Assembly: GCA_000233775.1 (NCBI GenBank)
Contig: CP003096.1
Coordinates: 124,001 to 188,000, forward strand
Length of the DNA stretch: 64,000 nucleotides
Source of the DNA: Thermovirga lienii DSM 17291
GTDB lineage: Bacteria; Synergistota; Synergistia; Synergistales; Thermovirgaceae
Reading direction: 5' to 3'
Positions 1 to 64,000 of the stretch are shown piece by piece. The translations under genes and the position numbers were made by a program. Position 1 is the first letter of the stretch. Every line of letters begins with the position of its first letter. The notes under the pieces are model-generated. The model had not been told where the DNA came from, did not search any database, and saw nothing but the letters and a program-made list of their open reading frames with translations.

Positions 1-4
1 AACT

Positions 5-463
5 ATGATACGCGAACTTTTGAATGACTTAATAGATAAAAATCAAAAACAAGTCGAAGCCCTTGGAGAAGTGCTTGAGGTGCTTAAGGAGGAGAGGGAT
101 GTCCTAAAGGCCAACAAACCAGAGCTTTTGACAGGTCTTCTGGAAAAGCTTCAGAGGGTTACTGCATCGGCTATGCTGGCTGAGGCACAACGAGCAAATG
201 CAGCTCAGGCCCTAGCGGATTTCTTGGGATGTAAACCGGCTGTCAAGGATATATGCCTGCACCTGGATGACCAGGATTGTGAGAGGTTAAAATCCTCTTC
301 TGCTGAGCTTTTGAAGATGGTTATCTCCATCAAGGAGATAAGCTACACCCTTTCACGACAGGCGGAGGAGCATCGCTTTTTGGCGGAGCTAATCCTGGAG
401 AGGCTCAAGTTCATGAACGCCTCTACCAGGAGTGAGGCTCTTGCCATAGATAAGAGGGCTTGA
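5..463 (+). CDS. flgN: FlgN-like flagellar export chaperone
   Basis: This 152-residue all-helical protein has the size and heptad-like composition of FlgN, the export chaperone that binds the hook-filament junction proteins FlgK and FlgL in the cytoplasm. What is seen is a charged helical protein with no signal peptide or membrane segment. The FlgN name rests on length, helical pattern and the motility neighbourhood rather than on a diagnostic motif. The ATG lies four bases from the window edge, so its ribosome-binding site cannot be judged. It converges on cheD with a 4-bp gap. It could also be another small flagellar helical protein. Confidence 0.6.
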   Translation: MIRELLNDLIDKNQKQVEALGEVLEVLKEERDVLKANKPELLTGLLEKLQRVTASAMLAEAQRANAAQALADFLGCKPAVKDICLHLDDQDCERLKSSSAELLKMVISIKEISYTLSRQAEEHRFLAELILERLKFMNASTRSEALAIDKRA

Positions 464-467
464 CCTT

Positions 468-995
468 TTATATGGCCTTTGGCTTAGAACCTATGGTTTT
501 CACTTCTAAGGTGCATGTTTCAGTGTAGAACCTTACGCTTCTACCTTTGTTTCCGCCTACGTCCTTGCCCTCTATAGGTATTTTGAATTTATCCAACATC
601 TCCATTACTTTGGCAATGTTCTTCTCTCCTATGGCCATTGCGGGGGCTTTTGATGTGGCGAACATCTTGGCCCCACCGGCCATCTTGGCCTTGAGGGACT
701 TGGTCGTTATCCCCAGTTGCTCCAGTTCGTATATCAAGGCAGGTACTGCCGTATCTGCATACTTGCCGGGCTTCTCAGAGGCCTCTTTAGGCTTAGAGGA
801 ACTTTCGGGCAGCATTATATGAGCCATGGCCGCAATCTTGTCCTTGGGAGAGTACAGGACCAATCCTATGCAGGAGCCCAGCCCCAGGCTGAACAATATG
901 GTGGGACATTTGCCTACTGCAATATCTCCCATTCCCACGCTTATGCTCATAGAGGAAGACTGTATAACTTCTTTGTCGATGCTTACCCTGTTCAT
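468..995 (-). CDS. cheD: Chemoreceptor glutamine deamidase CheD
   Basis: CheD (175 residues) deamidates specific glutamines of chemoreceptors and, in the Bacillus and Thermotoga type of chemotaxis, also binds CheC and raises its phosphatase activity. The family core is visible: LGLGSCIG with the nucleophile Cys42, followed by AHIMLPE with the catalytic His59, and a GG(A)KMF segment further on. It ends the minus-strand operon receptor, unknown gene, cheB, cheC, cheD and follows cheC by one base, so the two are translationally coupled. The direct cheC-cheD pairing fits the CheC-CheD adaptation circuit. Confidence 0.95.
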   Translation of the reverse strand: MNRVSIDKEVIQSSSMSISVGMGDIAVGKCPTILFSLGLGSCIGLVLYSPKDKIAAMAHIMLPESSSKPKEASEKPGKYADTAVPALIYELEQLGITTKSLKAKMAGGAKMFATSKAPAMAIGEKNIAKVMEMLDKFKIPIEGKDVGGNKGRSVRFYTETCTLEVKTIGSKPKAI

Positions 996-996
996 T

Positions 997-1611
997 CTAC
1001 AGAACCCCCATTATGGAGAAGATCTTTTCGAAGGTTCCTGGGGCAGGGACCATCAGGATCTTCCCAGAGAAATGATCCATGCTCTCCAACTCTGGGAAAG
1101 AGAGAGATGTGTTCAAGAGGAAGGCCGTATCGCCAACTTCGCCAAATATGGATACCAAGATGTCCAGTACGGATCCCAACATGTCGAAGGCCAAGGATGG
1201 GACATCTGGATGGAGCTCCAGGTTAAGGAAGTCTCCCATGGCGTTCAAAAAGGCCCCTAGGACTATGTTGCCAGCTTCTGCCAGGGCGGATTCCACCAAG
1301 GCTTCGTACAGGTCTCCATCGGGGGATATGCTTATTTGTCCCATCAGCATCTCGGACAGCTGAAAGGCGTCCTCTTCCGACAGTATCATTACAAGATGGA
1401 TGTCCAGATTGGTGTAGCATGTGGATAGTATGGCACACACTGGAGTTTCGGGATTTCCGAAATGGGTTGGGAGCTCCTCAAAGGGCAGAACCTCTGCCTC
1501 GGGGATGCTGACCTCAACTCTCTTTCCCACCAGCTGAGAGAGTGCTGTAGCTGCGTTTCCCGTACCGATGTTAGCTATTTCTTTCAGTAGGTCCTCTTGA
1601 AGTTTTTTCAA
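997..1611 (-). CDS. cheC: CheY-P phosphatase CheC
   Basis: CheC (204 residues) removes phosphate from CheY-P and takes part in adaptation together with CheD. Both copies of the family active-site helix are present: one near the N-terminus (KEIANIGTGNAA) and one in the middle (ESALAEAGNIVLGAF), each with the Glu and Asn pair, so it looks like a two-site CheC rather than a one-site CheX. It lies between cheB and cheD on the minus strand with short gaps. No CheA or CheY is in the window. Confidence 0.93.
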   Translation of the reverse strand: MKKLQEDLLKEIANIGTGNAATALSQLVGKRVEVSIPEAEVLPFEELPTHFGNPETPVCAILSTCYTNLDIHLVMILSEEDAFQLSEMLMGQISISPDGDLYEALVESALAEAGNIVLGAFLNAMGDFLNLELHPDVPSLAFDMLGSVLDILVSIFGEVGDTAFLLNTSLSFPELESMDHFSGKILMVPAPGTFEKIFSIMGVL

Positions 1612-1629
1612 ACGTCAGCACCTCCAAAA

Positions 1630-2685
1630 CTACTGGAACAGGCTTGTTATTTTTGGGGCTATTTGGTCCAAAAGTAAAAATATATCGACGGCTCCCACCT
1701 CTCCGGCGGCCTTGGGCATGCCGAATATAACCGCCGTCTCGGGGCTTTCGGCTATCACGAAGGAGTTTTTTTCTTCTTTTAGGAGCAACGCACCTTTGGC
1801 TCCGTCCTTTCCCATACCCGTCAATATTACGGTTACAGGTTTTGCGTTTTCCAACAGCGAAACGCTTTGAAACAAAACGTCCGCTGCGGGTTTCACCCCA
1901 TTGACTGGGGGAAGGTTGGCCAAATGGCAATGCATCCTCCCTTGGGTTTCCTTTATTATCATGTGTTGTCCTCCCGGTGCCAGGATTGCTACGCCAGGAG
2001 TCATAGGAGTATTCTCTGAACCTTCAACCACATGTATATTACACAGTTGATCTAATCTACTTGAGAAACTTTTGGTGAACCCAGGGGGCATATGTTGCAC
2101 AATGGCTATTGGAGCGGGAAAGTTCTTGGGAAGTTGCGGAAGAAGTTTCATCAGGGCTTGGGGGCCGCCGGTGGAAGATGCAACTAATAGCAAGTTGTAA
2201 TCTCCCTTTTCATCCGGAACTTTGGACACTTTTTTAGGATATGTTTGGTCTAATTTAAGGGTTTTGTCGGAGCACAAAGACATAAAAGCGCTTCTTATCT
2301 TAGTTATCAAATCGGTTTTTACGCTTTGGATCTCGTCCTTGTCAGATTGAGATGGTTTGTGAACGAAATCAAAGGCTCCTAGCTCCAGGCATTTTATGGT
2401 GGCGTCGGCTCCTCGTTTTGTGAGGGTGCTGAACATTATCACCTTGACCGTTGGATTGGCCTCCAAGATGCCCCTAAGGGCCGTTATGCCATCCATGACG
2501 GGCATTTCTATGTCCAAGGTCACCACGTGGGGTGCAAGTTTTTTGACCTTCTCTATGGCGTCTAAACCGTTTCGGGCTTTTCCTACTACTTCTATATCCT
2601 CTTCGGAGGACAGCATGTCCTCCAATATGAGCCTCATGAGAGCGGAGTCGTCCACTATGAGGACTTTTATCTTTTCCGTTTTCAT
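1630..2685 (-). CDS. cheB: Protein-glutamate methylesterase CheB
   Basis: CheB (351 residues) demethylates, and in some bacteria deamidates, chemoreceptor glutamates. The N-terminal receiver domain carries the acidic pair in VLIVDDSALMR and the phospho-acceptor in LDIEMPVMDG. The C-terminal esterase domain carries Ser in ASSTGGPQ, His in QHMPPGF and Asp in GMGKDGAKG, which make the catalytic triad. The start is set at 2685 because a GGGAGG site lies just upstream of that ATG; a start six codons earlier would place the Shine-Dalgarno inside the gene. It is third of five genes in the minus-strand chemotaxis operon. Confidence 0.96.
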   Translation of the reverse strand: MKTEKIKVLIVDDSALMRLILEDMLSSEEDIEVVGKARNGLDAIEKVKKLAPHVVTLDIEMPVMDGITALRGILEANPTVKVIMFSTLTKRGADATIKCLELGAFDFVHKPSQSDKDEIQSVKTDLITKIRSAFMSLCSDKTLKLDQTYPKKVSKVPDEKGDYNLLLVASSTGGPQALMKLLPQLPKNFPAPIAIVQHMPPGFTKSFSSRLDQLCNIHVVEGSENTPMTPGVAILAPGGQHMIIKETQGRMHCHLANLPPVNGVKPAADVLFQSVSLLENAKPVTVILTGMGKDGAKGALLLKEEKNSFVIAESPETAVIFGMPKAAGEVGAVDIFLLLDQIAPKITSLFQ

Positions 2686-2763
2686 ACATTCCTCCCGGTG
2701 CAATTAAGTTTGCCAAGCTTCACTAAAAGTATATGTAAAAGGTCGATATTAAACAGCAACCCT

Positions 2764-3633
2764 TCAAAATTGCCTTCCACTGCTCATGAAACAGCCCTGC
2801 AACAAAAGGCAGAACAAATCAATGAGGGAAAGGTTGTCCTTTGGGATTATACCTTGCAACCTGGCAGTTTCAAAGGCTTCGTACAGGTCTTCCCAGCTGT
2901 TTAGATGAGCCTCTGCGAAGGAGGCGAGGTCTTCTTCCGAGGTGATACCTGCGTTTTTTAAAAAAGGTTCCAGCTTATTGATCCAGTCTTCTTTCACCTC
3001 ATATGAATTAGTTATGGCCAGGAGGTTTTCTTCTGCCAACTCTACCCACCGTTGTGTTATGCCGCTTGGTATGATGCTCAAGGCAGATTCTATGTCCTCC
3101 TTGGATAGCAAGGAGGAACTTGTGTGGTCTTCTTCTACATGTGGTGTTTCTTTAAGGCTAGCATCCACTTTTGCTTCTTGTTGTACGTAGGGTTTGTCAT
3201 TGAAGAAGTTCTCTATATGGCTTATTTGTTCTTTCATGACAGCAATGGATTCTTCATCTGATGGATTTGCCTCAGTAGATGCAATGAGCGAGCTCAACCC
3301 ATGGTGCAGTACGGTGTCCACAACAAAAACCATGGTCTTACCCTTAAGGTCTTGCCACTCAGGAAGGCCTTGGCGCTTTCTTTTGAGTTTTGCGGGTATC
3401 TTCAGGGGCCTTCCTTTGATATGTTCTTGTTGTCCCTTTTTAACGTCGAATTGTTCAATGATGAAATCCTTTGCCGTATCCATGTCTTTTGGGAGGTAAA
3501 GTATAATGTTCACAGCAAGTTCTTTTTCGTTTAAACTCTTGAAGTTTAAGGAGTAAATGGGGACCCCCCTAGCTGCAAGCCCTTTCTCAACAAGCTTTTG
3601 GATCATGAAAAAAGAGTCTTCATAACCTTTCAA
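2764..3633 (-). CDS. Uncharacterised protein in chemotaxis operon
   Basis: I do not recognise this 289-residue protein. It lacks a signal peptide and membrane segments. The N-terminal 125 residues look like a compact mixed alpha/beta domain ending in a hydrophobic strand (KTMVFVVDTVLHHGL). A polar, Ser/Glu-rich linker follows around residues 140-180, then a helical C-terminal domain. The TTG start at 3633 follows a GGGGG run at modest spacing; ATG at 3606 is an alternative. It lies between a chemoreceptor gene (25-bp gap) and cheB, so a signalling or motility role is likely by context only. Confidence 0.7.
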   Translation of the reverse strand: MKGYEDSFFMIQKLVEKGLAARGVPIYSLNFKSLNEKELAVNIILYLPKDMDTAKDFIIEQFDVKKGQQEHIKGRPLKIPAKLKRKRQGLPEWQDLKGKTMVFVVDTVLHHGLSSLIASTEANPSDEESIAVMKEQISHIENFFNDKPYVQQEAKVDASLKETPHVEEDHTSSSLLSKEDIESALSIIPSGITQRWVELAEENLLAITNSYEVKEDWINKLEPFLKNAGITSEEDLASFAEAHLNSWEDLYEAFETARLQGIIPKDNLSLIDLFCLLLQGCFMSSGRQF

Positions 3634-3657
3634 CGGTATGGGCCCCCTTTGTGTCTT

Positions 3658-5745
3658 TTAGCTTATCTTGAATTTGTTCATCTCACCTATCAGCTTTTCT
3701 GCCATCTCGGAGAGACCTTGGCTTGAGGCGGAGAACTCCTCTGCCTGAGCTGCCTGTTCTTCCGCCGTAGCTGAGAGATGGTTTATGGATTCTTCCACGA
3801 TCCTTCGTCCCTCGTTGAAGGTCTTCAAAGCCTCCTCTATTTTGGAGTAGAGGGAGGCTAGCTCCTCCATGGCTTTTCCTACCTGGTTTCCTTCTTCTTT
3901 TGCTCTTTCAGCGTCGCTTCTTATGGTTTCGAAGGCTTCCCTGGTTTGATCTATGGCTTCTATGCCCTTTGCTGTAGTCTCATTGGATTTCGATAGGGAT
4001 TTTTCTGCCTTCTGTACGCGAGGCTGTATCTCCTCTATGTAGGAATGGATCTGCTGGGCTGCGTTGGAGGATTCCTCTGCAAGTTTTCGGACCTCTTCTG
4101 CAACCACGGCGAACCCTCTTCCGGCATCACCTGCGCGGGCGGCCTCTATGGCAGCGTTCAGGGCAAGAAGGTTGGTCTGGTCTGCTATGGAGGATATGGT
4201 TTGAGCCATTCCTATTATCTTAGACATGCTCTCTGTGACCTCTTTGAAGGAGCTGTTTACTTCCGTTGATATTTCATCCAGTTCCTTCACAGTGGATTCA
4301 CTCTGCCTCACAAGTTCAGCGCCTTTTTGTGTTGCTTGAAGCTGCTCATCGTGGAGAGCCTTTAGCTTCTCCATCAAGGACTCCATGTTTTGTACGAGGT
4401 CTCCAACCTGTTCTATTTGTTGAGCTATGGTGCCCAGTATATTCGATTGCTTTTCTATGGCGTTTCGGACCTTCTGTACTTGATTTATGCTTTCCTCAGC
4501 ACCTCTTCCCGTTTCGTCAGCCCCTGCTGCTACTTCCTGGGCTGAGGCCGCAAGCTCCTCTGCTAGGGAGCTTACGTTGGATATCATCTCCCTCAGGTTC
4601 TTCATGGTATCCAATATGGACCTTTGAAGGAGGGATACTTCCTCGCCGTTGAACTTGTTGAATTTGGCTTCTCTGAAGTCCCCTTCTCCCATCTTTTGAG
4701 CGATGCCCGTTATCTCAACTATCGGCTGTGCGAGACGCCTTCCGAACACCACTCCCAGGGATGCTGCCACCAGAAGGGCAAGGAGGGAGACACCCGAGAT
4801 CTTCAAGAGGAGGTTGCGTATTTGGGCTGTAATAAGGGCCTTGGGTACTGCATAGCCTATCTTTAGTCCGCTTGGGGTCTCTTGAATGGATACGTAGAAG
4901 TTACCTATAACTTTCACATCTCCGACGGCCTCGAGGAAGGAAGCTATCTCTTTTGCATCATTTTCGTCGATGGTCCCCGTTGAAGAATCCAGTTTGGGAT
5001 GAGCTATAACTTTATTGCCAGGGGACAACACAAACTTGAAGGAGCCATTTCCTTCCCCTCGGTTTTTGATGAAATCGCTGAAAGCTTCGATGTTGATGTC
5101 AATGCCCGCCACTCCTAAAAGTATCTCCTGTTGATCCTTTTTGCTCTTTACCATTACTGGTTCGGCGTAGGTAACCACCGCTCTCTTGCCCATTGGAGTG
5201 CTTACAATCCTTGGATCAGTCCATATGGCCTTCTTTTTCTTCGTTGGAACAAAGAACCATTGGGCTTGTGAAGAGGTTTCTGTGAAGCCGTTTTTGTCCA
5301 CCGTTAAGGAAGTGTCGGTATTGATCTCCCATTTGCCATCGGCTTTTTTGGCTACCGCGGCGCCTGTAATGTTCTTCTTGCCTATCAGCGGGGAGTTGAA
5401 GTAGAAGTATAACTTCTCTGCCCATGGGGCATCTTGGGCCACGGAGATCAGGCCGTAAGAAAGGTTGCCTGCGTAGTAGTCCTCAAGCTCTGGGGAGGCC
5501 AGCCAACCATCGGGATTGACCTTTTCTGCAACGCTCCTGTTGACTATGACGACCGGGGATTTGAGATGAGTTCCGTAATTTTCTAGTTCCATGGACAGGT
5601 GCCTTACAGTTAGGTCTATATTGTTTTTGAGGTTTTCTTTTTGTAATGCATAGATCTGAAAACCTACGATTAGCAAGACCGCAAGGACCACGATCAGTCC
5701 CGAGATTATTATTGAAGCTGCCGTCTGCTGCCACAGTTTCCGCAA
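3658..5745 (-). CDS. Methyl-accepting chemotaxis protein (Cache-HAMP type)
   Basis: This 695-residue transmembrane chemoreceptor has an N-terminal membrane helix (about residues 12-34), an extracellular region of roughly 280 residues with double-Cache features ([15 protein letters not shown]), a second membrane helix near 315-335, a HAMP segment, and a long cytoplasmic coiled coil. The conserved signalling tip is present ([19 protein letters not shown] followed by [18 protein letters not shown]). The ligand is unknown; Cache receptors often sense amino acids or organic acids. The TTG start follows a GGAGGAG site. It is the first gene of the operon that runs through cheB, cheC and cheD, so adaptation enzymes are made with this receptor. 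Confidence 0.93.
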
Positions 5746-5837
5746 GGTGCACCACTCCTCCTAGATATTTTCATTATAGTATCTTCCTAAAGTTAGATCT
5801 GATATACAGTATAATTAGTGGGTGTGATATAAACAAC

Positions 5838-6164
5838 CTATGCTTCCCTGTCAACGAGAGAGGAGAGGATTAGTCTAATTTCTTCGACTTTTCTGAAAGC
5901 TTCGTCGTAGGATATGGAGAAGATGTTTTTGTTGCCTTCGTAGGCTTCTATATGTTCTTCTTTGACCTTGAGTTTCACGTTGCGGCCAAAGGCGCGCAGT
6001 GTTCCTTCCAGGATTTGGGCCACCCATTTGAGGTTCCCTATATTGTACTCATGGTGGGCGTAGGAGAGCTTGGCCTGTTTTGCAGGAGTCTCTGATGTGT
6101 ACAGCGTTGGTTTTCTCGTCGGAGCAACTGGTGGTTTTCTCTCTATTCTTCCTTGGTCGTCCAT
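5838..6164 (-). CDS. Small uncharacterised motility-region protein
   Basis: This 108-residue protein is not recognised. It opens with a Pro/Thr/Arg-rich disordered stretch of about 45 residues, followed by a helix, two predicted beta strands (VKLKVKEEHIEAYEG) and a C-terminal helix. The start at 6164 is chosen because AAAGGAGGCC lies at good distance upstream; the frame is open for 14 more codons. It is divergent from the sigma-factor gene, with about 160 bp between the starts. FlaG was considered on size and location but its conserved IRQIP-type motif is absent. Confidence 0.6.
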   Translation of the reverse strand: MDDQGRIERKPPVAPTRKPTLYTSETPAKQAKLSYAHHEYNIGNLKWVAQILEGTLRAFGRNVKLKVKEEHIEAYEGNKNIFSISYDEAFRKVEEIRLILSSLVDREA

Positions 6165-6252
6165 ACTAAAGGCCTCCTTTTCGCATTTGTCTAAAATGTA
6201 TCCCATTTGGAGGATCTTTAAAAGAGGTTTTGTGAAATTGACCCTTCGGGTC

Positions 6253-6280
6253 TAATCTTTATTCCCATTTCGGCCGATAA
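6253..6280 (+). promoter_or_regulatory. Sigma-28 type flagellar promoter
   Basis: TAAT at 6253-6256 and an exact GCCGATAA at 6273-6280 are separated by 16 bp, against the sigma-28 consensus TAAA-15-GCCGATAA. It lies about 45 bp before the sigma-factor start codon. The -10 match is perfect; the -35 differs in one base and the spacing by one. Confidence 0.6.
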
Positions 6281-6325
6281 GGTATGTAGGATGAATTGCA
6301 GACGGATCCAGGGAGGGAACCGTAG

Positions 6326-7336
6326 ATGGCTAGAGTAAACCACGGAGGGATATGTTTTACCTTGCAGGGCTATGCGCCTGCTCAAGAGGATCAGGCAGAA
6401 GTCCTGGCAGATGGTGTGCTTGATCTGGAAGAGCCCGTTGTGGAACAGGACGAGCTGTGGGATTTGGAAGAACCCTTGGAAGTTGCCCCCCTTGACTCCT
6501 TTCATGTGGAAATAAGAAAGTTCCCATTGTTGACTCCGGAGGAGGAAAAAATGCTGGCCAAAAAGATTCAAGAAGAGGGTGACCGTGAGGCCTTCGAGAG
6601 GTTTGTTTTGGGCAACCTCAGATTGGTCATTGCGTGCGCCAAAAAGGCCAAAGAGAGAGTGGGGCAGGACCAAAGTATTCTCTCCTTTATGGACTTGGTT
6701 CAGGAGGGGATCATAGGGCTAATGATAGCAGTTAGCCGCTTTGACTACAAAAAGGGGACCAGGTTCAGTACCTACGGAGTTCCTTGGATATACCAGCGGA
6801 TGAAGGTGGCTTTACTGCAGCATCGAAGGGGAATGAGCGTGCCTGGATATGCAGGGCTTTCCGCCAGGGCCTATGCTGAGCAAGTGAGGGCTTTCAAGTC
6901 TGGGGAAAGGTTAGAGCTCCCTGATGGGGTGGACCTTGATAGGATCAGATCTCTTGCCGTCATATCGGACGTTGCCCTTTCCATAGATTTCGCCGATGGT
7001 GATGAGCAGGGCAGCTTCTCGGTCAGCCCAGAGGCTCTTAAGGGAAACAGTGCTGTAGGCTACGAGGAAACGGACCCGGAGGAAGTGCTTGAGAGGACCT
7101 TTTTCAGGGATGAGTTCTTGAGCCTTTTGAGGAAAGAGCTTTCTTGCGACGAATACGACATACTGTGCAGGAGGTTTGGCTTGGGGAACTACACCAGTCC
7201 CCATAAGCTCTCCGACATAGCTGAAGCTTACGGGAAAAGTTCAGAGTACATAAGGGGAGTGGTTAACGGGGTAATCAAGAAACTCAAAGAGAGTAACTTG
7301 CTTAAAATGTTCTGCCAGACTTGGGGTGTGGCGTGA
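6326..7336 (+). CDS. Sigma-70 family sigma factor, divergent
   Basis: This 336-residue RNA polymerase sigma factor has a recognisable region 2: NLRLVIACAKK, then SFMDLVQEGIIGLMIAVSRF and KGTRFSTYGVPWI, which bind core and melt the -10. A helix-turn-helix region 4 near residues 255-330 is much diverged (LSDIAEAYGKSSEYIRGVV). The acidic N-terminal 55 residues are not conserved. Region 2.4 has Tyr-Gly-Val-Pro-Trp-Ile where the housekeeping factor has Tyr-Ala-Thr-Trp-Trp-Ile, so it is an alternative factor with unknown targets. It is not an obvious FliA. AGGGAGG precedes the ATG. A sigma-28-like promoter upstream suggests it sits below the flagellar cascade. Confidence 0.85.
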   Translation: MARVNHGGICFTLQGYAPAQEDQAEVLADGVLDLEEPVVEQDELWDLEEPLEVAPLDSFHVEIRKFPLLTPEEEKMLAKKIQEEGDREAFERFVLGNLRLVIACAKKAKERVGQDQSILSFMDLVQEGIIGLMIAVSRFDYKKGTRFSTYGVPWIYQRMKVALLQHRRGMSVPGYAGLSARAYAEQVRAFKSGERLELPDGVDLDRIRSLAVISDVALSIDFADGDEQGSFSVSPEALKGNSAVGYEETDPEEVLERTFFRDEFLSLLRKELSCDEYDILCRRFGLGNYTSPHKLSDIAEAYGKSSEYIRGVVNGVIKKLKESNLLKMFCQTWGVA

Positions 7337-7362
7337 TTCATTTTTGATTGGAGGGTATGAGA

Positions 7363-7824
7363 ATGAGTAGTATCGTGGTTTTCAGTCTCAAAGATGAAAG
7401 ATACGGTGTGCCCATAGAGAAGGTCAGGGAGATATTGCCCCTGATGAAGGTGACTTCTGTTCCAGGCACCCCCCACTACTTTAAAGGGTTTCTGAACGTT
7501 AGAGGGGAGCTTATCTCCCTCATAGACCTGAGAAAGTTCGCTGGCATGGAGGAGCTGGATGACCTTTCCATGGCCAGGATTCTAATATTGAGTTCCGATG
7601 AAGGGGTGACCCAGGGCATCATGGTCGACGAGGTCTCCAATATAGTGGAGCTTCCCTGGCAGGATCTGCAGCCCATAGACGAAGGAAAAGGCAGTTGCGG
7701 CATACCCAAGGAGTTCTTGAAAGGAATACTTATAGACGGTTCGGAGATAATAGTTGTGCTGGACGTTGATAGCTTGCTTTCAGGGGAGAAGAAGGAGTCC
7801 CGCGAGGAAGTCGTAGGTCGTTGA
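7363..7824 (+). CDS. cheW: CheW-type chemotaxis adaptor
   Basis: This single-domain CheW protein (153 residues) couples receptors to the CheA kinase. Family signatures are the opening strand VVFSLKDERYGVPIEKVREIL, the VPGTPHYFKGFLNVRGELISLIDLR segment and the late hydrophobic strand before the C-terminus. The start at 7363 is preferred because GGAGGG ends seven bases before it; the upstream TTG overlaps that site. The gene follows the sigma-factor gene by 26 bp and probably shares its transcript. A second CheW lies at 19556-20083. Confidence 0.9.
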   Translation: MSSIVVFSLKDERYGVPIEKVREILPLMKVTSVPGTPHYFKGFLNVRGELISLIDLRKFAGMEELDDLSMARILILSSDEGVTQGIMVDEVSNIVELPWQDLQPIDEGKGSCGIPKEFLKGILIDGSEIIVVLDVDSLLSGEKKESREEVVGR

Positions 7825-7826
7825 AG

Positions 7827-8309
7827 TTATTCTTTTTCGTCCTTGGGTCCTTTGGAGCATAGATGGCTTATGGCCATCAATGTAGTGAACCAGTAGGCCA
7901 TGAAGGACGCTATCAAAAGCTGAGTGGTCTTGCTTCTACCCTCGAGGTGCACCATCTTGTCCCTATAGTCTATGGGCCTTATGGTGCCCTTCTTGGGGTC
8001 ATAGAAGAACCGAATGGCAGGGTAGTATGTTTTTGTGCCGTTGTTGGAGGTCTTTTGCTGCCATATTTTCCATGCAGCGCCTGTGGGGTCTATACGTTCT
8101 ATGAAAACGTCTCCGACGCCGTACGTCTGGGGCACGATGAGCCGCCTGCTTTCGGCTTTTTCGATCATCGTTTGCAGCATGATGTCCAACGCAGGGAGGC
8201 GAAACTTGAGAGATGAATAGTCGGACGCATCAATGTACTTGCCGCTTGCGTCCACGAAAGCTGGCTCAGAAAGATTGTTTTCTTGCTCTGGCTTGTTGAT
8301 TTGACTCAA
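7827..8309 (-). CDS. Uncharacterised protein with C-terminal hydrophobic helix
   Basis: Not recognised. From the TTG at 8309, which has GGGGGTGA in front, the protein is 160 residues. It has a polar N-terminus, a central region rich in beta-type residues, and one hydrophobic helix near residues 133-152 (LLIASFMAYWFTTLMAISHL) followed by a charged tail. It could be tail-anchored. GTG at 8318 is an equally possible start; the frame remains open further but then overlaps the divergent gene at 8350. It converges on cheW with a 2-bp gap. Confidence 0.6.
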   Translation of the reverse strand: MSQINKPEQENNLSEPAFVDASGKYIDASDYSSLKFRLPALDIMLQTMIEKAESRRLIVPQTYGVGDVFIERIDPTGAAWKIWQQKTSNNGTKTYYPAIRFFYDPKKGTIRPIDYRDKMVHLEGRSKTTQLLIASFMAYWFTTLMAISHLCSKGPKDEKE

Positions 8310-8349
8310 TAAATTCACCCCCTGAATTTTAAGGAGGACGGCCAGGACT

Positions 8350-8880
8350 GTGTCACAAGAAAAAAGAAACAACAGACCTTCCTCAAAGAAAAAGGTTAAG
8401 AGTTCATCAGGAAGGAAACAAGGATACAAGATGGCCTCTTGGCAAAAGGAGATACAGAAAGCAGCGTGCCGAGAGAAGGACCTGGAGGGGTTCAATGCCT
8501 TTATGGAGGCTCTGGTGGACTTGCTTGGAAGGTTTCAAGGTGAGACCTTCATCATCAAGGGAGACAGCAGGGAATTTAATCTCTTTTGTTCTCCAATGGA
8601 CTTTCTCTTCGTTCTGCAGAAGGTGACAAAGAAGAGAGGGTATGCGGGAGCGTCCTCACTGATCTTTTTTGTAAACCAAAGTGTGCCGTCTATAAAATTA
8701 TGTTTAAAGGTGTATGATCTATATGATATGATAAAGTCAGAAAGAGCGATGCCTTTTGAGGAGGAAATCAAAGAAGGCTTTTTTCTTTCCCTCTTGGAGG
8801 CTTTAAGGGGCATTGAGGGTTCCTTTCCCGACAAGGAACTGCTGACGAAGGTTTTTCTCCGATCGTTGGGGAAGACTTAA
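8350..8880 (+). CDS. Uncharacterised basic protein
   Basis: Not recognised. The 176-residue product starts with a strongly basic, Ser/Lys-rich stretch of about 30 residues and continues as a mixed alpha/beta domain. It has no signal peptide or membrane helix. The GTG at 8350 is preceded by AAGGAGG at 8331-8337, a slightly long spacing of 12; no better start is seen. It runs divergently from the gene ending at 7827 and is followed by the HTH gene 26 bp on, so the two may be co-transcribed. Confidence 0.6.
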   Translation: MSQEKRNNRPSSKKKVKSSSGRKQGYKMASWQKEIQKAACREKDLEGFNAFMEALVDLLGRFQGETFIIKGDSREFNLFCSPMDFLFVLQKVTKKRGYAGASSLIFFVNQSVPSIKLCLKVYDLYDMIKSERAMPFEEEIKEGFFLSLLEALRGIEGSFPDKELLTKVFLRSLGKT

Positions 8881-8906
8881 GCGGCTGTTAGTTCAATCTC
8901 TGATAG

Positions 8907-9470
8907 TTGGGGATGTTGGCTATGATGGGGGTTAGAAAGGACGGAATGGGGCCTTTGGTCCCTGCGGATTACATAAAAAGGCTCAGGTTGAGCTTGGGGT
9001 TGACTCAGGCTCAGTTTGCGGTCCTTCTCGAGGTGGGCAACGTAACGGTATCTCACTGGGAGAAGGATGGCATGGATGGTGCCAGAAACTCAAGTTATGT
9101 CAACCTCAAAACTCTTGTAGGGTTACTGCGTCAGGCCATGGAGCATCCTGAGATGTTGAATCTCGAAAAGCTGTTGAAGTACTTGGATTTGGCGTCCCGG
9201 CACGAGTTGGTGGTTCACTATCTTCCCTTTGAAGATTTGGTTGCTCAGGAGTTATTGAGCGTCATCAACAGTGGGAGCGTGACGGGCGTAGTCGTTGCCC
9301 TGCTTCTGGACACAGAATTGGTTCGCCAAGGAAGGCCTACCCCTTATGAAAAGATTGTGTCTATAGAGGATAAAGGTCCAGCCCTAGGAGGCGGACTCCA
9401 GGAGGACGGCCTTTTGGACCAGATAGTGCGCCGCAGGAAAAATGACCTTGAAGATGCGGGTTCCTCCTAA
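8907..9470 (+). CDS. Helix-turn-helix (XRE-like) regulator
   Basis: This 187-residue protein has an XRE-type DNA-binding domain near residues 22-60: IKRLRLSLGLTQAQFAVLL, then NVTVSHWEKDG, the usual two helices and recognition residues. The remaining 120 residues form an acidic helical domain with no recognised ligand-binding fold. It may be a regulator of nearby motility or surface genes, but the target is unknown. The start is uncertain between 8907 (TTG) and the ATGs shortly after it. The end overlaps the converging gene 9467-9970 by 4 bp. Confidence 0.8.
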   Translation: MGMLAMMGVRKDGMGPLVPADYIKRLRLSLGLTQAQFAVLLEVGNVTVSHWEKDGMDGARNSSYVNLKTLVGLLRQAMEHPEMLNLEKLLKYLDLASRHELVVHYLPFEDLVAQELLSVINSGSVTGVVVALLLDTELVRQGRPTPYEKIVSIEDKGPALGGGLQEDGLLDQIVRRRKNDLEDAGSS

Positions 9471-9970
9471 ATTAAAGCACGCATTTCTTCCAAGCTTTTT
9501 GATATTAGATCTATGTTCACGGAGCCTGGTTGTTCCCCATCGGGAATGCTAGAACAAACCAGCTGAAGAGACCATAGGTCGTTTCCCTCATCGAAAGGTT
9601 CTTCTCCGTATTCCGTGTAGAGTTGGTTCAATCCCTCGTGTAGGCGTATGAAAATCTCTTCTAGATTCTTGCTGCATCCAGAGAGCTTTGCTTCATCCAA
9701 AAGGAGCGCAGCACGATTCAAAGAGGGGTTGTTTCCGAGGTACTTCAGCTTTTCATGGGGGAGGCTTTCTGCGACCAGCCTAATCAAGTGTCCCAGGCTG
9801 TGATGGTGCGGTGGTTTTATCTCTGGGGGGAAGATGCTTTCCCACAGAGATACAGCCTTTATGACCAAAGATGACACTTCTTCAACTCTGCGCAGGTAAT
9901 AAGGATTTCGACTGCAAATGATGGGGACTCTTATAGTTTTACCTATAGCGAAAAAATAATCTTTTTGCAC
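9467..9970 (-). CDS. Uncharacterised protein under c-di-GMP riboswitch
   Basis: This 167-residue protein is not recognised. It is cytoplasmic in appearance and mostly helical, with HHHSLGHLIRLVAESLP near residues 55-72 and two Cys. The GTG start at 9970 has AGGGGG eight bases upstream. A c-di-GMP-I riboswitch aptamer lies directly upstream on the same strand, and the AGGGGG can pair with a CCCCCT at about 10005-10010, so the second messenger probably gates its translation. Genes behind this aptamer class usually serve motility, attachment or surface structures. Its place between chemotaxis and flagellin genes agrees with this. Confidence 0.75.
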   Translation of the reverse strand: MQKDYFFAIGKTIRVPIICSRNPYYLRRVEEVSSLVIKAVSLWESIFPPEIKPPHHHSLGHLIRLVAESLPHEKLKYLGNNPSLNRAALLLDEAKLSGCSKNLEEIFIRLHEGLNQLYTEYGEEPFDEGNDLWSLQLVCSSIPDGEQPGSVNIDLISKSLEEMRALI

Positions 9971-10021
9971 TTTTATTCCCCCTAATCCGGGTTAAGAGCC
10001 AAGCAGGGGGCGGATTAGATC

Positions 10022-10112
10022 GCCGGCAGCCAGGCTGTCATAGCGCGAAATGTGCGCCTTAGACCCTGGGCTTTGCGCCGCAGGCTTTCGCCTGCTTTGC
10101 CCTTGTCAGCTT
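10022..10112 (-). ncRNA. Cyclic-di-GMP-I (GEMM) riboswitch
   Basis: Read on the minus strand the aptamer shows the class I hallmarks in order: GGGCAAAGC, a GCAGGCGAAAGCCTGC hairpin with the GAAA tetraloop, GCGCAAAGCC, GGGTCTAAGG, a CGC/GCG hairpin, then ATGACAGCCTGGCTGCCG, which carries the tetraloop receptor and the ligand-stacking region. Downstream, between 9975 and 10020, two alternative pairings are possible: CTAATCC with GGATTAG, and CCCCCT with AGGGGG. The second hides the ribosome-binding site of the next gene. The sense of control (on or off) cannot be told from sequence alone. Confidence 0.92.
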
Positions 10113-10173
10113 TCAGTTAGTAAACAATGTGTAAATGTGTGAAATAGTATATTCGGATTACAAGTGGCAGTCA

Positions 10174-10191
10174 ATAGAGCGAGGTAATTTG
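10174..10191. repeat. 18-bp target repeat, left copy
   Basis: ATAGAGCGAGGTAATTTG, identical to 13061-13078. The inner part GCGAGGTAATTTG also occurs at 11474-11486. The three copies are explained by two successive insertions. Confidence 0.8.
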
Positions 10192-11473
10192 TGTGTAGAT
10201 GAGCCTATATTTCGTTCCGTCTACTTTGGTAAAGTGAAAGAGATAATGGAAAAGGCGGGTACCTCTCCTTTATACTGGTGCTGCAACAACAACCAAAACA
10301 AAGGAAAAAGGAGGTAACCCGCCATGACTTCATTATACCAGCGACTAAAGGAATCAGGGAATCCCAAAGCCCCTATGGAAGTTATATGCGACTTGATAGA
10401 AAAAGGTAAAACAGCCAAAGAAATAGCTAACATCATGGGAATTACTGAAAGATGGGTTAGAACATTGATGAAACGGAAAAAAGATGGCCTATCTGCCAAA
10501 GAATTATTGCACAAAAAAGGTCCCAGATCCCCTCATCCAAAAAGAACTAAACCTCACATCGAAGCTTTGGTTATTGAAACTCAACAGAAAACCAACATGG
10601 GTCCTAGAAGACTTGCAAGAGAGCTGAAAAGAACCCTCAATCTGAATATATCTTCCTACACCATCAGAAACATCTTACGCAGAAACAACGTTAAAACTAA
10701 AAAAGTACGTTCTAGAAACGGAAATAAACGCTACTATGCCAACCTAAACCACTGGGAAGCCCTACAATACTTCCAGATCGATTCAAAACATATAGCAGAC
10801 GCAAAGACTCTCCCACCAAAAGCATATGCTGCCCTGTTTAAATACAGGCTTCCCAAATACCAATTTACCGCTATCGATATCAAAACAAGAATGAGAATCT
10901 TATGCTTCTCCGATGAATGCTCTTTCGCAAATGGCTTCTCCTTCATACTTTACATCGCCTTCCTCATGCGGGCTTTGGGCATCAGACATAGAATGTTCTT
11001 CCAAACTGACAACGGGAGCGAATTCGGCGGATCTGAAGAAAGCAGAAAAAGAAAAATATTGCAGGAAAAATTCCTAGAACCCTTAGGCGTTACTCTCCTC
11101 TCCATACCAAAAGGAGAAAAAGAAGCCCAAGGTTTTGTGGAACGAAGTCATCGCACCGATGATGAGGAATTCTACATACCTGCACTACCTCACATAACAT
11201 CCCGAAAGGTCTTTATGACTTCTGCCGCAAGCTGGGTAAAATATTACAATCAAAAACGATCTCATGGAGGCAGAGATATGAACGGGAAAACTCCAAAGGA
11301 AAAAATATTTGAACTCTCACTAGTCAGTTCTAAAGCCGCTACTTCCATACCCCCTATACTCTTGGACAAAGTAAACACCTTTATACTAAAAATGGTGGGA
11401 GCTCAAAACATCTCCTGGGACTCCCACCATCTCCTTCAACTAATTAAACGGAAGCAATTTGTGGCCCCTTACA
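10192..11473 (+). mobile_element. IS481-like insertion sequence
   Basis: The element of about 1.28 kb begins TGTGTAGATGAGCC and ends GGCCCCTTACA, giving TGT...ACA ends with an imperfect inverted repeat of roughly 25 bp (the shared GCC and TTCC blocks can be aligned). It is flanked by GCGAGGTAATTTG at 10179-10191 and 11474-11486 as target duplication; the ends are uncertain by up to four bases. The single transposase gene runs slightly past the right end. Confidence 0.7.
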
Positions 11474-11502
11474 GCGAGGTAATTTGTGTTACCGGACAGT
11501 GA
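10324..11502 (+). CDS. IS481-like DDE transposase
   Basis: This 392-residue transposase has an N-terminal helix-turn-helix (residues 12-52, TAKEIANIMGITERWVRTL), a second HTH-like basic region, and an integrase-core domain. The DDE residues are visible as Asp in FQIDSKH, Asp in FQTDNGSEFGG and Glu in GEKEAQGFVERSH. An AAGGAGG lies close before the ATG. The catalytic domain is intact. The reading frame leaves the element at about 11473, and its stop codon is supplied by the neighbouring insertion sequence, so the C-terminal ten or so residues are not native. Confidence 0.85.
   Translation: MTSLYQRLKESGNPKAPMEVICDLIEKGKTAKEIANIMGITERWVRTLMKRKKDGLSAKELLHKKGPRSPHPKRTKPHIEALVIETQQKTNMGPRRLARELKRTLNLNISSYTIRNILRRNNVKTKKVRSRNGNKRYYANLNHWEALQYFQIDSKHIADAKTLPPKAYAALFKYRLPKYQFTAIDIKTRMRILCFSDECSFANGFSFILYIAFLMRALGIRHRMFFQTDNGSEFGGSEESRKRKILQEKFLEPLGVTLLSIPKGEKEAQGFVERSHRTDDEEFYIPALPHITSRKVFMTSAASWVKYYNQKRSHGGRDMNGKTPKEKIFELSLVSSKAATSIPPILLDKVNTFILKMVGAQNISWDSHHLLQLIKRKQFVAPYSEVICVTGQ
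11474..11486. repeat. Target duplication between the two insertion sequences
   Basis: GCGAGGTAATTTG, a second copy of the inner part of the 18-bp repeat at 10174-10191. It is at once the right duplication of the IS481-like element and the remnant left duplication of the ISNCY-type element. Confidence 0.75.
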
Positions 11503-11539
11503 TATTGTCACCCTGTAAGGGGACAGAGAAAATGTCACC

Positions 11540-12898
11540 ATGAGTAGGGGTGACGTATATTTGAGCGAGAAGGAATCCAGGCGTGTATATGTTATGGAGC
11601 GGTTGATGGAGGGCGTTGTGACGGTGAAGGAGGCGTCGTGTGTATTAGGGTTGAGTGAGCGTCAAATAAAAAGGCTGAAGGCAGGGGTGAAGGAAAGAGG
11701 TATAGCAGCGTTGGCGCATGGTAACAGGGGAAGGAAGCCTAAACATGCTACGTCCAAAGAGGTAAAAGAGGCCATAGTAGGTTTTGCAGTGGGTAAATAC
11801 CATGGAGCCAGCTACCAACACATGTCGGAGCTAATGAAAGAGCACGATGGAATATTTGTGTCGGCCAAGACTGTAGGTCGAATTCTCAAGGAGGCATCAA
11901 TACCCAACAAGCACACTCACAAGACTCCGAGGAGGAGGCGTACTAGGAATCGAATGTCCATGGAGGGCATGTTGGTACAGTGTGATGCCAGTCCCCATGA
12001 TTGGCTTGAAGGAAGGTGCTCCAAGCTATGTCTTCATGGAGCCATAGATGACGCTACGGGGAAGATTTTTGGCCTTTATTTCAGGCCCAATGAAGATTTA
12101 TTGGGGTATCTGCATGTTTTGAAGCAGATGGTGGAAGATTACGGGGTTCCCAGGAGTATTTACAGTGACGGTCATTCTATATTCTTTTCTCCTAAAGGAG
12201 ACAAGCTCTCCATAGAGGAAGAGCTTAAAGGAGAAAGAGTTAAGCTTACTCAGTTTGGAGAGGTGTTAAATCAGCTGGGCATAACCCATATAAAGGCTCG
12301 TTCACCTCAAGCAAAGGGGCGTATAGAGCGTCTTTGGGAGACCCTGCAGAGTCGTTTGATCGTAGAGCTTAGGATAGCAAATATTTGCACCATGGAAGAT
12401 GCCAATGATTTTCTGTGTGATTTCAAAAAGAGGTTTAACAGCCGTTTCGCTGTAAGGGCAGAAGATAAAGAACAGGCATTCAGGGCAAACCCTGGATTAG
12501 AGTCTTTGCATAAAATCATATGCATAAGGAGTCACAGAAAAGCTTCAAATGGATCCACAATATCTTATGGGGGTAGTACTTATCAGCTGTTAGATTCTAA
12601 AGGGCACGTGGTACCTCTGAAGCCCAAAAGCCCTGTTTGTGTTACAAGGCATCTCGATGGTTCCCTTGGAGCTTTATACAGTGGCGATTACTTTAAACTA
12701 AAGGCTATCTCAAGTGACAGTAACAAGAAAGCTATCCAAGAAGAAAACCTAGAAAACAAGGCAAAGCCAAGGGGAAAATATAAACCATCCATGGATCACC
12801 CATGGCGTAGGAGTATAAACAGCACAACCAAAGATCATAAAAACAAGAAAAGGTATCCTCTGGAAGGTGAATTGGGGGGAATACATGCCCCATATTGA
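11540..12898 (+). CDS. ISNCY/ISDol1-like transposase
   Basis: This 452-residue transposase has an N-terminal HTH of the IS630/ISL3 sort (TVKEASCVLGLSERQIKRL, residues 26-44), a second winged-helix region, and an integrase core with Asp in VQCDASPHDW, Asp in IYSDGHSIF and Glu in KGRIERLWETL. The C-terminal 100 residues are a basic tail. The start codon lies directly at the end of the left subterminal repeat, so transposase binding could regulate its own gene. The frame is intact over the expected full length, so the element may be active. Confidence 0.85.
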   Translation: MSRGDVYLSEKESRRVYVMERLMEGVVTVKEASCVLGLSERQIKRLKAGVKERGIAALAHGNRGRKPKHATSKEVKEAIVGFAVGKYHGASYQHMSELMKEHDGIFVSAKTVGRILKEASIPNKHTHKTPRRRRTRNRMSMEGMLVQCDASPHDWLEGRCSKLCLHGAIDDATGKIFGLYFRPNEDLLGYLHVLKQMVEDYGVPRSIYSDGHSIFFSPKGDKLSIEEELKGERVKLTQFGEVLNQLGITHIKARSPQAKGRIERLWETLQSRLIVELRIANICTMEDANDFLCDFKKRFNSRFAVRAEDKEQAFRANPGLESLHKIICIRSHRKASNGSTISYGGSTYQLLDSKGHVVPLKPKSPVCVTRHLDGSLGALYSGDYFKLKAISSDSNKKAIQEENLENKAKPRGKYKPSMDHPWRRSINSTTKDHKNKKRYPLEGELGGIHAPY

Positions 12899-12932
12899 TA
12901 ACTACCACAAACTTACACAAACTTAAAAAACT

Positions 12933-12971
12933 AGCCCTGCCTTAAACTACAAAAAACACATTGGCAGGGCT
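12933..12971 (+). terminator. Hairpin after ISNCY transposase
   Basis: AGCCCTGCC (12933-12941) pairs with GGCAGGGCT (12963-12971) 35 bp after the transposase stop. There is no T-run, so it may be a weak terminator or a structure protecting the element from outside transcription. Confidence 0.45.
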
Positions 12972-13060
12972 AATATCTATGCCTAAACAATATCCAAAAG
13001 GGGACATTTTCACTGTCCCGTTAAAGACCTTTTAGGGTGACATTTTTACTGTCCGTTGAC

Positions 13061-13078
13061 ATAGAGCGAGGTAATTTG
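13061..13078. repeat. 18-bp target repeat, right copy
   Basis: ATAGAGCGAGGTAATTTG, identical to 10174-10191. It marks the right border of the insertion-sequence nest. Confidence 0.8.
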
Positions 13079-13107
13079 GGGAATTTTTAAAATATATTGC
13101 TAAAAAA

Positions 13108-13139
13108 TAAAAGGGGCAGATATATTCTGCCCCTTTTTA
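13108..13139 (-). terminator. Rho-independent terminator of flagellin gene
   Basis: AAAAGGGGCAG and CTGCCCCTTTT form an 11-bp stem with a 7-base loop and T/A runs on both sides, 22 bp beyond the flagellin stop. It could also stop readthrough from the insertion-sequence nest. Confidence 0.85.
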
Positions 13140-13160
13140 TGCTTTTGTGTTTATATAGCC

Positions 13161-15878
13161 TTATCTCAGAAGCTGGAGCACCTGCTGTGGCAGCTGGTTT
13201 GCCTGGCTCAGCATGGCGTTTGCGGCCTGCATGAGGATCTGGTTCTTGGTGAATTCGGTCATCTCTGCTGCCATGTCCACGTCCCTTATGCGGCTTTCTG
13301 CGGAGGTAAGGTTGGTGCTTGCCGTGGTCAGGTTGTTGATGGTGTGCTCCAAGCGGTTCTGGTAGGCACCAAGAGCAGCTCTCTGCTCTGATACCTGGTT
13401 CAAGGCGTTGTCTATTATGGTGATGGACCTTGCGGCGCTCTCTCTGTCGGTTACCAGAACTTTATCTACGCCCAAGGCTGCAGCCGACATGTTGCCCAGG
13501 TCTATGCTCATTTTCTCGCCCTCATTGGCTCCTATCTGGAAGACTGCGGAGTTGGAGGTAATATGCACGTTGGTCTCGAAGGACGAGGAATCGGCTATTA
13601 TGGACCAGCTCTTGGTGGTGCTGTTCCAGGATATGCTTGCGTTGGCCATCTTGTCGAACTCTACGTCCACGTTGGGGTCGATGACGCCCACCAAGGTGTT
13701 TCCGGTGAGTTCCACGTTGCTGGCCACCACTGCTCCAGTGTTGGAATCGGTTACGTCGACGGAGAAGCGGTTCTCCTGGCTTTCCTGGATCACGTTGAGG
13801 CCCAAGGCGGTGATTATGGAGTCGTCACCAACGAAGTTGAGTTCTCCGGCCTTGCCGGCCACTGCGCTGCTGAACACCAGGGTTCCGGCGATGGAGTAAG
13901 GAGAGTTCTCCGTGACCTCACCGGATGATATGAACTGCACGAAATTGTTGGCATCAGCGGATGAGACGTAGTCTTTCTGCCCCAAGGTCTCTGCGATGGC
14001 CTGATTGAACTTGGTGGCCGCCTGTTCCAAGGTGTCGTCGGCATATAGGGTTACTGTGGCCTTCTTGCCGTCGCCCTGGATGATGGTTATGGTCTGAGGA
14101 TCCTCGAGGAGGTTTACGCCGCCTGTTCCCTGGAACTGGGCCAGGTCCTTGAGCTTGGTGTTGCCCGTTGCCACGGTCCCCTCGGGGAGGCCGCTTGCTA
14201 CGGTGAACTGGAACGCAGGGGACTCGTCCACCAGGTAGGTGTCGAAGTCCATCTGGATGGCGCCGTCGTAGAGGACGTTGTTGCTGTCCACCTGGTACAT
14301 GTAGAAGTTCTTGTCGGAAGCGCCATCAAGGGCACCCGCGGAGAAGTTGAAGTAGTAATTGTTGGTTCCGTCGGTTATCTTGACTACATCGCCGTTTGCC
14401 GCGCTGGCATCCCACACGGTCAAAGCAGCCTTGTCTCCCACCGAAGCGGTGTTGATGTCGAAGGTCGTATCACCTAAAGTTACTCCGGCGATGACGTCAC
14501 CAGCGCCCTCAAAGCCTGTTCCGTCGGCCGCAACGCCTGTTAGGTTGACCGAGCCGCTCGTCCAAGTGCCATTTCCATCCATTGCTCGATACTCTACGGC
14601 TAGGTCAAGGGTGTTGGCGTCGCTGTCCTTGCCGGTCACTTCTATTGACATGGTGATGTAGCTGTAGCCTCCAAAGACAGTAGCCGTGGCAGTGGAGGTT
14701 ATAAACCCGTTCGGGTCGCTGAGGTTGTACCCTGCAGTCACATCGCCAGCGTTAACGTTGTTGGAGGTTATGACGCTGTAAGTTCCGCCGGCCATCTGGT
14801 TTCCGTCCACGGTGTCGATGTTTGTGATGTTTTGAGATGCCTTCGAAACCGAGAAGCTGTTTGCAACCGTGGCGAAATCATCGGCTCCACCTGCACTGGT
14901 GTCGGTGGTAGCTGACAAACTTCCTGACTGAATTATGGCATTCGCTGCAGCATCTTCTAAGACTAACTCGGACTGCCCAGCACCACCACCTTCATTTAGG
15001 GTTGTGGTGAATGAGAAGTCGGTTCCCGCCTCTTTTGCAGTGATGGTAATAGCGGTGTCATCTACGCTCACGGTGAAGTACTTGTTGAAGTCATCGTTGG
15101 CCTCCAAGCCGGCCTTGATCTGGTCAGCCTGGGCGGCTGCATCAGCACCTGTTAGTGCAATGCCGCTAACCGAGAAGGTGTTTCCGTTTATTGTGAAGCT
15201 AAAGTCCAAAGAGTCATTTTCTGCACCGGTTGCTGCGGTTCCAACTACTAGCTGTGCTGCGGCCTTGCGGCCCTCTCCTGCGGTCTGGCTCTCTATTTCG
15301 CCGCCGGAACCGCTTCCCAGGGTGAAGACGTTGGATGCCTGAACCTGTGCGGTTCCTGCCTGGAGAAGGTCAACGGAGATCTTGTAGTTGCCCTCGTTCG
15401 TGACCGTGCCACGGGCATAAACCTTGGTCGTGGACTTGTCAGTGGATACTATCGCGGAGGCAGTTCCATCCAACAGCTTTTTGGTGTTGAACGTGGTGGT
15501 GTCGGAGATCCTGTCTAGCTCCTGGGTGAGCTGGTCTATCTCCGACTGAATCGCCTGGCGGTCGTTGGCCGTCAATGTGTCGTTGGCCGCCTGAACGGAG
15601 AGCTCCCTCATCCTCTGGAGAATGGACTGGGTCTCGTTCAGGGCGCCTTCTGCCGTTTGGATCAGGGAGATGCCGTCCTGGGAGTTGCTGACCGCCTTGT
15701 CCAAACCTGCGGTCTGGGCCCTCATCTTCTCCGATATGGCAAGTCCTGCGGCGTCGTCTGCGGCGCTGTTGATCCTAAGACCAGTGGACAACCTGGTGAG
15801 GGACCTGGAAAGGGCGTGTTCGTTGGTCCTCAGACTGTTCTGAGTCACCATTGAGTTGATGTTGTGATAGATACGCAT
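13161..15878 (-). CDS. hag: Flagellin with very large central domain
   Basis: This flagellin has 905 residues against the common 270-500. The conserved N-terminal D0/D1 part (INSMVTQNSLRTNEHALSR through LAISEKMRAQ) and C-terminal part (ESRIRDVDMAAEMTEFTKNQ to QVLQLLR) are intact. About 600 intervening residues are beta-rich, Gly/Thr/Asn/Asp-rich sequence that would form the outward-facing D2/D3 domains. The start at 15878 has AAGGAGG; the frame is open a further 90 codons upstream but these lie in the leader. Cys is absent from the parts read. The leader carries a CsrA-type hairpin, and csrA and fliW are the next genes upstream, as expected for feedback control of flagellin. Confidence 0.95.
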   Translation of the reverse strand: MRIYHNINSMVTQNSLRTNEHALSRSLTRLSTGLRINSAADDAAGLAISEKMRAQTAGLDKAVSNSQDGISLIQTAEGALNETQSILQRMRELSVQAANDTLTANDRQAIQSEIDQLTQELDRISDTTTFNTKKLLDGTASAIVSTDKSTTKVYARGTVTNEGNYKISVDLLQAGTAQVQASNVFTLGSGSGGEIESQTAGEGRKAAAQLVVGTAATGAENDSLDFSFTINGNTFSVSGIALTGADAAAQADQIKAGLEANDDFNKYFTVSVDDTAITITAKEAGTDFSFTTTLNEGGGAGQSELVLEDAAANAIIQSGSLSATTDTSAGGADDFATVANSFSVSKASQNITNIDTVDGNQMAGGTYSVITSNNVNAGDVTAGYNLSDPNGFITSTATATVFGGYSYITMSIEVTGKDSDANTLDLAVEYRAMDGNGTWTSGSVNLTGVAADGTGFEGAGDVIAGVTLGDTTFDINTASVGDKAALTVWDASAANGDVVKITDGTNNYYFNFSAGALDGASDKNFYMYQVDSNNVLYDGAIQMDFDTYLVDESPAFQFTVASGLPEGTVATGNTKLKDLAQFQGTGGVNLLEDPQTITIIQGDGKKATVTLYADDTLEQAATKFNQAIAETLGQKDYVSSADANNFVQFISSGEVTENSPYSIAGTLVFSSAVAGKAGELNFVGDDSIITALGLNVIQESQENRFSVDVTDSNTGAVVASNVELTGNTLVGVIDPNVDVEFDKMANASISWNSTTKSWSIIADSSSFETNVHITSNSAVFQIGANEGEKMSIDLGNMSAAALGVDKVLVTDRESAARSITIIDNALNQVSEQRAALGAYQNRLEHTINNLTTASTNLTSAESRIRDVDMAAEMTEFTKNQILMQAANAMLSQANQLPQQVLQLLR

Positions 15879-15904
15879 GCTACTCAAACCTCCTTGTTTT
15901 GTTG

Positions 15905-15924
15905 ATTTTCCATCCTTGGAAAAT
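15905..15924 (-). promoter_or_regulatory. CsrA-binding hairpin in flagellin leader
   Basis: On the minus strand ATTTTCC pairs with GGAAAAT around the six-base loop AAGGAT, which exposes a GGA as in high-affinity CsrA sites. A second GGA lies in the AAGGAGG ribosome-binding site 20 bases on. A separate GTCCCC/GGGGAC hairpin at 15925-15939 flanks it. The arrangement matches the two-site flagellin leader known from Bacillus subtilis. Confidence 0.7.
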
Positions 15925-16068
15925 GTCCCCTGCGGGGACTCTGACAAAAGCTGCCGGCCTGCTTTTGCCTCTCTATTGAAAATATAAGAGAGATAGTTTC
16001 GCCAAACAACCAACAAAGGATTTTTTTCGAAGGCCAGCTCAAGCTCTTCGCCGTAATCCCCAATATAT

Positions 16069-16095
16069 GTTTCGGCACTTTGAGGGTTATTTTCA
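16069..16095 (-). promoter_or_regulatory. Sigma-28 type promoter of flagellin gene
   Basis: On the minus strand TGAA, 15 bp and GCCGAAAC. The -10 octamer is identical to the one at 18209-18216 and the spacing is the same. Transcription from here would give a leader of about 180 nt that includes the CsrA hairpin. Confidence 0.6.
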
Positions 16096-16119
16096 ATATT
16101 TTCTATAGGAAAAAGTCCT

Positions 16120-16407
16120 TCAATTTGTTGAGGAGCTCCCATCCTCATCTTGCCCCTTCTTTTCCTGTCTTGGGCGGTTTCTCAAAAGGGTCTCTAAGAC
16201 GTCCAAGTTCTCTTTTGCGGCTTCGGCCGCCGCTTTGTTGGCCTCTGTGACCTCTGCTAGGATTTCCTTTCTCCATATATTTACGCTTTTTGGGGCTTTT
16301 ATCCCCAGTCGGACGAAGTTGTTGCCCACTTCGATTATTCTTATCTCTATGCCCCCTCCAGCATCTATAACGATGCTCTCGTCCTTGCGTCTGGTCAAAA
16401 CGAGCAT
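16120..16407 (-). CDS. csrA: Translational regulator CsrA
   Basis: CsrA (95 residues) is a dimeric RNA-binding protein that blocks translation of GGA-containing leaders. The conserved core is present: MLVLTRRKDESIVI, then EIRIIEVGNNFVRLGIKAP and the helix start. It is longer than the 61-residue enterobacterial form, with a charged, Ala/Glu/Lys-rich C-terminal extension of about 30 residues. The ATG at 16407 overlaps the fliW stop (TGATG), so the two are coupled. The likely target is the adjacent flagellin mRNA, whose leader contains a matching hairpin; FliW relieves the repression when flagellin is exported. Confidence 0.96.
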   Translation of the reverse strand: MLVLTRRKDESIVIDAGGGIEIRIIEVGNNFVRLGIKAPKSVNIWRKEILAEVTEANKAAAEAAKENLDVLETLLRNRPRQEKKGQDEDGSSSTN

Positions 16408-16898
16408 CACTCTTCACCGCCCTGTCTTTTTGGGGCCTCTATGGATTGCTCTATTTTGGCTCGCTCTTCCTCGGACACCAGGGGAGTTCGGACGCTGTAG
16501 CGTTCGTCCATCAATACCACCTGTTCCCCTAATCGCAGGGAGGGGTTTATGATTATGGGGGCCAGAAGGTTGGCTGTGCCCATCCATGGCTTGTCCCTGG
16601 GCAAGTTCAAGACCACCATGAGGACCCCTTCGTCCAGGCTGGAGAGCCTAAGCCTCTTTAGATTTTCCTCTGGGATGTGGGGGGAGTAGGCAGGGTCCAC
16701 AACTTCGGGGCTCGTAACGGGAAGGCATATATGACCGCAGTCCAGGCAGATCATCCACTTTATAACATCCTCATCCTCCCCGGCAAAAAACCACCTCTTG
16801 GCTCCTCCGAAGCCGGGAAGGCCGTTGGGGAAGGTTATGATGGCCTTTTCATCCACCTCCACCTCGCCCATTATGATCGTCTGGACCTTTATTCCCAT
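16407..16898 (-). CDS. fliW: Flagellar assembly factor FliW
   Basis: FliW (163 residues) binds cytoplasmic flagellin or CsrA in a partner switch that ties flagellin synthesis to export. Family features are the opening strand QTIIMGEVEVDEKAIITFPNGLPGF and the late DANLLAPIIIN-like segment (GTANLLAPIIINPSLRLGEQVVL). The start at 16898 follows AAAGGAGA by seven bases; the frame is open seven codons further. It overlaps csrA by one base, and flagellin follows csrA, giving the gene order fliW-csrA-hag seen in many Gram-positive and related bacteria. Confidence 0.95.
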   Translation of the reverse strand: MGIKVQTIIMGEVEVDEKAIITFPNGLPGFGGAKRWFFAGEDEDVIKWMICLDCGHICLPVTSPEVVDPAYSPHIPEENLKRLRLSSLDEGVLMVVLNLPRDKPWMGTANLLAPIIINPSLRLGEQVVLMDERYSVRTPLVSEEERAKIEQSIEAPKRQGGEE

Positions 16899-17010
16899 GG
16901 GTTTTGTCTCCTTTCTCACGAAAAAATGAGATACTCCTCCTATTCTAGCATTATTTTGCTAAAATATTTACTGCTACTGGCTACAATCTGCCTTCTTGGG
17001 GGAGTTGTTT

Positions 17011-18174
17011 TTGAGAAAAATTTCAACGATATTCCTTATGGTGATTATGTTCTCCTTAGGGCTAGGGCTTCCCTCCTCGGCAAAGCCTTCCGTGGAGGAG
17101 CTATTGGATGACCGCACCGCCTTCCGATGGGGAAAGGGTTTTTTGGCGTGGGTGGTCCACTACCCGGATTACATAGTGGAACCCTGGGTCATGGAGGTGA
17201 CAGGGGGAAACGGCGATCCCACGGGCAAAGTGGCCGAGGATTTCAAGAAGGCCCTTAGAATGGATACCTCCACTCCGGTCCTTTTGAGTGTTTACGTGTA
17301 CGGAGGAAGGGAGGTTAGCCTTGCCCCCCTTTCAAAGGCCTTTTTTTTGAGAAAGGATGACGGAACGGAGATCTCCCCCTCGTACTATGAGAAAACTCTA
17401 GATGAACCTATATCGGATTTTGCTCAGGGGCTGGTCTTCTTTCCTAAGGTGGAGGGCCCCTTCAAGCTAGTATTGAAGAAGGGCCATACTTCCGAGTTGG
17501 TCTTTGAGTTTCCTGACGACATGAGGGCCAGATTGAAGAAGAATTTACAGGAGGAAGCCAGCAGGATCGCCAAGGCTCAAAGTATGACGAAGGAGCAAAG
17601 GAAAGAAACGTCCAATGACTCTTCCCAGCTTGAGGCCTTCAAGGAGGCGGCCGAAAAGTTGCAGAAGGAAAAGGAAAAGCTCCAAAAGACGATCCAGGAG
17701 CTTTTGCAGGAGAGGGAGATCCTCAAAAATAGGATTGAGGACCTCTCCTTGGCTCTGGAAAAGGAAAGAAAACTACAACAAGCGCAACAAATCCCAAAAA
17801 CCACCAAAAAGGAAGCCCAAAAAGCTGAGACTTCCTTGGAGCCCAAGGAAGAAAAAGTGGTTGGGTACGAGAGGGAGGTGCTCCTGGATAAGTTCCTGGA
17901 GGCCTGGAAGGCAGGGGATTGGGATGCCATCTTTTCATTGCTTTCTCCGACCATGAGGGCCCAGTTGGGCAACCCAGCGGGGTTGAAGAAGCTCTTTGAA
18001 GAAAAGCACCTGCCCGAGCAGCTACCCGACAGGTATGAGGTAAAAAGGCAGGATGATCCCAACAAGGTCGCCGTAACTTTTGCCCCCAAGATACTCTTCG
18101 TGAGGACCCTCAGATCCCTGAGGCTAGAGATGGAGAAGGTGGACACAGGGTGGCTCATAGGGTCTTTGAAGTGA
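17011..18174 (+). CDS. Exported coiled-coil protein with NTF2-like tail
   Basis: This 387-residue product is not a recognised family. A signal peptide covers about residues 1-24 (LMVIMFSLGLGLPSSAKP). Next come a beta-rich domain to about residue 190, a long coiled coil rich in Glu/Lys/Gln (about 195-255), a Lys/Glu linker and a C-terminal domain of some 95 residues beginning FLEAWKAGDWDAIFSLL, which resembles an NTF2-like fold. The TTG at 17011 follows GGGGGAG by six bases. The gene is divergent from fliW, with about 110 bp between them, and precedes yaaR-flgG. A periplasmic or envelope role near the flagellum is possible, but only by context. Confidence 0.75.
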   Translation: MRKISTIFLMVIMFSLGLGLPSSAKPSVEELLDDRTAFRWGKGFLAWVVHYPDYIVEPWVMEVTGGNGDPTGKVAEDFKKALRMDTSTPVLLSVYVYGGREVSLAPLSKAFFLRKDDGTEISPSYYEKTLDEPISDFAQGLVFFPKVEGPFKLVLKKGHTSELVFEFPDDMRARLKKNLQEEASRIAKAQSMTKEQRKETSNDSSQLEAFKEAAEKLQKEKEKLQKTIQELLQEREILKNRIEDLSLALEKERKLQQAQQIPKTTKKEAQKAETSLEPKEEKVVGYEREVLLDKFLEAWKAGDWDAIFSLLSPTMRAQLGNPAGLKKLFEEKHLPEQLPDRYEVKRQDDPNKVAVTFAPKILFVRTLRSLRLEMEKVDTGWLIGSLK

Positions 18175-18189
18175 CGTTCCTTTTAGGGT

Positions 18190-18216
18190 TAAACATTGCC
18201 ATGTCGCTGCCGAAAC
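18190..18216 (+). promoter_or_regulatory. Sigma-28 type promoter of yaaR-flgG-cheW
   Basis: TAAA at 18190-18193 and GCCGAAAC at 18209-18216 with the canonical 15-bp spacer. The octamer equals that upstream of flagellin. It lies 54 bp before the yaaR start. Confidence 0.75.
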
Positions 18217-18270
18217 AATATATGTACATGTACATGAACGCAGAAGCCGCCAGGAGAGGAAGGACGAAGC

Positions 18271-18708
18271 ATGAGCGGTAATTTGTCGCCGGAGGTAGGA
18301 CTGGCCCAAAGGTTTTCTGCCGAGGGCATATCAGCGCCGTTGGGCAAATCATCCAAGGGCAAGGGAAAGGCTGTTGAGCGGCCCTTTGGCGAGGATCTTA
18401 TAAAGGCCCAGTCGGATCAGCTTTTCAAGAGGCTTGACGAGGTGGCGGACAAGCTCTTTCGTTTTCCATCCCAAAGGGTGCTGGAGGAGTACAAGGGTGT
18501 AGTGAGGGAACTTTTACAGCAGGTTCAGGGGATGCTCCAGGTAAGGCAGGAGTTTTCCATGACCTCCGGGGCGGCCTTCAGGCTTATAACCAGGGTACAT
18601 GAAGGGCTTTCCCAAATGGAGAAGGTCCTATCTAGGGAGGCTAAAAGGGTCAAGCTCATGAAGTTGGCCAACGACATCAAAGGGTGCTTGGTGTCTCTTC
18701 TTGCTTGA
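18271..18708 (+). CDS. yaaR: YaaR family (DUF327) protein
   Basis: This 145-residue helical protein matches the YaaR/DUF327 family in length and pattern. It has a disordered N-terminus, then QLFKRLDEVADKLFRFPS, a central LEEYKGVVRELLQQV helix and the closing DIKGCLVSLL that resembles the IKGLLINL end of Bacillus YaaR. The function of the family is not established. Its position behind a sigma-28 promoter and before flgG suggests a link to late flagellar assembly here. The start follows GAGAGGAAGG. Confidence 0.75.
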   Translation: MSGNLSPEVGLAQRFSAEGISAPLGKSSKGKGKAVERPFGEDLIKAQSDQLFKRLDEVADKLFRFPSQRVLEEYKGVVRELLQQVQGMLQVRQEFSMTSGAAFRLITRVHEGLSQMEKVLSREAKRVKLMKLANDIKGCLVSLLA

Positions 18709-18744
18709 TGTGAGTGTCATAAACGTTGAAAGGGGAAGTGGGGT

Positions 18745-19536
18745 ATGATAAGAGCACTTTGGTCATCTGCCACGGGGATGAAGGCTCAGCAGACCAACCT
18801 TGACGTGGTGGCCAATAACTTGGCCAACGTCAATACTACGGGCTTCAAGAAGCAGAGAGCGGATTTTGAGGACCTTATGTACCAGGTGGACCGAGAGCCG
18901 GGAGCTCCTGTGGACCCAGGCTCCACTGTGCCTACGGGGGTTCAGATAGGGTTGGGCAGCAGGGTAGTGGGAACTCCAAGGCTGATGAGCCAAGGCGCGG
19001 TCAAGATTACTGACAATCCTTTGGATTTGATGATATCCGGCGATGGCTTTTTCCAGGTTACCCTACCGGATGGCTCTGTGGCCTACACAAGGAATGGTGC
19101 CTTCAAGGTGGATGGTGAAGGGCAGATAGTCACCACCGACGGCTATCTGTTGGAGCCTGCTATAACCATACCCGAGGATGCGGAGGAGATAATGATAAGC
19201 GAAAACGGTGTGGTTTCCGTTAAGGTTCAGGGAGACCCTCAAGGGCAGGAGATAGGTCAAATTGAACTTGCCCGGTTCATAAACCCTGCAGGTCTTTTGG
19301 CTAAAGGGAACAGCCTGTTCGTTGAGACCGATGCAAGTGGGCCGCCCATAGTGGGAAACCCAGGCGAGGAGGGACTTGGCTCTTTAGTCCAAGGTGCTCT
19401 GGAGATGAGCAACGTCCAAGTGGTGGATGAGATGGTGAACATGATAGAGGCCCAAAGGGCCTACGAAGCGAGCTCCAAAGCAGTTCAGACAGCCGATGAC
19501 CTTCTGGCCATAGCCAATTCGATGAAGAAAGGATAA
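18745..19536 (+). CDS. flgG: Flagellar basal-body rod protein FlgG
   Basis: FlgG (263 residues) forms the distal rod of the flagellum. It is complete, with the rod/hook N-terminal motif ALWSSATGMKAQQTNLDVVANNLANVNTTGFK split over residues 4-35, the DNPLDLMISGDGFFQV segment, and the C-terminal EMVNMIEAQRAYEASSKAVQTAD helix. A closely related FlgF is excluded because the length and the GDGFFQVTLPDG segment fit FlgG better. No other rod gene is in the window. It lies 36 bp after yaaR and 19 bp before a cheW gene, so they probably share one transcript. Confidence 0.95.
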   Translation: MIRALWSSATGMKAQQTNLDVVANNLANVNTTGFKKQRADFEDLMYQVDREPGAPVDPGSTVPTGVQIGLGSRVVGTPRLMSQGAVKITDNPLDLMISGDGFFQVTLPDGSVAYTRNGAFKVDGEGQIVTTDGYLLEPAITIPEDAEEIMISENGVVSVKVQGDPQGQEIGQIELARFINPAGLLAKGNSLFVETDASGPPIVGNPGEEGLGSLVQGALEMSNVQVVDEMVNMIEAQRAYEASSKAVQTADDLLAIANSMKKG

Positions 19537-19555
19537 CCTTTAGGAGGTGCTTTTT

Positions 19556-20083
19556 ATGACTAGTTTGAATTCCAAAAGCAACGAGGCACAGAGGCCCTCT
19601 GGGGACGGATCTAAGAGTTACAAGATAATAATCTTCGAGCTGGGAGATCAGACCTTTGCGGTGGATGTAACCCTTGTGAGGGAGATATTGAAATTTCAGG
19701 AGACCCGGCCTGTACCTCACACCCCACCTTCATTCCTGGGAGTATGCACCATAAGGGGAGAGGTCATACCCGTAATAGACCTAGGAACCTTTTTGAAGAT
19801 AAGATCCGAAGTGCCCTTGAAGGAAAAGAAACTCATAATTTTAGACTTGGAGGGACAGCTTAAGGTGGCCCTTGCTGTGGATTCGGTCAGGAGGATATAC
19901 GAGATAACGGAAGATCAGCTGGATTTCTCCCTCAAGGAGACCTTCCTAGGGGAGCATTTGGCTTGTATAGTGAAACAAGAGGGGGAGAACGTCCTCTTGC
20001 CCGATTTTGAAAAGATAATAAAGGCCTTCAAGCTGGAGAACCTAGAGCTCAGCCAGAAGGCCTTCGACGAGGCTGCGCTGTAG
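19556..20083 (+). CDS. cheW: CheW-type chemotaxis adaptor
   Basis: This second CheW-like adaptor has 175 residues, including a polar N-terminal extension of about 22 residues. The CheW core follows: IIIFELGDQTFAVDVTLVREIL, then VPHTPPSFLGVCTIRGEVIPVIDL. The receiver domain that would make it a CheV is absent. The start at 19556 has AGGAGG nine bases upstream; a GTG at 19547 overlaps that site. Last gene of the yaaR-flgG transcript, it converges on ilvB with only 2 bp between the stops and no terminator visible. Confidence 0.92.
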   Translation: MTSLNSKSNEAQRPSGDGSKSYKIIIFELGDQTFAVDVTLVREILKFQETRPVPHTPPSFLGVCTIRGEVIPVIDLGTFLKIRSEVPLKEKKLIILDLEGQLKVALAVDSVRRIYEITEDQLDFSLKETFLGEHLACIVKQEGENVLLPDFEKIIKAFKLENLELSQKAFDEAAL

Positions 20084-20085
20084 CC

Positions 20086-21768
20086 TCATTTGTTTTCTGG
20101 ATATAAAAAATTCCCTATTTTCCCTCCCGGGGGCACCATGGGGAAGACCTTTTCTTGGGTGGGAACCATGCACTCCACCAGCGTGGGGCCGTGGTGTTCC
20201 AAGGCTTCCTTCAAGGTGCTCTCTAGGTCGTTGTTTTCCTTCACCACCCAGGACTTGAAGCCCATGGTTTTGGCCACCTCGGCTATGGAGCAAGCCTGTG
20301 GGACGCATGTACTGGCGTAGCGTTCGTTCCAGAAGAGTTCCTGCCATTGGCGGACCATCCCGAGGCTGCAGTTGTTCAAGACCACTATGTGCACCGGCAG
20401 GTTGTACCTGGCACAGGTCTCAAGCTCCTGCATGTTCATGAAGAAACTTCCGTCTCCAGAAAGGCATGTCACGGGCTTTCCCTCGTGGGCGAAGGCCACG
20501 CCTATGGCCGCAGGGATGCCGAAGCCCATGGTGCCCAGCCCTCCCGAGGTTATAAAGGTTCTGGGCATGAGGGCTTTCCAGTGCAGTGCCGCCCACATTT
20601 GATGCTGTCCCACCTCGGTCACCAGGTGCTCCTCCTGTCCCATCAGCCTCCTCAGGACGCGTATGGCCTCCCGGGGGTCAACCCCCTGGTTGCTGGTAGG
20701 TTCGGGGGGGAACTTTCTTTTTGCATCTTCTATTTGAGAGAGCCACTTTTTCCTTGCCTCAGATTTTTTGTCTCCCATAGATTCAAAGAGGGTCTTTAAC
20801 GCCAGTTCGGCATGGCACCGTATGGGAAGGTGGGCCTTTATGTTCTTTCCCAGTTCCGCCGCATCTATGTCTATATGTATAACCTTTGCCTTTGGCGCAA
20901 AGGCCCTTCTGTCTCCCGTGGTTCTGTCGCTGAAGCGGGTTCCGATAGCCAAGATCAAATCCGACTCCGTAAGGGCCATATTTGCCTGAGGTGTTCCGTG
21001 CATCCCAGCCATTCCCAAAGCCAGTGGATCCGTCTCGGGGAAGGAGCCCTTTCCCATCAGGGTGGTAGCCACGGGACAGTCGGCTTTTTTCGCCAGCTCA
21101 ATGAGCCATTTGGAGGCAGAAGAGTTGTTGCACCCGCCTCCGGCCAGTATTACGGGCCGCTCTGACTTTTCCAGCATGGCAACTGCGTCCTTTAACCCCT
21201 CTGTTTCCTCCGGCATCGTGGGGTCGTAGCCTGGAAATGTCACCCCTTCGGGGTATTCAAAGGTGCCTATTGCCCTTTGCACGTCCACTGGTACGTCCAC
21301 AAGGACAGGTCCCGGGCGCCTGGTGGAAGCTATGATGAATGCCGCTTTTAGGGCAGAGGGAAGCTCCTTGATGGACCTAACCAGGAAGCTGTGTTTTACA
21401 AGGGGCAGGGAGCATCCATATATGTCTGCCTCCTGGAATGCGTCGGTCCCTATGGCCCCGGTCGCTACCTGTCCGGTTATGACCACCAGGGGGACCGAAT
21501 CCATGTGAGCGTTGGCCAGGCCCGTCATTATATTGGTAGCACCGGGTCCTGATGTGGCAACGCATACCCCCACCTTGCCGCTGGTTCGGGCGTATCCATC
21601 TGCTGCATGGCATGCGGCCTGTTCGTGGCGGGTGAGCACCACCTTGAACGGAGCATCGTAGAGGGCGTCGAAAAGGGGAATTACGGCTCCGCCGGGGATG
21701 CCAAAAACGTATTCCACACCTTCTTTCTCTAGGGCTTTTGCGATCATCTGGGCTCCGGTCATTTTCAT
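20086..21768 (-). CDS. ilvB: Acetolactate synthase large subunit
   Basis: IlvB (560 residues) is the thiamine-diphosphate and FAD enzyme that joins two pyruvates, or pyruvate and 2-oxobutyrate, at the entry to Val, Leu and Ile synthesis. Visible features are the catalytic Glu in LTRHEQAACHAADGYAR, the GPGATN loop, the RRPGPVLVDVPVDVQ segment and the diphosphate motif LSGDGSFFMNMQEL with the downstream Asn-Asn. It is the last gene of the operon, far from its small subunit ilvN at the front. It ends 2 bp from the converging cheW gene. Confidence 0.97.
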   Translation of the reverse strand: MKMTGAQMIAKALEKEGVEYVFGIPGGAVIPLFDALYDAPFKVVLTRHEQAACHAADGYARTSGKVGVCVATSGPGATNIMTGLANAHMDSVPLVVITGQVATGAIGTDAFQEADIYGCSLPLVKHSFLVRSIKELPSALKAAFIIASTRRPGPVLVDVPVDVQRAIGTFEYPEGVTFPGYDPTMPEETEGLKDAVAMLEKSERPVILAGGGCNNSSASKWLIELAKKADCPVATTLMGKGSFPETDPLALGMAGMHGTPQANMALTESDLILAIGTRFSDRTTGDRRAFAPKAKVIHIDIDAAELGKNIKAHLPIRCHAELALKTLFESMGDKKSEARKKWLSQIEDAKRKFPPEPTSNQGVDPREAIRVLRRLMGQEEHLVTEVGQHQMWAALHWKALMPRTFITSGGLGTMGFGIPAAIGVAFAHEGKPVTCLSGDGSFFMNMQELETCARYNLPVHIVVLNNCSLGMVRQWQELFWNERYASTCVPQACSIAEVAKTMGFKSWVVKENNDLESTLKEALEHHGPTLVECMVPTQEKVFPMVPPGGKIGNFLYPENK

Positions 21769-21783
21769 GGGTATCTCTCCTTC

Positions 21784-22920
21784 CTATGGATGGACCTTTT
21801 CAGCGATCCAGTCTCCCACACTTTCCGTGGAGGCTTTACCTCCGAACTCCCATGGGAGCTCATCCTTTGCTGCCTCCTCAAGGTAGCTTCGTACCCCTTC
21901 TTCTATTGCCTTTGCGGCCTCTTCTTCCTTCAAGTGGCCGAGCATCAAGGCCGCAGAGAGGATGGCCGCCACTGGGTTGGCCTTGCCGGTTCCTGCAATG
22001 TCCGGTGCCGAACCGTGTACAGGTTCGAACATGGAGAGGCCGTCTCCTATGTTCGCTCCAGCTGCCACTCCCAAACCTCCGGCTATGCCCGCCAGAAGGT
22101 CGCTTACAATATCGCCGAACATGTTGGGGGTGAGGATTACTCCCCATTTCGATGGATCCCTTACCAAGTGGTAGCATAGGGCGTCCACGTTGGCTACTTG
22201 AAGTTTCATTCCCTGTTTTTGGGCCTCGTCCTTTGCCACGTCCTCCCAGAATCCGTATATCCACGAGAGGGCGTTGGATTTGGATGCCAAGGTCACCGTA
22301 TCCTCACCCCTGGCTTGGGCGGCCTTGCATGCATAGGCGGTTATCCTGCGCACAGCACCTTCTGTTGCGATGCCCACCTGGGCTGCCGCATTGCTTTTTG
22401 GGGAAAACTCCAACCGCAAATCTCCGGACATCTCGTAGTTGGCCCTCTTGAGGTTGAAGCTTTGTTGTGAGGTGCTTTTTTCCCACCGTCCGCCAAGGCC
22501 TATGTAAAAATCTTCTGTGTTTTCCCTTACGACCACTATGTCCACATTGTCCGCCTTCACTGGGAGGAAAACCCTGGGAAAACTTTTGGCAGGCCGCAGG
22601 TTTACGTACTGGTCAAAATGAAAACGCAGTTTCAGCAGGATTCCCTGTTCCAGAATCCCTGGCCTCACCGATGGATCTCCTATGGCTCCCAGAAGCAATG
22701 CGTCGTGTTTCCCTATTTCCTTTAGGGCTTCGTCGGGCAGGACCTCCTGGGTCCTTAGGTAATGGTTTGCTCCGTAGGGCAGTTCGGTCCATTCGACGGT
22801 AAAGCCAAAAGCGGAAGCTGCCTTTTCCGTGACCTTCATGGCCTCATTTATTACTTCAGGTCCTATTCCGTCGCCTTTTATACAGGCTATTCTGTAGTGC
22901 CTTGCTTTGCTTTCGGTCAT
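21784..22920 (-). CDS. leuB: 3-Isopropylmalate dehydrogenase
   Basis: LeuB (378 residues) oxidises and decarboxylates 3-isopropylmalate in leucine synthesis. Signatures are CIKGDGIGPEVINEA, the substrate-binding arginines around LRPAKSFP, VVRENTEDFYIG, the metal-binding aspartates in TPNMFGDIVSDLLAG, and the cofactor loop MFEPVHGSAPDIAGTGKANP. The loop fits NAD. Related isocitrate and tartrate dehydrogenases are excluded chiefly by the leu gene context. The ATG overlaps the leuD stop in ATGA, so the two are coupled. Confidence 0.94.
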   Translation of the reverse strand: MTESKARHYRIACIKGDGIGPEVINEAMKVTEKAASAFGFTVEWTELPYGANHYLRTQEVLPDEALKEIGKHDALLLGAIGDPSVRPGILEQGILLKLRFHFDQYVNLRPAKSFPRVFLPVKADNVDIVVVRENTEDFYIGLGGRWEKSTSQQSFNLKRANYEMSGDLRLEFSPKSNAAAQVGIATEGAVRRITAYACKAAQARGEDTVTLASKSNALSWIYGFWEDVAKDEAQKQGMKLQVANVDALCYHLVRDPSKWGVILTPNMFGDIVSDLLAGIAGGLGVAAGANIGDGLSMFEPVHGSAPDIAGTGKANPVAAILSAALMLGHLKEEEAAKAIEEGVRSYLEEAAKDELPWEFGGKASTESVGDWIAEKVHP

Positions 22921-23432
22921 TTTGCGCCCTCCTCCTCTTTGAGCCTCTCTCTGACCCAGTTGACTAGGCCTCCCTTGTCCATGAGGTCCTGAAGAAACCC
23001 AGGAAGGGGAGGGACGTTCCAGCTTTGTCCGGTGGAAAGGTTCTTTATGACTCCCTCGGCGAGGTTTACTTCCACCTCGTCGCCCTGGTTTATGGCCTTT
23101 GCAGCTTCGGGGCACTCCAGGATGGGAAGCCCCACGTTTATGGCGTTCCTGAAGAATATCCTGGCGTACGATGAGGCTATCACACAGGAGCACCCGATGC
23201 CCAAAAGGGCCAATGGCGCATGTTCCCTGGATGAGCCGCATCCGAAATTTTCCCCTGCTACTATTATGTCCCCTTGGTGGAACTTCTCAGGAAATTGGGG
23301 GTCGTGCCCTTCCATGCAGTGTTTTCCAAGTTCTACTGGATCGTCGGTCACCAGGTACCTTGCAGGAATGATTACGTCCGTGTCCACATCGTTGCCAAAG
23401 ACCCATGCCTTTCCGCGAAGAGTCTTATTCAT
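22917..23432 (-). CDS. leuD: 3-Isopropylmalate dehydratase small subunit
   Basis: LeuD (171 residues) is the swivel subunit of isopropylmalate isomerase. It has the short, archaeal-like form with KAWVFGNDVDTDVIIPARYL at the N-terminus and the substrate-loop motif NFGCGSSREHAPLAL. It works with LeuC. The gene overlaps leuC by 8 bp at its start and leuB by 4 bp at its end. Confidence 0.96.
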   Translation of the reverse strand: MNKTLRGKAWVFGNDVDTDVIIPARYLVTDDPVELGKHCMEGHDPQFPEKFHQGDIIVAGENFGCGSSREHAPLALLGIGCSCVIASSYARIFFRNAINVGLPILECPEAAKAINQGDEVEVNLAEGVIKNLSTGQSWNVPPLPGFLQDLMDKGGLVNWVRERLKEEEGAK

Positions 23433-24723
23433 AAGAGCCCACCTCCAATGCCTTCAGTTCCTCTTGGGAGAGGACTTCCCGTGGGTCGGTGACCTTTCCT
23501 GTCACGGCCGAGGCTGCAGCAACCAGCGGGCCTGACAGGATCACTTCGCTCTTGGGGTGTCCCATGCGGCCTACGAAATTGCGGTTGCTGGTGGAAACGC
23601 ACCTTTCTCCTGCAGCCAAAATGCCCATGTGCCCCCCAAGGCACGGTCCGCATGTAGGGGTGCAGACTGCCGCCCCAGCCTCTATGAAGGTGCTTATGTA
23701 TCCTCTTTCCAGGCATGCCTGGAAGACCTCCTGGGATGCGGGTATGATTATGCACCGCGTGGAGGGGTGCACCTTCCTGCCCTTTAACACCAAAGCGGCC
23801 TGCTCCATATCCCTGAGCCTTCCGTTGGTGCAGGAACCTATGAACACCTGATCTACCTTTATACCTTCGCATTGCGATGCAGGCTTCACGTTGGAAGGAA
23901 GGTGGGGCAGGGCCACCAAAGGCTCAAGGCTTGATGTGTCTATCTCGATGGTCCTCTCGTAAGGTGCATCCTTGTCGGGATAGACTGGCTCGAAGGGCCT
24001 TGATGCCCGCTTTTCTGCGTACTTCAGCGTTTTTTCGTCAGGCACGAAAAGCCCCGTTTTTCCTCCAACCTCTATGGCCATGTTGGATATGGTGAACCGG
24101 TCGTCCATGGGAAGGCTTTCTACGGCCTCGCCGGAAAACTCCAGAGCCTTGTAGAGGGCCCCTTGGACGCCGAGGTTTCTCAAGACCTCCAGTATCAGGT
24201 CCTTGCCGGATATCCAGGCAGGGCGTTTGCCCTGAAAGAGCACCCTTATGGTCTTGGGGACCTTCAGCCACGTCTGGCCGAGGGCCCAAATGGCTGCTAG
24301 GTCGGTGCTTCCAACTCCGGTGGCGAAGGCTCCCATGGCGCCACCGGTGCAGGTGTGGCTGTCGGCGCCTATCACTATCTCTCCAGGCAGTATGAGCCCC
24401 TGTTCGGGCAGAAAGGTGTGTTCCACCCCGACTCGTCCTTGCTCCCAGTAGAGCATGCCCTGTTCCAATGCGAACTCCTTGGCTTCCTTTGCCTGCTCTG
24501 CTGCCGCTATGTCCTTGTTGGGGGTGAAGTGGTCCGGCAGTATGGCACATCTTTGGGGGTTGAATACTTGTTTGGCCCCCATTTTCCTGAAGGCCCTTAT
24601 GGCGGGAGCACCGGTTATGTCGTTGGCGAAGGCAAGGTCAACGTTGACCTTGCATATTTCGCCTTCCAAGGCCTTCTGGGTGGTCTTCTTTGCGATTATG
24701 GCGCTGGCTAAGGTCCTACTCAT
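23425..24723 (-). CDS. leuC: 3-Isopropylmalate dehydratase large subunit
   Basis: LeuC (432 residues) carries the [4Fe-4S] cluster of isopropylmalate isomerase. The three cluster cysteines are seen in FIGSCTNGR and CTPTCGPCLGGH, and GADSHTCTGGAMGAFATG is the usual active-site stretch. The length of about 430 and the separate short LeuD place it in the archaeal-type LeuC2/homoaconitase subgroup; leucine synthesis is favoured because it lies between leuA and leuD/leuB. It overlaps leuA by 8 bp. Confidence 0.95.
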   Translation of the reverse strand: MSRTLASAIIAKKTTQKALEGEICKVNVDLAFANDITGAPAIRAFRKMGAKQVFNPQRCAILPDHFTPNKDIAAAEQAKEAKEFALEQGMLYWEQGRVGVEHTFLPEQGLILPGEIVIGADSHTCTGGAMGAFATGVGSTDLAAIWALGQTWLKVPKTIRVLFQGKRPAWISGKDLILEVLRNLGVQGALYKALEFSGEAVESLPMDDRFTISNMAIEVGGKTGLFVPDEKTLKYAEKRASRPFEPVYPDKDAPYERTIEIDTSSLEPLVALPHLPSNVKPASQCEGIKVDQVFIGSCTNGRLRDMEQAALVLKGRKVHPSTRCIIIPASQEVFQACLERGYISTFIEAGAAVCTPTCGPCLGGHMGILAAGERCVSTSNRNFVGRMGHPKSEVILSGPLVAAASAVTGKVTDPREVLSQEELKALEVGSYE

Positions 24724-26257
24724 CTATGTCAACCCCTCTTGCTGCGGCCACCTGATACAGCCTGTTGGTGGCGTTTATGTATGCTTTTATGCTGGCTTCA
24801 ACGACGTCGGTGCTGGCTCCGCGGCCCTGGGCTTTAAGGCCCTTGTAGGACAAGACGACTCTCGCTTCCCCTACAGCGTCGGAACGCTCGCTTACTGCGT
24901 GAACTCTGTAGCTTTCCAGCTTGGGATCTATGCCTATGATCCTCTTGAGGGCCGCGTAGGAAGCGTCCACTGGGCCGTTTCCTACTGCCGCGTCGGATTT
25001 TTCTTCTTCGCCGTCCATCAAGGTTATGGTCGCTGTGCCCTTGCCCGCCGATGCGCTCACGGAGAAACTCACCAGCTTAAACTTGCGGGTGGGGCTCACA
25101 GCGAGGATTTCGTCCACTACGAGGGCTTCTATGTCGCTGTCCGTGACTATTTCCTTCTTGTCGCACAGCTCCTTGAAGAGCTTGAATGCATGGGCGATCT
25201 CCTCTTTTGAGAGGGCAAAGCCCAGGTCCTCCAGGCGTTTGGTGAAGGCGTGCTTGCCCGAGTGCTTGCCCAGGTGGAGCTTGCTCCCTGGGGCACCCAC
25301 GTCCTCGGGTTTCATTATCTCGTAGGTCGCCCTGTTGCACAGAACTCCGTGCTGGTGGATACCTGCTTCGTGGGCGAAGGCGTTATCCCCCACGATTGCC
25401 TTGTTGGGAGGAACTATGAAGCCTGTCAGCTGGGAGACCAGCTTGCTTATGTGGTAGAGTTTCTTGGTGTTTAGGCGAGACTCTACGCCGAAGTAGCCTT
25501 TTTTGGTCTTAAGGGCCATGACTATCTCTTCCATGGCTGCGTTTCCTGCTCGTTCGCCCAACCCGTTTATGGTACACTCCACCTGCCTTACTCCTCTTTT
25601 TACTGCCTCAAGGGAATTGGCGACCGCAAGGCCCAGGTCGTTGTGGCAGTGGCAGGACCATATGACGTTGGAGGGGGCGTCTACTCTCCTTATGATCTCC
25701 TCTACGAAGTCGCCGAACTCCACGGGGAGGGCGTAACCTACCGTGTCGGGGATGTTTATGGTGGTGGCGCCGCACTCGATGGCGGTCTTAAAGGCTTCGA
25801 CTACGAAATCCAGGTCCGACCTGCTGGCGTCCTCTGCGGAGAACTCCACGTCGTCCACGTAGCTTCTTGCTTGAGTGACGGCCCTTTTTATCTCCTCCAG
25901 AACTTGTTTTCTGTCCATCTTCAGCTTGTACTCCAGATGGATGTCGCTTGTGGCTATGAAGGTATGGATCCGCGGTTTTTCCGCATGCTTCACGGCGTTG
26001 TAGGCTGCTTCGATGTCCTCAGGTCTTGTCCTGGCGAGGCCTGCGATGGTGGGGCCTTTTACCTCTTTGGCTATGGTGGAAACGGCCTCGAAGTCCCCAG
26101 GGGACGCCGCTGGGAATCCGGCCTCTATTATGTCCACTCCCATGGCGGCGAGCTGATGAGCGATCTGAAGTTTCTCAGCGGTGTTCAGGTTTATCCCCGC
26201 TGCCTGTTCTCCATCTCTCAAAGTAGTATCGAAAATCCTTACGTAATCTTCACCCAT
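24716..26257 (-). CDS. leuA: 2-Isopropylmalate synthase
   Basis: LeuA (513 residues) condenses acetyl-CoA with 2-oxoisovalerate, the committed step to leucine. The N-terminal barrel begins FDTTLRDGEQAAGINLN and includes SCHCHNDLGLAVANSLEAV and the metal-binding His pair in HEAGIHQHGVL. The C-terminal half holds the allosteric leucine-binding domain (residues about 390-510, with the GPVDASYAAL stretch). Homocitrate and citramalate synthases share the fold; the leu operon context decides. It follows ilvC by about 55 bp, with a hairpin between. Confidence 0.95.
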   Translation of the reverse strand: MGEDYVRIFDTTLRDGEQAAGINLNTAEKLQIAHQLAAMGVDIIEAGFPAASPGDFEAVSTIAKEVKGPTIAGLARTRPEDIEAAYNAVKHAEKPRIHTFIATSDIHLEYKLKMDRKQVLEEIKRAVTQARSYVDDVEFSAEDASRSDLDFVVEAFKTAIECGATTINIPDTVGYALPVEFGDFVEEIIRRVDAPSNVIWSCHCHNDLGLAVANSLEAVKRGVRQVECTINGLGERAGNAAMEEIVMALKTKKGYFGVESRLNTKKLYHISKLVSQLTGFIVPPNKAIVGDNAFAHEAGIHQHGVLCNRATYEIMKPEDVGAPGSKLHLGKHSGKHAFTKRLEDLGFALSKEEIAHAFKLFKELCDKKEIVTDSDIEALVVDEILAVSPTRKFKLVSFSVSASAGKGTATITLMDGEEEKSDAAVGNGPVDASYAALKRIIGIDPKLESYRVHAVSERSDAVGEARVVLSYKGLKAQGRGASTDVVEASIKAYINATNRLYQVAAARGVDIDE

Positions 26258-26275
26258 CTTTGACTCTCCTTTCGA

Positions 26276-26303
26276 GGGGGACGCACCTTGCGGTGCGCCC
26301 CCG
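26276..26303 (-). other. Intergenic hairpin between ilvC and leuA
   Basis: GGGGGCGCACC and GGTGCGTCCCC pair around a GCAA tetraloop. There is no T-run, so this may be an RNA-stability or processing element that lets ilvN-ilvC mRNA persist separately, rather than a full terminator. Confidence 0.5.
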
Positions 26304-26311
26304 ACGTTTTT

Positions 26312-27322
<1,011 letters not shown>

Positions 27323-27356
27323 AATTTACCCACTCTCCTTTTGATTGAATTTTTAT

Positions 27357-27851
27357 TTAGGAATGCCCATTGGCAAAGCCTGCACGTTCCAGGGCTACAG
27401 CGCCGCTGGATGAAATTTCAACGAGTCCAAAAGGCTTTACGGCTTCCAGGAATGCCGTTACCTTTCCCCTGTCCCCGGTGGTTTCGAATATTATGGAGTC
27501 TTCACCTATATCGACGACCCGGCTTCGGAACACCTCTGCTGTTTGGAGGAGTAGAGGGCGCTGCTCCATTGGGGCTTTCACCTTGGCGAGTACCATCCAC
27601 CTTTCCACGAAGGGGCCTTTGCTCAGGTCCTTTACCTCTATCACCTCGATGAGCTTTTCCAGCTGCTTTTCGATCTGCTGAACCGTTTCGTCGTCGCCGC
27701 TCACCACGAGGGTAAAGCGAGAAATGCCCTCCTTTTCGGTGCGGCCGACGCTAAGGCTGTCCACGTTGTAGCCTCTGCGGGAGATGAGCCCCGCCAGCCG
27801 GGTCAGCACCCCTGGGTGGTCTTCGGCCAGGACGCTTATGGTATGTTTCAT
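27357..27851 (-). CDS. ilvN: Acetolactate synthase small subunit
   Basis: IlvN (164 residues) is the regulatory subunit of acetolactate synthase. The N-terminal ACT domain opens KHTISVLAEDHPGVLTRLAGL and contains RRGYNVDSLSVG, the valine-binding region; a second ACT-like half follows with LLLQTAEVFRSRVVDI. The start at 27851 has GGGGAG eight bases upstream; an in-frame start three codons earlier is less well placed. It is the first structural gene after the ilv leader and attenuator, although its catalytic partner ilvB is at the far end of the operon. Confidence 0.95.
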   Translation of the reverse strand: MKHTISVLAEDHPGVLTRLAGLISRRGYNVDSLSVGRTEKEGISRFTLVVSGDDETVQQIEKQLEKLIEVIEVKDLSKGPFVERWMVLAKVKAPMEQRPLLLQTAEVFRSRVVDIGEDSIIFETTGDRGKVTAFLEAVKPFGLVEISSSGAVALERAGFANGHS

Positions 27852-27904
27852 TTGAATCACTCCCCGATTGATTTCGTTTTTTCCGAAGTACAGGTTTTTG
27901 AGTA

Positions 27905-27941
27905 TAAAAAAAGGCCGGAACCCTTTTATGGGTCCCGGCCC
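27905..27941 (-). terminator. Attenuator terminator of the ilv-leu operon
   Basis: On the minus strand GGCCGGGACCC pairs with GGGTTCCGGCC, followed by eight T. A GGGTCCC inside the end of the leader peptide gene (about 27983-27989) can pair instead with the GGGACCC of the terminator stem, giving an antiterminator. It lies between the leader peptide and ilvN. Confidence 0.9.
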
Positions 27942-27959
27942 GGTTCTGCCGTAGACGTA

Positions 27960-28055
27960 CTAGTCCGCCGGCACTCCGGGAAGGGACCCGCAGCTAATAA
28001 GGACGAGTACGACTACTATAAGGACGAGTTCTACTGCTATCCTATATTCGCTCAC
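27960..28055 (-). CDS. ilvL: Branched-chain amino-acid leader peptide
   Basis: This 31-residue peptide starts at GTG, with GGAAGGAGG upstream, and contains the run LVLIVVVLVLI at residues 10-20, eleven consecutive Leu/Val/Ile codons. Such a peptide makes the ribosome stall when charged branched-chain tRNAs are scarce. The stall region lies before the GGGTCCC segment that can disrupt the downstream terminator. The peptide then runs through SCGSLPGVPAD to the TAG. It is too short for usual gene calling. The mechanism is known from enteric ilv and leu operons; here it is inferred from sequence. Confidence 0.88.
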   Translation of the reverse strand: MSEYRIAVELVLIVVVLVLISCGSLPGVPAD

Positions 28056-28097
28056 GGTTATGCCTCCTTCCGGCTCCGGCGTTAAATTTTAAATGGG

Positions 28098-28126
28098 ATT
28101 GTACACGTCATTATTTTTCCTGTCAA
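28098..28126 (-). promoter_or_regulatory. Promoter of the ilv-leu operon
   Basis: TTGACA and TACAAT separated by exactly 17 bp on the minus strand, about 43 bp before the leader peptide start. This is a near-consensus sigma-70 promoter. Confidence 0.85.
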
Positions 28127-28150
28127 CCCCCCCTATTTACTTATCTGTGG

Positions 28151-28175
28151 TCAGGTCTTTACTTTTGGTGTTTTT
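28151..28175 (-). repeat. Dispersed AACACCAAAARTAAAGACC repeat, copy 1
   Basis: On the minus strand the core reads AACACCAAAAGTAAAGACC and is followed by TGA. It lies just upstream of the ilv-leu promoter. Related copies are at 31270, 57997, 59984 and 63104. Confidence 0.7.
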
Positions 28176-28248
28176 AAATAGTCCTATACATACACCCTAA
28201 AAAATCTATAATATTTTATTAGTTTATCGAGCAAAGGGGGTAGAACGA

Positions 28249-29931
28249 ATGTACCGCTCCAAAAAGCACAAGTTGTTTTCCACGAGTGAAGGAGCTTCCA
28301 GGAGGGCCATATACAAGGGGTGCGGCTACGACGACGAAGATCTGTCGAGACCTCTTATCGGTATCGTTAATACAGCTAACGATGCCGGCTTGGGCCATGT
28401 TCACCTGGATAAACTGGTAGAACGAGTAAAGGCGGGCATATGGCAGGCAGGAGGAACACCTTTCGAGTTCAGGACCATTGCTACCTGCGGTGCGGTTCCC
28501 ATAGGGACCCCCCACTTGCGGTATGAGTTGGTCATAAGGGATGTCATAGCCTCTTCCGTCGAGATAATGGCCAACGTACAGCTCTTTGATGGCTTGGTAT
28601 TATTGGCGTCCTGTGACAGCATAATACCTGGGGTGTTCATAGGCGCCCTTAGGACGGGGCTTCCTGCCATCTTCCTCTCCGGAGGCCCTCAGGACACTTG
28701 TGAGTTCGAGGGAAGGCAAGTGGTCCTATCCGAGCTGGATCAGCTGGTTTTCGGCGCCCAATATGACCATTCAAGCTCACAAGAGGTGAAGGAGAAAATT
28801 CGTTATCTGGAGGATCACGTGTGTCCAGGACCTGGAGCGTGTGCCTTGATGGGGACGGCCAACACCATGCAGATTCTCATGGAGGCCTTGGGGCTTTCCT
28901 TGCCAGGCTCAGCGACAGTGCCTGCAACCTCGGCGGAAAAGCTTCGTTTTGCCACGCAGACCGGAAGAAAGATCGTGGAGCTCACCAAAAAGGGGATAAC
29001 TCCGAAGGATATATTGAGCCGCTCCAGTTTTTTAAATGCCGTCAAGGTTCTTTTGGCCACGGCGGGGTCCACAAACGGGGTGCTTCATCTTTTGAGTTTC
29101 GCTAGAGAGCTGGAGATCGAACTTACCCTGGATGATTTTGACCGTTTTTCAAGGCAGGTTCCAGTCATTTCCGAGGTTATACCTACTGGTAAGGCCACAG
29201 TTAAGGATCTCAATAGGGCGGGAGGCGTTCCTGCGATCTTGGGTGAGCTTCTTCCACTTCTGGATGGTTCGGCGGCAACCCTTTCAGGTATGACCGTTGG
29301 CCAGATAGCAGAAAGAGCCTCGTCCAAGGACAAAAAGGTGCTGCGGGGGCTGGATGATCCCGTCTTTCCCAATGGAGGCATTGCCGTCTTGAGAGGAAAC
29401 CTTGCGCCGGACGGGGCCATATGCAGGACCACTACGATCCCTTCAGGTCGGTTGAAGTTTATCGGCAGAGCCAGGGTTTTTCACTCCGATGAAGAGGCCC
29501 ACGAGGCCGTCGTGACGGGCAAGATAAAGAAAAACGACGTAGTGGTAATAAGGTACGAAGGCCCCAGGGGGGCACCGGGGATGAGGGAGATGATGATGAC
29601 TACCGATGCCCTTGTGGGACTAGGGTTGGGATCTGACGTTTTTGTAGTCACGGACGGCAGGTTCTCCGGTTTTACAGAAGGCGCTGCCATAGGCCATGTA
29701 GCTCCCGAGGCAGCGGTAGGCGGACCTATAGGCGTAGTGCAGGAAGGGGACATTATAGACATAGATGTCACGGAAAGAAGGGTGGACCTAAGAATTACCG
29801 ATGAAGAACTCCAGGAACGCCTTAGGAAATGGAAGCCTTTGCCACCTAAGGTAGACAGGGGGATTTTGGGCCTTTGCGCTAAAACGGCCCTTCAGGCCGA
29901 CAAAGGAGCCATGCTGGACGACAGAATATAG
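28249..29931 (+). CDS. IlvD/Edd-family dehydratase, atypical
   Basis: This 560-residue protein has the full length and fold signature of dihydroxy-acid dehydratase: GHVHLDKL, FLSGGP, GTANTMQILMEALGLSLPG, AGSTNGVLHLL, VVIRYEGPRGAPGMREMM and the catalytic GRFSGFTEGAAIGHVAPEA. Two hallmark sites differ. The CDK motif, whose Lys is carbamylated to bind magnesium, is CDS (residues 122-124). The metal-binding Asp of the DDGI region is replaced by Cys80 (ATCGAV). Cys122 and the Cys in CPGPGACA remain for an Fe-S cluster. It may be a true but unusual IlvD, since it faces the ilv operon, or a paralogue acting on another sugar or hydroxy acid. Confidence 0.8.
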   Translation: MYRSKKHKLFSTSEGASRRAIYKGCGYDDEDLSRPLIGIVNTANDAGLGHVHLDKLVERVKAGIWQAGGTPFEFRTIATCGAVPIGTPHLRYELVIRDVIASSVEIMANVQLFDGLVLLASCDSIIPGVFIGALRTGLPAIFLSGGPQDTCEFEGRQVVLSELDQLVFGAQYDHSSSQEVKEKIRYLEDHVCPGPGACALMGTANTMQILMEALGLSLPGSATVPATSAEKLRFATQTGRKIVELTKKGITPKDILSRSSFLNAVKVLLATAGSTNGVLHLLSFARELEIELTLDDFDRFSRQVPVISEVIPTGKATVKDLNRAGGVPAILGELLPLLDGSAATLSGMTVGQIAERASSKDKKVLRGLDDPVFPNGGIAVLRGNLAPDGAICRTTTIPSGRLKFIGRARVFHSDEEAHEAVVTGKIKKNDVVVIRYEGPRGAPGMREMMMTTDALVGLGLGSDVFVVTDGRFSGFTEGAAIGHVAPEAAVGGPIGVVQEGDIIDIDVTERRVDLRITDEELQERLRKWKPLPPKVDRGILGLCAKTALQADKGAMLDDRI

Positions 29932-29932
29932 G

Positions 29933-29960
29933 CGTGAAGGGACAGTACTGTCCCTTCACG
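29933..29960. terminator. 28-bp perfect palindrome, bidirectional terminator
   Basis: CGTGAAGGGACAGT followed at once by its exact reverse complement. It lies between the converging dehydratase and kynureninase genes and contains the kynureninase stop codon. No T-run is present, so termination in either direction is inferred. Confidence 0.6.
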
Positions 29961-31245
29961 AAACCATACTTCGTTCTTTATGGAAGTGCTCGAATTCCCT
30001 GAGGTCTATGATTTCCTTTAGCGCCTTGGCAACTTCCCACACCTCTGTGAAGGTGTTATATAGCGCAACGGGAGCTATACGGATGATCCTTGGAGGCCTG
30101 AAATCGGGAATGATATTTCTGGCTTTGAGAGCGCAGCATATTCTCCAGGCTTCTTTTGGGTGCTCTATGGCCAAGTGCCCTCCGCGCCTATTGTGGTCCC
30201 TGGGTGTGGCGATAGAGTAGCAGTAGGGTTCATCTGAGAGGAAGGTATCAACCAGCTCGATTAGGAAGTCCGTCAATTTTAGGGATTTTCCCCTGATTTG
30301 CTCGATGGTGGCTTCCTGCTGGATGTCAAGGGCTGCTTCAAGGGTTGCAGCGGAAAGAACGCATGGAGTGCCCATCTGCCAGCCTCCAGCGGATTTGGCG
30401 TGCTCAAAGGTTATGTTCATGTCGAACTGCTTCTCCTTTACGTATCCAAACCAGCCTGCCAAGCCGGGTTCCCTTTCGAAATGCTTCCTGTGGAGGAAGA
30501 GGAACGCGGGACTTCCTGGCCCTCCGTTCAGATGTTTGTAACTGCACCAGAAGGCGAAATCCACTCCCCAGTCGTGTAGGCGATGAGGGACTGACCCAGC
30601 GGAGTGAGCGCAGTCGAAGCCTATGAAAATGCCCCTTTCGTGGGCCGCCTTCGTTAGCCTTTCCATGTCCAGCAGCTGGCCGCTTCGGTATAGTACCGAT
30701 GGAAATAAGGCCACCGAGACGGTCTCATCCATGAGGGCTATGAGGTCATCCTCATCAAGGGTGTTGCCGTCCCTGGATTTGGCCAAGATCAGATCCTCTG
30801 ATGGGTCTTGTCCTTTCAGGCGGATTTGACTTGCAAGGGCGTAAAGGTCAGATGGAAAGTTCAGTTCGTCGGCCAGGATCTTTCTTCGTTTGCCCTCAGG
30901 TTGGTAGAAGGTGCTCACCAGGCTGTGTAGGTTGGAGGTCGTGGATCCCGTCATTACTACCTCTTCTGGCTGCGCGCCCACGAGAGGTGCCATCTTGCGC
31001 CCCAGCTCTTCTGGCATGGTGAACCAAGGAGGCGAGCCCTTCAGCCAGCCGTCTATGTTGAAAGTCTTCCACTCTTCCAGCACCCGAAGCACCCCTTGTA
31101 TGGATTCCTTTGCGGGAAGCCCAAGGGAGTTGCCGTCCATATAAATTCGCCCTTTGGGAACCTCAAAATGCTTTTTGAAATCCCTCAGTGGGTCAAGCCT
31201 GTCCAACTCCTCAGCCTTTGCCCTCATTTCCTCGAATTTACCCAT
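29956..31245 (-). CDS. kynU: Kynureninase
   Basis: Kynureninase (429 residues) is a PLP enzyme that cleaves kynurenine to anthranilate and alanine. Family features are YMDGNSLGLPAKESI at the N-terminus, GSTTSNLHSLV in the phosphate-binding part, FDCAHSAGSVPHRLHDWGVDFAFWC and the PLP lysine in SYKHLNGGPGS. The ATG at 31245 has GGGAG upstream. No other kynurenine-pathway gene is adjacent, so it may serve tryptophan catabolism or scavenge kynurenine. A dispersed repeat copy lies 25-48 bp upstream. Confidence 0.93.
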   Translation of the reverse strand: MGKFEEMRAKAEELDRLDPLRDFKKHFEVPKGRIYMDGNSLGLPAKESIQGVLRVLEEWKTFNIDGWLKGSPPWFTMPEELGRKMAPLVGAQPEEVVMTGSTTSNLHSLVSTFYQPEGKRRKILADELNFPSDLYALASQIRLKGQDPSEDLILAKSRDGNTLDEDDLIALMDETVSVALFPSVLYRSGQLLDMERLTKAAHERGIFIGFDCAHSAGSVPHRLHDWGVDFAFWCSYKHLNGGPGSPAFLFLHRKHFEREPGLAGWFGYVKEKQFDMNITFEHAKSAGGWQMGTPCVLSAATLEAALDIQQEATIEQIRGKSLKLTDFLIELVDTFLSDEPYCYSIATPRDHNRRGGHLAIEHPKEAWRICCALKARNIIPDFRPPRIIRIAPVALYNTFTEVWEVAKALKEIIDLREFEHFHKERSMVS

Positions 31246-31269
31246 TTTTTCACTCCCTTTCATAGGGCT

Positions 31270-31293
31270 TAGGTCTTTATTTTTGATGTTTTT
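31270..31293 (-). repeat. Dispersed AACACCAAAARTAAAGACC repeat, copy 2
   Basis: Minus-strand core AACATCAAAAATAAAGACC, one base off the others, about 25 bp upstream of the kynureninase start. Confidence 0.65.
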
Positions 31294-31389
31294 GAATTTT
31301 TTCTCGAACCTTAGTCCCTATGCCATGCCCCACATATGCTGGGAGGCATCAATGAATTTATTCCAGTCAGCTCAGTTTTTATTAGTATA

Positions 31390-32040
31390 CTATATTAGTA
31401 TATCTCCTATCATGTAGGTTTTTGCTTTGCCAGCTATCTTTATCCTTCCCTCTGCTCTTTCGCAGAGAAGAACTCCCTGCCTTTCAGAAAGCTGTATAGC
31501 CATTAAACTTCCAGGAGGAACGGCGATATCCCAAAAGGCGGACAAGGGTAAGCTGTTTAAGTAGCATAAAATGCATTTGATAGGACCTGCGTGAGAGACA
31601 AGAACAACGGTGCCATCTTTATGTTTGGCCGTTATTTTAAAGAGGGCCTTCAAAACTCTTTCTTGGAGTTGGAGCAGTGTTTCTCCTCCAGGAGGGGCAA
31701 CTTCCAGAGGGTTTGCGAACCAATGGTTCCATAGTTTGCCCCATCCCTGGATTATCTCATTATAGGTTAAGCCTTCCCAATCTCCAAAATGCAGCTCCCG
31801 CAGAAGAGGTTCCTTCACGACGCTTAAATTGACTCCTTCCGCTATGCAGGAGGCGGTGTCAAAAGCCCTTCTTAGATCGCTGGAGTATATGGCCGTTATG
31901 TTTTCTTTGCGAAGCCTAATTGCAAGATGTCGTGCTTGGTGCCTTCCCTCTTCCGTCAAAGGTACGTTCGTATGGCCGGTATAGCGTAGTTCTTTGTTTC
32001 CTTTGGACTCTCCGTGCCTAATCAATATTAGCTTGATCAT
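31390..32040 (-). CDS. cobC: Alpha-ribazole phosphatase
   Basis: This 216-residue histidine phosphatase has the LILIRHGESKGN active-site motif near the N-terminus, the second catalytic His in VLVSHAGPIKC and the ELHFGDWEGLTYNE stretch typical of the CobC group. CobC removes the phosphate from alpha-ribazole 5'-phosphate or from cobalamin 5'-phosphate at the end of B12 assembly. Phosphoglycerate mutases share the fold, but the location 12 bp after cobS in a cobU-cobS-cobC set decides. The gene ends the minus-strand unit. Confidence 0.88.
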   Translation of the reverse strand: MIKLILIRHGESKGNKELRYTGHTNVPLTEEGRHQARHLAIRLRKENITAIYSSDLRRAFDTASCIAEGVNLSVVKEPLLRELHFGDWEGLTYNEIIQGWGKLWNHWFANPLEVAPPGGETLLQLQERVLKALFKITAKHKDGTVVLVSHAGPIKCILCYLNSLPLSAFWDIAVPPGSLMAIQLSERQGVLLCERAEGRIKIAGKAKTYMIGDILI

Positions 32041-32051
32041 GATCTTTCCCT

Positions 32052-32792
32052 CTATTGGAGTCTTGTTGCCATTATCATCAGTGCTAAGATCTCCGCAATC
32101 TCGTTTATTGCTCCGTAGGTGTCTCCAGTTAGTCCTCCTAATGTTCGGCTAATTCTTTTTGCTACTAAAAAGGTTCCTCCGCCAGCAACAGCCAAGGAGC
32201 ATAAACCTCTCTCTCCTAAGAGGATTATGGCCAGTGCGGAGATCAGGGCCGTCGCAACGAAGAACTCCTTTTTGGTGGAAAAACTCCAAAAGCTTTTCCC
32301 CAGTCCTTTCTTGCGAGCGTAGGGGAAAAAGGTTATTGCAGGTACCATTGCCCACCTACCAATGGCCGGAAAAAGAGCCAAGACCACCAAGCGCATTCCC
32401 TCAGGAAAAGAAGCAAGCAAGGCAAACTTCAATATAAGTACTAGTGATGCTATGCTTGCTCCCAGGGCTCCCACTCGGCTGTCCTTCATTATCTCCAGTG
32501 CCCTTTCTCTTTCTTTACCGCTGAGGAGGCCGTCAGCTGTATCCATTAACCCGTCCAAGTGGAGACCGCCAGTTATGAGGAAAAAGGCCACGAGATCCAC
32601 CCCAGAAGCCACCATGGTGCCCAAAAACTTAGTGGCCAAGGCGTCGATTGCTGCTACTAGGTAGCCTGCGATGAGTCCAACCAGGGGGAAACAGGCCAAG
32701 CTGCTTGCCATTTCCTTTTCGGTATAGGTTGCGTTACTGTAGGGAGAGGGAATCCTCGTGAGGAAACCGAGGGCAATAAAGAGGCTTTTCAT
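32052..32792 (-). CDS. cobS: Adenosylcobinamide-GDP ribazoletransferase
   Basis: CobS (246 residues) is the membrane enzyme that joins adenosylcobinamide-GDP to alpha-ribazole phosphate. It has at least five hydrophobic segments and the family signatures GFLTRIP at the N-terminus and GGLHLDGLMDTADGL with catalytic acidic residues. It overlaps cobU by 4 bp (ATGA), so synthesis is coupled. It acts with CobT, whose gene lies divergently at 33733, and CobC. Confidence 0.95.
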   Translation of the reverse strand: MKSLFIALGFLTRIPSPYSNATYTEKEMASSLACFPLVGLIAGYLVAAIDALATKFLGTMVASGVDLVAFFLITGGLHLDGLMDTADGLLSGKERERALEIMKDSRVGALGASIASLVLILKFALLASFPEGMRLVVLALFPAIGRWAMVPAITFFPYARKKGLGKSFWSFSTKKEFFVATALISALAIILLGERGLCSLAVAGGGTFLVAKRISRTLGGLTGDTYGAINEIAEILALMIMATRLQ

Positions 32793-33373
32793 TGAAGATC
32801 ATAAACTCCTTTCTCCAATACCCTATTCAGGTGCTTAACGTCTACGGGAATGCCGCATACTAGAAGATAAACAGAGTCGGAGTATAAGGCCATTATCTGA
32901 TTGGCCTTTCCTAAAAGGTCTCGATAGGTTCTTCCGAGGGGGTATTCAGGCACTACGCCCATTCCTACCTCATTGGTTACTACGATCACCTCTCCTTTGA
33001 CTGATCTGCATGTGATGGCCAGGTTTTCGATTTCTTCGATAACACGAGAAAAGGATTTTGGATCGTTAGGGTCTTTTTCCCTCAGGAGGAGGTTGGAGAC
33101 CAGCAGGGCCAAACAATCCAGGAGGATTACCCCATCGGACTTTCCCTCTTTGGCTATTATATCCGTGGGATTAAAGGGCTCTTCCACGGTCTTCCAATTT
33201 TTAGGCCGTCTTTTTCTATGTTCTTGGATTCGAAAAGCCATCTCCTCGTCCAGAGGTTGGCAAGTGGCTATGTATGTGACCGGTTTTTGTGCTTCCTTTG
33301 CCAGCCTTTCCGCAAAAGAGCTTTTACCACTTCTTGCACCGCCGGTCACGAGAATGAGTTTCTTCTCTCTCAT
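32789..33373 (-). CDS. cobU: Adenosylcobinamide kinase/guanylyltransferase
   Basis: CobU (194 residues) phosphorylates adenosylcobinamide and then adds GMP. The P-loop GGARSGKSSFAERLA is at residues 11-25, and VVTNEVGMGVVPEYPLGRTYRDLLG is the CobU signature. It has no His/Cys changes at the P-loop. First gene of the minus-strand cobU-cobS-cobC unit, it is divergent from the riboswitch-controlled cobT, with 360 bp between the starts. No riboswitch is seen on its own strand. Confidence 0.96.
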   Translation of the reverse strand: MREKKLILVTGGARSGKSSFAERLAKEAQKPVTYIATCQPLDEEMAFRIQEHRKRRPKNWKTVEEPFNPTDIIAKEGKSDGVILLDCLALLVSNLLLREKDPNDPKSFSRVIEEIENLAITCRSVKGEVIVVTNEVGMGVVPEYPLGRTYRDLLGKANQIMALYSDSVYLLVCGIPVDVKHLNRVLEKGVYDLQ

Positions 33374-33428
33374 AATTTTTCCTTCTTTCCGGTGGATAGT
33401 ATTAACATATAGAAGATTATATTATAAG

Positions 33429-33457
33429 TTGATAAGCAAGAAGTTTTTCCATAAAAT
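33429..33457 (+). promoter_or_regulatory. Promoter of riboswitch-cobT transcript
   Basis: TTGATA and TAAAAT with a 17-bp spacer, about 20 bp before the cobalamin aptamer. Confidence 0.65.
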
Positions 33458-33479
33458 TACTAAAAACAGCGAAGATAAA

Positions 33480-33650
33480 CCAGTAAGGTGCCCGTAAGGG
33501 AGAATAGGGAAGTCCGGTGAGAATCCGGCGCGGTCCCGCCACTGTGACGGGGACTTTGGTTGAGAGATGCCACTGTTGCCTTAGTGCGATGGGAAGGTTC
33601 AGCCAAGGGATGATCCAAAGCCAGGAGACCTGCCTTTCTGGAGTTAGTAG
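33480..33650 (+). ncRNA. Cobalamin riboswitch
   Basis: The conserved parts of the B12 aptamer occur in order: AAGGTGCCCGTAAGGG, AATAGGGAA, the CCGGTGAGAATCCGG hairpin, GCGCGGTCCCGCCACTG (the L5 core box), and near the end AGCCAGGAGACCTGCC. It is read on the plus strand towards cobT. Adenosylcobalamin is the usual ligand of this form. A terminator hairpin follows at 33671, so control is by premature termination. Confidence 0.96.
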
Positions 33651-33670
33651 GTTGGGATGATGGTAAAGTC

Positions 33671-33703
33671 TCAAACCGCAGTTGCGGTTTGGGGCTTTTT
33701 TTA
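33671..33703 (+). terminator. Riboswitch terminator before cobT
   Basis: CAAACCGCA and TTGCGGTTTG pair, followed by GGGGC and seven T. It ends 30 bp before the cobT start codon and is the expression platform of the cobalamin riboswitch. Confidence 0.88.
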
Positions 33704-33732
33704 TTGATACCCATAACGAAGGAGGATGGACG

Positions 33733-34782
33733 ATGCTCGAGGAAGCGATAACCCGTATTGAGGACCTTGATTATGAATCCATGGAAAGAGCTCAAAGGAG
33801 ATTGGATAATTTGACCAAGCCAAGAGGGAGCCTTGGAATGCTTGAGCAATTGGCCGTACAAATGGCTGGTATTACAAGAAATCCAAGGCCAAAACTTGGC
33901 AAGAAGGTCTCGGTAGTAATGGCGGCCGATCACGGGGTAGTGGCGGAAGGAGTAAGTGCTTTCCCTCAGGAGGTAACCCCCCAGATGGTGGTCAACTTTC
34001 TGAATGGCGGAGCGGCCATAAATGTTCTGAGCAGGCACGCAGGTGCAGAGGTGGTTTGTGTGGATGTTGGAGTGGCGGTGGATTTGGACGCTCCAGGTTT
34101 GAAGGTAAGGAAAGTAAAGTACGGGACGGACAACTTTGCCTGTGGTCCTGCTATGACCAGAGAGGAGGCAGTAAGGGCCATAGAAGTGGGCATTGATGTG
34201 GCTTATGAGCTGATAGAAAAAGGAGCATCTATTTTTGCCATTGGAGAGATGGGCATAGGAAATACTACGCCTAGTAGCGCTATCGTAGCTCTTTATTCTG
34301 GAAGGCCCCTTGACGAGGTCGTGGGCAGGGGAACTGGCATAGGGGAAGATAGGGTGCCTGTCAAAAAGAATGCCATAGAGAGAGGGATAAAGATAAACAA
34401 GCCAGATGTGAAAGACCCCATCGATGTGGTGTCCAAGGTGGGGGGACTGGAGATAGCCGGCATGGCAGGCTGCATGCTTGGAGCGGCTTCCAGAAGGATT
34501 CCTGTGGTGGTTGACGGATTCATATCCTCGGCTGCCGCTTTGATAGCTTCGAAGATAGAGCCAAAGGCCACAAACTACATGATAGGGTCTCATCTTTCAC
34601 AGGAGCCAGGCCACAAGATAGCCTTGGACCTGATAGGCTTGAAGCCCTTGATGCATTTGGATATGAGGTTGGGAGAGGGCACAGGCGCCGTTTTGGCTTT
34701 CAATTTGATAGAGGCGGCACTGAGGATTTTAGACGAAATGGCTACCTTTGAGGATGCTGGAGTCTCCACTGAGATAGCCTAG
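33733..34782 (+). CDS. cobT: Nicotinate-nucleotide--DMB phosphoribosyltransferase
   Basis: CobT (349 residues) makes alpha-ribazole phosphate from nicotinate mononucleotide and dimethylbenzimidazole, activating the lower ligand of B12. Signatures are TKPRGSLGMLE, VMAADHGVVAEGVSAFP, GEMGIGNTTPSSAI and the closing RLGEGTGAVLAFNLIEAA with the catalytic Glu. The start at 33733 follows GAAGGAGG by seven bases; the frame is open 17 codons upstream through the terminator. It is under the cobalamin riboswitch and divergent from cobU-cobS-cobC. Confidence 0.96.
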   Translation: MLEEAITRIEDLDYESMERAQRRLDNLTKPRGSLGMLEQLAVQMAGITRNPRPKLGKKVSVVMAADHGVVAEGVSAFPQEVTPQMVVNFLNGGAAINVLSRHAGAEVVCVDVGVAVDLDAPGLKVRKVKYGTDNFACGPAMTREEAVRAIEVGIDVAYELIEKGASIFAIGEMGIGNTTPSSAIVALYSGRPLDEVVGRGTGIGEDRVPVKKNAIERGIKINKPDVKDPIDVVSKVGGLEIAGMAGCMLGAASRRIPVVVDGFISSAAALIASKIEPKATNYMIGSHLSQEPGHKIALDLIGLKPLMHLDMRLGEGTGAVLAFNLIEAALRILDEMATFEDAGVSTEIA

Positions 34783-34796
34783 GCGACCTTATTGGC

Positions 34797-34991
34797 CTAT
34801 GTGGAGGAGCTTTTGTTGTATATTCCAGGTTCGCCCTGGGGGGACGCGCCGGTTTCGAAGACGCCGTAGCTTTCACCAAAGTATGTGTCCCCTCCAAAGA
34901 GGAGCTTCAATGTGTCTGAAGCCTGGGCTTCAGACACGAACCCTCCGAAGGCAAGAAGAAACGCAAAAATGCAGCTTAAGTATTTTTTCAT
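34797..34991 (-). pseudogene. Truncated CapA-family protein fragment
   Basis: This 64-residue frame has a signal peptide (KKYLSCIFAFLLAFGGFVSEAQA) and then LKLLFGGDTYFGESYG, which matches the start of CapA-type (PGA_cap) metallophosphatase-like domains. The frame stops soon after, next to the end of cobT. The other 300 or so residues of such a protein are absent. It therefore looks like the surviving 5' end of a larger exported enzyme gene. A functional short peptide cannot be excluded. The ribosome-binding site is weak. Confidence 0.5.
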
Positions 34992-35076
34992 GGCAAAACA
35001 AACCCTTCTACGGCCAAAGGCCAAATATTTATTATAATAATTTAGTTACAATTATAAAGCTAGGGAGGTTTTTTCG

Positions 35077-36801
35077 TTGGAGAGCGAACGACTGAAAAAA
35101 ATATTACTGTCCATAGATGGTCGGGGCTACAAGGCCTATAAGCAGATAGAGGGTTCCTACAAGTTCGGCTTCTTCGATCTTTTCATAGACCATGTTCAGG
35201 GAGACCCTTTCGCAGCTCCCAGCAGGCTAAGGGTAAGAGTCAAGCAAGAGGTTGCCCAGATCCCCGGATGGGCCTTTGAAAACCCTCACAGGCAAATGGC
35301 TTGCTGCGATTTTTTGACCAGAACTTTTGCAAAGGCCATAAGGAAATATGCAGAGGGAAAAAGGGGCAGCGGAAAATCAGGGCTTTTTGCCGTGGATGTT
35401 CCAGGGCAACAGGTATTGAAGCGCACGTCCTGCTTGGTTAATGAAGCTTTCGTGGAGATTCGGTTTGTGTGCGGTTTGCCCGCGGCAGGAAGAAGGGCTC
35501 TGGGCAGAGAGGCCATGGAGATGTTCTTTGACGAACTGCCGAGGATTGTTGAGGAGGCTTTGCTTTACAGAAACATAAACGAAGAAAATTTAAAAAGACA
35601 CGTGGAAGTAGTGGAGGACCACTTTTACATAAAAGAACAACTTAAAGAACAAAAGCTCGTTTCCTTCATAGCCGATGGATCTATATTGCCCCGAGAAAGT
35701 GGAGTTTCCCAGCGTCCCATGAGGAGGGAGGATGCTGTTGCCTTTAGTAGCCCTCCAAGCCTGAGGGTAACGATGACCTTGCCTAACAGGGGAGAGATAA
35801 CAGGCATGGGCATTCCTGAAGGAGTGACCCTCATAACCGGCGGAGGATACCATGGCAAAACGACCCTTCTTGAGGCTATAGAGATGGGCGTTTATCCCCA
35901 CATTCCTGGAGACGGCAGGGAATATGTAGCCACCGTGGAGGAGACCGCAAAGATACGGGCTGAGGATGGCCGAAGCGTAAAGGGAGTGGACATTTCTCCG
36001 TTCATAAACAACCTTCCTGGAGGGAAGGACACCTCCTTTTTCTCCACGGAGGACGCCTCGGGCTCCACATCCCAGGCCGCGAACATACAGGAGGCCCTTG
36101 AAATGGGGGTCAAGCTTTTGCTTATCGACGAGGACACCTCTGCGACCAACTTCATGATAAGGGATGCAAGGATGCAGAGGCTGATTGCCAAGGACAAAGA
36201 ACCCATAACGCCCTTCATAGATCATGTAAGGGGGCTTTTCGAGCAATTGGGGGTCTCGACCATCCTCGTTATAGGCGGAAGCGGAGATTACCTGGATGTT
36301 GCGGATAAGGTGATAATGATGGATGAGTACGTTCCGTTGGACGTGACCCAGGAAGCTATGTCGGTGGCCCAAAGTATAAAGACCAACAGAGCCAAAGAGG
36401 CTCAAAAGGTCCCATTCATACCCTCTTCTAGGGTGCCTGTCCCCGGAAGCATAAATCCTCACCTAGGCAAGAAGCTTAAGATCAAGGCAAATGGTCTTAG
36501 AAGTATAACCTTTGGTAGGGACAACATGGACCTTGGTGCACTCTCTCTGCTCGTAGACGAGAGTCAGACTAGAATGATAGCCCAAATCTGGCATTACGCA
36601 TACGTAAAGGGCTACATAGATGGTCGAAGGAGCATAGTGGAGATAATAGATAAAGTGTTTGGGGACATACAGGAAAAGGGTATGGACGTCATCTCCCCTC
36701 ACCGCTATGGCCATCCGGGGGATTACGCCTTACCCAGGAAGTTCGAGACGGCTTTCGCGATAAATAGGCTGAGGAGCCTAAAAATTGCAAGGGCGCAATA
36801 G
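35077..36801 (+). CDS. ABC-class ATPase (PF09818-type)
   Basis: This 574-residue soluble protein belongs to the family called predicted ATPase of the ABC class. Its features are a long N-terminal domain (GYKAYKQIEGSYKFGFFDLFIDHVQGDPF split over residues 17-45), Walker A GGGYHGKTTLLEAI at about 256-269, and Walker B LLLIDEDTSATNFMI at about 345-359. The biological role of this family is not established. The TTG start has AGGGAGG eight bases upstream. It stands alone, followed by the converging metal transporter genes. Confidence 0.9.
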   Translation: MESERLKKILLSIDGRGYKAYKQIEGSYKFGFFDLFIDHVQGDPFAAPSRLRVRVKQEVAQIPGWAFENPHRQMACCDFLTRTFAKAIRKYAEGKRGSGKSGLFAVDVPGQQVLKRTSCLVNEAFVEIRFVCGLPAAGRRALGREAMEMFFDELPRIVEEALLYRNINEENLKRHVEVVEDHFYIKEQLKEQKLVSFIADGSILPRESGVSQRPMRREDAVAFSSPPSLRVTMTLPNRGEITGMGIPEGVTLITGGGYHGKTTLLEAIEMGVYPHIPGDGREYVATVEETAKIRAEDGRSVKGVDISPFINNLPGGKDTSFFSTEDASGSTSQAANIQEALEMGVKLLLIDEDTSATNFMIRDARMQRLIAKDKEPITPFIDHVRGLFEQLGVSTILVIGGSGDYLDVADKVIMMDEYVPLDVTQEAMSVAQSIKTNRAKEAQKVPFIPSSRVPVPGSINPHLGKKLKIKANGLRSITFGRDNMDLGALSLLVDESQTRMIAQIWHYAYVKGYIDGRRSIVEIIDKVFGDIQEKGMDVISPHRYGHPGDYALPRKFETAFAINRLRSLKIARAQ

Positions 36802-36804
36802 GTT

Positions 36805-37605
36805 CTAGATTAAGTTCTTGATGGCCAGGCTTGCCAAGTAGGAAACGCCGGCCACCAGAATGATGCATGCACCGGATGTGAGGTTGAGCCAGTAGGAAAG
36901 CCAAAGGCCTGAGAGGATGAATAAGGCCCCTAAAATGGAGGCAAGGACCATCATTTTTTTCAGGCTCTTGGCGAACTGCCCGCTTATGGCAGCGGGCATG
37001 GTGAGAAGGGCGATAACCATTATGAGTCCTACCATTCGCATCATCATCACCACGGTGAGAGCGGTCATGGTGACCAAAAGGGTGTGAATCTTACCCACGG
37101 GGATGTTCTGCACCGTTGAGAACGTTTCGTCGAAGGAAAGGGCCACTAGCTCCTTGTAAAACAGCCACACCAAAAGCATTATACCCAGGTCCAGTGCCAA
37201 AAGAAGCCATAGGTCTTCTTGAGGTATCATCAGGATGCTTCCGAAAAGGTAGCTCATTAGATCGGCCTTGTATCCTCCTGATAGATCAATGAGTATTATC
37301 CCCACAGCCATGCCTATGGCCCACAGGGCCCCTATTAGGGTGTCGGAGCGCTCCCTTGCCCTTCGCTGAATGGCGCTCATTCCTACGGCTGCGGCAAGGC
37401 TGAAGGCGAAGGCCCCCAAGAGGGGGTTGAATCCCAAAAAATACCCAAGGCCTATCCCACCGTAAGCGGCGTGGGCGATGCTGCCGCTCAAAAAGACTAT
37501 ACGTTTGGTTACTACAAAGGTCCCCACGATGCCGCATGCTACGCTGATCAAAAGCCCTGCCAAGAGGGCGTTTCTCATGAAGTCGAACTGAAGGGCCTCA
37601 ATCAT
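36805..37605 (-). CDS. znuB: Zinc/manganese-type ABC transporter permease
   Basis: This 266-residue membrane protein of the ABC-3 family has seven or eight hydrophobic helices, including GLLISVACGIVGTFVVTKRIVFLSG, the SIAHAAYGGIGLGYFLG motif, and MMRMVGLIMVIALLTMPAAISG. Such permeases bring in zinc, manganese or iron with a ZnuA-like binding protein. It overlaps the ATPase gene by 4 bp. The metal is inferred to be zinc from the His-rich binding protein. Confidence 0.92.
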   Translation of the reverse strand: MIEALQFDFMRNALLAGLLISVACGIVGTFVVTKRIVFLSGSIAHAAYGGIGLGYFLGFNPLLGAFAFSLAAAVGMSAIQRRARERSDTLIGALWAIGMAVGIILIDLSGGYKADLMSYLFGSILMIPQEDLWLLLALDLGIMLLVWLFYKELVALSFDETFSTVQNIPVGKIHTLLVTMTALTVVMMMRMVGLIMVIALLTMPAAISGQFAKSLKKMMVLASILGALFILSGLWLSYWLNLTSGACIILVAGVSYLASLAIKNLI

Positions 37606-38381
37606 CTTTTGGTTTCCTCCTGGTTTATTTTGGGGAGCACCCTGTGGGGCACTCCATGGGCTATCAGGTCAACAGGGCAGTGGTAGGCGGCGTCTATCAT
37701 GCCCTGGGTAAGGGTTTTTTCGTCGTAATAGTAGAGCTTCCTGTTCAGGCACCCTACGGATTTGACGTAAGAGGACACAGCCCCCACGTCGTGGGTTACC
37801 ATCACTATGGTTATGGCGCTGCTTTCGTTAAGGTCCTTGAGCAGGCCATAAATGACCTCGCTGGTGTTGGGATCCACACTCGCCAAGGGCTCGTCAAGAA
37901 GTAGGATCTCCGGGTCCTTTGCCAGAGCCCGGGCTATATAGACCCGCTGCCTCTGTCCCAGGGATATCTCACCTATGGGTTTTTGAGCGATGTTTTGTAG
38001 ACCCACCATCTCGAGGGCCTCTGAAGCCTTATTTTTATCCTCCTTGGAGTAGGAGCGAAGAAGTTTTTTCCTTCCCATTCGTCCCATTAGCACCACGTCA
38101 AGGACCTTTATGGGAAAGTCCCTGTCCATATCGCTTTCCTGGGGAACCCACCCCACGAATTCCCGGCCTTCCTCTGGAGGAAGGCCCATGACCTTCACCT
38201 CTCCCTTGTAAGGTGTTATGAGGCCCAATATGACCTTTAGCAGGGTGGATTTCCCGCCTCCATTGGGGCCTATAATGCCCACGAAATCCCCCTTCTTCAC
38301 AGAAAAGTTTATGTCCTCTATCACGTTGTTGTTGCCGTACCCTGCCCAAACGCCCTTTAAGCTTATGACTTTTTGTTTCAT
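37602..38381 (-). CDS. znuC: Zinc-type ABC transporter ATPase
   Basis: This 259-residue ATPase has Walker A GPNGGGKSTLLK, Q-loop in WVPQES, the signature LGQRQRVYIARAL in place of LSGGQ (ISLGQRQR), Walker B ILLLDEPLASVD and the switch His in VTHD. It couples ATP hydrolysis to the ZnuB-like permease. The first Gly-Gly of the P-loop differs slightly from the common GAGKST pattern, as is usual in metal transporters. It overlaps its neighbours by 4 bp on each side. Confidence 0.94.
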   Translation of the reverse strand: MKQKVISLKGVWAGYGNNNVIEDINFSVKKGDFVGIIGPNGGGKSTLLKVILGLITPYKGEVKVMGLPPEEGREFVGWVPQESDMDRDFPIKVLDVVLMGRMGRKKLLRSYSKEDKNKASEALEMVGLQNIAQKPIGEISLGQRQRVYIARALAKDPEILLLDEPLASVDPNTSEVIYGLLKDLNESSAITIVMVTHDVGAVSSYVKSVGCLNRKLYYYDEKTLTQGMIDAAYHCPVDLIAHGVPHRVLPKINQEETKR

Positions 38382-39319
38382 GGCTTGGTCTCCTCGCGGG
38401 AGTTGTCTTTCAGAGCTTCAGCCAAGGTGTCCCCCAGAAGCAGGAGGTTCTCTCTCCAGTTGGGCGCCAAGGGGCTTATGGGGACCACCCTGCACCCTAC
38501 CTCCTGGGCTATGACCTTTGCTGATCGGCTTGGAAACTCCGGTTGAGTGATGATTATCCTTATCTTCTCTTTTTGGGCGATGCTTATGATCTTGGCTAGT
38601 TCCGCTGCGCTGGGTTCGCTTCCTTCCACCTCTATGGGGATCATATCAAGGCCGTAGTCCCTGGCAAAATAACCCCAAGAGGGATGAAACACCATGAATT
38701 TTTTGCCCTTTGTCTCGGAGAGCTTGCCCCTTATCTCTTCGTCCAATTCGTCCAGTTCCTTGAGGAACCTCTTTAGGTTCTTTTGATATGACTTGGTGTT
38801 TTGGGGATCCGCCGAAGAAAGGGCCCTTTGAATGTTTTGTGCCTGAATTTTCACAAGCCTCGGGGAAAGCCAGATGTGAGGATCAAGCTCCCCTTGCGAA
38901 TGTTCATGACCGTGGCTTTTGCCGTTTTCGCCGTTGGTTAGGTCGTGTATGGAGCTTATGGGTATTTTGGAGATCCCCTCAGATGTATCAACGACAACCA
39001 TATTCTTGTTTATCTGAAAAAAACGCCCAAGGTACGCCTTTTCAAAGGGAACGCCGATGGCGAAGTAAAGGGAGGCCCGGCTCAAGGATACAAGCTGAGA
39101 TGGCTTGGGTTCGTATGTCGCAGGGTTGGCTCCAGGCGGAACCATTATTTCTATCTGGACCTTTTGGTCAGCTATCCGCTCAATGAAGTATCTTTGGGGG
39201 AGTATGCTGGCTGCAACCAACAGCTTCTCCTCCTGGGAGGCCCACCCCGCAATAGGGGACAGCAAGACAAATATTATCAAGGAAAAAAAGAGAAAAAGCC
39301 CCGCAACTTTTCCCTTCAT
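38378..39319 (-). CDS. znuA: Zinc-type ABC transporter binding protein
   Basis: This 313-residue exported metal-binding protein has a signal peptide (residues 1-30, FLFFSLIIFVLLSPIAGWA), the cluster A-I fold, and a short His-rich loop (KSHGHEHSQGELDPHIWLSP) typical of zinc-binding ZnuA members. Metal ligands expected are the DPHIWLSP His, the His in VFHPSWGYFARDYG and an acidic residue near the end. The start at 39319 follows GGGGTG. First gene of znuA-znuC-znuB, it is divergent from a small-peptide locus. Confidence 0.93.
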   Translation of the reverse strand: MKGKVAGLFLFFSLIIFVLLSPIAGWASQEEKLLVAASILPQRYFIERIADQKVQIEIMVPPGANPATYEPKPSQLVSLSRASLYFAIGVPFEKAYLGRFFQINKNMVVVDTSEGISKIPISSIHDLTNGENGKSHGHEHSQGELDPHIWLSPRLVKIQAQNIQRALSSADPQNTKSYQKNLKRFLKELDELDEEIRGKLSETKGKKFMVFHPSWGYFARDYGLDMIPIEVEGSEPSAAELAKIISIAQKEKIRIIITQPEFPSRSAKVIAQEVGCRVVPISPLAPNWRENLLLLGDTLAEALKDNSREETKP

Positions 39320-39417
39320 GATTTCACCCCGCTTCACTTCATTATAGCATGGGCCGTCCGAAGGAAAATCCAGAAAGATGGACAAAAAACTAAATTGTCA
39401 GAAAAAAGCGGTATATA

Positions 39418-39445
39418 TTGACATTTAGAAACAATAATATATAAT
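39418..39445 (+). promoter_or_regulatory. Promoter of small-peptide locus
   Basis: TTGACA (39418-39423) and TATAAT (39440-39445) with 16 bp between. An imperfect dyad GAAACAATA...TAATGATTC (39428-39450) covers the spacer and -10 and could be a metal-regulator operator shared with the divergent znuA. Confidence 0.65.
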
Positions 39446-39495
39446 GATTCCCGGCGAAGGCAATAGCGTTTGTTTTCTCAAATGGTACGAACGAT

Positions 39496-39639
39496 ATGTG
39501 GGGGGATAAATTATGGCACGTATTTACGGTAAAAAGGCCGGGGGGAGCTTCTGAGGCATTGGGTTTCGCAGCTTTTGCTGCTTCTGGTATTACAGGTTGT
39601 GCCTTTGGCATAGCGCAGCTTCTGGTACAGTATCTCTAG
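39496..39639 (+). CDS. Possible small Gly/Ala-rich peptide
   Basis: This 47-codon frame from ATG at 39496 encodes a peptide whose C-terminal half (GFAAFAASGITGCAFGIAQL) is small-residue-rich, hydrophobic and has one Cys. This ATG lacks a Shine-Dalgarno. A second ATG at 39513 in another frame has GGGGGGA at ideal spacing but gives only MARIYGKKAGGSF before a stop. The two frames would join if the G6 run at 39540-39545 had five G. It may be a frameshifted peptide gene, a slippage-controlled gene or a sequence error. A consensus promoter lies upstream and a strong terminator follows. Confidence 0.45.
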   Translation: MWGDKLWHVFTVKRPGGASEALGFAAFAASGITGCAFGIAQLLVQYL

Positions 39640-39677
39640 TTTTTTGTTCAAAGAGAGTATTTGACATCAACGAGGAG

Positions 39678-39711
39678 TAAATGGGGGACCCCATGGGGTC
39701 CCCCATTTTTT
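39678..39711. terminator. Strong bidirectional terminator
   Basis: AATGGGGGACC and GGTCCCCCATT form an uninterrupted stem, with T-run on the plus strand and A-rich sequence before it. It serves the small-peptide locus and probably the converging racemase gene. Confidence 0.88.
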
Positions 39712-39732
39712 GCTCCCAGTTTCAGCATGTTT

Positions 39733-40449
39733 TTAAGGGATGGCGCTGTTTATGTAGTTTACCAATGTCACGAAGTCAAAGACAGGTTTTCCCGTTACTT
39801 CCCTTATCCTTTGTGCGAACGGGGGAAGGTCGGTACATTCCAGCACGAAGGCTCCAATTTTTGGGTTTTCTTTTACGGCCTTCACAGCTGTTGAGACCAC
39901 TTCCTCCCTTATTACGTCGAGGTCCACGTCCTCATTGGGAGCGATGAATATTTTGTTCCACTCTGGACACTCCTCCATTCCGAAGATCTCAACGGGCATT
40001 TCGGAGGTTATGCCCACGGCTCTTAGGTGTTCCTCTCGGAGGGCGGCCTTTTTGGCTGTTATCACTCCTATGTGTTTGTTCCTCCCAAGGGTGTGGAAAA
40101 CCATGGGGACTTGAAGGAGGCTGGATGTAAAGACCGGAACGTCAAGGGAGTCCGTCAGCTCCCGCTGGAATATGGCGTTGAAGCCGCAGCTTGTGGTTAT
40201 GGCTTTCACGCCCTCTTTCACCATCTTTTGGGCCTCTTCTATCATCCTCTCCATGACCTTCCTGCAGGGGTTCTCGAGGATGGTCTCTATGTTGGCACCT
40301 TTGACCTTGCAGAACCTCACTGGGAAATCGTAAGTGTCAGGATTCGTGCTGTTCCCCTTGAGGGTCTCAAGCTGTTCCAGTCCCCTTGGTGATTGCCCGG
40401 CTTCCCAGCAGAGTATTCCTATGCGCGGTTTTTCTGTAGTGTTGGTCAT
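39733..40449 (-). CDS. Aspartate/glutamate racemase family protein
   Basis: This 238-residue protein has the two-cysteine active site of the cofactor-independent racemases: Cys in TTSCGFNAIFQREL and Cys in LECTDLPPFAQ. The fold motif DVPVFTSSLLQVP lies between them. The substrate (Asp, Glu, hydantoin or a related acid) cannot be told. It is the last gene of the unit with the NhaC-type antiporter and the saccharopine-dehydrogenase-like protein, both preceded by GntR operators, so it likely takes part in use of a particular amino acid. Confidence 0.85.
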   Translation of the reverse strand: MTNTTEKPRIGILCWEAGQSPRGLEQLETLKGNSTNPDTYDFPVRFCKVKGANIETILENPCRKVMERMIEEAQKMVKEGVKAITTSCGFNAIFQRELTDSLDVPVFTSSLLQVPMVFHTLGRNKHIGVITAKKAALREEHLRAVGITSEMPVEIFGMEECPEWNKIFIAPNEDVDLDVIREEVVSTAVKAVKENPKIGAFVLECTDLPPFAQRIREVTGKPVFDFVTLVNYINSAIP

Positions 40450-40471
40450 CAGCGGCCCTCCTCCATGAAAT

Positions 40472-41746
40472 CTATATGCTGATGTTGCCTATTATGGCAA
40501 AGATTACAGCAGCCAGAACGCCGGCCGTTATGGCGTAAGGTAGCTGGGTAGTTACGTAATCCATGTGGTCCGAGCCTGCCCCGAAGGACGAAAGACAGGT
40601 GGTGTCCGAGACAGGGGAGCAGTGGTCTCCAAAGAGCCCTCCGCCCACTACGGCTCCAACCGTCGCCAAAACTAGGCTGTTGACCTCACCGCCGGAGAGG
40701 TTCATCGCCACGGGCAATACGAAGGGCGTCAAGATGGCGTAGGTTCCCCACGATGTCCCGGTGAAGAAGGATATCATGGCTCCGGTTATGCCCTTTACGG
40801 CCACGTCCATGCCGTCTTTTATGCCTTTGAAGTACCCGCCTAAGGCCATGGCAACGGCCTGGTACATAACTGCAGCGAAGAAAGCCTCAAGGATCTTGGC
40901 GCTTCCGAAGGCCACGAAAGTGCCTATGGCTATGGATATTACTATCAGGACGGGAACCACAAGGTACAAGAACAAGTTGGACTTCTTTCCTTCCAGGGGC
41001 TTGATCATTTCCATTTCCTCGCCGGTAAGGGGTGTAGCACCGTCGCGGAGCACCTTGCCCTCCTTCATGGCCCGTTCTTCGGCCTTCTTCATCGGCCCGA
41101 AGTTGGGGATCAGTTGGAAGCCTATCAAGCCAGCCAGGATTACCGCGAACCAGCCGTAGAAGTTATAAGGTATGGATTTGATGAAGACGGCCATGCCCTC
41201 GTTTACGTCCTGTATGGGGCCGTACCCTTTGAGGAGTCCTGCGATGTAAACGGCCCAGCCGGTCAGGGGGACCAGGGTACATACAGGGGCGCTGCCTGAG
41301 TCCAACAGATAAGCGAGCATTTCTCGGGAAACTTTGTACTTGTCGGTCAGAGGCCTGGCGATGGGGCCGCTGAAAAGAGGGCTGAAGTAGTCGCTGAAGA
41401 AGATGAATATTCCCAAAAGCCAGCCAAACCCAGAGGCCGCTCTGTGGCTTTTTATCTTGGTGCTGGCCCACTCCGCGAAGGAGGCAATGACGCCGGCTCT
41501 TAGGTAGAAGGCAACCATGATTCCTACTGCGATCTCTATCATGACCACCCAGATGAAGTCGCCGTTGCCCAGTGCCTTCTGGAACAGCTTGGAAAGTCCT
41601 GTTGCTGGGTCGAATCCGGCTATGACGACGCCGACGATGCATCCTATGAGTAGAGAGAACACCGCATCCTTTGTCCTGAAAGCCAATATAAGGGCCAAGA
41701 TCACTGGAACCAGGGACAGAGCACCTTTTGCTGCTATTTCTCCCAT
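40472..41746 (-). CDS. nhaC: NhaC-family Na+/H+ or solute antiporter
   Basis: This 424-residue membrane protein has about eleven hydrophobic helices and the NhaC-family hallmark GLFGDHCSPVSDTTCLSSFGAGSDH near residue 370. Other family stretches are FFSDYFSPLFSGPIARPLTDK and FFTGTSWGTYAILTPF. NhaC proteins exchange sodium for protons, and some relatives exchange amino or organic acids, which would fit a racemase/dehydrogenase operon. The start at 41746 has AAAGGAG nine bases upstream. It follows the dehydrogenase-like gene by 79 bp. Confidence 0.9.
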   Translation of the reverse strand: MGEIAAKGALSLVPVILALILAFRTKDAVFSLLIGCIVGVVIAGFDPATGLSKLFQKALGNGDFIWVVMIEIAVGIMVAFYLRAGVIASFAEWASTKIKSHRAASGFGWLLGIFIFFSDYFSPLFSGPIARPLTDKYKVSREMLAYLLDSGSAPVCTLVPLTGWAVYIAGLLKGYGPIQDVNEGMAVFIKSIPYNFYGWFAVILAGLIGFQLIPNFGPMKKAEERAMKEGKVLRDGATPLTGEEMEMIKPLEGKKSNLFLYLVVPVLIVISIAIGTFVAFGSAKILEAFFAAVMYQAVAMALGGYFKGIKDGMDVAVKGITGAMISFFTGTSWGTYAILTPFVLPVAMNLSGGEVNSLVLATVGAVVGGGLFGDHCSPVSDTTCLSSFGAGSDHMDYVTTQLPYAITAGVLAAVIFAIIGNISI

Positions 41747-41825
41747 GAAGCACAACTCCTTTCTCTTGCTCTTTTGGTTTGTTTCTTTTGCAAGGTGGAG
41801 CTAAGTTCAGTGTTGGCATCACCTC

Positions 41826-43070
41826 CTAGGCATCCAGCCGGCCATCCCAATGTTCTTCACTGGAAGTGAAGACTATGTCTCTTGCGGCTAGCTCTGAGAT
41901 GAACGGCTGGAAAGGAACTTGTATGGGGCTTAGCACCCCTTTTTCGCTTATCTTCTCCTGGAGTATCATTTGGGCACCTATGGAGACGGTGAATCCAACG
42001 GTGCGCTGCATGGATGTGAAGCCCGTCTTCAGATCTCTTTTGTCGATTATCTGGTTTATCACTCTGATGGGTTTTCCGTCCCTGTATCCTCTGGCGTCTA
42101 TGCGAATGAGGGCTACATCCCTTTCGTCGTCCTCGTAGAAGAACTGTTTCTGAGAGCCCAGAAGGCTTGCGCAGAACTCAACAGGAAAGACGTAGGCATC
42201 CCCGCACTTGATGGGGGCTTCGTTCAAAAAGCCGCACTTGGCCATTCGGCTCCAGAAGGCGCCGTGTCCAGGCCAGCGGCAGATGTACCTGCCCATGCTC
42301 TTGACCGTTCCTTTTACGCCGAAGATCTCAGCGTAGGAGGCGGAGTCACCGTTTGGGAAGCACTCCAGGGGGCCTCCCAGCTCTGGAACCTCAAGTATGT
42401 GGGTGTGTTCTGGCATGAACATTTCGTCCGCGGGGACGTCAACTATTTGGGAGTCCTTTATGTAGCGCGCCGGCCTCAAGTAGGACCGCATCACTCCTAT
42501 GATGGACCAGGTGAACTTGTAACCCAAGGGGCTTTTCTCTGCTACTTCTTTTTCGGGGAAGCCCGCCCCGTAAGAGTGGAGGGCCTCAACGACGTCGAGC
42601 TTGTCCAGGGCGTTCTTTGTTAAAACCAAATCGATTCCTGGATCCATGCCGAACTCCTGCAGGATGGTTACTCCCTTGGAGGATGCCTCCTGATGAATCT
42701 TTTGAAGTTCCTCCTTTTGGGCTTGTCTCTTTTCGGGGTCCTGTTCTCCGGGATTGACGAAATACATGGAGCTCACAAGGCTGACCCCCACCTGAGCTGC
42801 AAGCCTGGCAGCGCGAAGGGCAAAAGGTCCAGGAAGAAGCTCCATCACTATATCAGCCTTTTTCATCAGCTCCTCCATGGCTTTTTGGTCCGAGGCGTCC
42901 AGTACTACCGCCTCGACCTTCTCGAATCCGGGAGCCTTGGGTACGTCTAAAACCTGAGTGGATGCGTCAGCCAGGATAACCTTAGATACAATAGGGCTTT
43001 TTACTATGTCATATAGTGCTGCCTTGCCCTGCATTCCGTAGCCTAGCTGCAGAACTGTCTTACCGGCCAT
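41826..43070 (-). CDS. Saccharopine dehydrogenase-like protein
   Basis: This 414-residue oxidoreductase has an N-terminal dinucleotide-binding site, VLQLGYGMQGKAALYDI, and a C-terminal catalytic-type domain with the family stretch LQEFGMDPGIDLVLTKNALDKL. Members act on saccharopine, carboxynorspermidine or lysine-ketoacid adducts; the substrate here is not known. The start at 43070 follows GAGGAG by seven bases. A GntR-type operator lies about 20 bp upstream, so it opens the regulated operon dehydrogenase-NhaC-racemase. Confidence 0.85.
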   Translation of the reverse strand: MAGKTVLQLGYGMQGKAALYDIVKSPIVSKVILADASTQVLDVPKAPGFEKVEAVVLDASDQKAMEELMKKADIVMELLPGPFALRAARLAAQVGVSLVSSMYFVNPGEQDPEKRQAQKEELQKIHQEASSKGVTILQEFGMDPGIDLVLTKNALDKLDVVEALHSYGAGFPEKEVAEKSPLGYKFTWSIIGVMRSYLRPARYIKDSQIVDVPADEMFMPEHTHILEVPELGGPLECFPNGDSASYAEIFGVKGTVKSMGRYICRWPGHGAFWSRMAKCGFLNEAPIKCGDAYVFPVEFCASLLGSQKQFFYEDDERDVALIRIDARGYRDGKPIRVINQIIDKRDLKTGFTSMQRTVGFTVSIGAQMILQEKISEKGVLSPIQVPFQPFISELAARDIVFTSSEEHWDGRLDA

Positions 43071-43086
43071 GAAAATCACTCCTCGT

Positions 43087-43102
43087 ATGATGTATTCATC
43101 AT
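43087..43102. promoter_or_regulatory. Probable GntR operator before dehydrogenase operon
   Basis: ATGATGTATTCATCAT, a near-palindrome whose core TGTATTCATC recurs at 43921-43930 and, inverted, at about 43955-43963 in front of the gntR gene. Confidence 0.6.
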
Positions 43103-43165
43103 TGTGCTCATAGATAAATTCAGAAATATTATTAGCACGGATGGGGGAGGGAGTCAATTTTGTGT

Positions 43166-43222
43166 AAAAAGGTACTATCGGTACCCCTCAAGATGGACTT
43201 GTTGAGGAGTACCGATAGGTTC
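43166..43222 (-). terminator. Long hairpin after gntR
   Basis: CCTATCGGTACTCCTCAA pairs with TTGAGGGGTACCGATAGT around a 10-base loop on the minus strand, with a T-rich stretch after it. It is likely the gntR terminator, placed before the operator of the next operon. Confidence 0.7.
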
Positions 43223-43254
43223 ATTTCAGCAAAAGGTTCTTAAAGAGTAGGTGT

Positions 43255-43902
43255 TCAGTACTTCATGAGGAGGTTTTCATAGGTCCACTGGATGTGTTCT
43301 TCCATCAGTTGGGCTGCTTTTTTAGGGTCTCTGTCGGCTATGGCCTTTATTATTGTCGCGTGCTGCATGGGAGTTTTTTGAGGCACGGAGAATTCTTTGC
43401 CTTTGTAGAAGCTGTCGAAATAGAACACATAGATGTTGGAGCGCCAGAATATGTTTCGTACCCATTTTTCGAGGTACTGGTTGTGGGAGGCCTTGGCTAT
43501 TCCCAGGTGAAATTCCTCGTTTGCGCTGGAGTAGGTGTCCTTGCTGCCCGAAGCCAGGGCCTCATGGTCCTTGGATAGTACCTCCTGCAGCTGCTGGATT
43601 TCCTTTTCTGTGGCGTGCAGTGCGGCACTCGCGGCAGCCTGGCTTTCCACCGCCTTTCTAGCGAAAAATACCTGCTCTGCGTCCTCGGGGGTGGGTAGAG
43701 GTATGTAACAACCCTTCTTGGGCATCTTGTTCAGGAACCCTTCGCTCACCAGCATGGTGAGGGCCTTGCCTACGGGGGTGCGGCTCATCCCCAGTTTTTC
43801 GGCGATCTCGGTCTCCAGCAGGAAATCACCTGGCCTAAACTGGCCGGAGATGATCAGGTTGATAATGGAACGATATGCCCTTTTTTCTGCGCTTACTGTC
43901 AT
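43255..43902 (-). CDS. GntR-family transcriptional regulator (FadR/VanR type)
   Basis: This 215-residue regulator has an N-terminal winged helix (RSIINLIISGQFRPGDFLLE, LGMSRTPVGKALTMLVSEGFL) and a helical FCD ligand domain with the acidic and His residues that usually bind metal and an organic acid (DHEALASG, EEFHLGIAKASHN, HATIIKAI). The start at 43902 has AAGGAAGG upstream. Operator-like TGTATTCAT repeats lie before this gene and before the dehydrogenase operon, so it probably controls both. The effector is likely a small organic or amino acid. Confidence 0.92.
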   Translation of the reverse strand: MTVSAEKRAYRSIINLIISGQFRPGDFLLETEIAEKLGMSRTPVGKALTMLVSEGFLNKMPKKGCYIPLPTPEDAEQVFFARKAVESQAAASAALHATEKEIQQLQEVLSKDHEALASGSKDTYSSANEEFHLGIAKASHNQYLEKWVRNIFWRSNIYVFYFDSFYKGKEFSVPQKTPMQHATIIKAIADRDPKKAAQLMEEHIQWTYENLLMKY

Positions 43903-43920
43903 TGAGGTCCTTCCTTTCAA

Positions 43921-43964
43921 TGTATTCATCAGTTATGCATCCATCAATGTTCCAATGAATACAT
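43921..43964. promoter_or_regulatory. GntR autoregulatory operator
   Basis: TGTATTCATC at 43921-43930 and the inverted AATGAATACAT at about 43954-43964, about 25 bp apart, immediately upstream of gntR. The same core occurs before the dehydrogenase operon. Confidence 0.6.
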
Positions 43965-43979
43965 GATATCATACGCATC

Positions 43980-44858
43980 TTAGTAGAGGAATTCTTTCGG
44001 GATGGTCTTGGGCATCTTCACTTCAAAGGTGACTTCCTTTCCTCCTCGAATCACGGTGACAGGTATGGGTAAGCCTAGGTATTCTTGAAGCACTACTTTG
44101 AAGTCCTCTATATTGTTCTGTGGCCCGAAATTTCGTCCTGCTGCCTTTACTATGATGTCGTCATTTTTTAGGCCTATCGTGCTGGCCAGGGAGCCAGGTA
44201 TTACGTACCAGATGCGAAGGGGTTCGCGGGAGTAGTTATAGAGGCCTATGCGGAAGATGGAAGGCCGCTTATCCACTCCTAGGTCGTAGGTTAGGCCGCT
44301 GGGTAGTCTGTTTTTGAAAGATGGGTTTATTTCCATAAAGGCTTTGGAGGCTGACTGCATTATCTGAGATGAAAGGTTCAGGTAGGATGAGGACTTTTTA
44401 CAAAGATCTTGCGCAGTGGCGTTCCAGGTTTGGGCTTGTTGCCCCGTGAGGATGGCTTTTGCGAACAAATCGGACGCCGTCAGAATGGTTTTTGCTCCCT
44501 CCATGCAAGACTTCACAAAGGAAGCCCAATGGGGGTCTTGTGCTTCTATGCTCTGCAGTCGACCTGCAGATAGTTGAAACTTGGCCATTTGGTCATATAA
44601 AAGCTGTGGAACTCCTTGCAAATAACCGTTTCCATTGGCAAGCCTACCAGAAATGTCATAGGCTGAATCTAAGTCTACATAGTCGCATAAAAACTCCACC
44701 ACAGATGCTATGTTTTCCTCGGATATAGGCGTTTTCGTGTTTGGGTTTTTGATGTTTTCTTGCTCAGCCCCAAGGGCAGCTGCGGAAAAAAACGCCCACA
44801 TAAACACCATGAAAATCAAAAGCAAAATCCTGGTTTTGGGAAAAAGACCTTTACTCAT
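43980..44858 (-). CDS. Exported protein with C-terminal PDZ domain
   Basis: This 292-residue protein has a signal peptide (LLLIFMVFMWAFFSAAALGA, residues 11-30), a helical middle region of about 150 residues of unknown family, and a PDZ-like C-terminus (GSLASTIGLKNDDIIVKAAGRNFG... VTVIRGGKEVTFEV). No protease domain is present. PDZ domains often bind C-terminal peptides of envelope proteins, so it may be an adaptor in the envelope. It is divergent from the alcohol dehydrogenase gene, with about 160 bp between them. Confidence 0.8.
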   Translation of the reverse strand: MSKGLFPKTRILLLIFMVFMWAFFSAAALGAEQENIKNPNTKTPISEENIASVVEFLCDYVDLDSAYDISGRLANGNGYLQGVPQLLYDQMAKFQLSAGRLQSIEAQDPHWASFVKSCMEGAKTILTASDLFAKAILTGQQAQTWNATAQDLCKKSSSYLNLSSQIMQSASKAFMEINPSFKNRLPSGLTYDLGVDKRPSIFRIGLYNYSREPLRIWYVIPGSLASTIGLKNDDIIVKAAGRNFGPQNNIEDFKVVLQEYLGLPIPVTVIRGGKEVTFEVKMPKTIPKEFLY

Positions 44859-44916
44859 CTGATGATCCCCCCTCTTTTTCGCAGTATATCACTACTATCT
44901 TGAGCGGTAAAATCCA

Positions 44917-44975
44917 TATTATTTGTGAATTGACGAATAATATATCTCGTGTTATAGTTATCTCGTTCACAAAAC
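44917..44975 (+). promoter_or_regulatory. Promoter and operator of alcohol dehydrogenase
   Basis: TTGACG (44930-44935), 17 bp, TATAGT (44953-44958). A TTTGTGAA overlaps the upstream edge of the -35 and an inverted GTTCACAAA lies just after the -10. The same arrangement with the same spacing occurs at 53117-53172. Confidence 0.8.
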
Positions 44976-45019
44976 GCAAATGTATACCTCACCAAGAACC
45001 CTCGAAAGGAGGCAACATC

Positions 45020-46078
45020 ATGAAAGGTTTTGCCATGTTGAGCATAGGAAACGTAGGTTGGATAGAGAAGGAGGCTCCAAAGCCAGGGCCCTTTGACGCC
45101 ATAGTGAAGCCTTTGGCTGTAGCGCCGTGTACCTCGGATATTCACACGGTCTTTGAGGGAGCCATTGGTGAGCGACACAACATGATCCTGGGACACGAAG
45201 CAGTAGGAGAGGTAGTGGAAGTAGGAGAAGAAGTCAAGGACTTCAAACCAGGTGACAGGGTAGTGGTTCCTGCTATAACCCCAGACTGGAGGACCCTTGA
45301 GGCACAGGCTGGGCACCACCAGCATTCCGGAGGGCTTTTGGCCGGTTGGAAGTTCTCGAACATCAAGGACGGAGTTTTTGGCGAGCTTTTCCACGTAAAT
45401 GATGCGGACATGAATTTGGCCAAGTTGCCCGAGGAGATTCCCTTGGAGGCCGCAGTTATGATCCCTGATATGGTCACGACTGGGCTTCATGGGGCCGAGC
45501 TGGCCGAGATAAAACTAGGAGACACCGTTGCTGTTTTGGGTATAGGGCCGGTAGGTCTTATGGCCGTGGCAGGCGCAAGGCTTAAGGGGGCATCCCGAAT
45601 AATCGTCGTGGGCACCAGGCCCAAGTGCGTAGAGGTTGCAAAAGAGTACGGAGCTACCGATGTGGTAAGCTACAAGGAAGGCCCGATAGATCAGCAGATT
45701 TTGGATCTAACCAAGGGTAAAGGCGTAGACGCAGCCATCATAGCTGGTGGAAACGCCGACATAATGGCCTCTGCTGTAAAGATGACCAAGCCGGGTGGCG
45801 TCATATCCAACATCAATTATTTTGGCGAAGGGGAGTACCTACCTGTGCCCCGCCTGGAATGGGGCTGCGGTATGGCCCACAAGGACATCAGAGGTGGCCT
45901 TTGCCCTGGTGGTAGGCTCAGAATGGAGAAGTTGGTAGACTTGGTCCTTTACGGTCGTTTGGATCCAGGCAAGTTGGTAACTCACGTGTTCAAAGGGTTC
46001 GAACATGTAGAGGAAGCCTTGCTGCTCATGAAGGATAAGCCAAAGGATCTTATAAAACCTGTGGTTTTGGTGGAGTAG
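45020..46078 (+). CDS. adh: NADP-dependent secondary alcohol dehydrogenase
   Basis: The 352-residue product matches the Thermoanaerobacter brockii secondary alcohol dehydrogenase in length and almost throughout in sequence: MKGFAMLSIGNVGWIEKEAP at the start, the zinc ligands Cys37 (APCTSDIH), His59 (GHEAVGE) and Asp150 (PDMVTTG), NADP loop GIGPVGLM with GTRP in place of GSRP, and KDKPKDLIKPVV at the end. It reduces ketones such as acetone, or oxidises secondary alcohols, in the cytoplasm. AAAGGAGG precedes the ATG. The high similarity to a Firmicutes enzyme suggests horizontal transfer or strong conservation. The gene is monocistronic, with its own terminator. Confidence 0.96.
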   Translation: MKGFAMLSIGNVGWIEKEAPKPGPFDAIVKPLAVAPCTSDIHTVFEGAIGERHNMILGHEAVGEVVEVGEEVKDFKPGDRVVVPAITPDWRTLEAQAGHHQHSGGLLAGWKFSNIKDGVFGELFHVNDADMNLAKLPEEIPLEAAVMIPDMVTTGLHGAELAEIKLGDTVAVLGIGPVGLMAVAGARLKGASRIIVVGTRPKCVEVAKEYGATDVVSYKEGPIDQQILDLTKGKGVDAAIIAGGNADIMASAVKMTKPGGVISNINYFGEGEYLPVPRLEWGCGMAHKDIRGGLCPGGRLRMEKLVDLVLYGRLDPGKLVTHVFKGFEHVEEALLLMKDKPKDLIKPVVLVE

Positions 46079-46124
46079 TTCTCAATCTCCTATAACAACC
46101 TCCTATAAATCGTATATTTCCTCG

Positions 46125-46156
46125 AAGGTGCCGCCTTTTCGGTGGCACCTTTTTCT
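46125..46156 (+). terminator. Terminator of alcohol dehydrogenase
   Basis: AAGGTGCC and GGCACCTT pair (with one internal mismatch nearer the loop), followed by five T. Confidence 0.85.
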
Positions 46157-46223
46157 TTGTCTTATTGTAACTTTCATGTAAATTATTCATTTGTAGGAAT
46201 CTGGCTGAAAGTGGGGAATTAAT

Positions 46224-47165
46224 TTGGTGGATGTTCTTTTGGCCTTTGCGGTAGATTTAGTATTTGGAGACCCTTATGGCTTTCCTCACCCCGTTAGGGG
46301 GATCGGATGGCTTGTGGCCAAAACGGAGCGCTTCATTAGGAATCGTTTTACAACGGCCCGGGGATTGAAGGTCTCAGGTACATTTATGGCTTTTTGTGTT
46401 CCTGCCCTTGTGTGGGGTGTGGCGTTTTCTGTACTGGAAATTGCGGGATTTATCCATCCTTTGCTTTACCACCTTTTAAATATCCTAATGCTTTATACTA
46501 CCCTCTCTGTAAAAAGTTTGGGTTATGAGGTGGGCAAAGTCCATAAAGCCTTGAGGAAAGGCGATATCGTCGGGGCCCAAAAGGCTCTTTCTTACTTGGT
46601 GAGCAGGGAGACCAAAGATTTGGATGACCAAGGGATAATTAGGGCTGCGGTGGAAACCGTGGCAGAGAACACTGTGGACGGTGTCATTTCTCCGTTGTTT
46701 TACGCTTTCTTGGGAGGTGCTCCCTTGGCTATGTGTTATAAAGCCATTAACACTCTCGATTCCATGGTGGGGTACAAAAACGAGAAATATATACATTTGG
46801 GGTGGGCGTCGGCAAGGTTGGACGATCTAGCCAACTTTATTCCAGCCAGATTGGCCGGGCTTATCATTCCCTTAGCTTCTGGCGTTTGTGGTTTCCACAT
46901 GTTCAATTCCTTCCGGATCGTCCTTCGGGACAGACGCAACCACGCAAGCCCCAATGCTGGTTTCCCTGAGGCGGCCGTGGCTGGTGCTCTAGGGGTTCAG
47001 CTCGGGGGTGAAAGCACATATTTTGGAAAGAAAATAAAAAAGCCCACCCTTGGGGATCCAATGGTTCCTTTGGAGCCTAAGCATATAAAGGCTGGAATAA
47101 GAATCATGTACACAGCGGCTACGATAATGGTGACAGCTGGTTTTTTGATCAGCCGGTGGGTGTAA
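46224..47165 (+). CDS. cbiB: Adenosylcobinamide-phosphate synthase
   Basis: CbiB/CobD (313 residues) is the membrane enzyme that attaches aminopropanol or its phosphate to adenosylcobyric acid. The family motifs are DLVFGDPYGFPHPVRGIGWLV at the N-terminus and the ETVAENTVDGVISPLFYAFLGG stretch, then NTLDSMVGYKNEKY and DDLANFIPARL. There are several membrane segments. The GTG at 46224 has GGGGAA upstream. It leads the plus-strand set cbiB-cobD-pduX-cbiP that prepares the nucleotide-loop arm of B12. Confidence 0.95.
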   Translation: MVDVLLAFAVDLVFGDPYGFPHPVRGIGWLVAKTERFIRNRFTTARGLKVSGTFMAFCVPALVWGVAFSVLEIAGFIHPLLYHLLNILMLYTTLSVKSLGYEVGKVHKALRKGDIVGAQKALSYLVSRETKDLDDQGIIRAAVETVAENTVDGVISPLFYAFLGGAPLAMCYKAINTLDSMVGYKNEKYIHLGWASARLDDLANFIPARLAGLIIPLASGVCGFHMFNSFRIVLRDRRNHASPNAGFPEAAVAGALGVQLGGESTYFGKKIKKPTLGDPMVPLEPKHIKAGIRIMYTAATIMVTAGFLISRWV

Positions 47166-47181
47166 AGAGGAGAAGGTGAAG

Positions 47182-48285
47182 ATGAGCCTGATGAAAAAGT
47201 TTACCCATGGAGGAAACATTTATAAAGTTGCGAAGGAGTACGGCATGGAGGAAGAAAAGATACTGGACTTCAGTGCCAACATAAATCCTCTGGGCCCTTC
47301 TCCGCTAGCAGTAGAAAGCATAATTAACAATTTATCACTCCAACAGTGTTATCCAGATCCGGACTACTGTGAGTTGAGGAATGAAATATCTAAGTATCTA
47401 AACGTTGCTTCAGATTATATTATCGTGGGAAATGGAGCAACGGAGTTGATATACCTTTTCTTCAGGAGCATGAGACCACGAAAGGTTTTGATTCCGGTTC
47501 CTACCTTCAGCGAATATGAGCGGGCGGCGAGGCTTGCCGGCTGTGAAATATGTTACTTGCCCTTGAATGAAGAGGATGGTTTCAGTTTGTCTCCTCAAAG
47601 GTTAGTTCAGAACCTTGAAGGCGTGAGTGCCCTTGTGTTGTGTAATCCCAACAATCCAACAGGCGTCGTTTTGCCCAGGAATGAAGTAGAGGAAGTTGTG
47701 AAGTTTTGCAATCGCCGTGGCATTTTAGTGCTCATAGATGAAGCCTTCATGGAGTTCGTCCATGAGATGGATTGTTTGACTGCGATAGATCTTTTAGATG
47801 AATTTAGAAACGTCATGGTGGTGCGGGCTTTCACTAAGTTTTTTGGAATGCCCGGGGTAAGATTGGGGTACGGGATAACCAAAAGTGCAGAGATACTGGA
47901 GGGTATTCGATCTTTCAAGGAGCCCTGGAGTGTAAACGTTTTGGCCGCAGTTGCAGGAGTTGCAGCTCTCAAGGATGAAGATTACATCCAAAAAAGTAAG
48001 GCAATTATTCAAAGAGAGAGGAAGTACCTTCTGGAGGAGCTGTCTAAAATTGGATGGCTTAAGCCGTTCGAGACCAAGGCTAATTTCATTCTGATTAAAA
48101 TATTAGATGAAAATATATCTTCATCGGATCTTAGGATGAAGCTCTTTCCTCATGGAATCCTCATTAGGGATGCCTCAAACTTTGTGGGCTTGAGCGATAG
48201 GTTCATTAGGGTGGCGGTGAAGGATCGCAGGAGCAATGATATTCTTATATCTGCTCTTAAGAGGTGTCGTGAGGAAACGCAATGA
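47182..48285 (+). CDS. cobD: L-threonine-O-3-phosphate decarboxylase
   Basis: This 367-residue PLP enzyme is of the histidinol-phosphate aminotransferase fold. Family features are FSANINPLGPSP, CNPNNPTGVVLPR, and the PLP lysine region FTKFFGMPGVRLGYG. CobD decarboxylates threonine phosphate to aminopropanol phosphate for the B12 side chain. HisC is the alternative, but the cob context, with a threonine kinase directly after it, decides. The ATG at 47182 has GGAGAAGG upstream, and the stop overlaps the next gene (ATGA). Confidence 0.92.
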   Translation: MSLMKKFTHGGNIYKVAKEYGMEEEKILDFSANINPLGPSPLAVESIINNLSLQQCYPDPDYCELRNEISKYLNVASDYIIVGNGATELIYLFFRSMRPRKVLIPVPTFSEYERAARLAGCEICYLPLNEEDGFSLSPQRLVQNLEGVSALVLCNPNNPTGVVLPRNEVEEVVKFCNRRGILVLIDEAFMEFVHEMDCLTAIDLLDEFRNVMVVRAFTKFFGMPGVRLGYGITKSAEILEGIRSFKEPWSVNVLAAVAGVAALKDEDYIQKSKAIIQRERKYLLEELSKIGWLKPFETKANFILIKILDENISSSDLRMKLFPHGILIRDASNFVGLSDRFIRVAVKDRRSNDILISALKRCREETQ

Positions 48286-49139
48286 TAGCAAGGGCTAGAT
48301 GTCATGGATCTTGTGGAGAGGTAATTCAGGGTTTCATTGGTGGAAGGGAGCTTCTTGTCTCTTGTCCTGTTGATCTGTATTCGGAAGTTGTCTTGAGGGA
48401 TGTTCCTTATTCCTGTATTGATCAGGGACACAAAAAGTCCAGGAAGGCTCTGGAGAAAACATTTGAATTCTTTGGGTTACCTCGGGAGGATACATACCAG
48501 ATCGAAATTCAAATCGATTCTTCCATACCAGTGGGTAAGGGAATGGCGAGCAGTACTGCAGATATAGTTGCGACTGTGAAAGCTTCAGCTGTGTTTCTTG
48601 GGAAAAGGATAAACCCTGAAGAGGTGGCCAAAATAGCTTTATCTATTGAGCCAACCGACAGTGTGTGCTTTCATGGGTTAACTTTGTTTGATCATCTAAA
48701 GGGGGAGGTTGTAGAGCCTTTAGGTAAAGCTCCTCCTTTGAATGTGCTGGTCTTGGAGCCCCCCGAGGTTTTGGACACCCTTAAGTTTAGAGAGGTGGAC
48801 TATTCGGAAATCAAAAGAAAAGATCAACCCAGGTTAGAGCATGCCCTACGGCTTTTGAAAGAGGGGATAAGAACGCAAAACTCCTTGTTGATAGGAGAAG
48901 CGGCAACCATTAGCTCCATTGCAAATGAAAAAGTGCTTGAAAAGCCTGACTTACTTGCCATAATCCGCTGTGCGAAAGAGGCCAAGGCCGTGGGGGTTAA
49001 TGTGGCTCACAGTGGGACGGTGATTGGGATCTTGATAGACAAGGCCTATACTGATGCGGAAGTGGTAAAAGCTGCCTTGGAGAATGAGGGGTTATTGCAG
49101 CGGTTCGAGAGGATTTACTTATGCAAGATGCTAGTTTGA
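48282..49139 (+). CDS. pduX: L-threonine kinase PduX
   Basis: This 285-residue GHMP-family kinase starts ARCHGSCGEVIQGFIGGRELLVS, as PduX proteins do, has the ATP-binding motif PVGKGMASSTADIVATV (residues 84-100), and near the end AVGVNVAHSGTVIGIL, the third GHMP motif. PduX phosphorylates threonine to give the substrate of CobD. It overlaps cobD by 4 bp, which supports coupled synthesis of the two consecutive enzymes. Homoserine kinases share the fold but lack this N-terminus. Confidence 0.93.
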   Translation: MIARARCHGSCGEVIQGFIGGRELLVSCPVDLYSEVVLRDVPYSCIDQGHKKSRKALEKTFEFFGLPREDTYQIEIQIDSSIPVGKGMASSTADIVATVKASAVFLGKRINPEEVAKIALSIEPTDSVCFHGLTLFDHLKGEVVEPLGKAPPLNVLVLEPPEVLDTLKFREVDYSEIKRKDQPRLEHALRLLKEGIRTQNSLLIGEAATISSIANEKVLEKPDLLAIIRCAKEAKAVGVNVAHSGTVIGILIDKAYTDAEVVKAALENEGLLQRFERIYLCKMLV

Positions 49140-49159
49140 AGAAAAGGTGATGTGTTAAG

Positions 49160-50683
49160 ATGAAGGCAAAAAGCTTAATGATTCAAGGGACGGGGTCGTC
49201 TGTAGGTAAAAGCTTGATAGTAACGGCTTTATGCCGCATATTTCACCAGGACGGTTTTCGCGTTGCTCCCTTCAAGTCACAAAACATGGCCCTCAATTCT
49301 TTCATAACAAAAGAAGGTTTAGAAATGGGGAGGGCTCAAGTAGCGCAAGCGGAGGCAGCAAGGAAAGAGCCGGATGTAAATATGAACCCCATATTATTGA
49401 AGCCGACAGCGGACGTAAATTGTCAAGTCATAGTCAAGGGAAAGGTATACAAAAATATGTCTGCCAAGGAATATTGTGATTTCAAGCCCTATCTTAGGGA
49501 GGTTGTAGCGGAGTCGTACAGGAAGCTTGCCATGGACAACGATATTGTAGTCATTGAGGGAGCTGGAAGCCCTGCGGAGATAAACCTAAGAGAAGGGGAT
49601 ATTGTGAACATGGGCATGGCCGAAATTGCGGATGCTCCCGTGATATTGGTTGGTGACATAGACAAAGGAGGAGTTTTCGCATCTTTGACAGGGACTATGT
49701 TGCTTTTAAACCACGCTGAGCGAAGGCGAATCAAGGGGGTTTTAATAAACAAGTTCCGCGGCGATGTAGAGATCCTGAAACCCGGGATATACGAACTGGA
49801 GAGAATTATAAAGCGCCCCAATTTGGGGGTTGTGCCCTATATGGATGTTAGGATAGATGATGAGGATGGTTCCCATGATAGGTTGGGCTTTAAGTCAGGT
49901 GCCGAGCACAAAATTGACGTAAAGGTTATAAGGCTTCCCCACATATCTAATTTTACAGATTTCAATCCGTTGGAGTGCCAGGAAGATGTGGCCTTGAATT
50001 ATGTGGCTTTTAGCAACGAGATTGGAGAGCCTGATGTTTTGATCATCCCTGGTTCTAAGAATACTTTAGCGGACCTACAGTTTATACGAAATAGGGGGAT
50101 AGATAAGAAAATCTTCGAGGTCCATCGCAAAGGCGGGATCATAATAGGGATCTGCGGTGGGTTTCAGATGTTGGGTAAGGAAATCCACGACCCCTATCAT
50201 GTTGAAAGCGATTTAGAGTATTGCAATGGTTTGGGGCTCATAGATGGGAAGACCATATTCAGTCGAGATAAAGTTACTACTCAGGTCAAGGCAAGGATCA
50301 ACGTAAATATAGGACCTTTTGAAGGCCTTCAGGGAGTGGAGGTAGAGGGATACGAGATTCACATGGGGGAAACAGTTATTGATGCCGAAGTGAGTCCTTT
50401 GGTGCTGATAACCGAGAGACTCGAAGATGAGGTTTATATACCAGATGGAGCAGTGAGCGATAATGGAAGGGTTTTTGGAACTTACATCCATGGAATATTT
50501 GACAACATGGTCTTTACGAGGGCGTTTTTGAACAACATCAGGAAAAACAAAGGTTGGGATCCTTTAGAAATAGAAACTAAATCGTACAGGGAAATTAAGG
50601 ACAGAGAGTATGATAGGCTGGCCGAGATTGTTAGAGAGAGCGTGGATATGGATAGTATATATAAAATAATTGGCCTGTATTGA
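49160..50683 (+). CDS. cbiP: Adenosylcobyric acid synthase
   Basis: CbiP/CobQ (507 residues) amidates the b, d, e and g side chains of adenosylcobyrinic acid diamide with glutamine. The N-terminal synthetase domain has the P-loop [20 protein letters not shown] and [15 protein letters not shown]. The C-terminal glutamine amidotransferase domain has the nucleophile Cys in [11 protein letters not shown] and the catalytic His in [10 protein letters not shown]. No early corrin-ring genes are in the window, so salvage of incomplete corrinoids is possible. It is followed by a terminator. Confidence 0.95.
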
Positions 50684-50690
50684 TAATGAA

Positions 50691-50725
50691 CAAAAGCCGG
50701 GGGGCCTTTCCATCCCCGGCTTTTG
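50691..50725 (+). terminator. Terminator after cbiP
   Basis: AAAAGCCGGGG pairs with CCCCGGCTTTT around a 10-base loop. It lies between cbiP and the converging chemoreceptor gene and can act in both directions. Confidence 0.85.
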
Positions 50726-50751
50726 AGTGGGTCTTCGAAGTTTCTTCTTGT

Positions 50752-52824
50752 CTACAGCTTGAACTGATCCACTAGAACTTTAAGTGTTTCCGCTATTTCG
50801 GTTAGGGTTTGGGCTTCGCGGGCTATCCGCTCGCTTGCTTTTACTATTTCTTCAGTGGCCTGCGATACGTTCTCCATGGCGTTTGCTGTGTTGATTGTGG
50901 CTTGGCTTACGCTTTCTACTGATTGAGCCATCTCATGGGCTGCAGCAGCCTGTTCTTCAGAGGCTGCTGCTATGTTCTGAACCATATCGCTCACCTCTTT
51001 GATGTGCTGTAACATGTCCGATAGTCTGCTTAATGACTCGTTTGCAAGCTGGATCGTATCTTCTACGGCTTTGGTGGATTCCTTTGTAGCTTCCAAGGAT
51101 GCGTTCGCCTTTTCCTGTAAAGGGGCAATCAAATTTTCAACCTCATGAGCAGCGTTGGAAGATTCTTCGGCCAGTTTTCTTACTTCCTCTGCAACCACTG
51201 CAAAGCCTCTTCCGTGCTCGCCAGCTCTTGCTGCCTCTATTGCGGCATTCAAAGCGAGGAGGTTCGTTTGATCGGCTATAGCTTTTATGGAGTCCACCAG
51301 CTTGGTAATGGACATGGATGACTTAGCCATTTCCTTTATTGTCTCTTCGGTGTCTGTTGATTTTTCCCCTACTATTGTTATAGCTTTTACTACGCTTTTT
51401 ACCTTATGAGCAACTTCTTCTGATATGGCGGACATTTTAGCTGCTACTTCGGCGCCATTGGTGGCGTTTTGTGCTACCTGTTGAGAGGAGCTTGCAACTT
51501 CCTCAACGCTTGCGTTTATTTCCTGCAGAGAGGCAGAGTTGTTTTCCATAAGAGCGGCCACCTGCTCAACGGATGTCTTAGCCTCCCGCACCGATGCTGC
51601 TGCCTCCTCGGAAAAGGAAGCCAACCCCTCTGCGACGTTGATGGTTTGGGCAGAGCGGCCGGATATGTCTTTTAGCGCATTTCTCAGTACGTTCCGCAAG
51701 GTCAAGGCAGCGGAAGCCATAATACCTATTTCAGTATCTTGTTTTGCTACTTTTTCGAGCCAGTTTTCGTTTTCATATTCTTGCAAATTGAGCTGTCCAA
51801 GCTTTGTCATTGCTTTAGTAATATGGCGAATGGGAACGGTAATGCTCTTGGAGATGGAGTAGAGCAAGATGCCCAATATTACGATAGCAAGTATGCCAAC
51901 TATAGCCTGATTTTTGACCTCACTTAATACTATTGCGTTCAAGTTCGAGGTGGGAAAGACCAGCCCGAAGACAAACCCAGACTTTGTTGGGGCGTAGAAT
52001 GTTCTTCTTTTTTCGCCTTGAAAAGCGTACTCGGCAAAACCTACTGTTTTGCTAGATAGCATTTTGCGTCCCACTTCTGCTATCTCAGGAGTTACTATGG
52101 AACTTGTTTTTGTAATGTTTTCCTTCATAATCATATCTAATTCAGGATGAGCAATGAAAGTGCCGTTTTGGTCTATGAGAAAACCATAACCTGTTCCCAG
52201 TATTTTGTATGACGTTATCACCTTGGATAGGTCCTCTAGTACCACATCTATCGCTGCAACGCCTAGGGTCTTACCGGTGGATGAAATAACGGGCGTAGCT
52301 ACCGTTATAAGTAGCTTTCCTGTACCCGCGTCGATATATGGCTCCGTAAGAATTGGCTTGTTGTATTGGGTTGCTTTGATATACCAGGAGCGTTTCCTTG
52401 CATCATAATTTTCTGGTTCAACCCATCCGCTGCCCGAGCTGACTTTGCCGGTGGAAGCCAGTCCTACATATATGTCATATAGTTTTAGGTTTTCTGTCAA
52501 GGATTCGTAAGTTCGGCGGAGAAGGGGTTCTAACTCGTTGTCTATAGCGTTGGGATGAGTATCTAGGAATTCGCCAGCTGCGCCTGCAACACTCTTGGAT
52601 AGATTTTTGAGCTCTCGGAAATATTGATCGACCTGGGCGGCACCGTTGATAGTAACCTCACTGCCTAGGATGTTGACTTGCTCATTAAGGGTGTGCTTCG
52701 TTTGGTAAGCCATTAAAGTTATCATCGCTCCCAGTAGGAGAATAACGCTTATAGCAAGAATTAACAGTTTTTGAGCTATAGATATGCTTTTTTCTCTTTT
52801 GTTCCCGTTGTGAGGTTCAAGCAT
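50752..52824 (-). CDS. Methyl-accepting chemotaxis protein (dCache_1 type)
   Basis: This 690-residue transmembrane chemoreceptor has a first membrane helix near residues 18-40, a dCache_1 sensing region ([21 protein letters not shown] and [12 protein letters not shown]), and a second helix ([17 protein letters not shown]). A HAMP domain follows, beginning [12 protein letters not shown], then the signalling tip [19 protein letters not shown] and [19 protein letters not shown]. The dCache_1 ligand box suggests amino acid or related small-molecule sensing, but the ligand is not identifiable here. It is monocistronic; no adaptation enzyme is adjacent. Confidence 0.94.
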
Positions 52825-53116
52825 CTAAGACCACTCCTTTGTGTGAAATCCGCATGTGTAAATTTGAAATCGAGTCATAGTATAAACGGAGCAACTTTCC
52901 CGGGCAATAAAGTATTAATTGTAAGTATTTTTGGTTAATTGCAGAAGGTATTCAAGGCAATCTGAAATTTGCTTGCGGGTAAATTGATTTTGTCTGGGCA
53001 ATTTGGCTTATTTGCCGAGTTAAAATTAAAATAGACTACCTGGTTTAGCATGATAGTCAGAGAAAATAAAAGGTGCAATTAGGAGATTGCTGTAGAATTT
53101 CAAAATTTGTGCAGGG
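52825..53116. other. Gene-free tract upstream of chemoreceptor
   Basis: AT-rich, no frame of note and no convincing promoter other than the one at 53117. It carries the leader of the minus-strand chemoreceptor, whose start has AGGAG-type sequence behind it. Confidence 0.5.
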
Positions 53117-53172
53117 GATTATTTGTGAATTGACGAACGATAGGATTTGGTGTATAGTTACATTGTTCACGA
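53117..53172 (+). promoter_or_regulatory. Second copy of the alcohol-dehydrogenase-type promoter
   Basis: ATTATTTGTGAATTGACGAA is identical to 44917-44936, followed by TATAGT (53153-53158) after 17 bp and by GTTCACGA. It drives no recognisable gene, only a short tract ending in a terminator. Confidence 0.75.
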
Positions 53173-53304
53173 TAACATCGTATCGCAATTAAAAATTGCA
53201 GGTTTATATGAAGGTTTAAGTTTTGGCTCTCACCCTGTACCCCATATTGTTATAGATTCTCTGTTTCCTTTCCGGAGGAGCCGCACTTGGTGCGGCTCTT
53301 TTTA
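53165..53304 (+). ncRNA. Possible short transcript
   Basis: Between the promoter at 53130-53158 and the terminator at 53278-53304 there is no open frame of note. Three hairpins can form: CGATA/TATCG, GCAATT/AATTGC and the terminator. It may be a small RNA or the leader and tail left after deletion of a gene. Confidence 0.4.
53278..53304 (+). terminator. Terminator after orphan promoter
   Basis: GAGCCGCAC and GTGCGGCTC pair around a TTG loop, followed by five T. Confidence 0.88.
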
Positions 53305-53500
53305 TGTTTTTCCTTCATTTCGTATAGGAACGAATCCGCTTGTTTCAGGGATTTGTCGTACTCTTGCAGGGTTGAAAATTCTGCCGCACCCCAGCTGAAC
53401 TTGCAAGGCCACGATGGACAAACTGAAGTAGTAGAGGTGCCATGTTTTACTGATTTTTATATCATAAAGACATTAGAAGCCGCAAAGCGATGTTGGTTTT

Positions 53501-53563
53501 GTGTTACCATACACCATACAGTGGGATTGTCTCTCCGTAAGGGGACGGAAAAGATGCCGCCAT
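53501..53563 (+). mobile_element. Remnant left end of an ISNCY-type element
   Basis: The stretch aligns with the left end of the element at 11487: GTGTTACC at the start, GATTGTC, then GTAAGGGGAC and a CCATG at the same place as its transposase start. About three quarters of the bases agree, apart from an 8-bp insertion. No transposase follows; the sequence goes straight into a transporter fragment. Confidence 0.6.
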
Positions 53564-54280
53564 GGACTAATTTTTATGGTTTCGGTTCCAGCCTCTTCCT
53601 GGTAGGGCTTACGACCTATCAAACCCTGGCAGTTCCGGAACATATAAGAGGTTCGTCCTTTACTCTTGCCACAGCGGGAACCATAGCTCCCTTGGTGATG
53701 ATACTGCCATTGGCTGAGTGGTTGTTGAGGTCTGGCATGTACAGGGCCTATATATGGTTTCCTGTTCTGGCAGCGGCCATGTGCCTGGCTGTGGCATATT
53801 CCATAGGCTCTTCTGATGAAATAAACATCTCTGGCGCCGATTGGGGCTCTTACAGGGAAGTCTTCAAAAATCCAGCGATTAGGGTGCTTTTTGTCTCTGT
53901 AATCCTTTTTGCCATGACGGATGCGGCCATAGTATCTCTTGCCGGTCTGGCCTCGGAAAAAGGCTCTTTCCCTTTTAGGCCTTGCTTTCGCGCGCAGCAA
54001 TTTGGCCTTTATGCTGCTGGGGTGCGTATATGGTGTGGCAATGGGATTGGGATTTCCTTTGCATCTTTCCCTGATAGGGGATGTGGCAGAAAGCAGGCTA
54101 AGGCCAAAAGCTACCTCCCTGGTATGGTTTCTTATGGCAGGATGCTATTTCCTGTCTCCGGTCATAACAGGCTATTTAGCCCGTAGCCTGAGCTTCACGG
54201 CTGCTTTTATAATAATACCAATCTTCATCATGCTGTGTGCCCCCTTTGTTCATAGTCTGTTCAAAAAACACATATCCTGA
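53564..54280 (+). pseudogene. Broken MFS transporter
   Basis: Two overlapping frames encode the C-terminal two thirds of a major-facilitator protein. The first runs from about 53564 to 53960 (NFYGFGSSLFLVGLTTYQTL, AGTIAPLVMILPLAEWLL) and the second from about 53955 to 54280 (LLGCVYGVAMGLGFPLHLS, then PKATSLVWFLMAGCYFLSPV). They are joined by a one-base frameshift near 53955. The first membrane helices are missing, replaced by the insertion-sequence scar, so it cannot make a working transporter. Its closest functional relatives and substrate are unknown. Confidence 0.8.
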
Positions 54281-54313
54281 AATTTGATCTGAAGTCAGAA
54301 AATTCTGCCCACC

Positions 54314-54342
54314 TTGACACGGTTGCGTTATGCTCGTAAAAT
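54314..54342 (+). promoter_or_regulatory. Promoter of SAM riboswitch transcript
   Basis: TTGACA and TAAAAT separated by 17 bp, about 40 bp before the riboswitch. Confidence 0.75.
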
Positions 54343-54380
54343 GCAATCTAATTTTAGTGTGCATTATTTTCAAAAACTAG

Positions 54381-54481
54381 CTCTTATCAAGAGAGGCGGA
54401 GGGACTGGCCCGATGATGCCCGGCAACCTGCCTTTTACAGGCGTGGTGCCAATACCTGCAGCTTAGGCTGGGTGATAAGAG
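54381..54481 (+). ncRNA. SAM-I riboswitch (S box)
   Basis: CTCTTATCA and TGATAAGAG form the closing P1 helix. Inside are AGAGAGGCGGAGGGACTGGCCCGATGA, the GCCCGGCAACC pseudoknot region and GGTGCCAATACC, all diagnostic and in order. It controls the downstream methionine genes. Confidence 0.97.
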
Positions 54482-54497
54482 AGGAAAGAGATCGTGT

Positions 54498-54526
54498 CCC
54501 TTCCTCTCGGAAGGGAAATTTTTTTA
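54498..54526 (+). terminator. SAM riboswitch terminator
   Basis: CCCTTCC and GGAAGGG pair, then AAA and seven T. The GAGAGGAA from the P1 3' side can pair with TTCCTCTC, giving an antiterminator when SAM is absent. Confidence 0.88.
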
Positions 54527-54543
54527 TTCGGAGGTGCATTGTG

Positions 54544-55860
54544 TTGGAAAAGAAATGGAACTTTGCTACCAAGGCTGTCCATGGAGGCTGGAAGAGCGAC
54601 CCGGCCACCGGATCCTTTGGTCTACCCATGTACGTAACCGCAGGATATCGTTTTGAGGATCAGGAGCACGCGATGCGCCTCTTCAACATGGAAGAAGAGG
54701 GACACTTGTATTCTCGCATTTCCAATCCCACTGTCGAGGTCTTTGAGAAAGCCGTAGCGCAGTGTGAAGGTGGGGTAGATGCCGTTGCTACATCTTCAGG
54801 GCAGGCTGCCTTGACGCATCTGCTTTTGTGTTTGTGCTCTGCAGGGGATCACGTAGTGGTGGCGTCCAAAAGCTATGGGGGTACCGTTACTTTGGTTAAA
54901 AACCTCATGAGTCGGTTGGGAATATCCTCTTCTTTTGTGGATACCGATGACGTAGAGGCCGTTAGGAATTCCATACGGCCCAACACCAGGTGCGTTGTAA
55001 CAGAGACCATAGGCAACCCATGCCTCAACGTGGCTCCCCTGGAGGAGCTGGCGGCCATAACGAGGGAACACCACATTCCCCTGGTGGTGGATAACACTTT
55101 TGCTTCTCCTGCCCTGTGCAGGCCTGTGGAGTGGGGTGCCAACGTGGTGATCCACTCGGTGACCAAGTACATTTCCGGGCATGGACAGATAATTGGGGGA
55201 GTCATAGTTGACTGCGGCAACATGGACTGGGGGGCAAGCGACAAGTGGCCTGCCTTGACGGAGCCTGATCCCTCATACCACGATATAGTGTTCGTCGAAA
55301 AGTTTGGCCCATCGGCGCTGGCGGCTAAGATCAAGGTCTCTATACTGAGGGATGCTGGAGGATGTCTTTCTCCCTTCAATGCCCTAATGGCAAAAACGGG
55401 CCTTTCCACCCTTCATCTCAGAATGGAAAGGCACAGCTCCAACGCGCTATCAGTAGCCCGCTTCCTGGAAGAACATCCTACGGTCCAGTGGGTTAGCTAT
55501 CCTGCTTTGGAATCCAGCCCATCCTATGAAAGGGCGCAAAAGTATCTACCCAACGGTGCCGGGGGAATGGTGGCCTTCTGCATAAAGGGAGGCCTTGAGG
55601 CAGGGAAAGCCTTCATGGGAGCTTTGGAGCTTTTCTCCTGTGTGGCCAACCTTGGGGACGTTCGCAGCATGGCCATACATCCGGCAAGCACCACTCATGG
55701 CCAGCTGACCCCCGAAGAGCGCAAGGCTTGCGGCATAGATGAGGGCCTGGTGAGGTTGAGCGTGGGAATAGAGGACATAGAGGACATATTGGAGGACTTG
55801 GATAAGGCGTTATCCAAAGCCCAGCAGGAGGCGGGGCCTAATGCAAGGGTCTCTGGTTGA
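54544..55860 (+). CDS. metY: O-acetylhomoserine sulfhydrylase
   Basis: This 438-residue PLP enzyme of the cystathionine-gamma-synthase family starts KKWNFATKAVHGGWKSDPAT and has SSGQAALTHLLL, ETIGNPCLNVAPLEELA, and the PLP lysine in IHSVTKYISGHG. With MetX directly downstream, the likely reaction is O-acetylhomoserine plus sulfide (or methanethiol) to homocysteine (or methionine). Methionine gamma-lyase is the main alternative. The start is TTG at 54544 or GTG at 54541, behind GGAGGTG. It is controlled by the SAM-I riboswitch and overlaps metX by 20 bp. Confidence 0.93.
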   Translation: MEKKWNFATKAVHGGWKSDPATGSFGLPMYVTAGYRFEDQEHAMRLFNMEEEGHLYSRISNPTVEVFEKAVAQCEGGVDAVATSSGQAALTHLLLCLCSAGDHVVVASKSYGGTVTLVKNLMSRLGISSSFVDTDDVEAVRNSIRPNTRCVVTETIGNPCLNVAPLEELAAITREHHIPLVVDNTFASPALCRPVEWGANVVIHSVTKYISGHGQIIGGVIVDCGNMDWGASDKWPALTEPDPSYHDIVFVEKFGPSALAAKIKVSILRDAGGCLSPFNALMAKTGLSTLHLRMERHSSNALSVARFLEEHPTVQWVSYPALESSPSYERAQKYLPNGAGGMVAFCIKGGLEAGKAFMGALELFSCVANLGDVRSMAIHPASTTHGQLTPEERKACGIDEGLVRLSVGIEDIEDILEDLDKALSKAQQEAGPNARVSG

Positions 55861-56974
55861 CGTAAGAAAAGTCGAGAATGATTTTACCTTAGGCAAGGTC
55901 AAGCTCCGAAGGCTGGATTTTCCCTCCGGTAAGAGCTTGAAGGAGCCCGTTCAGGCCTATGCAGCTTTTGGCAAGCTCTCTGAGGCCAAGGACAACGTAA
56001 TATTGGTTTGCCATGCCCTTACGGGAAGTCACCTGGTCACGGGCGAAAAGGTGGAGGGGTTGCCGGAACCTTGGTGGAAGGATATGGTTGGCCCTGGTAA
56101 GGCGCTGGACACATCCAGGTACTGTGTTATTTGTTTCAACGTCCTGGGGAGCCCCTATGGAAGCACCTCTCCCATATCCATCAACCCGGACACCCAGAGG
56201 CCTTACGCCATGGAGTTTCCCGTTTTGAGCGTCAGGGACCTAGTATATGCTCAAAGAAAGGCCCTGGACCAATTGGGCATAAAGAGGCTCAAGGCGGTGG
56301 TTGGAGGATCTTTAGGGGGTATGCAGGCTCTTGAGTGGGCGGTTTCTTTTCCAGAAATGGTGGAAAGGGCCGTAGTGATAGCTGCTCCTGCGCATCTTTA
56401 CCCTCAGGCCATCGCCCTGAACGAGGTACAGCGCCAGGCTATATACTCGGATCCCAAGTGGAAGGGAGGCAACTACACTCCCGATGACCCGCCTCGGAAG
56501 GGGCTTTCCGTGGCCAGGATGTTGGCCATGATAACTTACCGCAGCGAACAGTGCTTTAGCAAACGCTGGATGAGGAAGATACAGGATGGCAACCCCATGG
56601 ACTGGAGTGGGAGGTTCTGCGTGGAAAGCTACCTCCACTACCACGGGGAGGAGATAGTAAGGCGCTTTGATGCCAACTGCTATATCTACCTGACTCGAAC
56701 CATGGATCTTCATGATGTAGGAGAGGGAAGGGGAGGTACCCAAGAGGCCCTCAGCAGATTTTCGGGAAAGGATCTTCTGGCCGTGGGGATAACCAGCGAT
56801 ATGTTGTTTCCCAACTGGCAGGTGGAGGAGATATCCTTTTTGGCCTCCAAGGCAGGGGTTAGGGCCTGCTACGACGAGATAGAGAGCGACGATGGGCATG
56901 ATGCCTTTTTGACGGATCAAAACCAGCTTGACGACATCATAAGAAGTTTTTGGAAGAAGACGAACCTGAATTAA
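55841..56974 (+). CDS. metX: Homoserine O-acetyltransferase
   Basis: MetX (377 residues) is an alpha/beta-hydrolase-fold enzyme that acetylates homoserine. The nucleophile Ser is in VVGGSLGGMQALEWAVSFPE, the oxyanion-region motif is VCHALTGSHLV, and the catalytic Asp and His are in TSDMLFPNWQVEE and ESDDGHDAFLTD. The usual MetX motif NVLGSPYGSTSP is present. AGGAGG lies 11 bp before the ATG within the end of metY. Together with MetY it makes homocysteine by direct sulfhydrylation under SAM control. Confidence 0.95.
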   Translation: MQGSLVDVRKVENDFTLGKVKLRRLDFPSGKSLKEPVQAYAAFGKLSEAKDNVILVCHALTGSHLVTGEKVEGLPEPWWKDMVGPGKALDTSRYCVICFNVLGSPYGSTSPISINPDTQRPYAMEFPVLSVRDLVYAQRKALDQLGIKRLKAVVGGSLGGMQALEWAVSFPEMVERAVVIAAPAHLYPQAIALNEVQRQAIYSDPKWKGGNYTPDDPPRKGLSVARMLAMITYRSEQCFSKRWMRKIQDGNPMDWSGRFCVESYLHYHGEEIVRRFDANCYIYLTRTMDLHDVGEGRGGTQEALSRFSGKDLLAVGITSDMLFPNWQVEEISFLASKAGVRACYDEIESDDGHDAFLTDQNQLDDIIRSFWKKTNLN

Positions 56975-57007
56975 ATAAAGCTCCGGGGGGGGCCCGGAGC
57001 TTTATTT
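56973..57007. terminator. Bidirectional terminator metX / MBL gene
   Basis: AAATAAAGCTCCGGG pairs with CCCGGAGCTTTATTT. It overlaps both stop codons of the converging genes. Confidence 0.9.
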
Positions 57008-57964
57008 ATCCATTATGGCTCCCAGAAAGCCCTCCAGGCTTGAGAAGGAAAAATCTTTTTCCCTATCTTTGAGGTCCTGAGGCAGGGAATGGAAGTCCTC
57101 AAGTAGTGGGTCTTTTTCTATGAGGTACTCCATAAGTTTTTCTTTGTCCACTTCGGCCTTTGAGGTTATTTGGTTGTTCTTTATGAACTCCAGACACAGC
57201 CTCTGCCAACGCAAAAGCTGCTCTGCGGCTTCGTTCAGCATTCTTTCGGTTTCGTAGGTGTAGCCAAAGTGAGCATAGCACATGATCTTGGATGGAATCT
57301 TCTTTAGGTTTGCTATGGATTCCAGGGCTTTATCTATGTAGAACCTTGGGGGTGTTGCAGGTCTTAGAATGAAGGTACCATCGTCTTTCCCCGGGTAGGC
57401 AAAGCCCCTTCTTCCGTAGGTTCCCCCTGCTTCTCCTACGAAAAGAATCTTCCCTGATGGGGTGTCGTAGAAAAACGAGCGGTGGTGGGGGGCATGCCCA
57501 GGTGTATCCAGGGCCGTTATGCCTTCAAGGGGCATGGGTTCAGGAAGGAAGGCCTCTTCCTGAACGGGCTTGGGTTCTTTGTACTCCAGGGCTATCTCGC
57601 CCAAAACCTCTAGGCTTCCTTCCCAAAGCTTTTGGGGGTTTATCAGGTGGGGCTTGCCCTTTGGATGGACCGCAACCTTTGCCTCCGGGAAGGCTTCCAA
57701 TACCTCGGCCAGACCTCCAGAGTGGTCCAGGTGGATATGACTGATGAGTATGTAGTCCAGGTGTTTTACGCCTCTTTTTTCAAGCTCCTCTAGGAGGGTG
57801 GGCACGGTAGAGGCCGGTCCTGTGTCCACCAGAACCGTCCGTTTTCGGATCTGGTCCTCCAGGAGCCAGATGCCCAAAAAGTGGTGATAACCTCTCCTTT
57901 TGCATGGCAGGTCCATCAAGCTAAGGGTTATGCCCGGTGAGACTTCCAAAACCCATTCGTCCAT
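57002..57964 (-). CDS. Metallo-beta-lactamase-fold hydrolase
   Basis: This 320-residue cytoplasmic protein has the MBL metal motif SHIHLDHSGG near residue 75, GHAPHHRSFFY with a second metal His, a later Asp/Glu region (LFVGEAGGTYG) and AHFGYTY. It belongs to the glyoxalase II-like superfamily; the substrate is not evident. The C-terminal 90 residues are helical and not typical of simple glyoxalases. TGGAGGTAG precedes the ATG at 57964. A dispersed repeat lies 33-56 bp upstream. Confidence 0.88.
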   Translation of the reverse strand: MDEWVLEVSPGITLSLMDLPCKRRGYHHFLGIWLLEDQIRKRTVLVDTGPASTVPTLLEELEKRGVKHLDYILISHIHLDHSGGLAEVLEAFPEAKVAVHPKGKPHLINPQKLWEGSLEVLGEIALEYKEPKPVQEEAFLPEPMPLEGITALDTPGHAPHHRSFFYDTPSGKILFVGEAGGTYGRRGFAYPGKDDGTFILRPATPPRFYIDKALESIANLKKIPSKIMCYAHFGYTYETERMLNEAAEQLLRWQRLCLEFIKNNQITSKAEVDKEKLMEYLIEKDPLLEDFHSLPQDLKDREKDFSFSSLEGFLGAIMDK

Positions 57965-57996
57965 TTTAGCTACCTCCATTTCCGCATTTTCGGGGT

Positions 57997-58020
57997 TTGG
58001 TCTTTATTTTTGGTGTTTTT
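57997..58020 (-). repeat. Dispersed AACACCAAAARTAAAGACC repeat, copy 3
   Basis: Minus-strand core AACACCAAAAATAAAGACC, about 33 bp upstream of the MBL-fold gene start and just past the end of the TAXI gene. Confidence 0.7.
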
Positions 58021-58029
58021 GTTCCTTCC

Positions 58030-59007
58030 TCAGGGAGTTTGACTTTCCAACTCATTGTAATATTTTTCTGCTCCTTCATGGAGGGGAATCAATATATAAT
58101 TTATGTTCTCTGGAATGGCAGTCTTCATGGTTTTTCTACATACCTCAAGCTTGTCCTTGTGGGCATAGAAATGCTTGGTCAGCTCATAAACCAAATCGGC
58201 CTTTAGGTTTTGGTGTACGGCCAGTATGTTCCAGCTGGCATAGGTTTTTATATCCCTATCCTGCCCCTTGTAGGTGTTTGCCGGTATGGTGAAGGGCACC
58301 CAATAGGGAGTCTGATATATGACCTTTTTAATTACTGGAGAAGGGATCTCTAGGAGTTCCACAAGGCCCTGGTCGGTGGCTTCCTTTACCCCGGCCATTT
58401 CCAATGTTCCTACCATTATGGCGGCGTCTATTTTCTTCTCCCTGAATGCTTTGGCGGTATCGTATACTCCCAGGTGAACTCCTTGTATGTCCTTATCTGG
58501 GTCCAGCATCGCTGCCCTCAGAAGCTCCCGCGCCGTTACTTCTGTTCCGCTCTTTTGGGCCCCTATGGAGACTATCTTACCTTTTAAGTCTCTCAATGTT
58601 TTAATGTTGCTTCCTTTTGCCACGAGGACCTGGACCGGTTCAGGATAGAGGGGTGCCATGGCCCTTATGAACTTGTGAGGGGTTCCTTCGTACCTTCCCA
58701 TGCCGTGGTAGGCATAATAATACAGTCCGTCCAGAAAGGCTATGTGAGCGTTACCTTTCCTCAGCAGTTCCAGGTTGTTGACGGTACCCCCTGTGGCCTT
58801 GGGTATTACATGTATGTTGGGTATGTTGGAATTCCATATCTCAGCAAGCTGTTGCCCCAGGGGGTAGTAGGACCCACCTATGGTTCCAGTCGCTATGTAT
58901 AGGTATTTGACCTCTTGAGCTTCGGAAAACTTTATGGGAAACGACACCGATAGCGCCACGGTAAAGAAAAGTAGCATGGCCATCATTAGTTTCCTCAATA
59001 CTTTCAC
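58030..59007 (-). CDS. TAXI-family TRAP solute-binding protein
   Basis: This 325-residue exported protein has a signal peptide of about 30 residues (LMMAMLLFFTVALSVSFPI) and the TAXI opening IATGTIGGSYYPLGQQLAEIW, followed by ATGGTVNNLELLRKGNAHIAFL. Such proteins deliver organic or amino acids to TRAP permeases. The GTG start at 59007 follows GAAGGAGA. No TRAP permease subunit is adjacent, so it must work with a permease elsewhere, or alone. Confidence 0.9.
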   Translation of the reverse strand: MKVLRKLMMAMLLFFTVALSVSFPIKFSEAQEVKYLYIATGTIGGSYYPLGQQLAEIWNSNIPNIHVIPKATGGTVNNLELLRKGNAHIAFLDGLYYYAYHGMGRYEGTPHKFIRAMAPLYPEPVQVLVAKGSNIKTLRDLKGKIVSIGAQKSGTEVTARELLRAAMLDPDKDIQGVHLGVYDTAKAFREKKIDAAIMVGTLEMAGVKEATDQGLVELLEIPSPVIKKVIYQTPYWVPFTIPANTYKGQDRDIKTYASWNILAVHQNLKADLVYELTKHFYAHKDKLEVCRKTMKTAIPENINYILIPLHEGAEKYYNELESQTP

Positions 59008-59146
59008 TCTCCTTCACGCTAATGCGTAGGGAGTCTTATTGTGTCCCATTCCATAATTATAAACTAATTTTCGCAATATACCCAAAGGGTTCAGTTTATT
59101 TTTGCAAAGTGGGTTAGTTTCACCTCTGTGAAACGTGATGCGGGGA

Positions 59147-59971
59147 TTATCTGCCTAAGCCTTTGAGGAGCATTTCTATGGCGATCAGGACCAGGAGGAT
59201 GGAAAAGGCGGTCCTTATGTGGTGACTTTTCATTTTCCCCGCCACTAGGGCTCCCGTTCTGGCGCCTATGAATATGCCCAAGACTGCGGGAATGGCAAGG
59301 TCTGGTTTCACCATGCCTTCAAACAGGTATATGACGGCGCTCACTGATGCGGTTATCCCCACCATGAAGGTGCTGGTGGCCGTAGCTGCTTTGAGGGGAA
59401 GGCCCATTACGAGGCGCATTATGGGCACTTTTATGGGGCCTCCGCCTATTCCCAGGAGGGCAGAGATGATCCCTCCTAGAGTGCTGAAGGCCATTCCCAA
59501 AAGGAGCCTCTTTGGGGTGTAGGCGATAGTTTCTCCCGAGGATGGGTCCTTGAACTTACCGCTGCAGTCCAGCAAGGTGTTTTTTGTGTGATTTGCTTTT
59601 TGGTGCGGGGTTTTTTCTTGAATGTCATCGCTGCGCCACATGGCGAAAGCTGTGTAAAAAGCAACCATTGCGAAGAGGATGGCGAGGATGCTTTCTTCTA
59701 TGTGGGCTACTGCAAGGCTTCCCGCCAGGGCGCCCAATACGGTGGTTATTTCCAGTATAAGGCCCAGCTTTATGTTGGTGAGGCCCTTTTTTATGTATAT
59801 GCTGGAAGCAGCTATGGAGGTAGTTACAACGGCCAACAGGCTCATTGGGACCGCAAACTTCATAGGTATCCCCAAAAGCAGTGTAAGAGCAGGCACGAGG
59901 AATATGCCTCCTCCCAATCCCAATATAGCCCCTATAAAACCTGCCAAAAGCGCCACAAAAAATATCCCCAT
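59147..59971 (-). CDS. tauE: TauE/SafE-family exporter
   Basis: This 274-residue membrane protein has two related halves, each opening with a glycine-rich stretch (IGAILGLGGGIFLVPALTLLLG and GGIISALLGIGGGPIKVPIM), the signature of the sulfite-exporter TauE/SafE family. Members export sulfite or organosulfur anions or act in uptake of small acids; the substrate is not known. A hydrophilic loop of about 45 residues separates the halves. The ATG follows GAGGTGAT. A repeat copy lies 13 bp upstream. Confidence 0.9.
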   Translation of the reverse strand: MGIFFVALLAGFIGAILGLGGGIFLVPALTLLLGIPMKFAVPMSLLAVVTTSIAASSIYIKKGLTNIKLGLILEITTVLGALAGSLAVAHIEESILAILFAMVAFYTAFAMWRSDDIQEKTPHQKANHTKNTLLDCSGKFKDPSSGETIAYTPKRLLLGMAFSTLGGIISALLGIGGGPIKVPIMRLVMGLPLKAATATSTFMVGITASVSAVIYLFEGMVKPDLAIPAVLGIFIGARTGALVAGKMKSHHIRTAFSILLVLIAIEMLLKGLGR

Positions 59972-59983
59972 ATCACCTCGGGG

Positions 59984-60007
59984 TCAGGTCTTTATTTTTG
60001 GTGTTTT
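59984..60007 (-). repeat. Dispersed AACACCAAAARTAAAGACC repeat, copy 4
   Basis: Minus-strand core AACACCAAAAATAAAGACCTGACCCC, read in the same direction as TauE and ending 13 bp before its start. Confidence 0.7.
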
Positions 60008-60104
60008 GCTGCCTTATCCTATTCTAAGGTCCACAAATATCTCTTACCTGGCCCAAACCAATCGCAGTTGCCCACTACATTACCACGGCTCTTTGGCATT
60101 GTCA

Positions 60105-60743
60105 TCAGTTGTTGAAGCCCTCAAGCTCGGCCTTGAAGCGCCTTGTCGTTTCCGTTGGGTTTTGGGTTCCGAAAATGGCGCTACTTACGGCAACCCCGCA
60201 GGCTCCTGTTTTTATGACCTCTTTTACGTCTTTTATGGTTATCCCCCCGATGGCCACGCAGGGAATGGAGACTTTCTCTACTATATTGTTAAGGCCATCT
60301 AAACCTATCACCACCGTGTCCTTCTTGGTTTTGGTGGGGTAAATGGCGCCCACTCCCAGGTAGCTTGCACCCTCTTTTTGTGCTTCTATGGCTCTTTGAG
60401 GGGTTCTGGCTGTTGCTCCAATTATGAACCCCTCTGGTGCCAGCTCTCTAGCGACTCGGACGGGCAAATCATCTTTTCCCAGGTGGACTCCGTCAGCCTT
60501 TGCCGCCAAGGCTATATCCAGCCGGTCGTTCACTATGAAGAGCGCTCCGTACTCGTCGGCCAAATGCCTGAACGCCAAGGCATAGCGGTATAGCTCCTTT
60601 GAGGTGGCGTCCTTGCACCTTAACTGTATGGCCGTTGCTCCCCCTTCCAGTGCGGCTTTTGCCTGTTCTTCCAAGGGTAAGCCTCTTCCAGAGGAGAGGT
60701 CCGGAATTACGTAAAGCCTGAGTCTTTTGGCTAGATCAGTCAT
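60105..60743 (-). CDS. thiE: Thiamine phosphate synthase
   Basis: ThiE (about 212 residues) joins hydroxymethylpyrimidine diphosphate and the thiazole phosphate to thiamine phosphate. It is a TIM barrel with the family stretches GATAIQLRCKDATS, FIVNDRLDIALAAKADGVHLGKDD, VGAIYPTKTKKDTVVIG and the phosphate-binding IPCVAIGGIT. The ATG at 60743 follows AGGTGAGG; a GTG three codons earlier is possible. It overlaps thiD by some 8-17 bp. No TPP riboswitch precedes the pair. Confidence 0.95.
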   Translation of the reverse strand: MTDLAKRLRLYVIPDLSSGRGLPLEEQAKAALEGGATAIQLRCKDATSKELYRYALAFRHLADEYGALFIVNDRLDIALAAKADGVHLGKDDLPVRVARELAPEGFIIGATARTPQRAIEAQKEGASYLGVGAIYPTKTKKDTVVIGLDGLNNIVEKVSIPCVAIGGITIKDVKEVIKTGACGVAVSSAIFGTQNPTETTRRFKAELEGFNN

Positions 60744-61569
60744 CTGCCTCACCTACCCATGATGGTACGACGAAGTGTCCTACTGGGCCCGGTCCTTTTC
60801 CAGGCCTGAAGGACCGCCTTAGGGCCATCTGAAGGTATGTAATGCCCCTTTCCACTGCTTCTTCCAGGGGGCAACCCGAAGCCAGTTCAGCAGTTATCGC
60901 AGCGCTCAGAGTGCATCCTGTTCCGTGGGTGTTCTCCGTGGGAATCCGTGGGTGGGTGAAAACCCTGACTCTTTCGCCTATGAACAGTAGGTCCTGCAGC
61001 GTTTGAGACTCTCTGTGCCCTCCTTTGATCAGCACAGCCTTGGCCCCCATTTGAGCTATAGCGGAGGCGGCCTTTTGGGCTGATTTCTCATCCTCTATGG
61101 GAAATTCCACTAATTTTTCGGCCTCCGGAAGGTTTGGCGTGACCAGCAGAGCATGTTTGAAAAGTTTTTCCTTAAGGGTGGAGATGGCTGATTGGTCTAT
61201 TAAAGCATGTCCCGTTTGAGATATCATGACTGGATCGACTACTATCTTTTGCGGAGCAAATTCAGACAAGACCTCGCAAAGGGCTTCTATTACCTCCGAA
61301 GATGCCAGCATGCCCGTTTTCATGGCGCCCACGGGAAAATCAGATAGAACTGCCCTTAGTTGTTCTTTTATGCTCTCAGGGGAAAGGACCTCCACGTGCC
61401 TTACTCCCAGGCTGTTTTGGGCCGTTACGGCCGTTATCACGCTGGTGCCGAAGACTCTTAGGGCGGCAAAGGTCTTCAAGTCGGCCTGTATGCCTGCCCC
61501 TCCTCCCGAATCGCTTCCCGCTACGGTCAAAGCTATGCCTCTGTAGCCTGTATGGTTTAAGTTCGCCAC
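60736..61569 (-). CDS. thiD: Hydroxymethylpyrimidine (phosphate) kinase
   Basis: ThiD (277 residues) phosphorylates hydroxymethylpyrimidine twice for thiamine synthesis. The ribokinase-type motifs are [25 protein letters not shown] at the N-terminus, [15 protein letters not shown], and the anion-hole motif [20 protein letters not shown]. The GTG at 61569 has AAAAGGAGG seven bases upstream, better than the upstream in-frame ATG. It is co-transcribed with thiE; the rest of the pathway is not in the window. Confidence 0.96.
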
Positions 61570-61763
61570 CTTTGGTTCCTCCTTTTGAGGAGTAATATTT
61601 GAAGGTCCTATGGAACCTATCATTTTATAACATACTTCCCAAGTAGGGTCCGGTTCGCAAGAAGGTATCTGGTGCCTTTAGGGGTTTTATCTACAGACAC
61701 CTAGATAGGGTTATATATTTTAATTGCCCTAAGAAGGGGATATGGGGCCTGTATAGCTACACT

Positions 61764-62978
61764 TCACTTCACTACTTCTCCATATTCCATGCTTATTTCC
61801 TGGGCCAGCTGTCGTAGGGAAAACCATTCTGATGTTTTTAGTTTTTCCAGGTAGTTAGCGGCAGTAGTTTGCATCTCGGGAATGGCAGGGTTATTTTCTA
61901 GCTCGAGAATGCACTCTATAACCAGGGCCAACATGTCGCATTGTTTGGTAAAAGAGCTGACAGAGAAAGCTTTCGCCATGCTCAACTCATTCAAAAGTCC
62001 TTTTGCTTCGACGTCTTCTTTTACCTTTAGGGGCATGGTTTCCTTGATGACCTTTCTCTGCTTGTCTTCCACCATGTCCCACAATGGAGCCTCTTCGTTT
62101 GGTGCCGCAAGTTCGTTGATTTTTTGCTTCACCGGGGATATTACGTCCCCTGTTAAGCTCTCCAGTATATCGTGGAATAGAGATAGCAATACAGATTCAA
62201 TATGGAATTTCCCGCTTTTGAATATCTCTAATTCATATATTGGAGCAAACATCTTTTCCTCGTATAAAGAATAGACTGCAGCCAAAAGGGTCACCACATA
62301 GGTGTGGGCAAGGACGCTGCTTTCTAAGGTACGCTTGATTCGGTTCCATCGGATCAGGTATTTAAGGTTCCGCACGGTCAGGAAATATTCCTTGTGGCTT
62401 TCGACTATTCTGTCGTATTCTTCATAATTTGGGATCTCGCTTATACTTTTTTGGATCTCTTTTTCCCGTGTAATGTAAGCACTCTCGTATACTTTTTTGT
62501 TCGTAATGCATTCTTCCAGGGCGGCCTTTCTTTTGCAGTAATTGAAGAGGTTGTCTACGCGCTCAATGATTTCTGGCTCTTCACTGTCCAGACGAAGCTT
62601 TGCTTTCATGTATGGCAAAAGTTCGTTACCAATAGGCCTTGGGAAGAGAGGTGCGATTTTATGTGCTGCTTCGTTTCTGAGGGTTTCGTAGTAATTTTCG
62701 CCCCGCTTCTTGTCCTTAACTGGTATGTTCTCAAGGGATTCTATGGTGTGTCTTGGAATGTCCGATATTTCGAACTTGGTGAAAGACTGAAGCAGTGCAC
62801 GCAAGATGAGGTGATCGATGAACTTGTCATTTTCGCCCATCTGGCGGGCTATCGCGTAACCCAGGTGGGCAACGTATGCTGCATTCTCTGCCTCGGTCCA
62901 TGTCTCTATGCGGGGCAGGAAGTTCCATCGCTGCATGCTCATTAACCTTTTTAACGCTGAAATCAGGCTTCTTGCCAT
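61764..62978 (-). CDS. HD-domain phosphohydrolase-like protein
   Basis: This 404-residue cytoplasmic protein is not assigned to a named family. A YfbR-like HD segment lies near residues 245-275 (LSLFHDILESLTGDVISPVKQKI), with His-Asp and the downstream Glu and Asp of 5'-nucleotidase HD proteins. An earlier segment (ALLQSFTKFEISDIP, near residue 62) looks like a decayed second copy of the same motif that has lost the metal residues. The ATG at 62978 has GGGGTTGAGGG upstream. It stands alone. It may act on nucleotides, but this is not shown. Confidence 0.7.
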   Translation of the reverse strand: MARSLISALKRLMSMQRWNFLPRIETWTEAENAAYVAHLGYAIARQMGENDKFIDHLILRALLQSFTKFEISDIPRHTIESLENIPVKDKKRGENYYETLRNEAAHKIAPLFPRPIGNELLPYMKAKLRLDSEEPEIIERVDNLFNYCKRKAALEECITNKKVYESAYITREKEIQKSISEIPNYEEYDRIVESHKEYFLTVRNLKYLIRWNRIKRTLESSVLAHTYVVTLLAAVYSLYEEKMFAPIYELEIFKSGKFHIESVLLSLFHDILESLTGDVISPVKQKINELAAPNEEAPLWDMVEDKQRKVIKETMPLKVKEDVEAKGLLNELSMAKAFSVSSFTKQCDMLALVIECILELENNPAIPEMQTTAANYLEKLKTSEWFSLRQLAQEISMEYGEVVK

Positions 62979-63103
62979 GCCCTCAACCCCTTTCAGGCAC
63001 ATGTATAACCTAATTTTAGCATGATGAAGAAAGCTATTATCAAGTGGCTCGCCCGAACAGCAGAGAGGCCTCTTTGGAGTAATGTAAAATTTTTAAAGCA
63101 TAC

Positions 63104-63123
63104 AACACCAAAAGTAAAGACCT
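63104..63123 (+). repeat. Dispersed AACACCAAAARTAAAGACC repeat, copy 5
   Basis: AACACCAAAAGTAAAGACCT on the plus strand, the only copy in this orientation, about 235 bp before the IS110-type transposase. Confidence 0.7.
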
Positions 63124-63165
63124 CGTACATTATTGTAGAGGCTAGGGAGTTTATACTAGCTTTAG

Positions 63166-63358
63166 GATGGAGGTAAGGGTGGGTCGTTAAAGACCGGGTC
63201 GGCATATTAATGATGTTGGGCCGTGGGTCAGATAGACCACCCTCCGCCAACCCGGACAGTATCAAGGGCGAGGCGGACCTCGGCCCGAGTTCACGAGGTA
63301 GGGTGCGGAGGGCAGCCCTCTTTACGCTCCATCACTACAAAATGATGGAGGTAACCCT
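63166..63358 (+). ncRNA. Probable IS110 bridge RNA region
   Basis: The 190 bp before the transposase are GC-rich and highly structured, unlike the flanks. CCGGGTCGGC (63194-63203) pairs with GCCAACCCGG (63246-63255) around a loop that holds a further hairpin (GTGGGTC/GACCAC). A second set of hairpins follows (CGAGG/CCTCG, GGGC/GCCC). A last one, CTCCATCA/TGATGGAG (63327-63350), covers the transposase ribosome-binding site. IS110-group elements encode their target- and donor-guiding RNA in this place. The exact element boundary and the loop assignments are not determined. Confidence 0.65.
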
Positions 63359-64000
63359 ATGAATAACTGTATAGGTATTGACGTAGGAAAGCAAGAGTTA
63401 GTTGTATTTGACGGTAAGAATCATAGAATATTCCCTAATGACGAACACCTATCGCAACTGCACAACTACATAAAATCTAGGGGTAAAGATGTAAAAATAA
63501 TATTTGAACCTACCAGCACATATTCAAGACGGTTAGAAGAACTGTGCATAACGAACAGCATTCCCTTCAAAAAGGTCAACCCTAGCATCGTCCCAAACCT
63601 CAGGCGTGTAGAGAATATCCGTTCAAAGACAGACAAAAGCGATTCGCAATTGCTCTTTCTATACGGCAGCAGAGAGGATGTTGTAGAGAGTGCTCCCAAA
63701 GACAACTGGCCTAAAAGCGTAATATCAATACTAAACCTATACCAAATATTTCAGCGTAATCGCATAGCCCTTCAAGGTAGCTTGGACGCCCTGATACGAG
63801 AACCCTATATGCTTGAAGATTCCTGCAACCTCATAAAAGAAGAGATCCGCCGCCACAAGGCCATGGAAGAAAAAATGCTAAAGGACGCCGAGGGTTTAGT
63901 AATCGAAAATGGAAGGGAAGATATGCTGCAGTTTCTAAAATCAATTCCTGGAATCGGAATAGTTACGGCTCTGTATCTCCTAGTCTTTTTCTTTAAATTC
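63359..64000 (+). CDS. IS110-family transposase, partial at window edge
   Basis: The open frame runs 214 codons from ATG at 63359 to the window end without a stop. It begins CIGIDVGKQELVVFDG, with the first catalytic Asp. Then come Glu in IFEPTSTYSRRLEEL and the acidic pair in RSKTDKSDSQLLFL, completing the DEDD RuvC-like site. Near the edge SIPGIGIVTAL marks the start of the Transposase_20 domain. The remaining 100 or more residues with the catalytic Ser lie outside. GGAGG precedes the ATG but can be buried in a hairpin. These enzymes are bridge-RNA-guided recombinases. Confidence 0.9.
   Translation, partial: MNNCIGIDVGKQELVVFDGKNHRIFPNDEHLSQLHNYIKSRGKDVKIIFEPTSTYSRRLEELCITNSIPFKKVNPSIVPNLRRVENIRSKTDKSDSQLLFLYGSREDVVESAPKDNWPKSVISILNLYQIFQRNRIALQGSLDALIREPYMLEDSCNLIKEEIRRHKAMEEKMLKDAEGLVIENGREDMLQFLKSIPGIGIVTALYLLVFFFKF

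Follow-up and report, generated by a model that had tools for sequence, protein, structure and literature searches.

A c-di-GMP-I riboswitch aptamer precedes a lineage-restricted orphan gene behind flagellin in Thermovirga lienii and two relatives

A gene for a 167-aa orphan protein in Thermovirga lienii DSM 17291 is preceded by a c-di-GMP-I riboswitch aptamer, and the gene, its place behind flagellin and its association with the riboswitch are all conserved in two other members of the phylum Synergistota. The window analysed here is a 64,000-nucleotide stretch of contig CP003096.1 (positions 124,001 to 188,000), and coordinates are positions within it unless stated otherwise. From this arrangement we infer, with a probability of about 0.5 for the model as a whole, that the aptamer is transcribed from its own promoter and would respond to c-di-GMP as an OFF switch on the translation of a small protein that aids flagella or chemotaxis in motile cells. 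The features of the locus are as follows.

8907 to 9470, plus strand: XRE/MqsA-like HTH protein, a convergent conserved neighbour overlapping the orphan gene by 4 nt (Pfam HTH_3, synteny)
9467 to 9970, minus strand: 167-aa orphan protein with a GTG start, predicted to be riboswitch-controlled (ORF, homologues, model)
9971 to 10021, minus strand: expression platform with anti-SD CCCCCT, SD AGGGGG (9983-9978) and the alternative helix CTAATCCG/CGGATTAG (sequence, complementarity, folding)
10022 to 10111, minus strand: c-di-GMP-I riboswitch aptamer (RF01051; full-length cmscan match)
10146 to 10174, minus strand: likely sigma-70 promoter TTGACT-17-TATACT, 5' of the aptamer (consensus scan, 10/12 matches)
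10191 to 13060, plus strand: two-transposase IS unit (2.87 kb) between the flagellin terminator and the riboswitch promoter (genomic copies, direct repeats)
13109 to 13137, minus strand: flagellin intrinsic terminator (12-bp stem and T tract)
13161 to 16148, minus strand: flagellin, which ancestrally lay next upstream of the riboswitch gene (Flagellin_N and Flagellin_C)

The aptamer was identified using cmscan, which matched positions 1-87 of the RF01051 model to 10111-10022(-) with 81.3 bits, far above the gathering score of 35 (E 2e-14 for the window). An earlier sequence-only reading of this DNA had named a class I c-di-GMP aptamer, proposed the Rfam check and placed a 167-residue protein directly downstream, all of which was borne out, the protein being the GTG-start ORF at 9970-9467(-). 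The aptamer is a textbook member of the c-di-GMP-I class (GEMM-I), as it keeps the GAAA tetraloop, CGCAAA, CUAA, AUGACAGCC, UGCC and the 5' leader location, and no structural difference from the class was seen; the gene that it controls is unnamed. It is separated from the GTG start codon by 51 nt, with an anti-SD/SD pairing in between. The promoter scan returned three sites in the region where 1.1 were expected, and the promoter call is therefore weak when taken alone. With 11 GGDEF domains and one PilZ domain encoded in its genome, the organism is expected to use c-di-GMP signalling. The aptamer is predicted to bind c-di-GMP and to alter expression in response.

Homologues of the orphan protein were present in 3 of the 188 phylum genomes: that of the window and two metagenome-assembled genomes, one from its own genus (31% identity) and one from a different family of its order (25%), a small set (n=3). 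Searches of genome contigs, viral contigs and plasmids gave no homologues besides these two relatives. In each relative the gene is preceded by a c-di-GMP-I aptamer of its own (78.4 and 79.4 bits against RF01051), and in all three genomes it lies behind flagellin, shares the orientation of flagellin and is convergent to the same HTH gene. Because the two homologues keep both an aptamer of their own and the same slot, the 167-aa ORF is not a product of chance. The surrounding cluster of CheB, MCP, sigma factor, CheW and FliW-CsrA-flagellin is common to the three genomes, and hence to two families, as far as contig ends permit. Two further uncharacterised proteins (8350-8880 and 7827-8495) are likewise conserved in this cluster across the three genomes and had no Pfam match at the family cut-off.

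The flagellins of the three genomes are 66-90% identical. Between the window and its same-genus relative, identity is 90% for flagellin, 76% for CheW and 65% for the HTH protein, and the riboswitch gene, at 35% over its best part, is the minimum of the cluster, the next lowest being two ORFs at 39%. The gene is thus the fastest-evolving of the cluster, and the protein drifts quickly although its riboswitch control and its slot have been retained. Conserved riboswitch control is among the few firm indications of what an unknown protein does, and here it links a rapidly diverging, unnamed protein with c-di-GMP and the flagellin locus. The link to motility drawn by the sequence-only reading is strengthened by this synteny and shared control in three genomes.

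In the other flagellated genomes of the phylum that were checked, no c-di-GMP aptamer was found behind flagellin, and the idea that a diverged homologue follows flagellin there was rejected on this ground; in one of them (G018) the post-flagellin gene is a different ORF, of 168 aa. Other flagellated Synergistota lack the gene, which therefore does not belong to the core flagellar machinery. Its rarity in the phylum, together with the low identity of the homologues, the IS elements inserted beside it and the lack of a family or fold match, would suit a lineage-specific accessory gene with no part in motility, either a general c-di-GMP output or the remnant of a mobile cassette, lodged after flagellin by chance. 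We consider this quite unlikely, because slot, orientation, riboswitch and neighbours are alike in three genomes of two families, which would not be expected of a passenger.

The 167-aa ORF had no Pfam or NCBIfam family match even at a permissive E-value, the three-member family had no PHROG match, and a PDB sequence search with the family profile returned chance matches only. Two homologues were modelled with AlphaFold2, and both models show a beta hairpin, then some five helices and a tail of low confidence; their quality is moderate (pLDDT 74.1 and 76.9, from three-sequence alignments), so that a fold match could be missed. Fold searches with these two models against the PDB and viral structures gave none at E <= 0.001. 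The absence of a recognised family, as originally described, was thus upheld by the HMM and structure searches that had been suggested for the product. This is an orphan, lineage-restricted protein family behind a known riboswitch class, and it is best explained as a small cytosolic protein, with a function that may be read from gene position and riboswitch control only. Its N-terminal GK(S/T)xRIP motif followed by a helix, and the predicted E-E-H topology, resemble ZapA, and a ZapA-like protein that has diverged, keeping the beta hairpin and long helix, would tie c-di-GMP to cell division. That homology was rejected, and we hold the reading to be very improbable: the Pfam ZapA model (PF05164) did not match the ORF, profile-profile comparison with the phylum's own ZapA gave a probability of 0.2%, ZapA was not among the PDB fold matches shown, and genuine ZapA genes lie elsewhere in all three genomes.

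A terminator ends the flagellin gene in both the window and the Thermovirga relative, which makes the riboswitch gene a separate unit; shared transcription from flagellin is disfavoured on the same evidence. In the window the two genes are also separated by the IS unit. An exact 17-bp direct repeat, AAATTACCTCGCTCTAT, occurs at 10174-10190 and 13061-13077, within the window only at the edges of the IS, and does not occur where the other full IS copy lies; we interpret it as a target-site duplication. The flagellin terminator remains on one side of the insertion and the likely promoter (10174-10146) on the other, and the relatives have the uninterrupted flagellin-riboswitch arrangement. A near-complete copy of the unit, 98% identical, is located at G000:C1:741643-744516, many part copies occur elsewhere in the genome, and the first transposase element has about a dozen copies that are 99-100% identical. 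This near-identity indicates that the element moved recently, and its insertion may have changed expression of the orphan gene in this strain. The location between chemotaxis and flagellin genes given by the sequence-only reading was correct as to the neighbourhood, but the IS at 10191-13060, between riboswitch and flagellin, had gone unmentioned.

Both pairings that had been named in the leader do exist. The window platform folded alone forms the CCCCCT/AGGGGG helix, and the alternative helix CTAATCCG/CGGATTAG has 8 perfect pairs, matched by 1.0% of shuffled leaders; complementarity and folding together support the suggested sequestration of the SD. In the same-genus relative the SD is GAGGAGG, with a perfect complement, CCTCCTC, upstream (7 pairs, reached by 1.7% of shuffles). 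The SDs of the two Thermovirga leaders thus differ, yet each has a perfect upstream anti-SD. In the best unliganded fold of the relative's leader the anti-SD is base-paired to the 3' portion of the aptamer (CUGC.GGGGA with UCCUC.GCAG), and closure of the aptamer would therefore free the anti-SD onto the SD; in the unliganded fold of the window leader it is the 5' flank of the aptamer (AGCUGA...) that pairs with the platform. Holding the aptamer folded raised the cost of opening the SD by 2.75 kcal/mol in the relative, reached by 2% of shuffled platforms, and by 2.0 kcal/mol in the window, where 15% of shuffled platforms do the same and the SD is partly paired in the bound and the unbound fold alike. 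The energy model takes no account of tertiary structure or of folding during transcription, and a constraint was used to enforce the bound state. Folding therefore favours c-di-GMP acting as an OFF signal on translation, clearly in the relative and weakly in the window. The third homologue has a different leader, in which an anti-SD role was rejected as the longest complement is only 4 nt. About 115 nt 5' of its start codon, sequence and folding show a terminator-like hairpin, ACACCTT...AAGGTGT, followed by a T tract, which looks like transcription control; a terminator scan with a loop limit of 8 did not report this hairpin.

We propose that in motile cells, at low c-di-GMP, part of the aptamer region would hold the anti-SD and the protein would be translated, and that a rise in c-di-GMP would close the aptamer, freeing the anti-SD to pair with the SD and stopping translation. 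With an OFF sign the protein would be made in motile cells, which fits its place behind flagellin, and it would most likely serve flagellar assembly or function, or chemotaxis. It had been suggested that the gene is a new effector of the motile-to-sessile switch; neither fold nor family gives such a function, and the probable OFF sign computed here points to a protein of motile cells rather than an attachment factor. Motility brakes are a typical c-di-GMP output, and this, the location in the flagellin locus and the indecisive energy models of the window leader would all be compatible with an ON switch, in which c-di-GMP raises the level of a protein that halts swimming as a brake, an anchor or an attachment factor. 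We regard that sign as unlikely, though deserving some weight, since opening of the SD becomes more costly in both Thermovirga leaders once the aptamer is enforced (significantly so in one), and since C. difficile class I switches are reported to work as OFF switches (PMC11477304).

The C. difficile riboswitch Cdi1_3, upstream of the flgB flagellar operon (PMC3649979), resembles the window element in that a c-di-GMP-I aptamer is tied to flagellar genes, with the OFF sign proposed here. Cdi1_3 acts by transcription termination on a large, early flagellar operon, whereas in Thermovirga a single small post-flagellin gene follows an apparent SD-sequestering platform. Class I riboswitches of C. difficile also precede small proteins that lack conserved domains (PMC11477304): both pair an aptamer with a small protein of unknown function, but the C. 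difficile proteins are of 58 aa and the Thermovirga protein is of 167 aa with a conserved flagellar location. Literature searches found no study of c-di-GMP riboswitch function for the phylum Synergistota. More tentatively, and with the odds somewhat against it, the orphan gene may found a new Synergistota family of riboswitch-controlled flagellar accessory proteins beside fliW-csrA-flagellin, in which control is kept while its mechanism shifts between RBS occlusion and transcription termination. If confirmed, the system would represent a new type of output for c-di-GMP control of swimming and an example of an expression platform being swapped with regulation retained.

Genome-wide, T. lienii has three c-di-GMP-I aptamers, the one described here and a tandem pair at G000:C1:1716907-1717196 (2908-3197 of locus L004), which precedes an AAT/linear amide hydrolase-like (AAT/CBAH-like) gene. 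The same tandem, ahead of a similar gene, was seen again in a second family (L049, L052, L055). At L063 and L065 (genomes G003 and G002, two relatives) a c-di-GMP-I aptamer lies within an apparent type IV pilus-type operon, before a PilC-like and then a pilin-like gene, both named by eye. Genomes G026 and G017 have 14 and 18 c-di-GMP-I matches, and at three of their loci (L068, L078, L079) several aptamers precede large predicted exported proteins with a sorting-like tail (GGGCNxG...hydrophobic...R). The window itself also contains a cobalamin riboswitch at 33469-33651 (+), with 110.8 bits, and a SAM riboswitch at 54381-54481 (+), with 94.7 bits.
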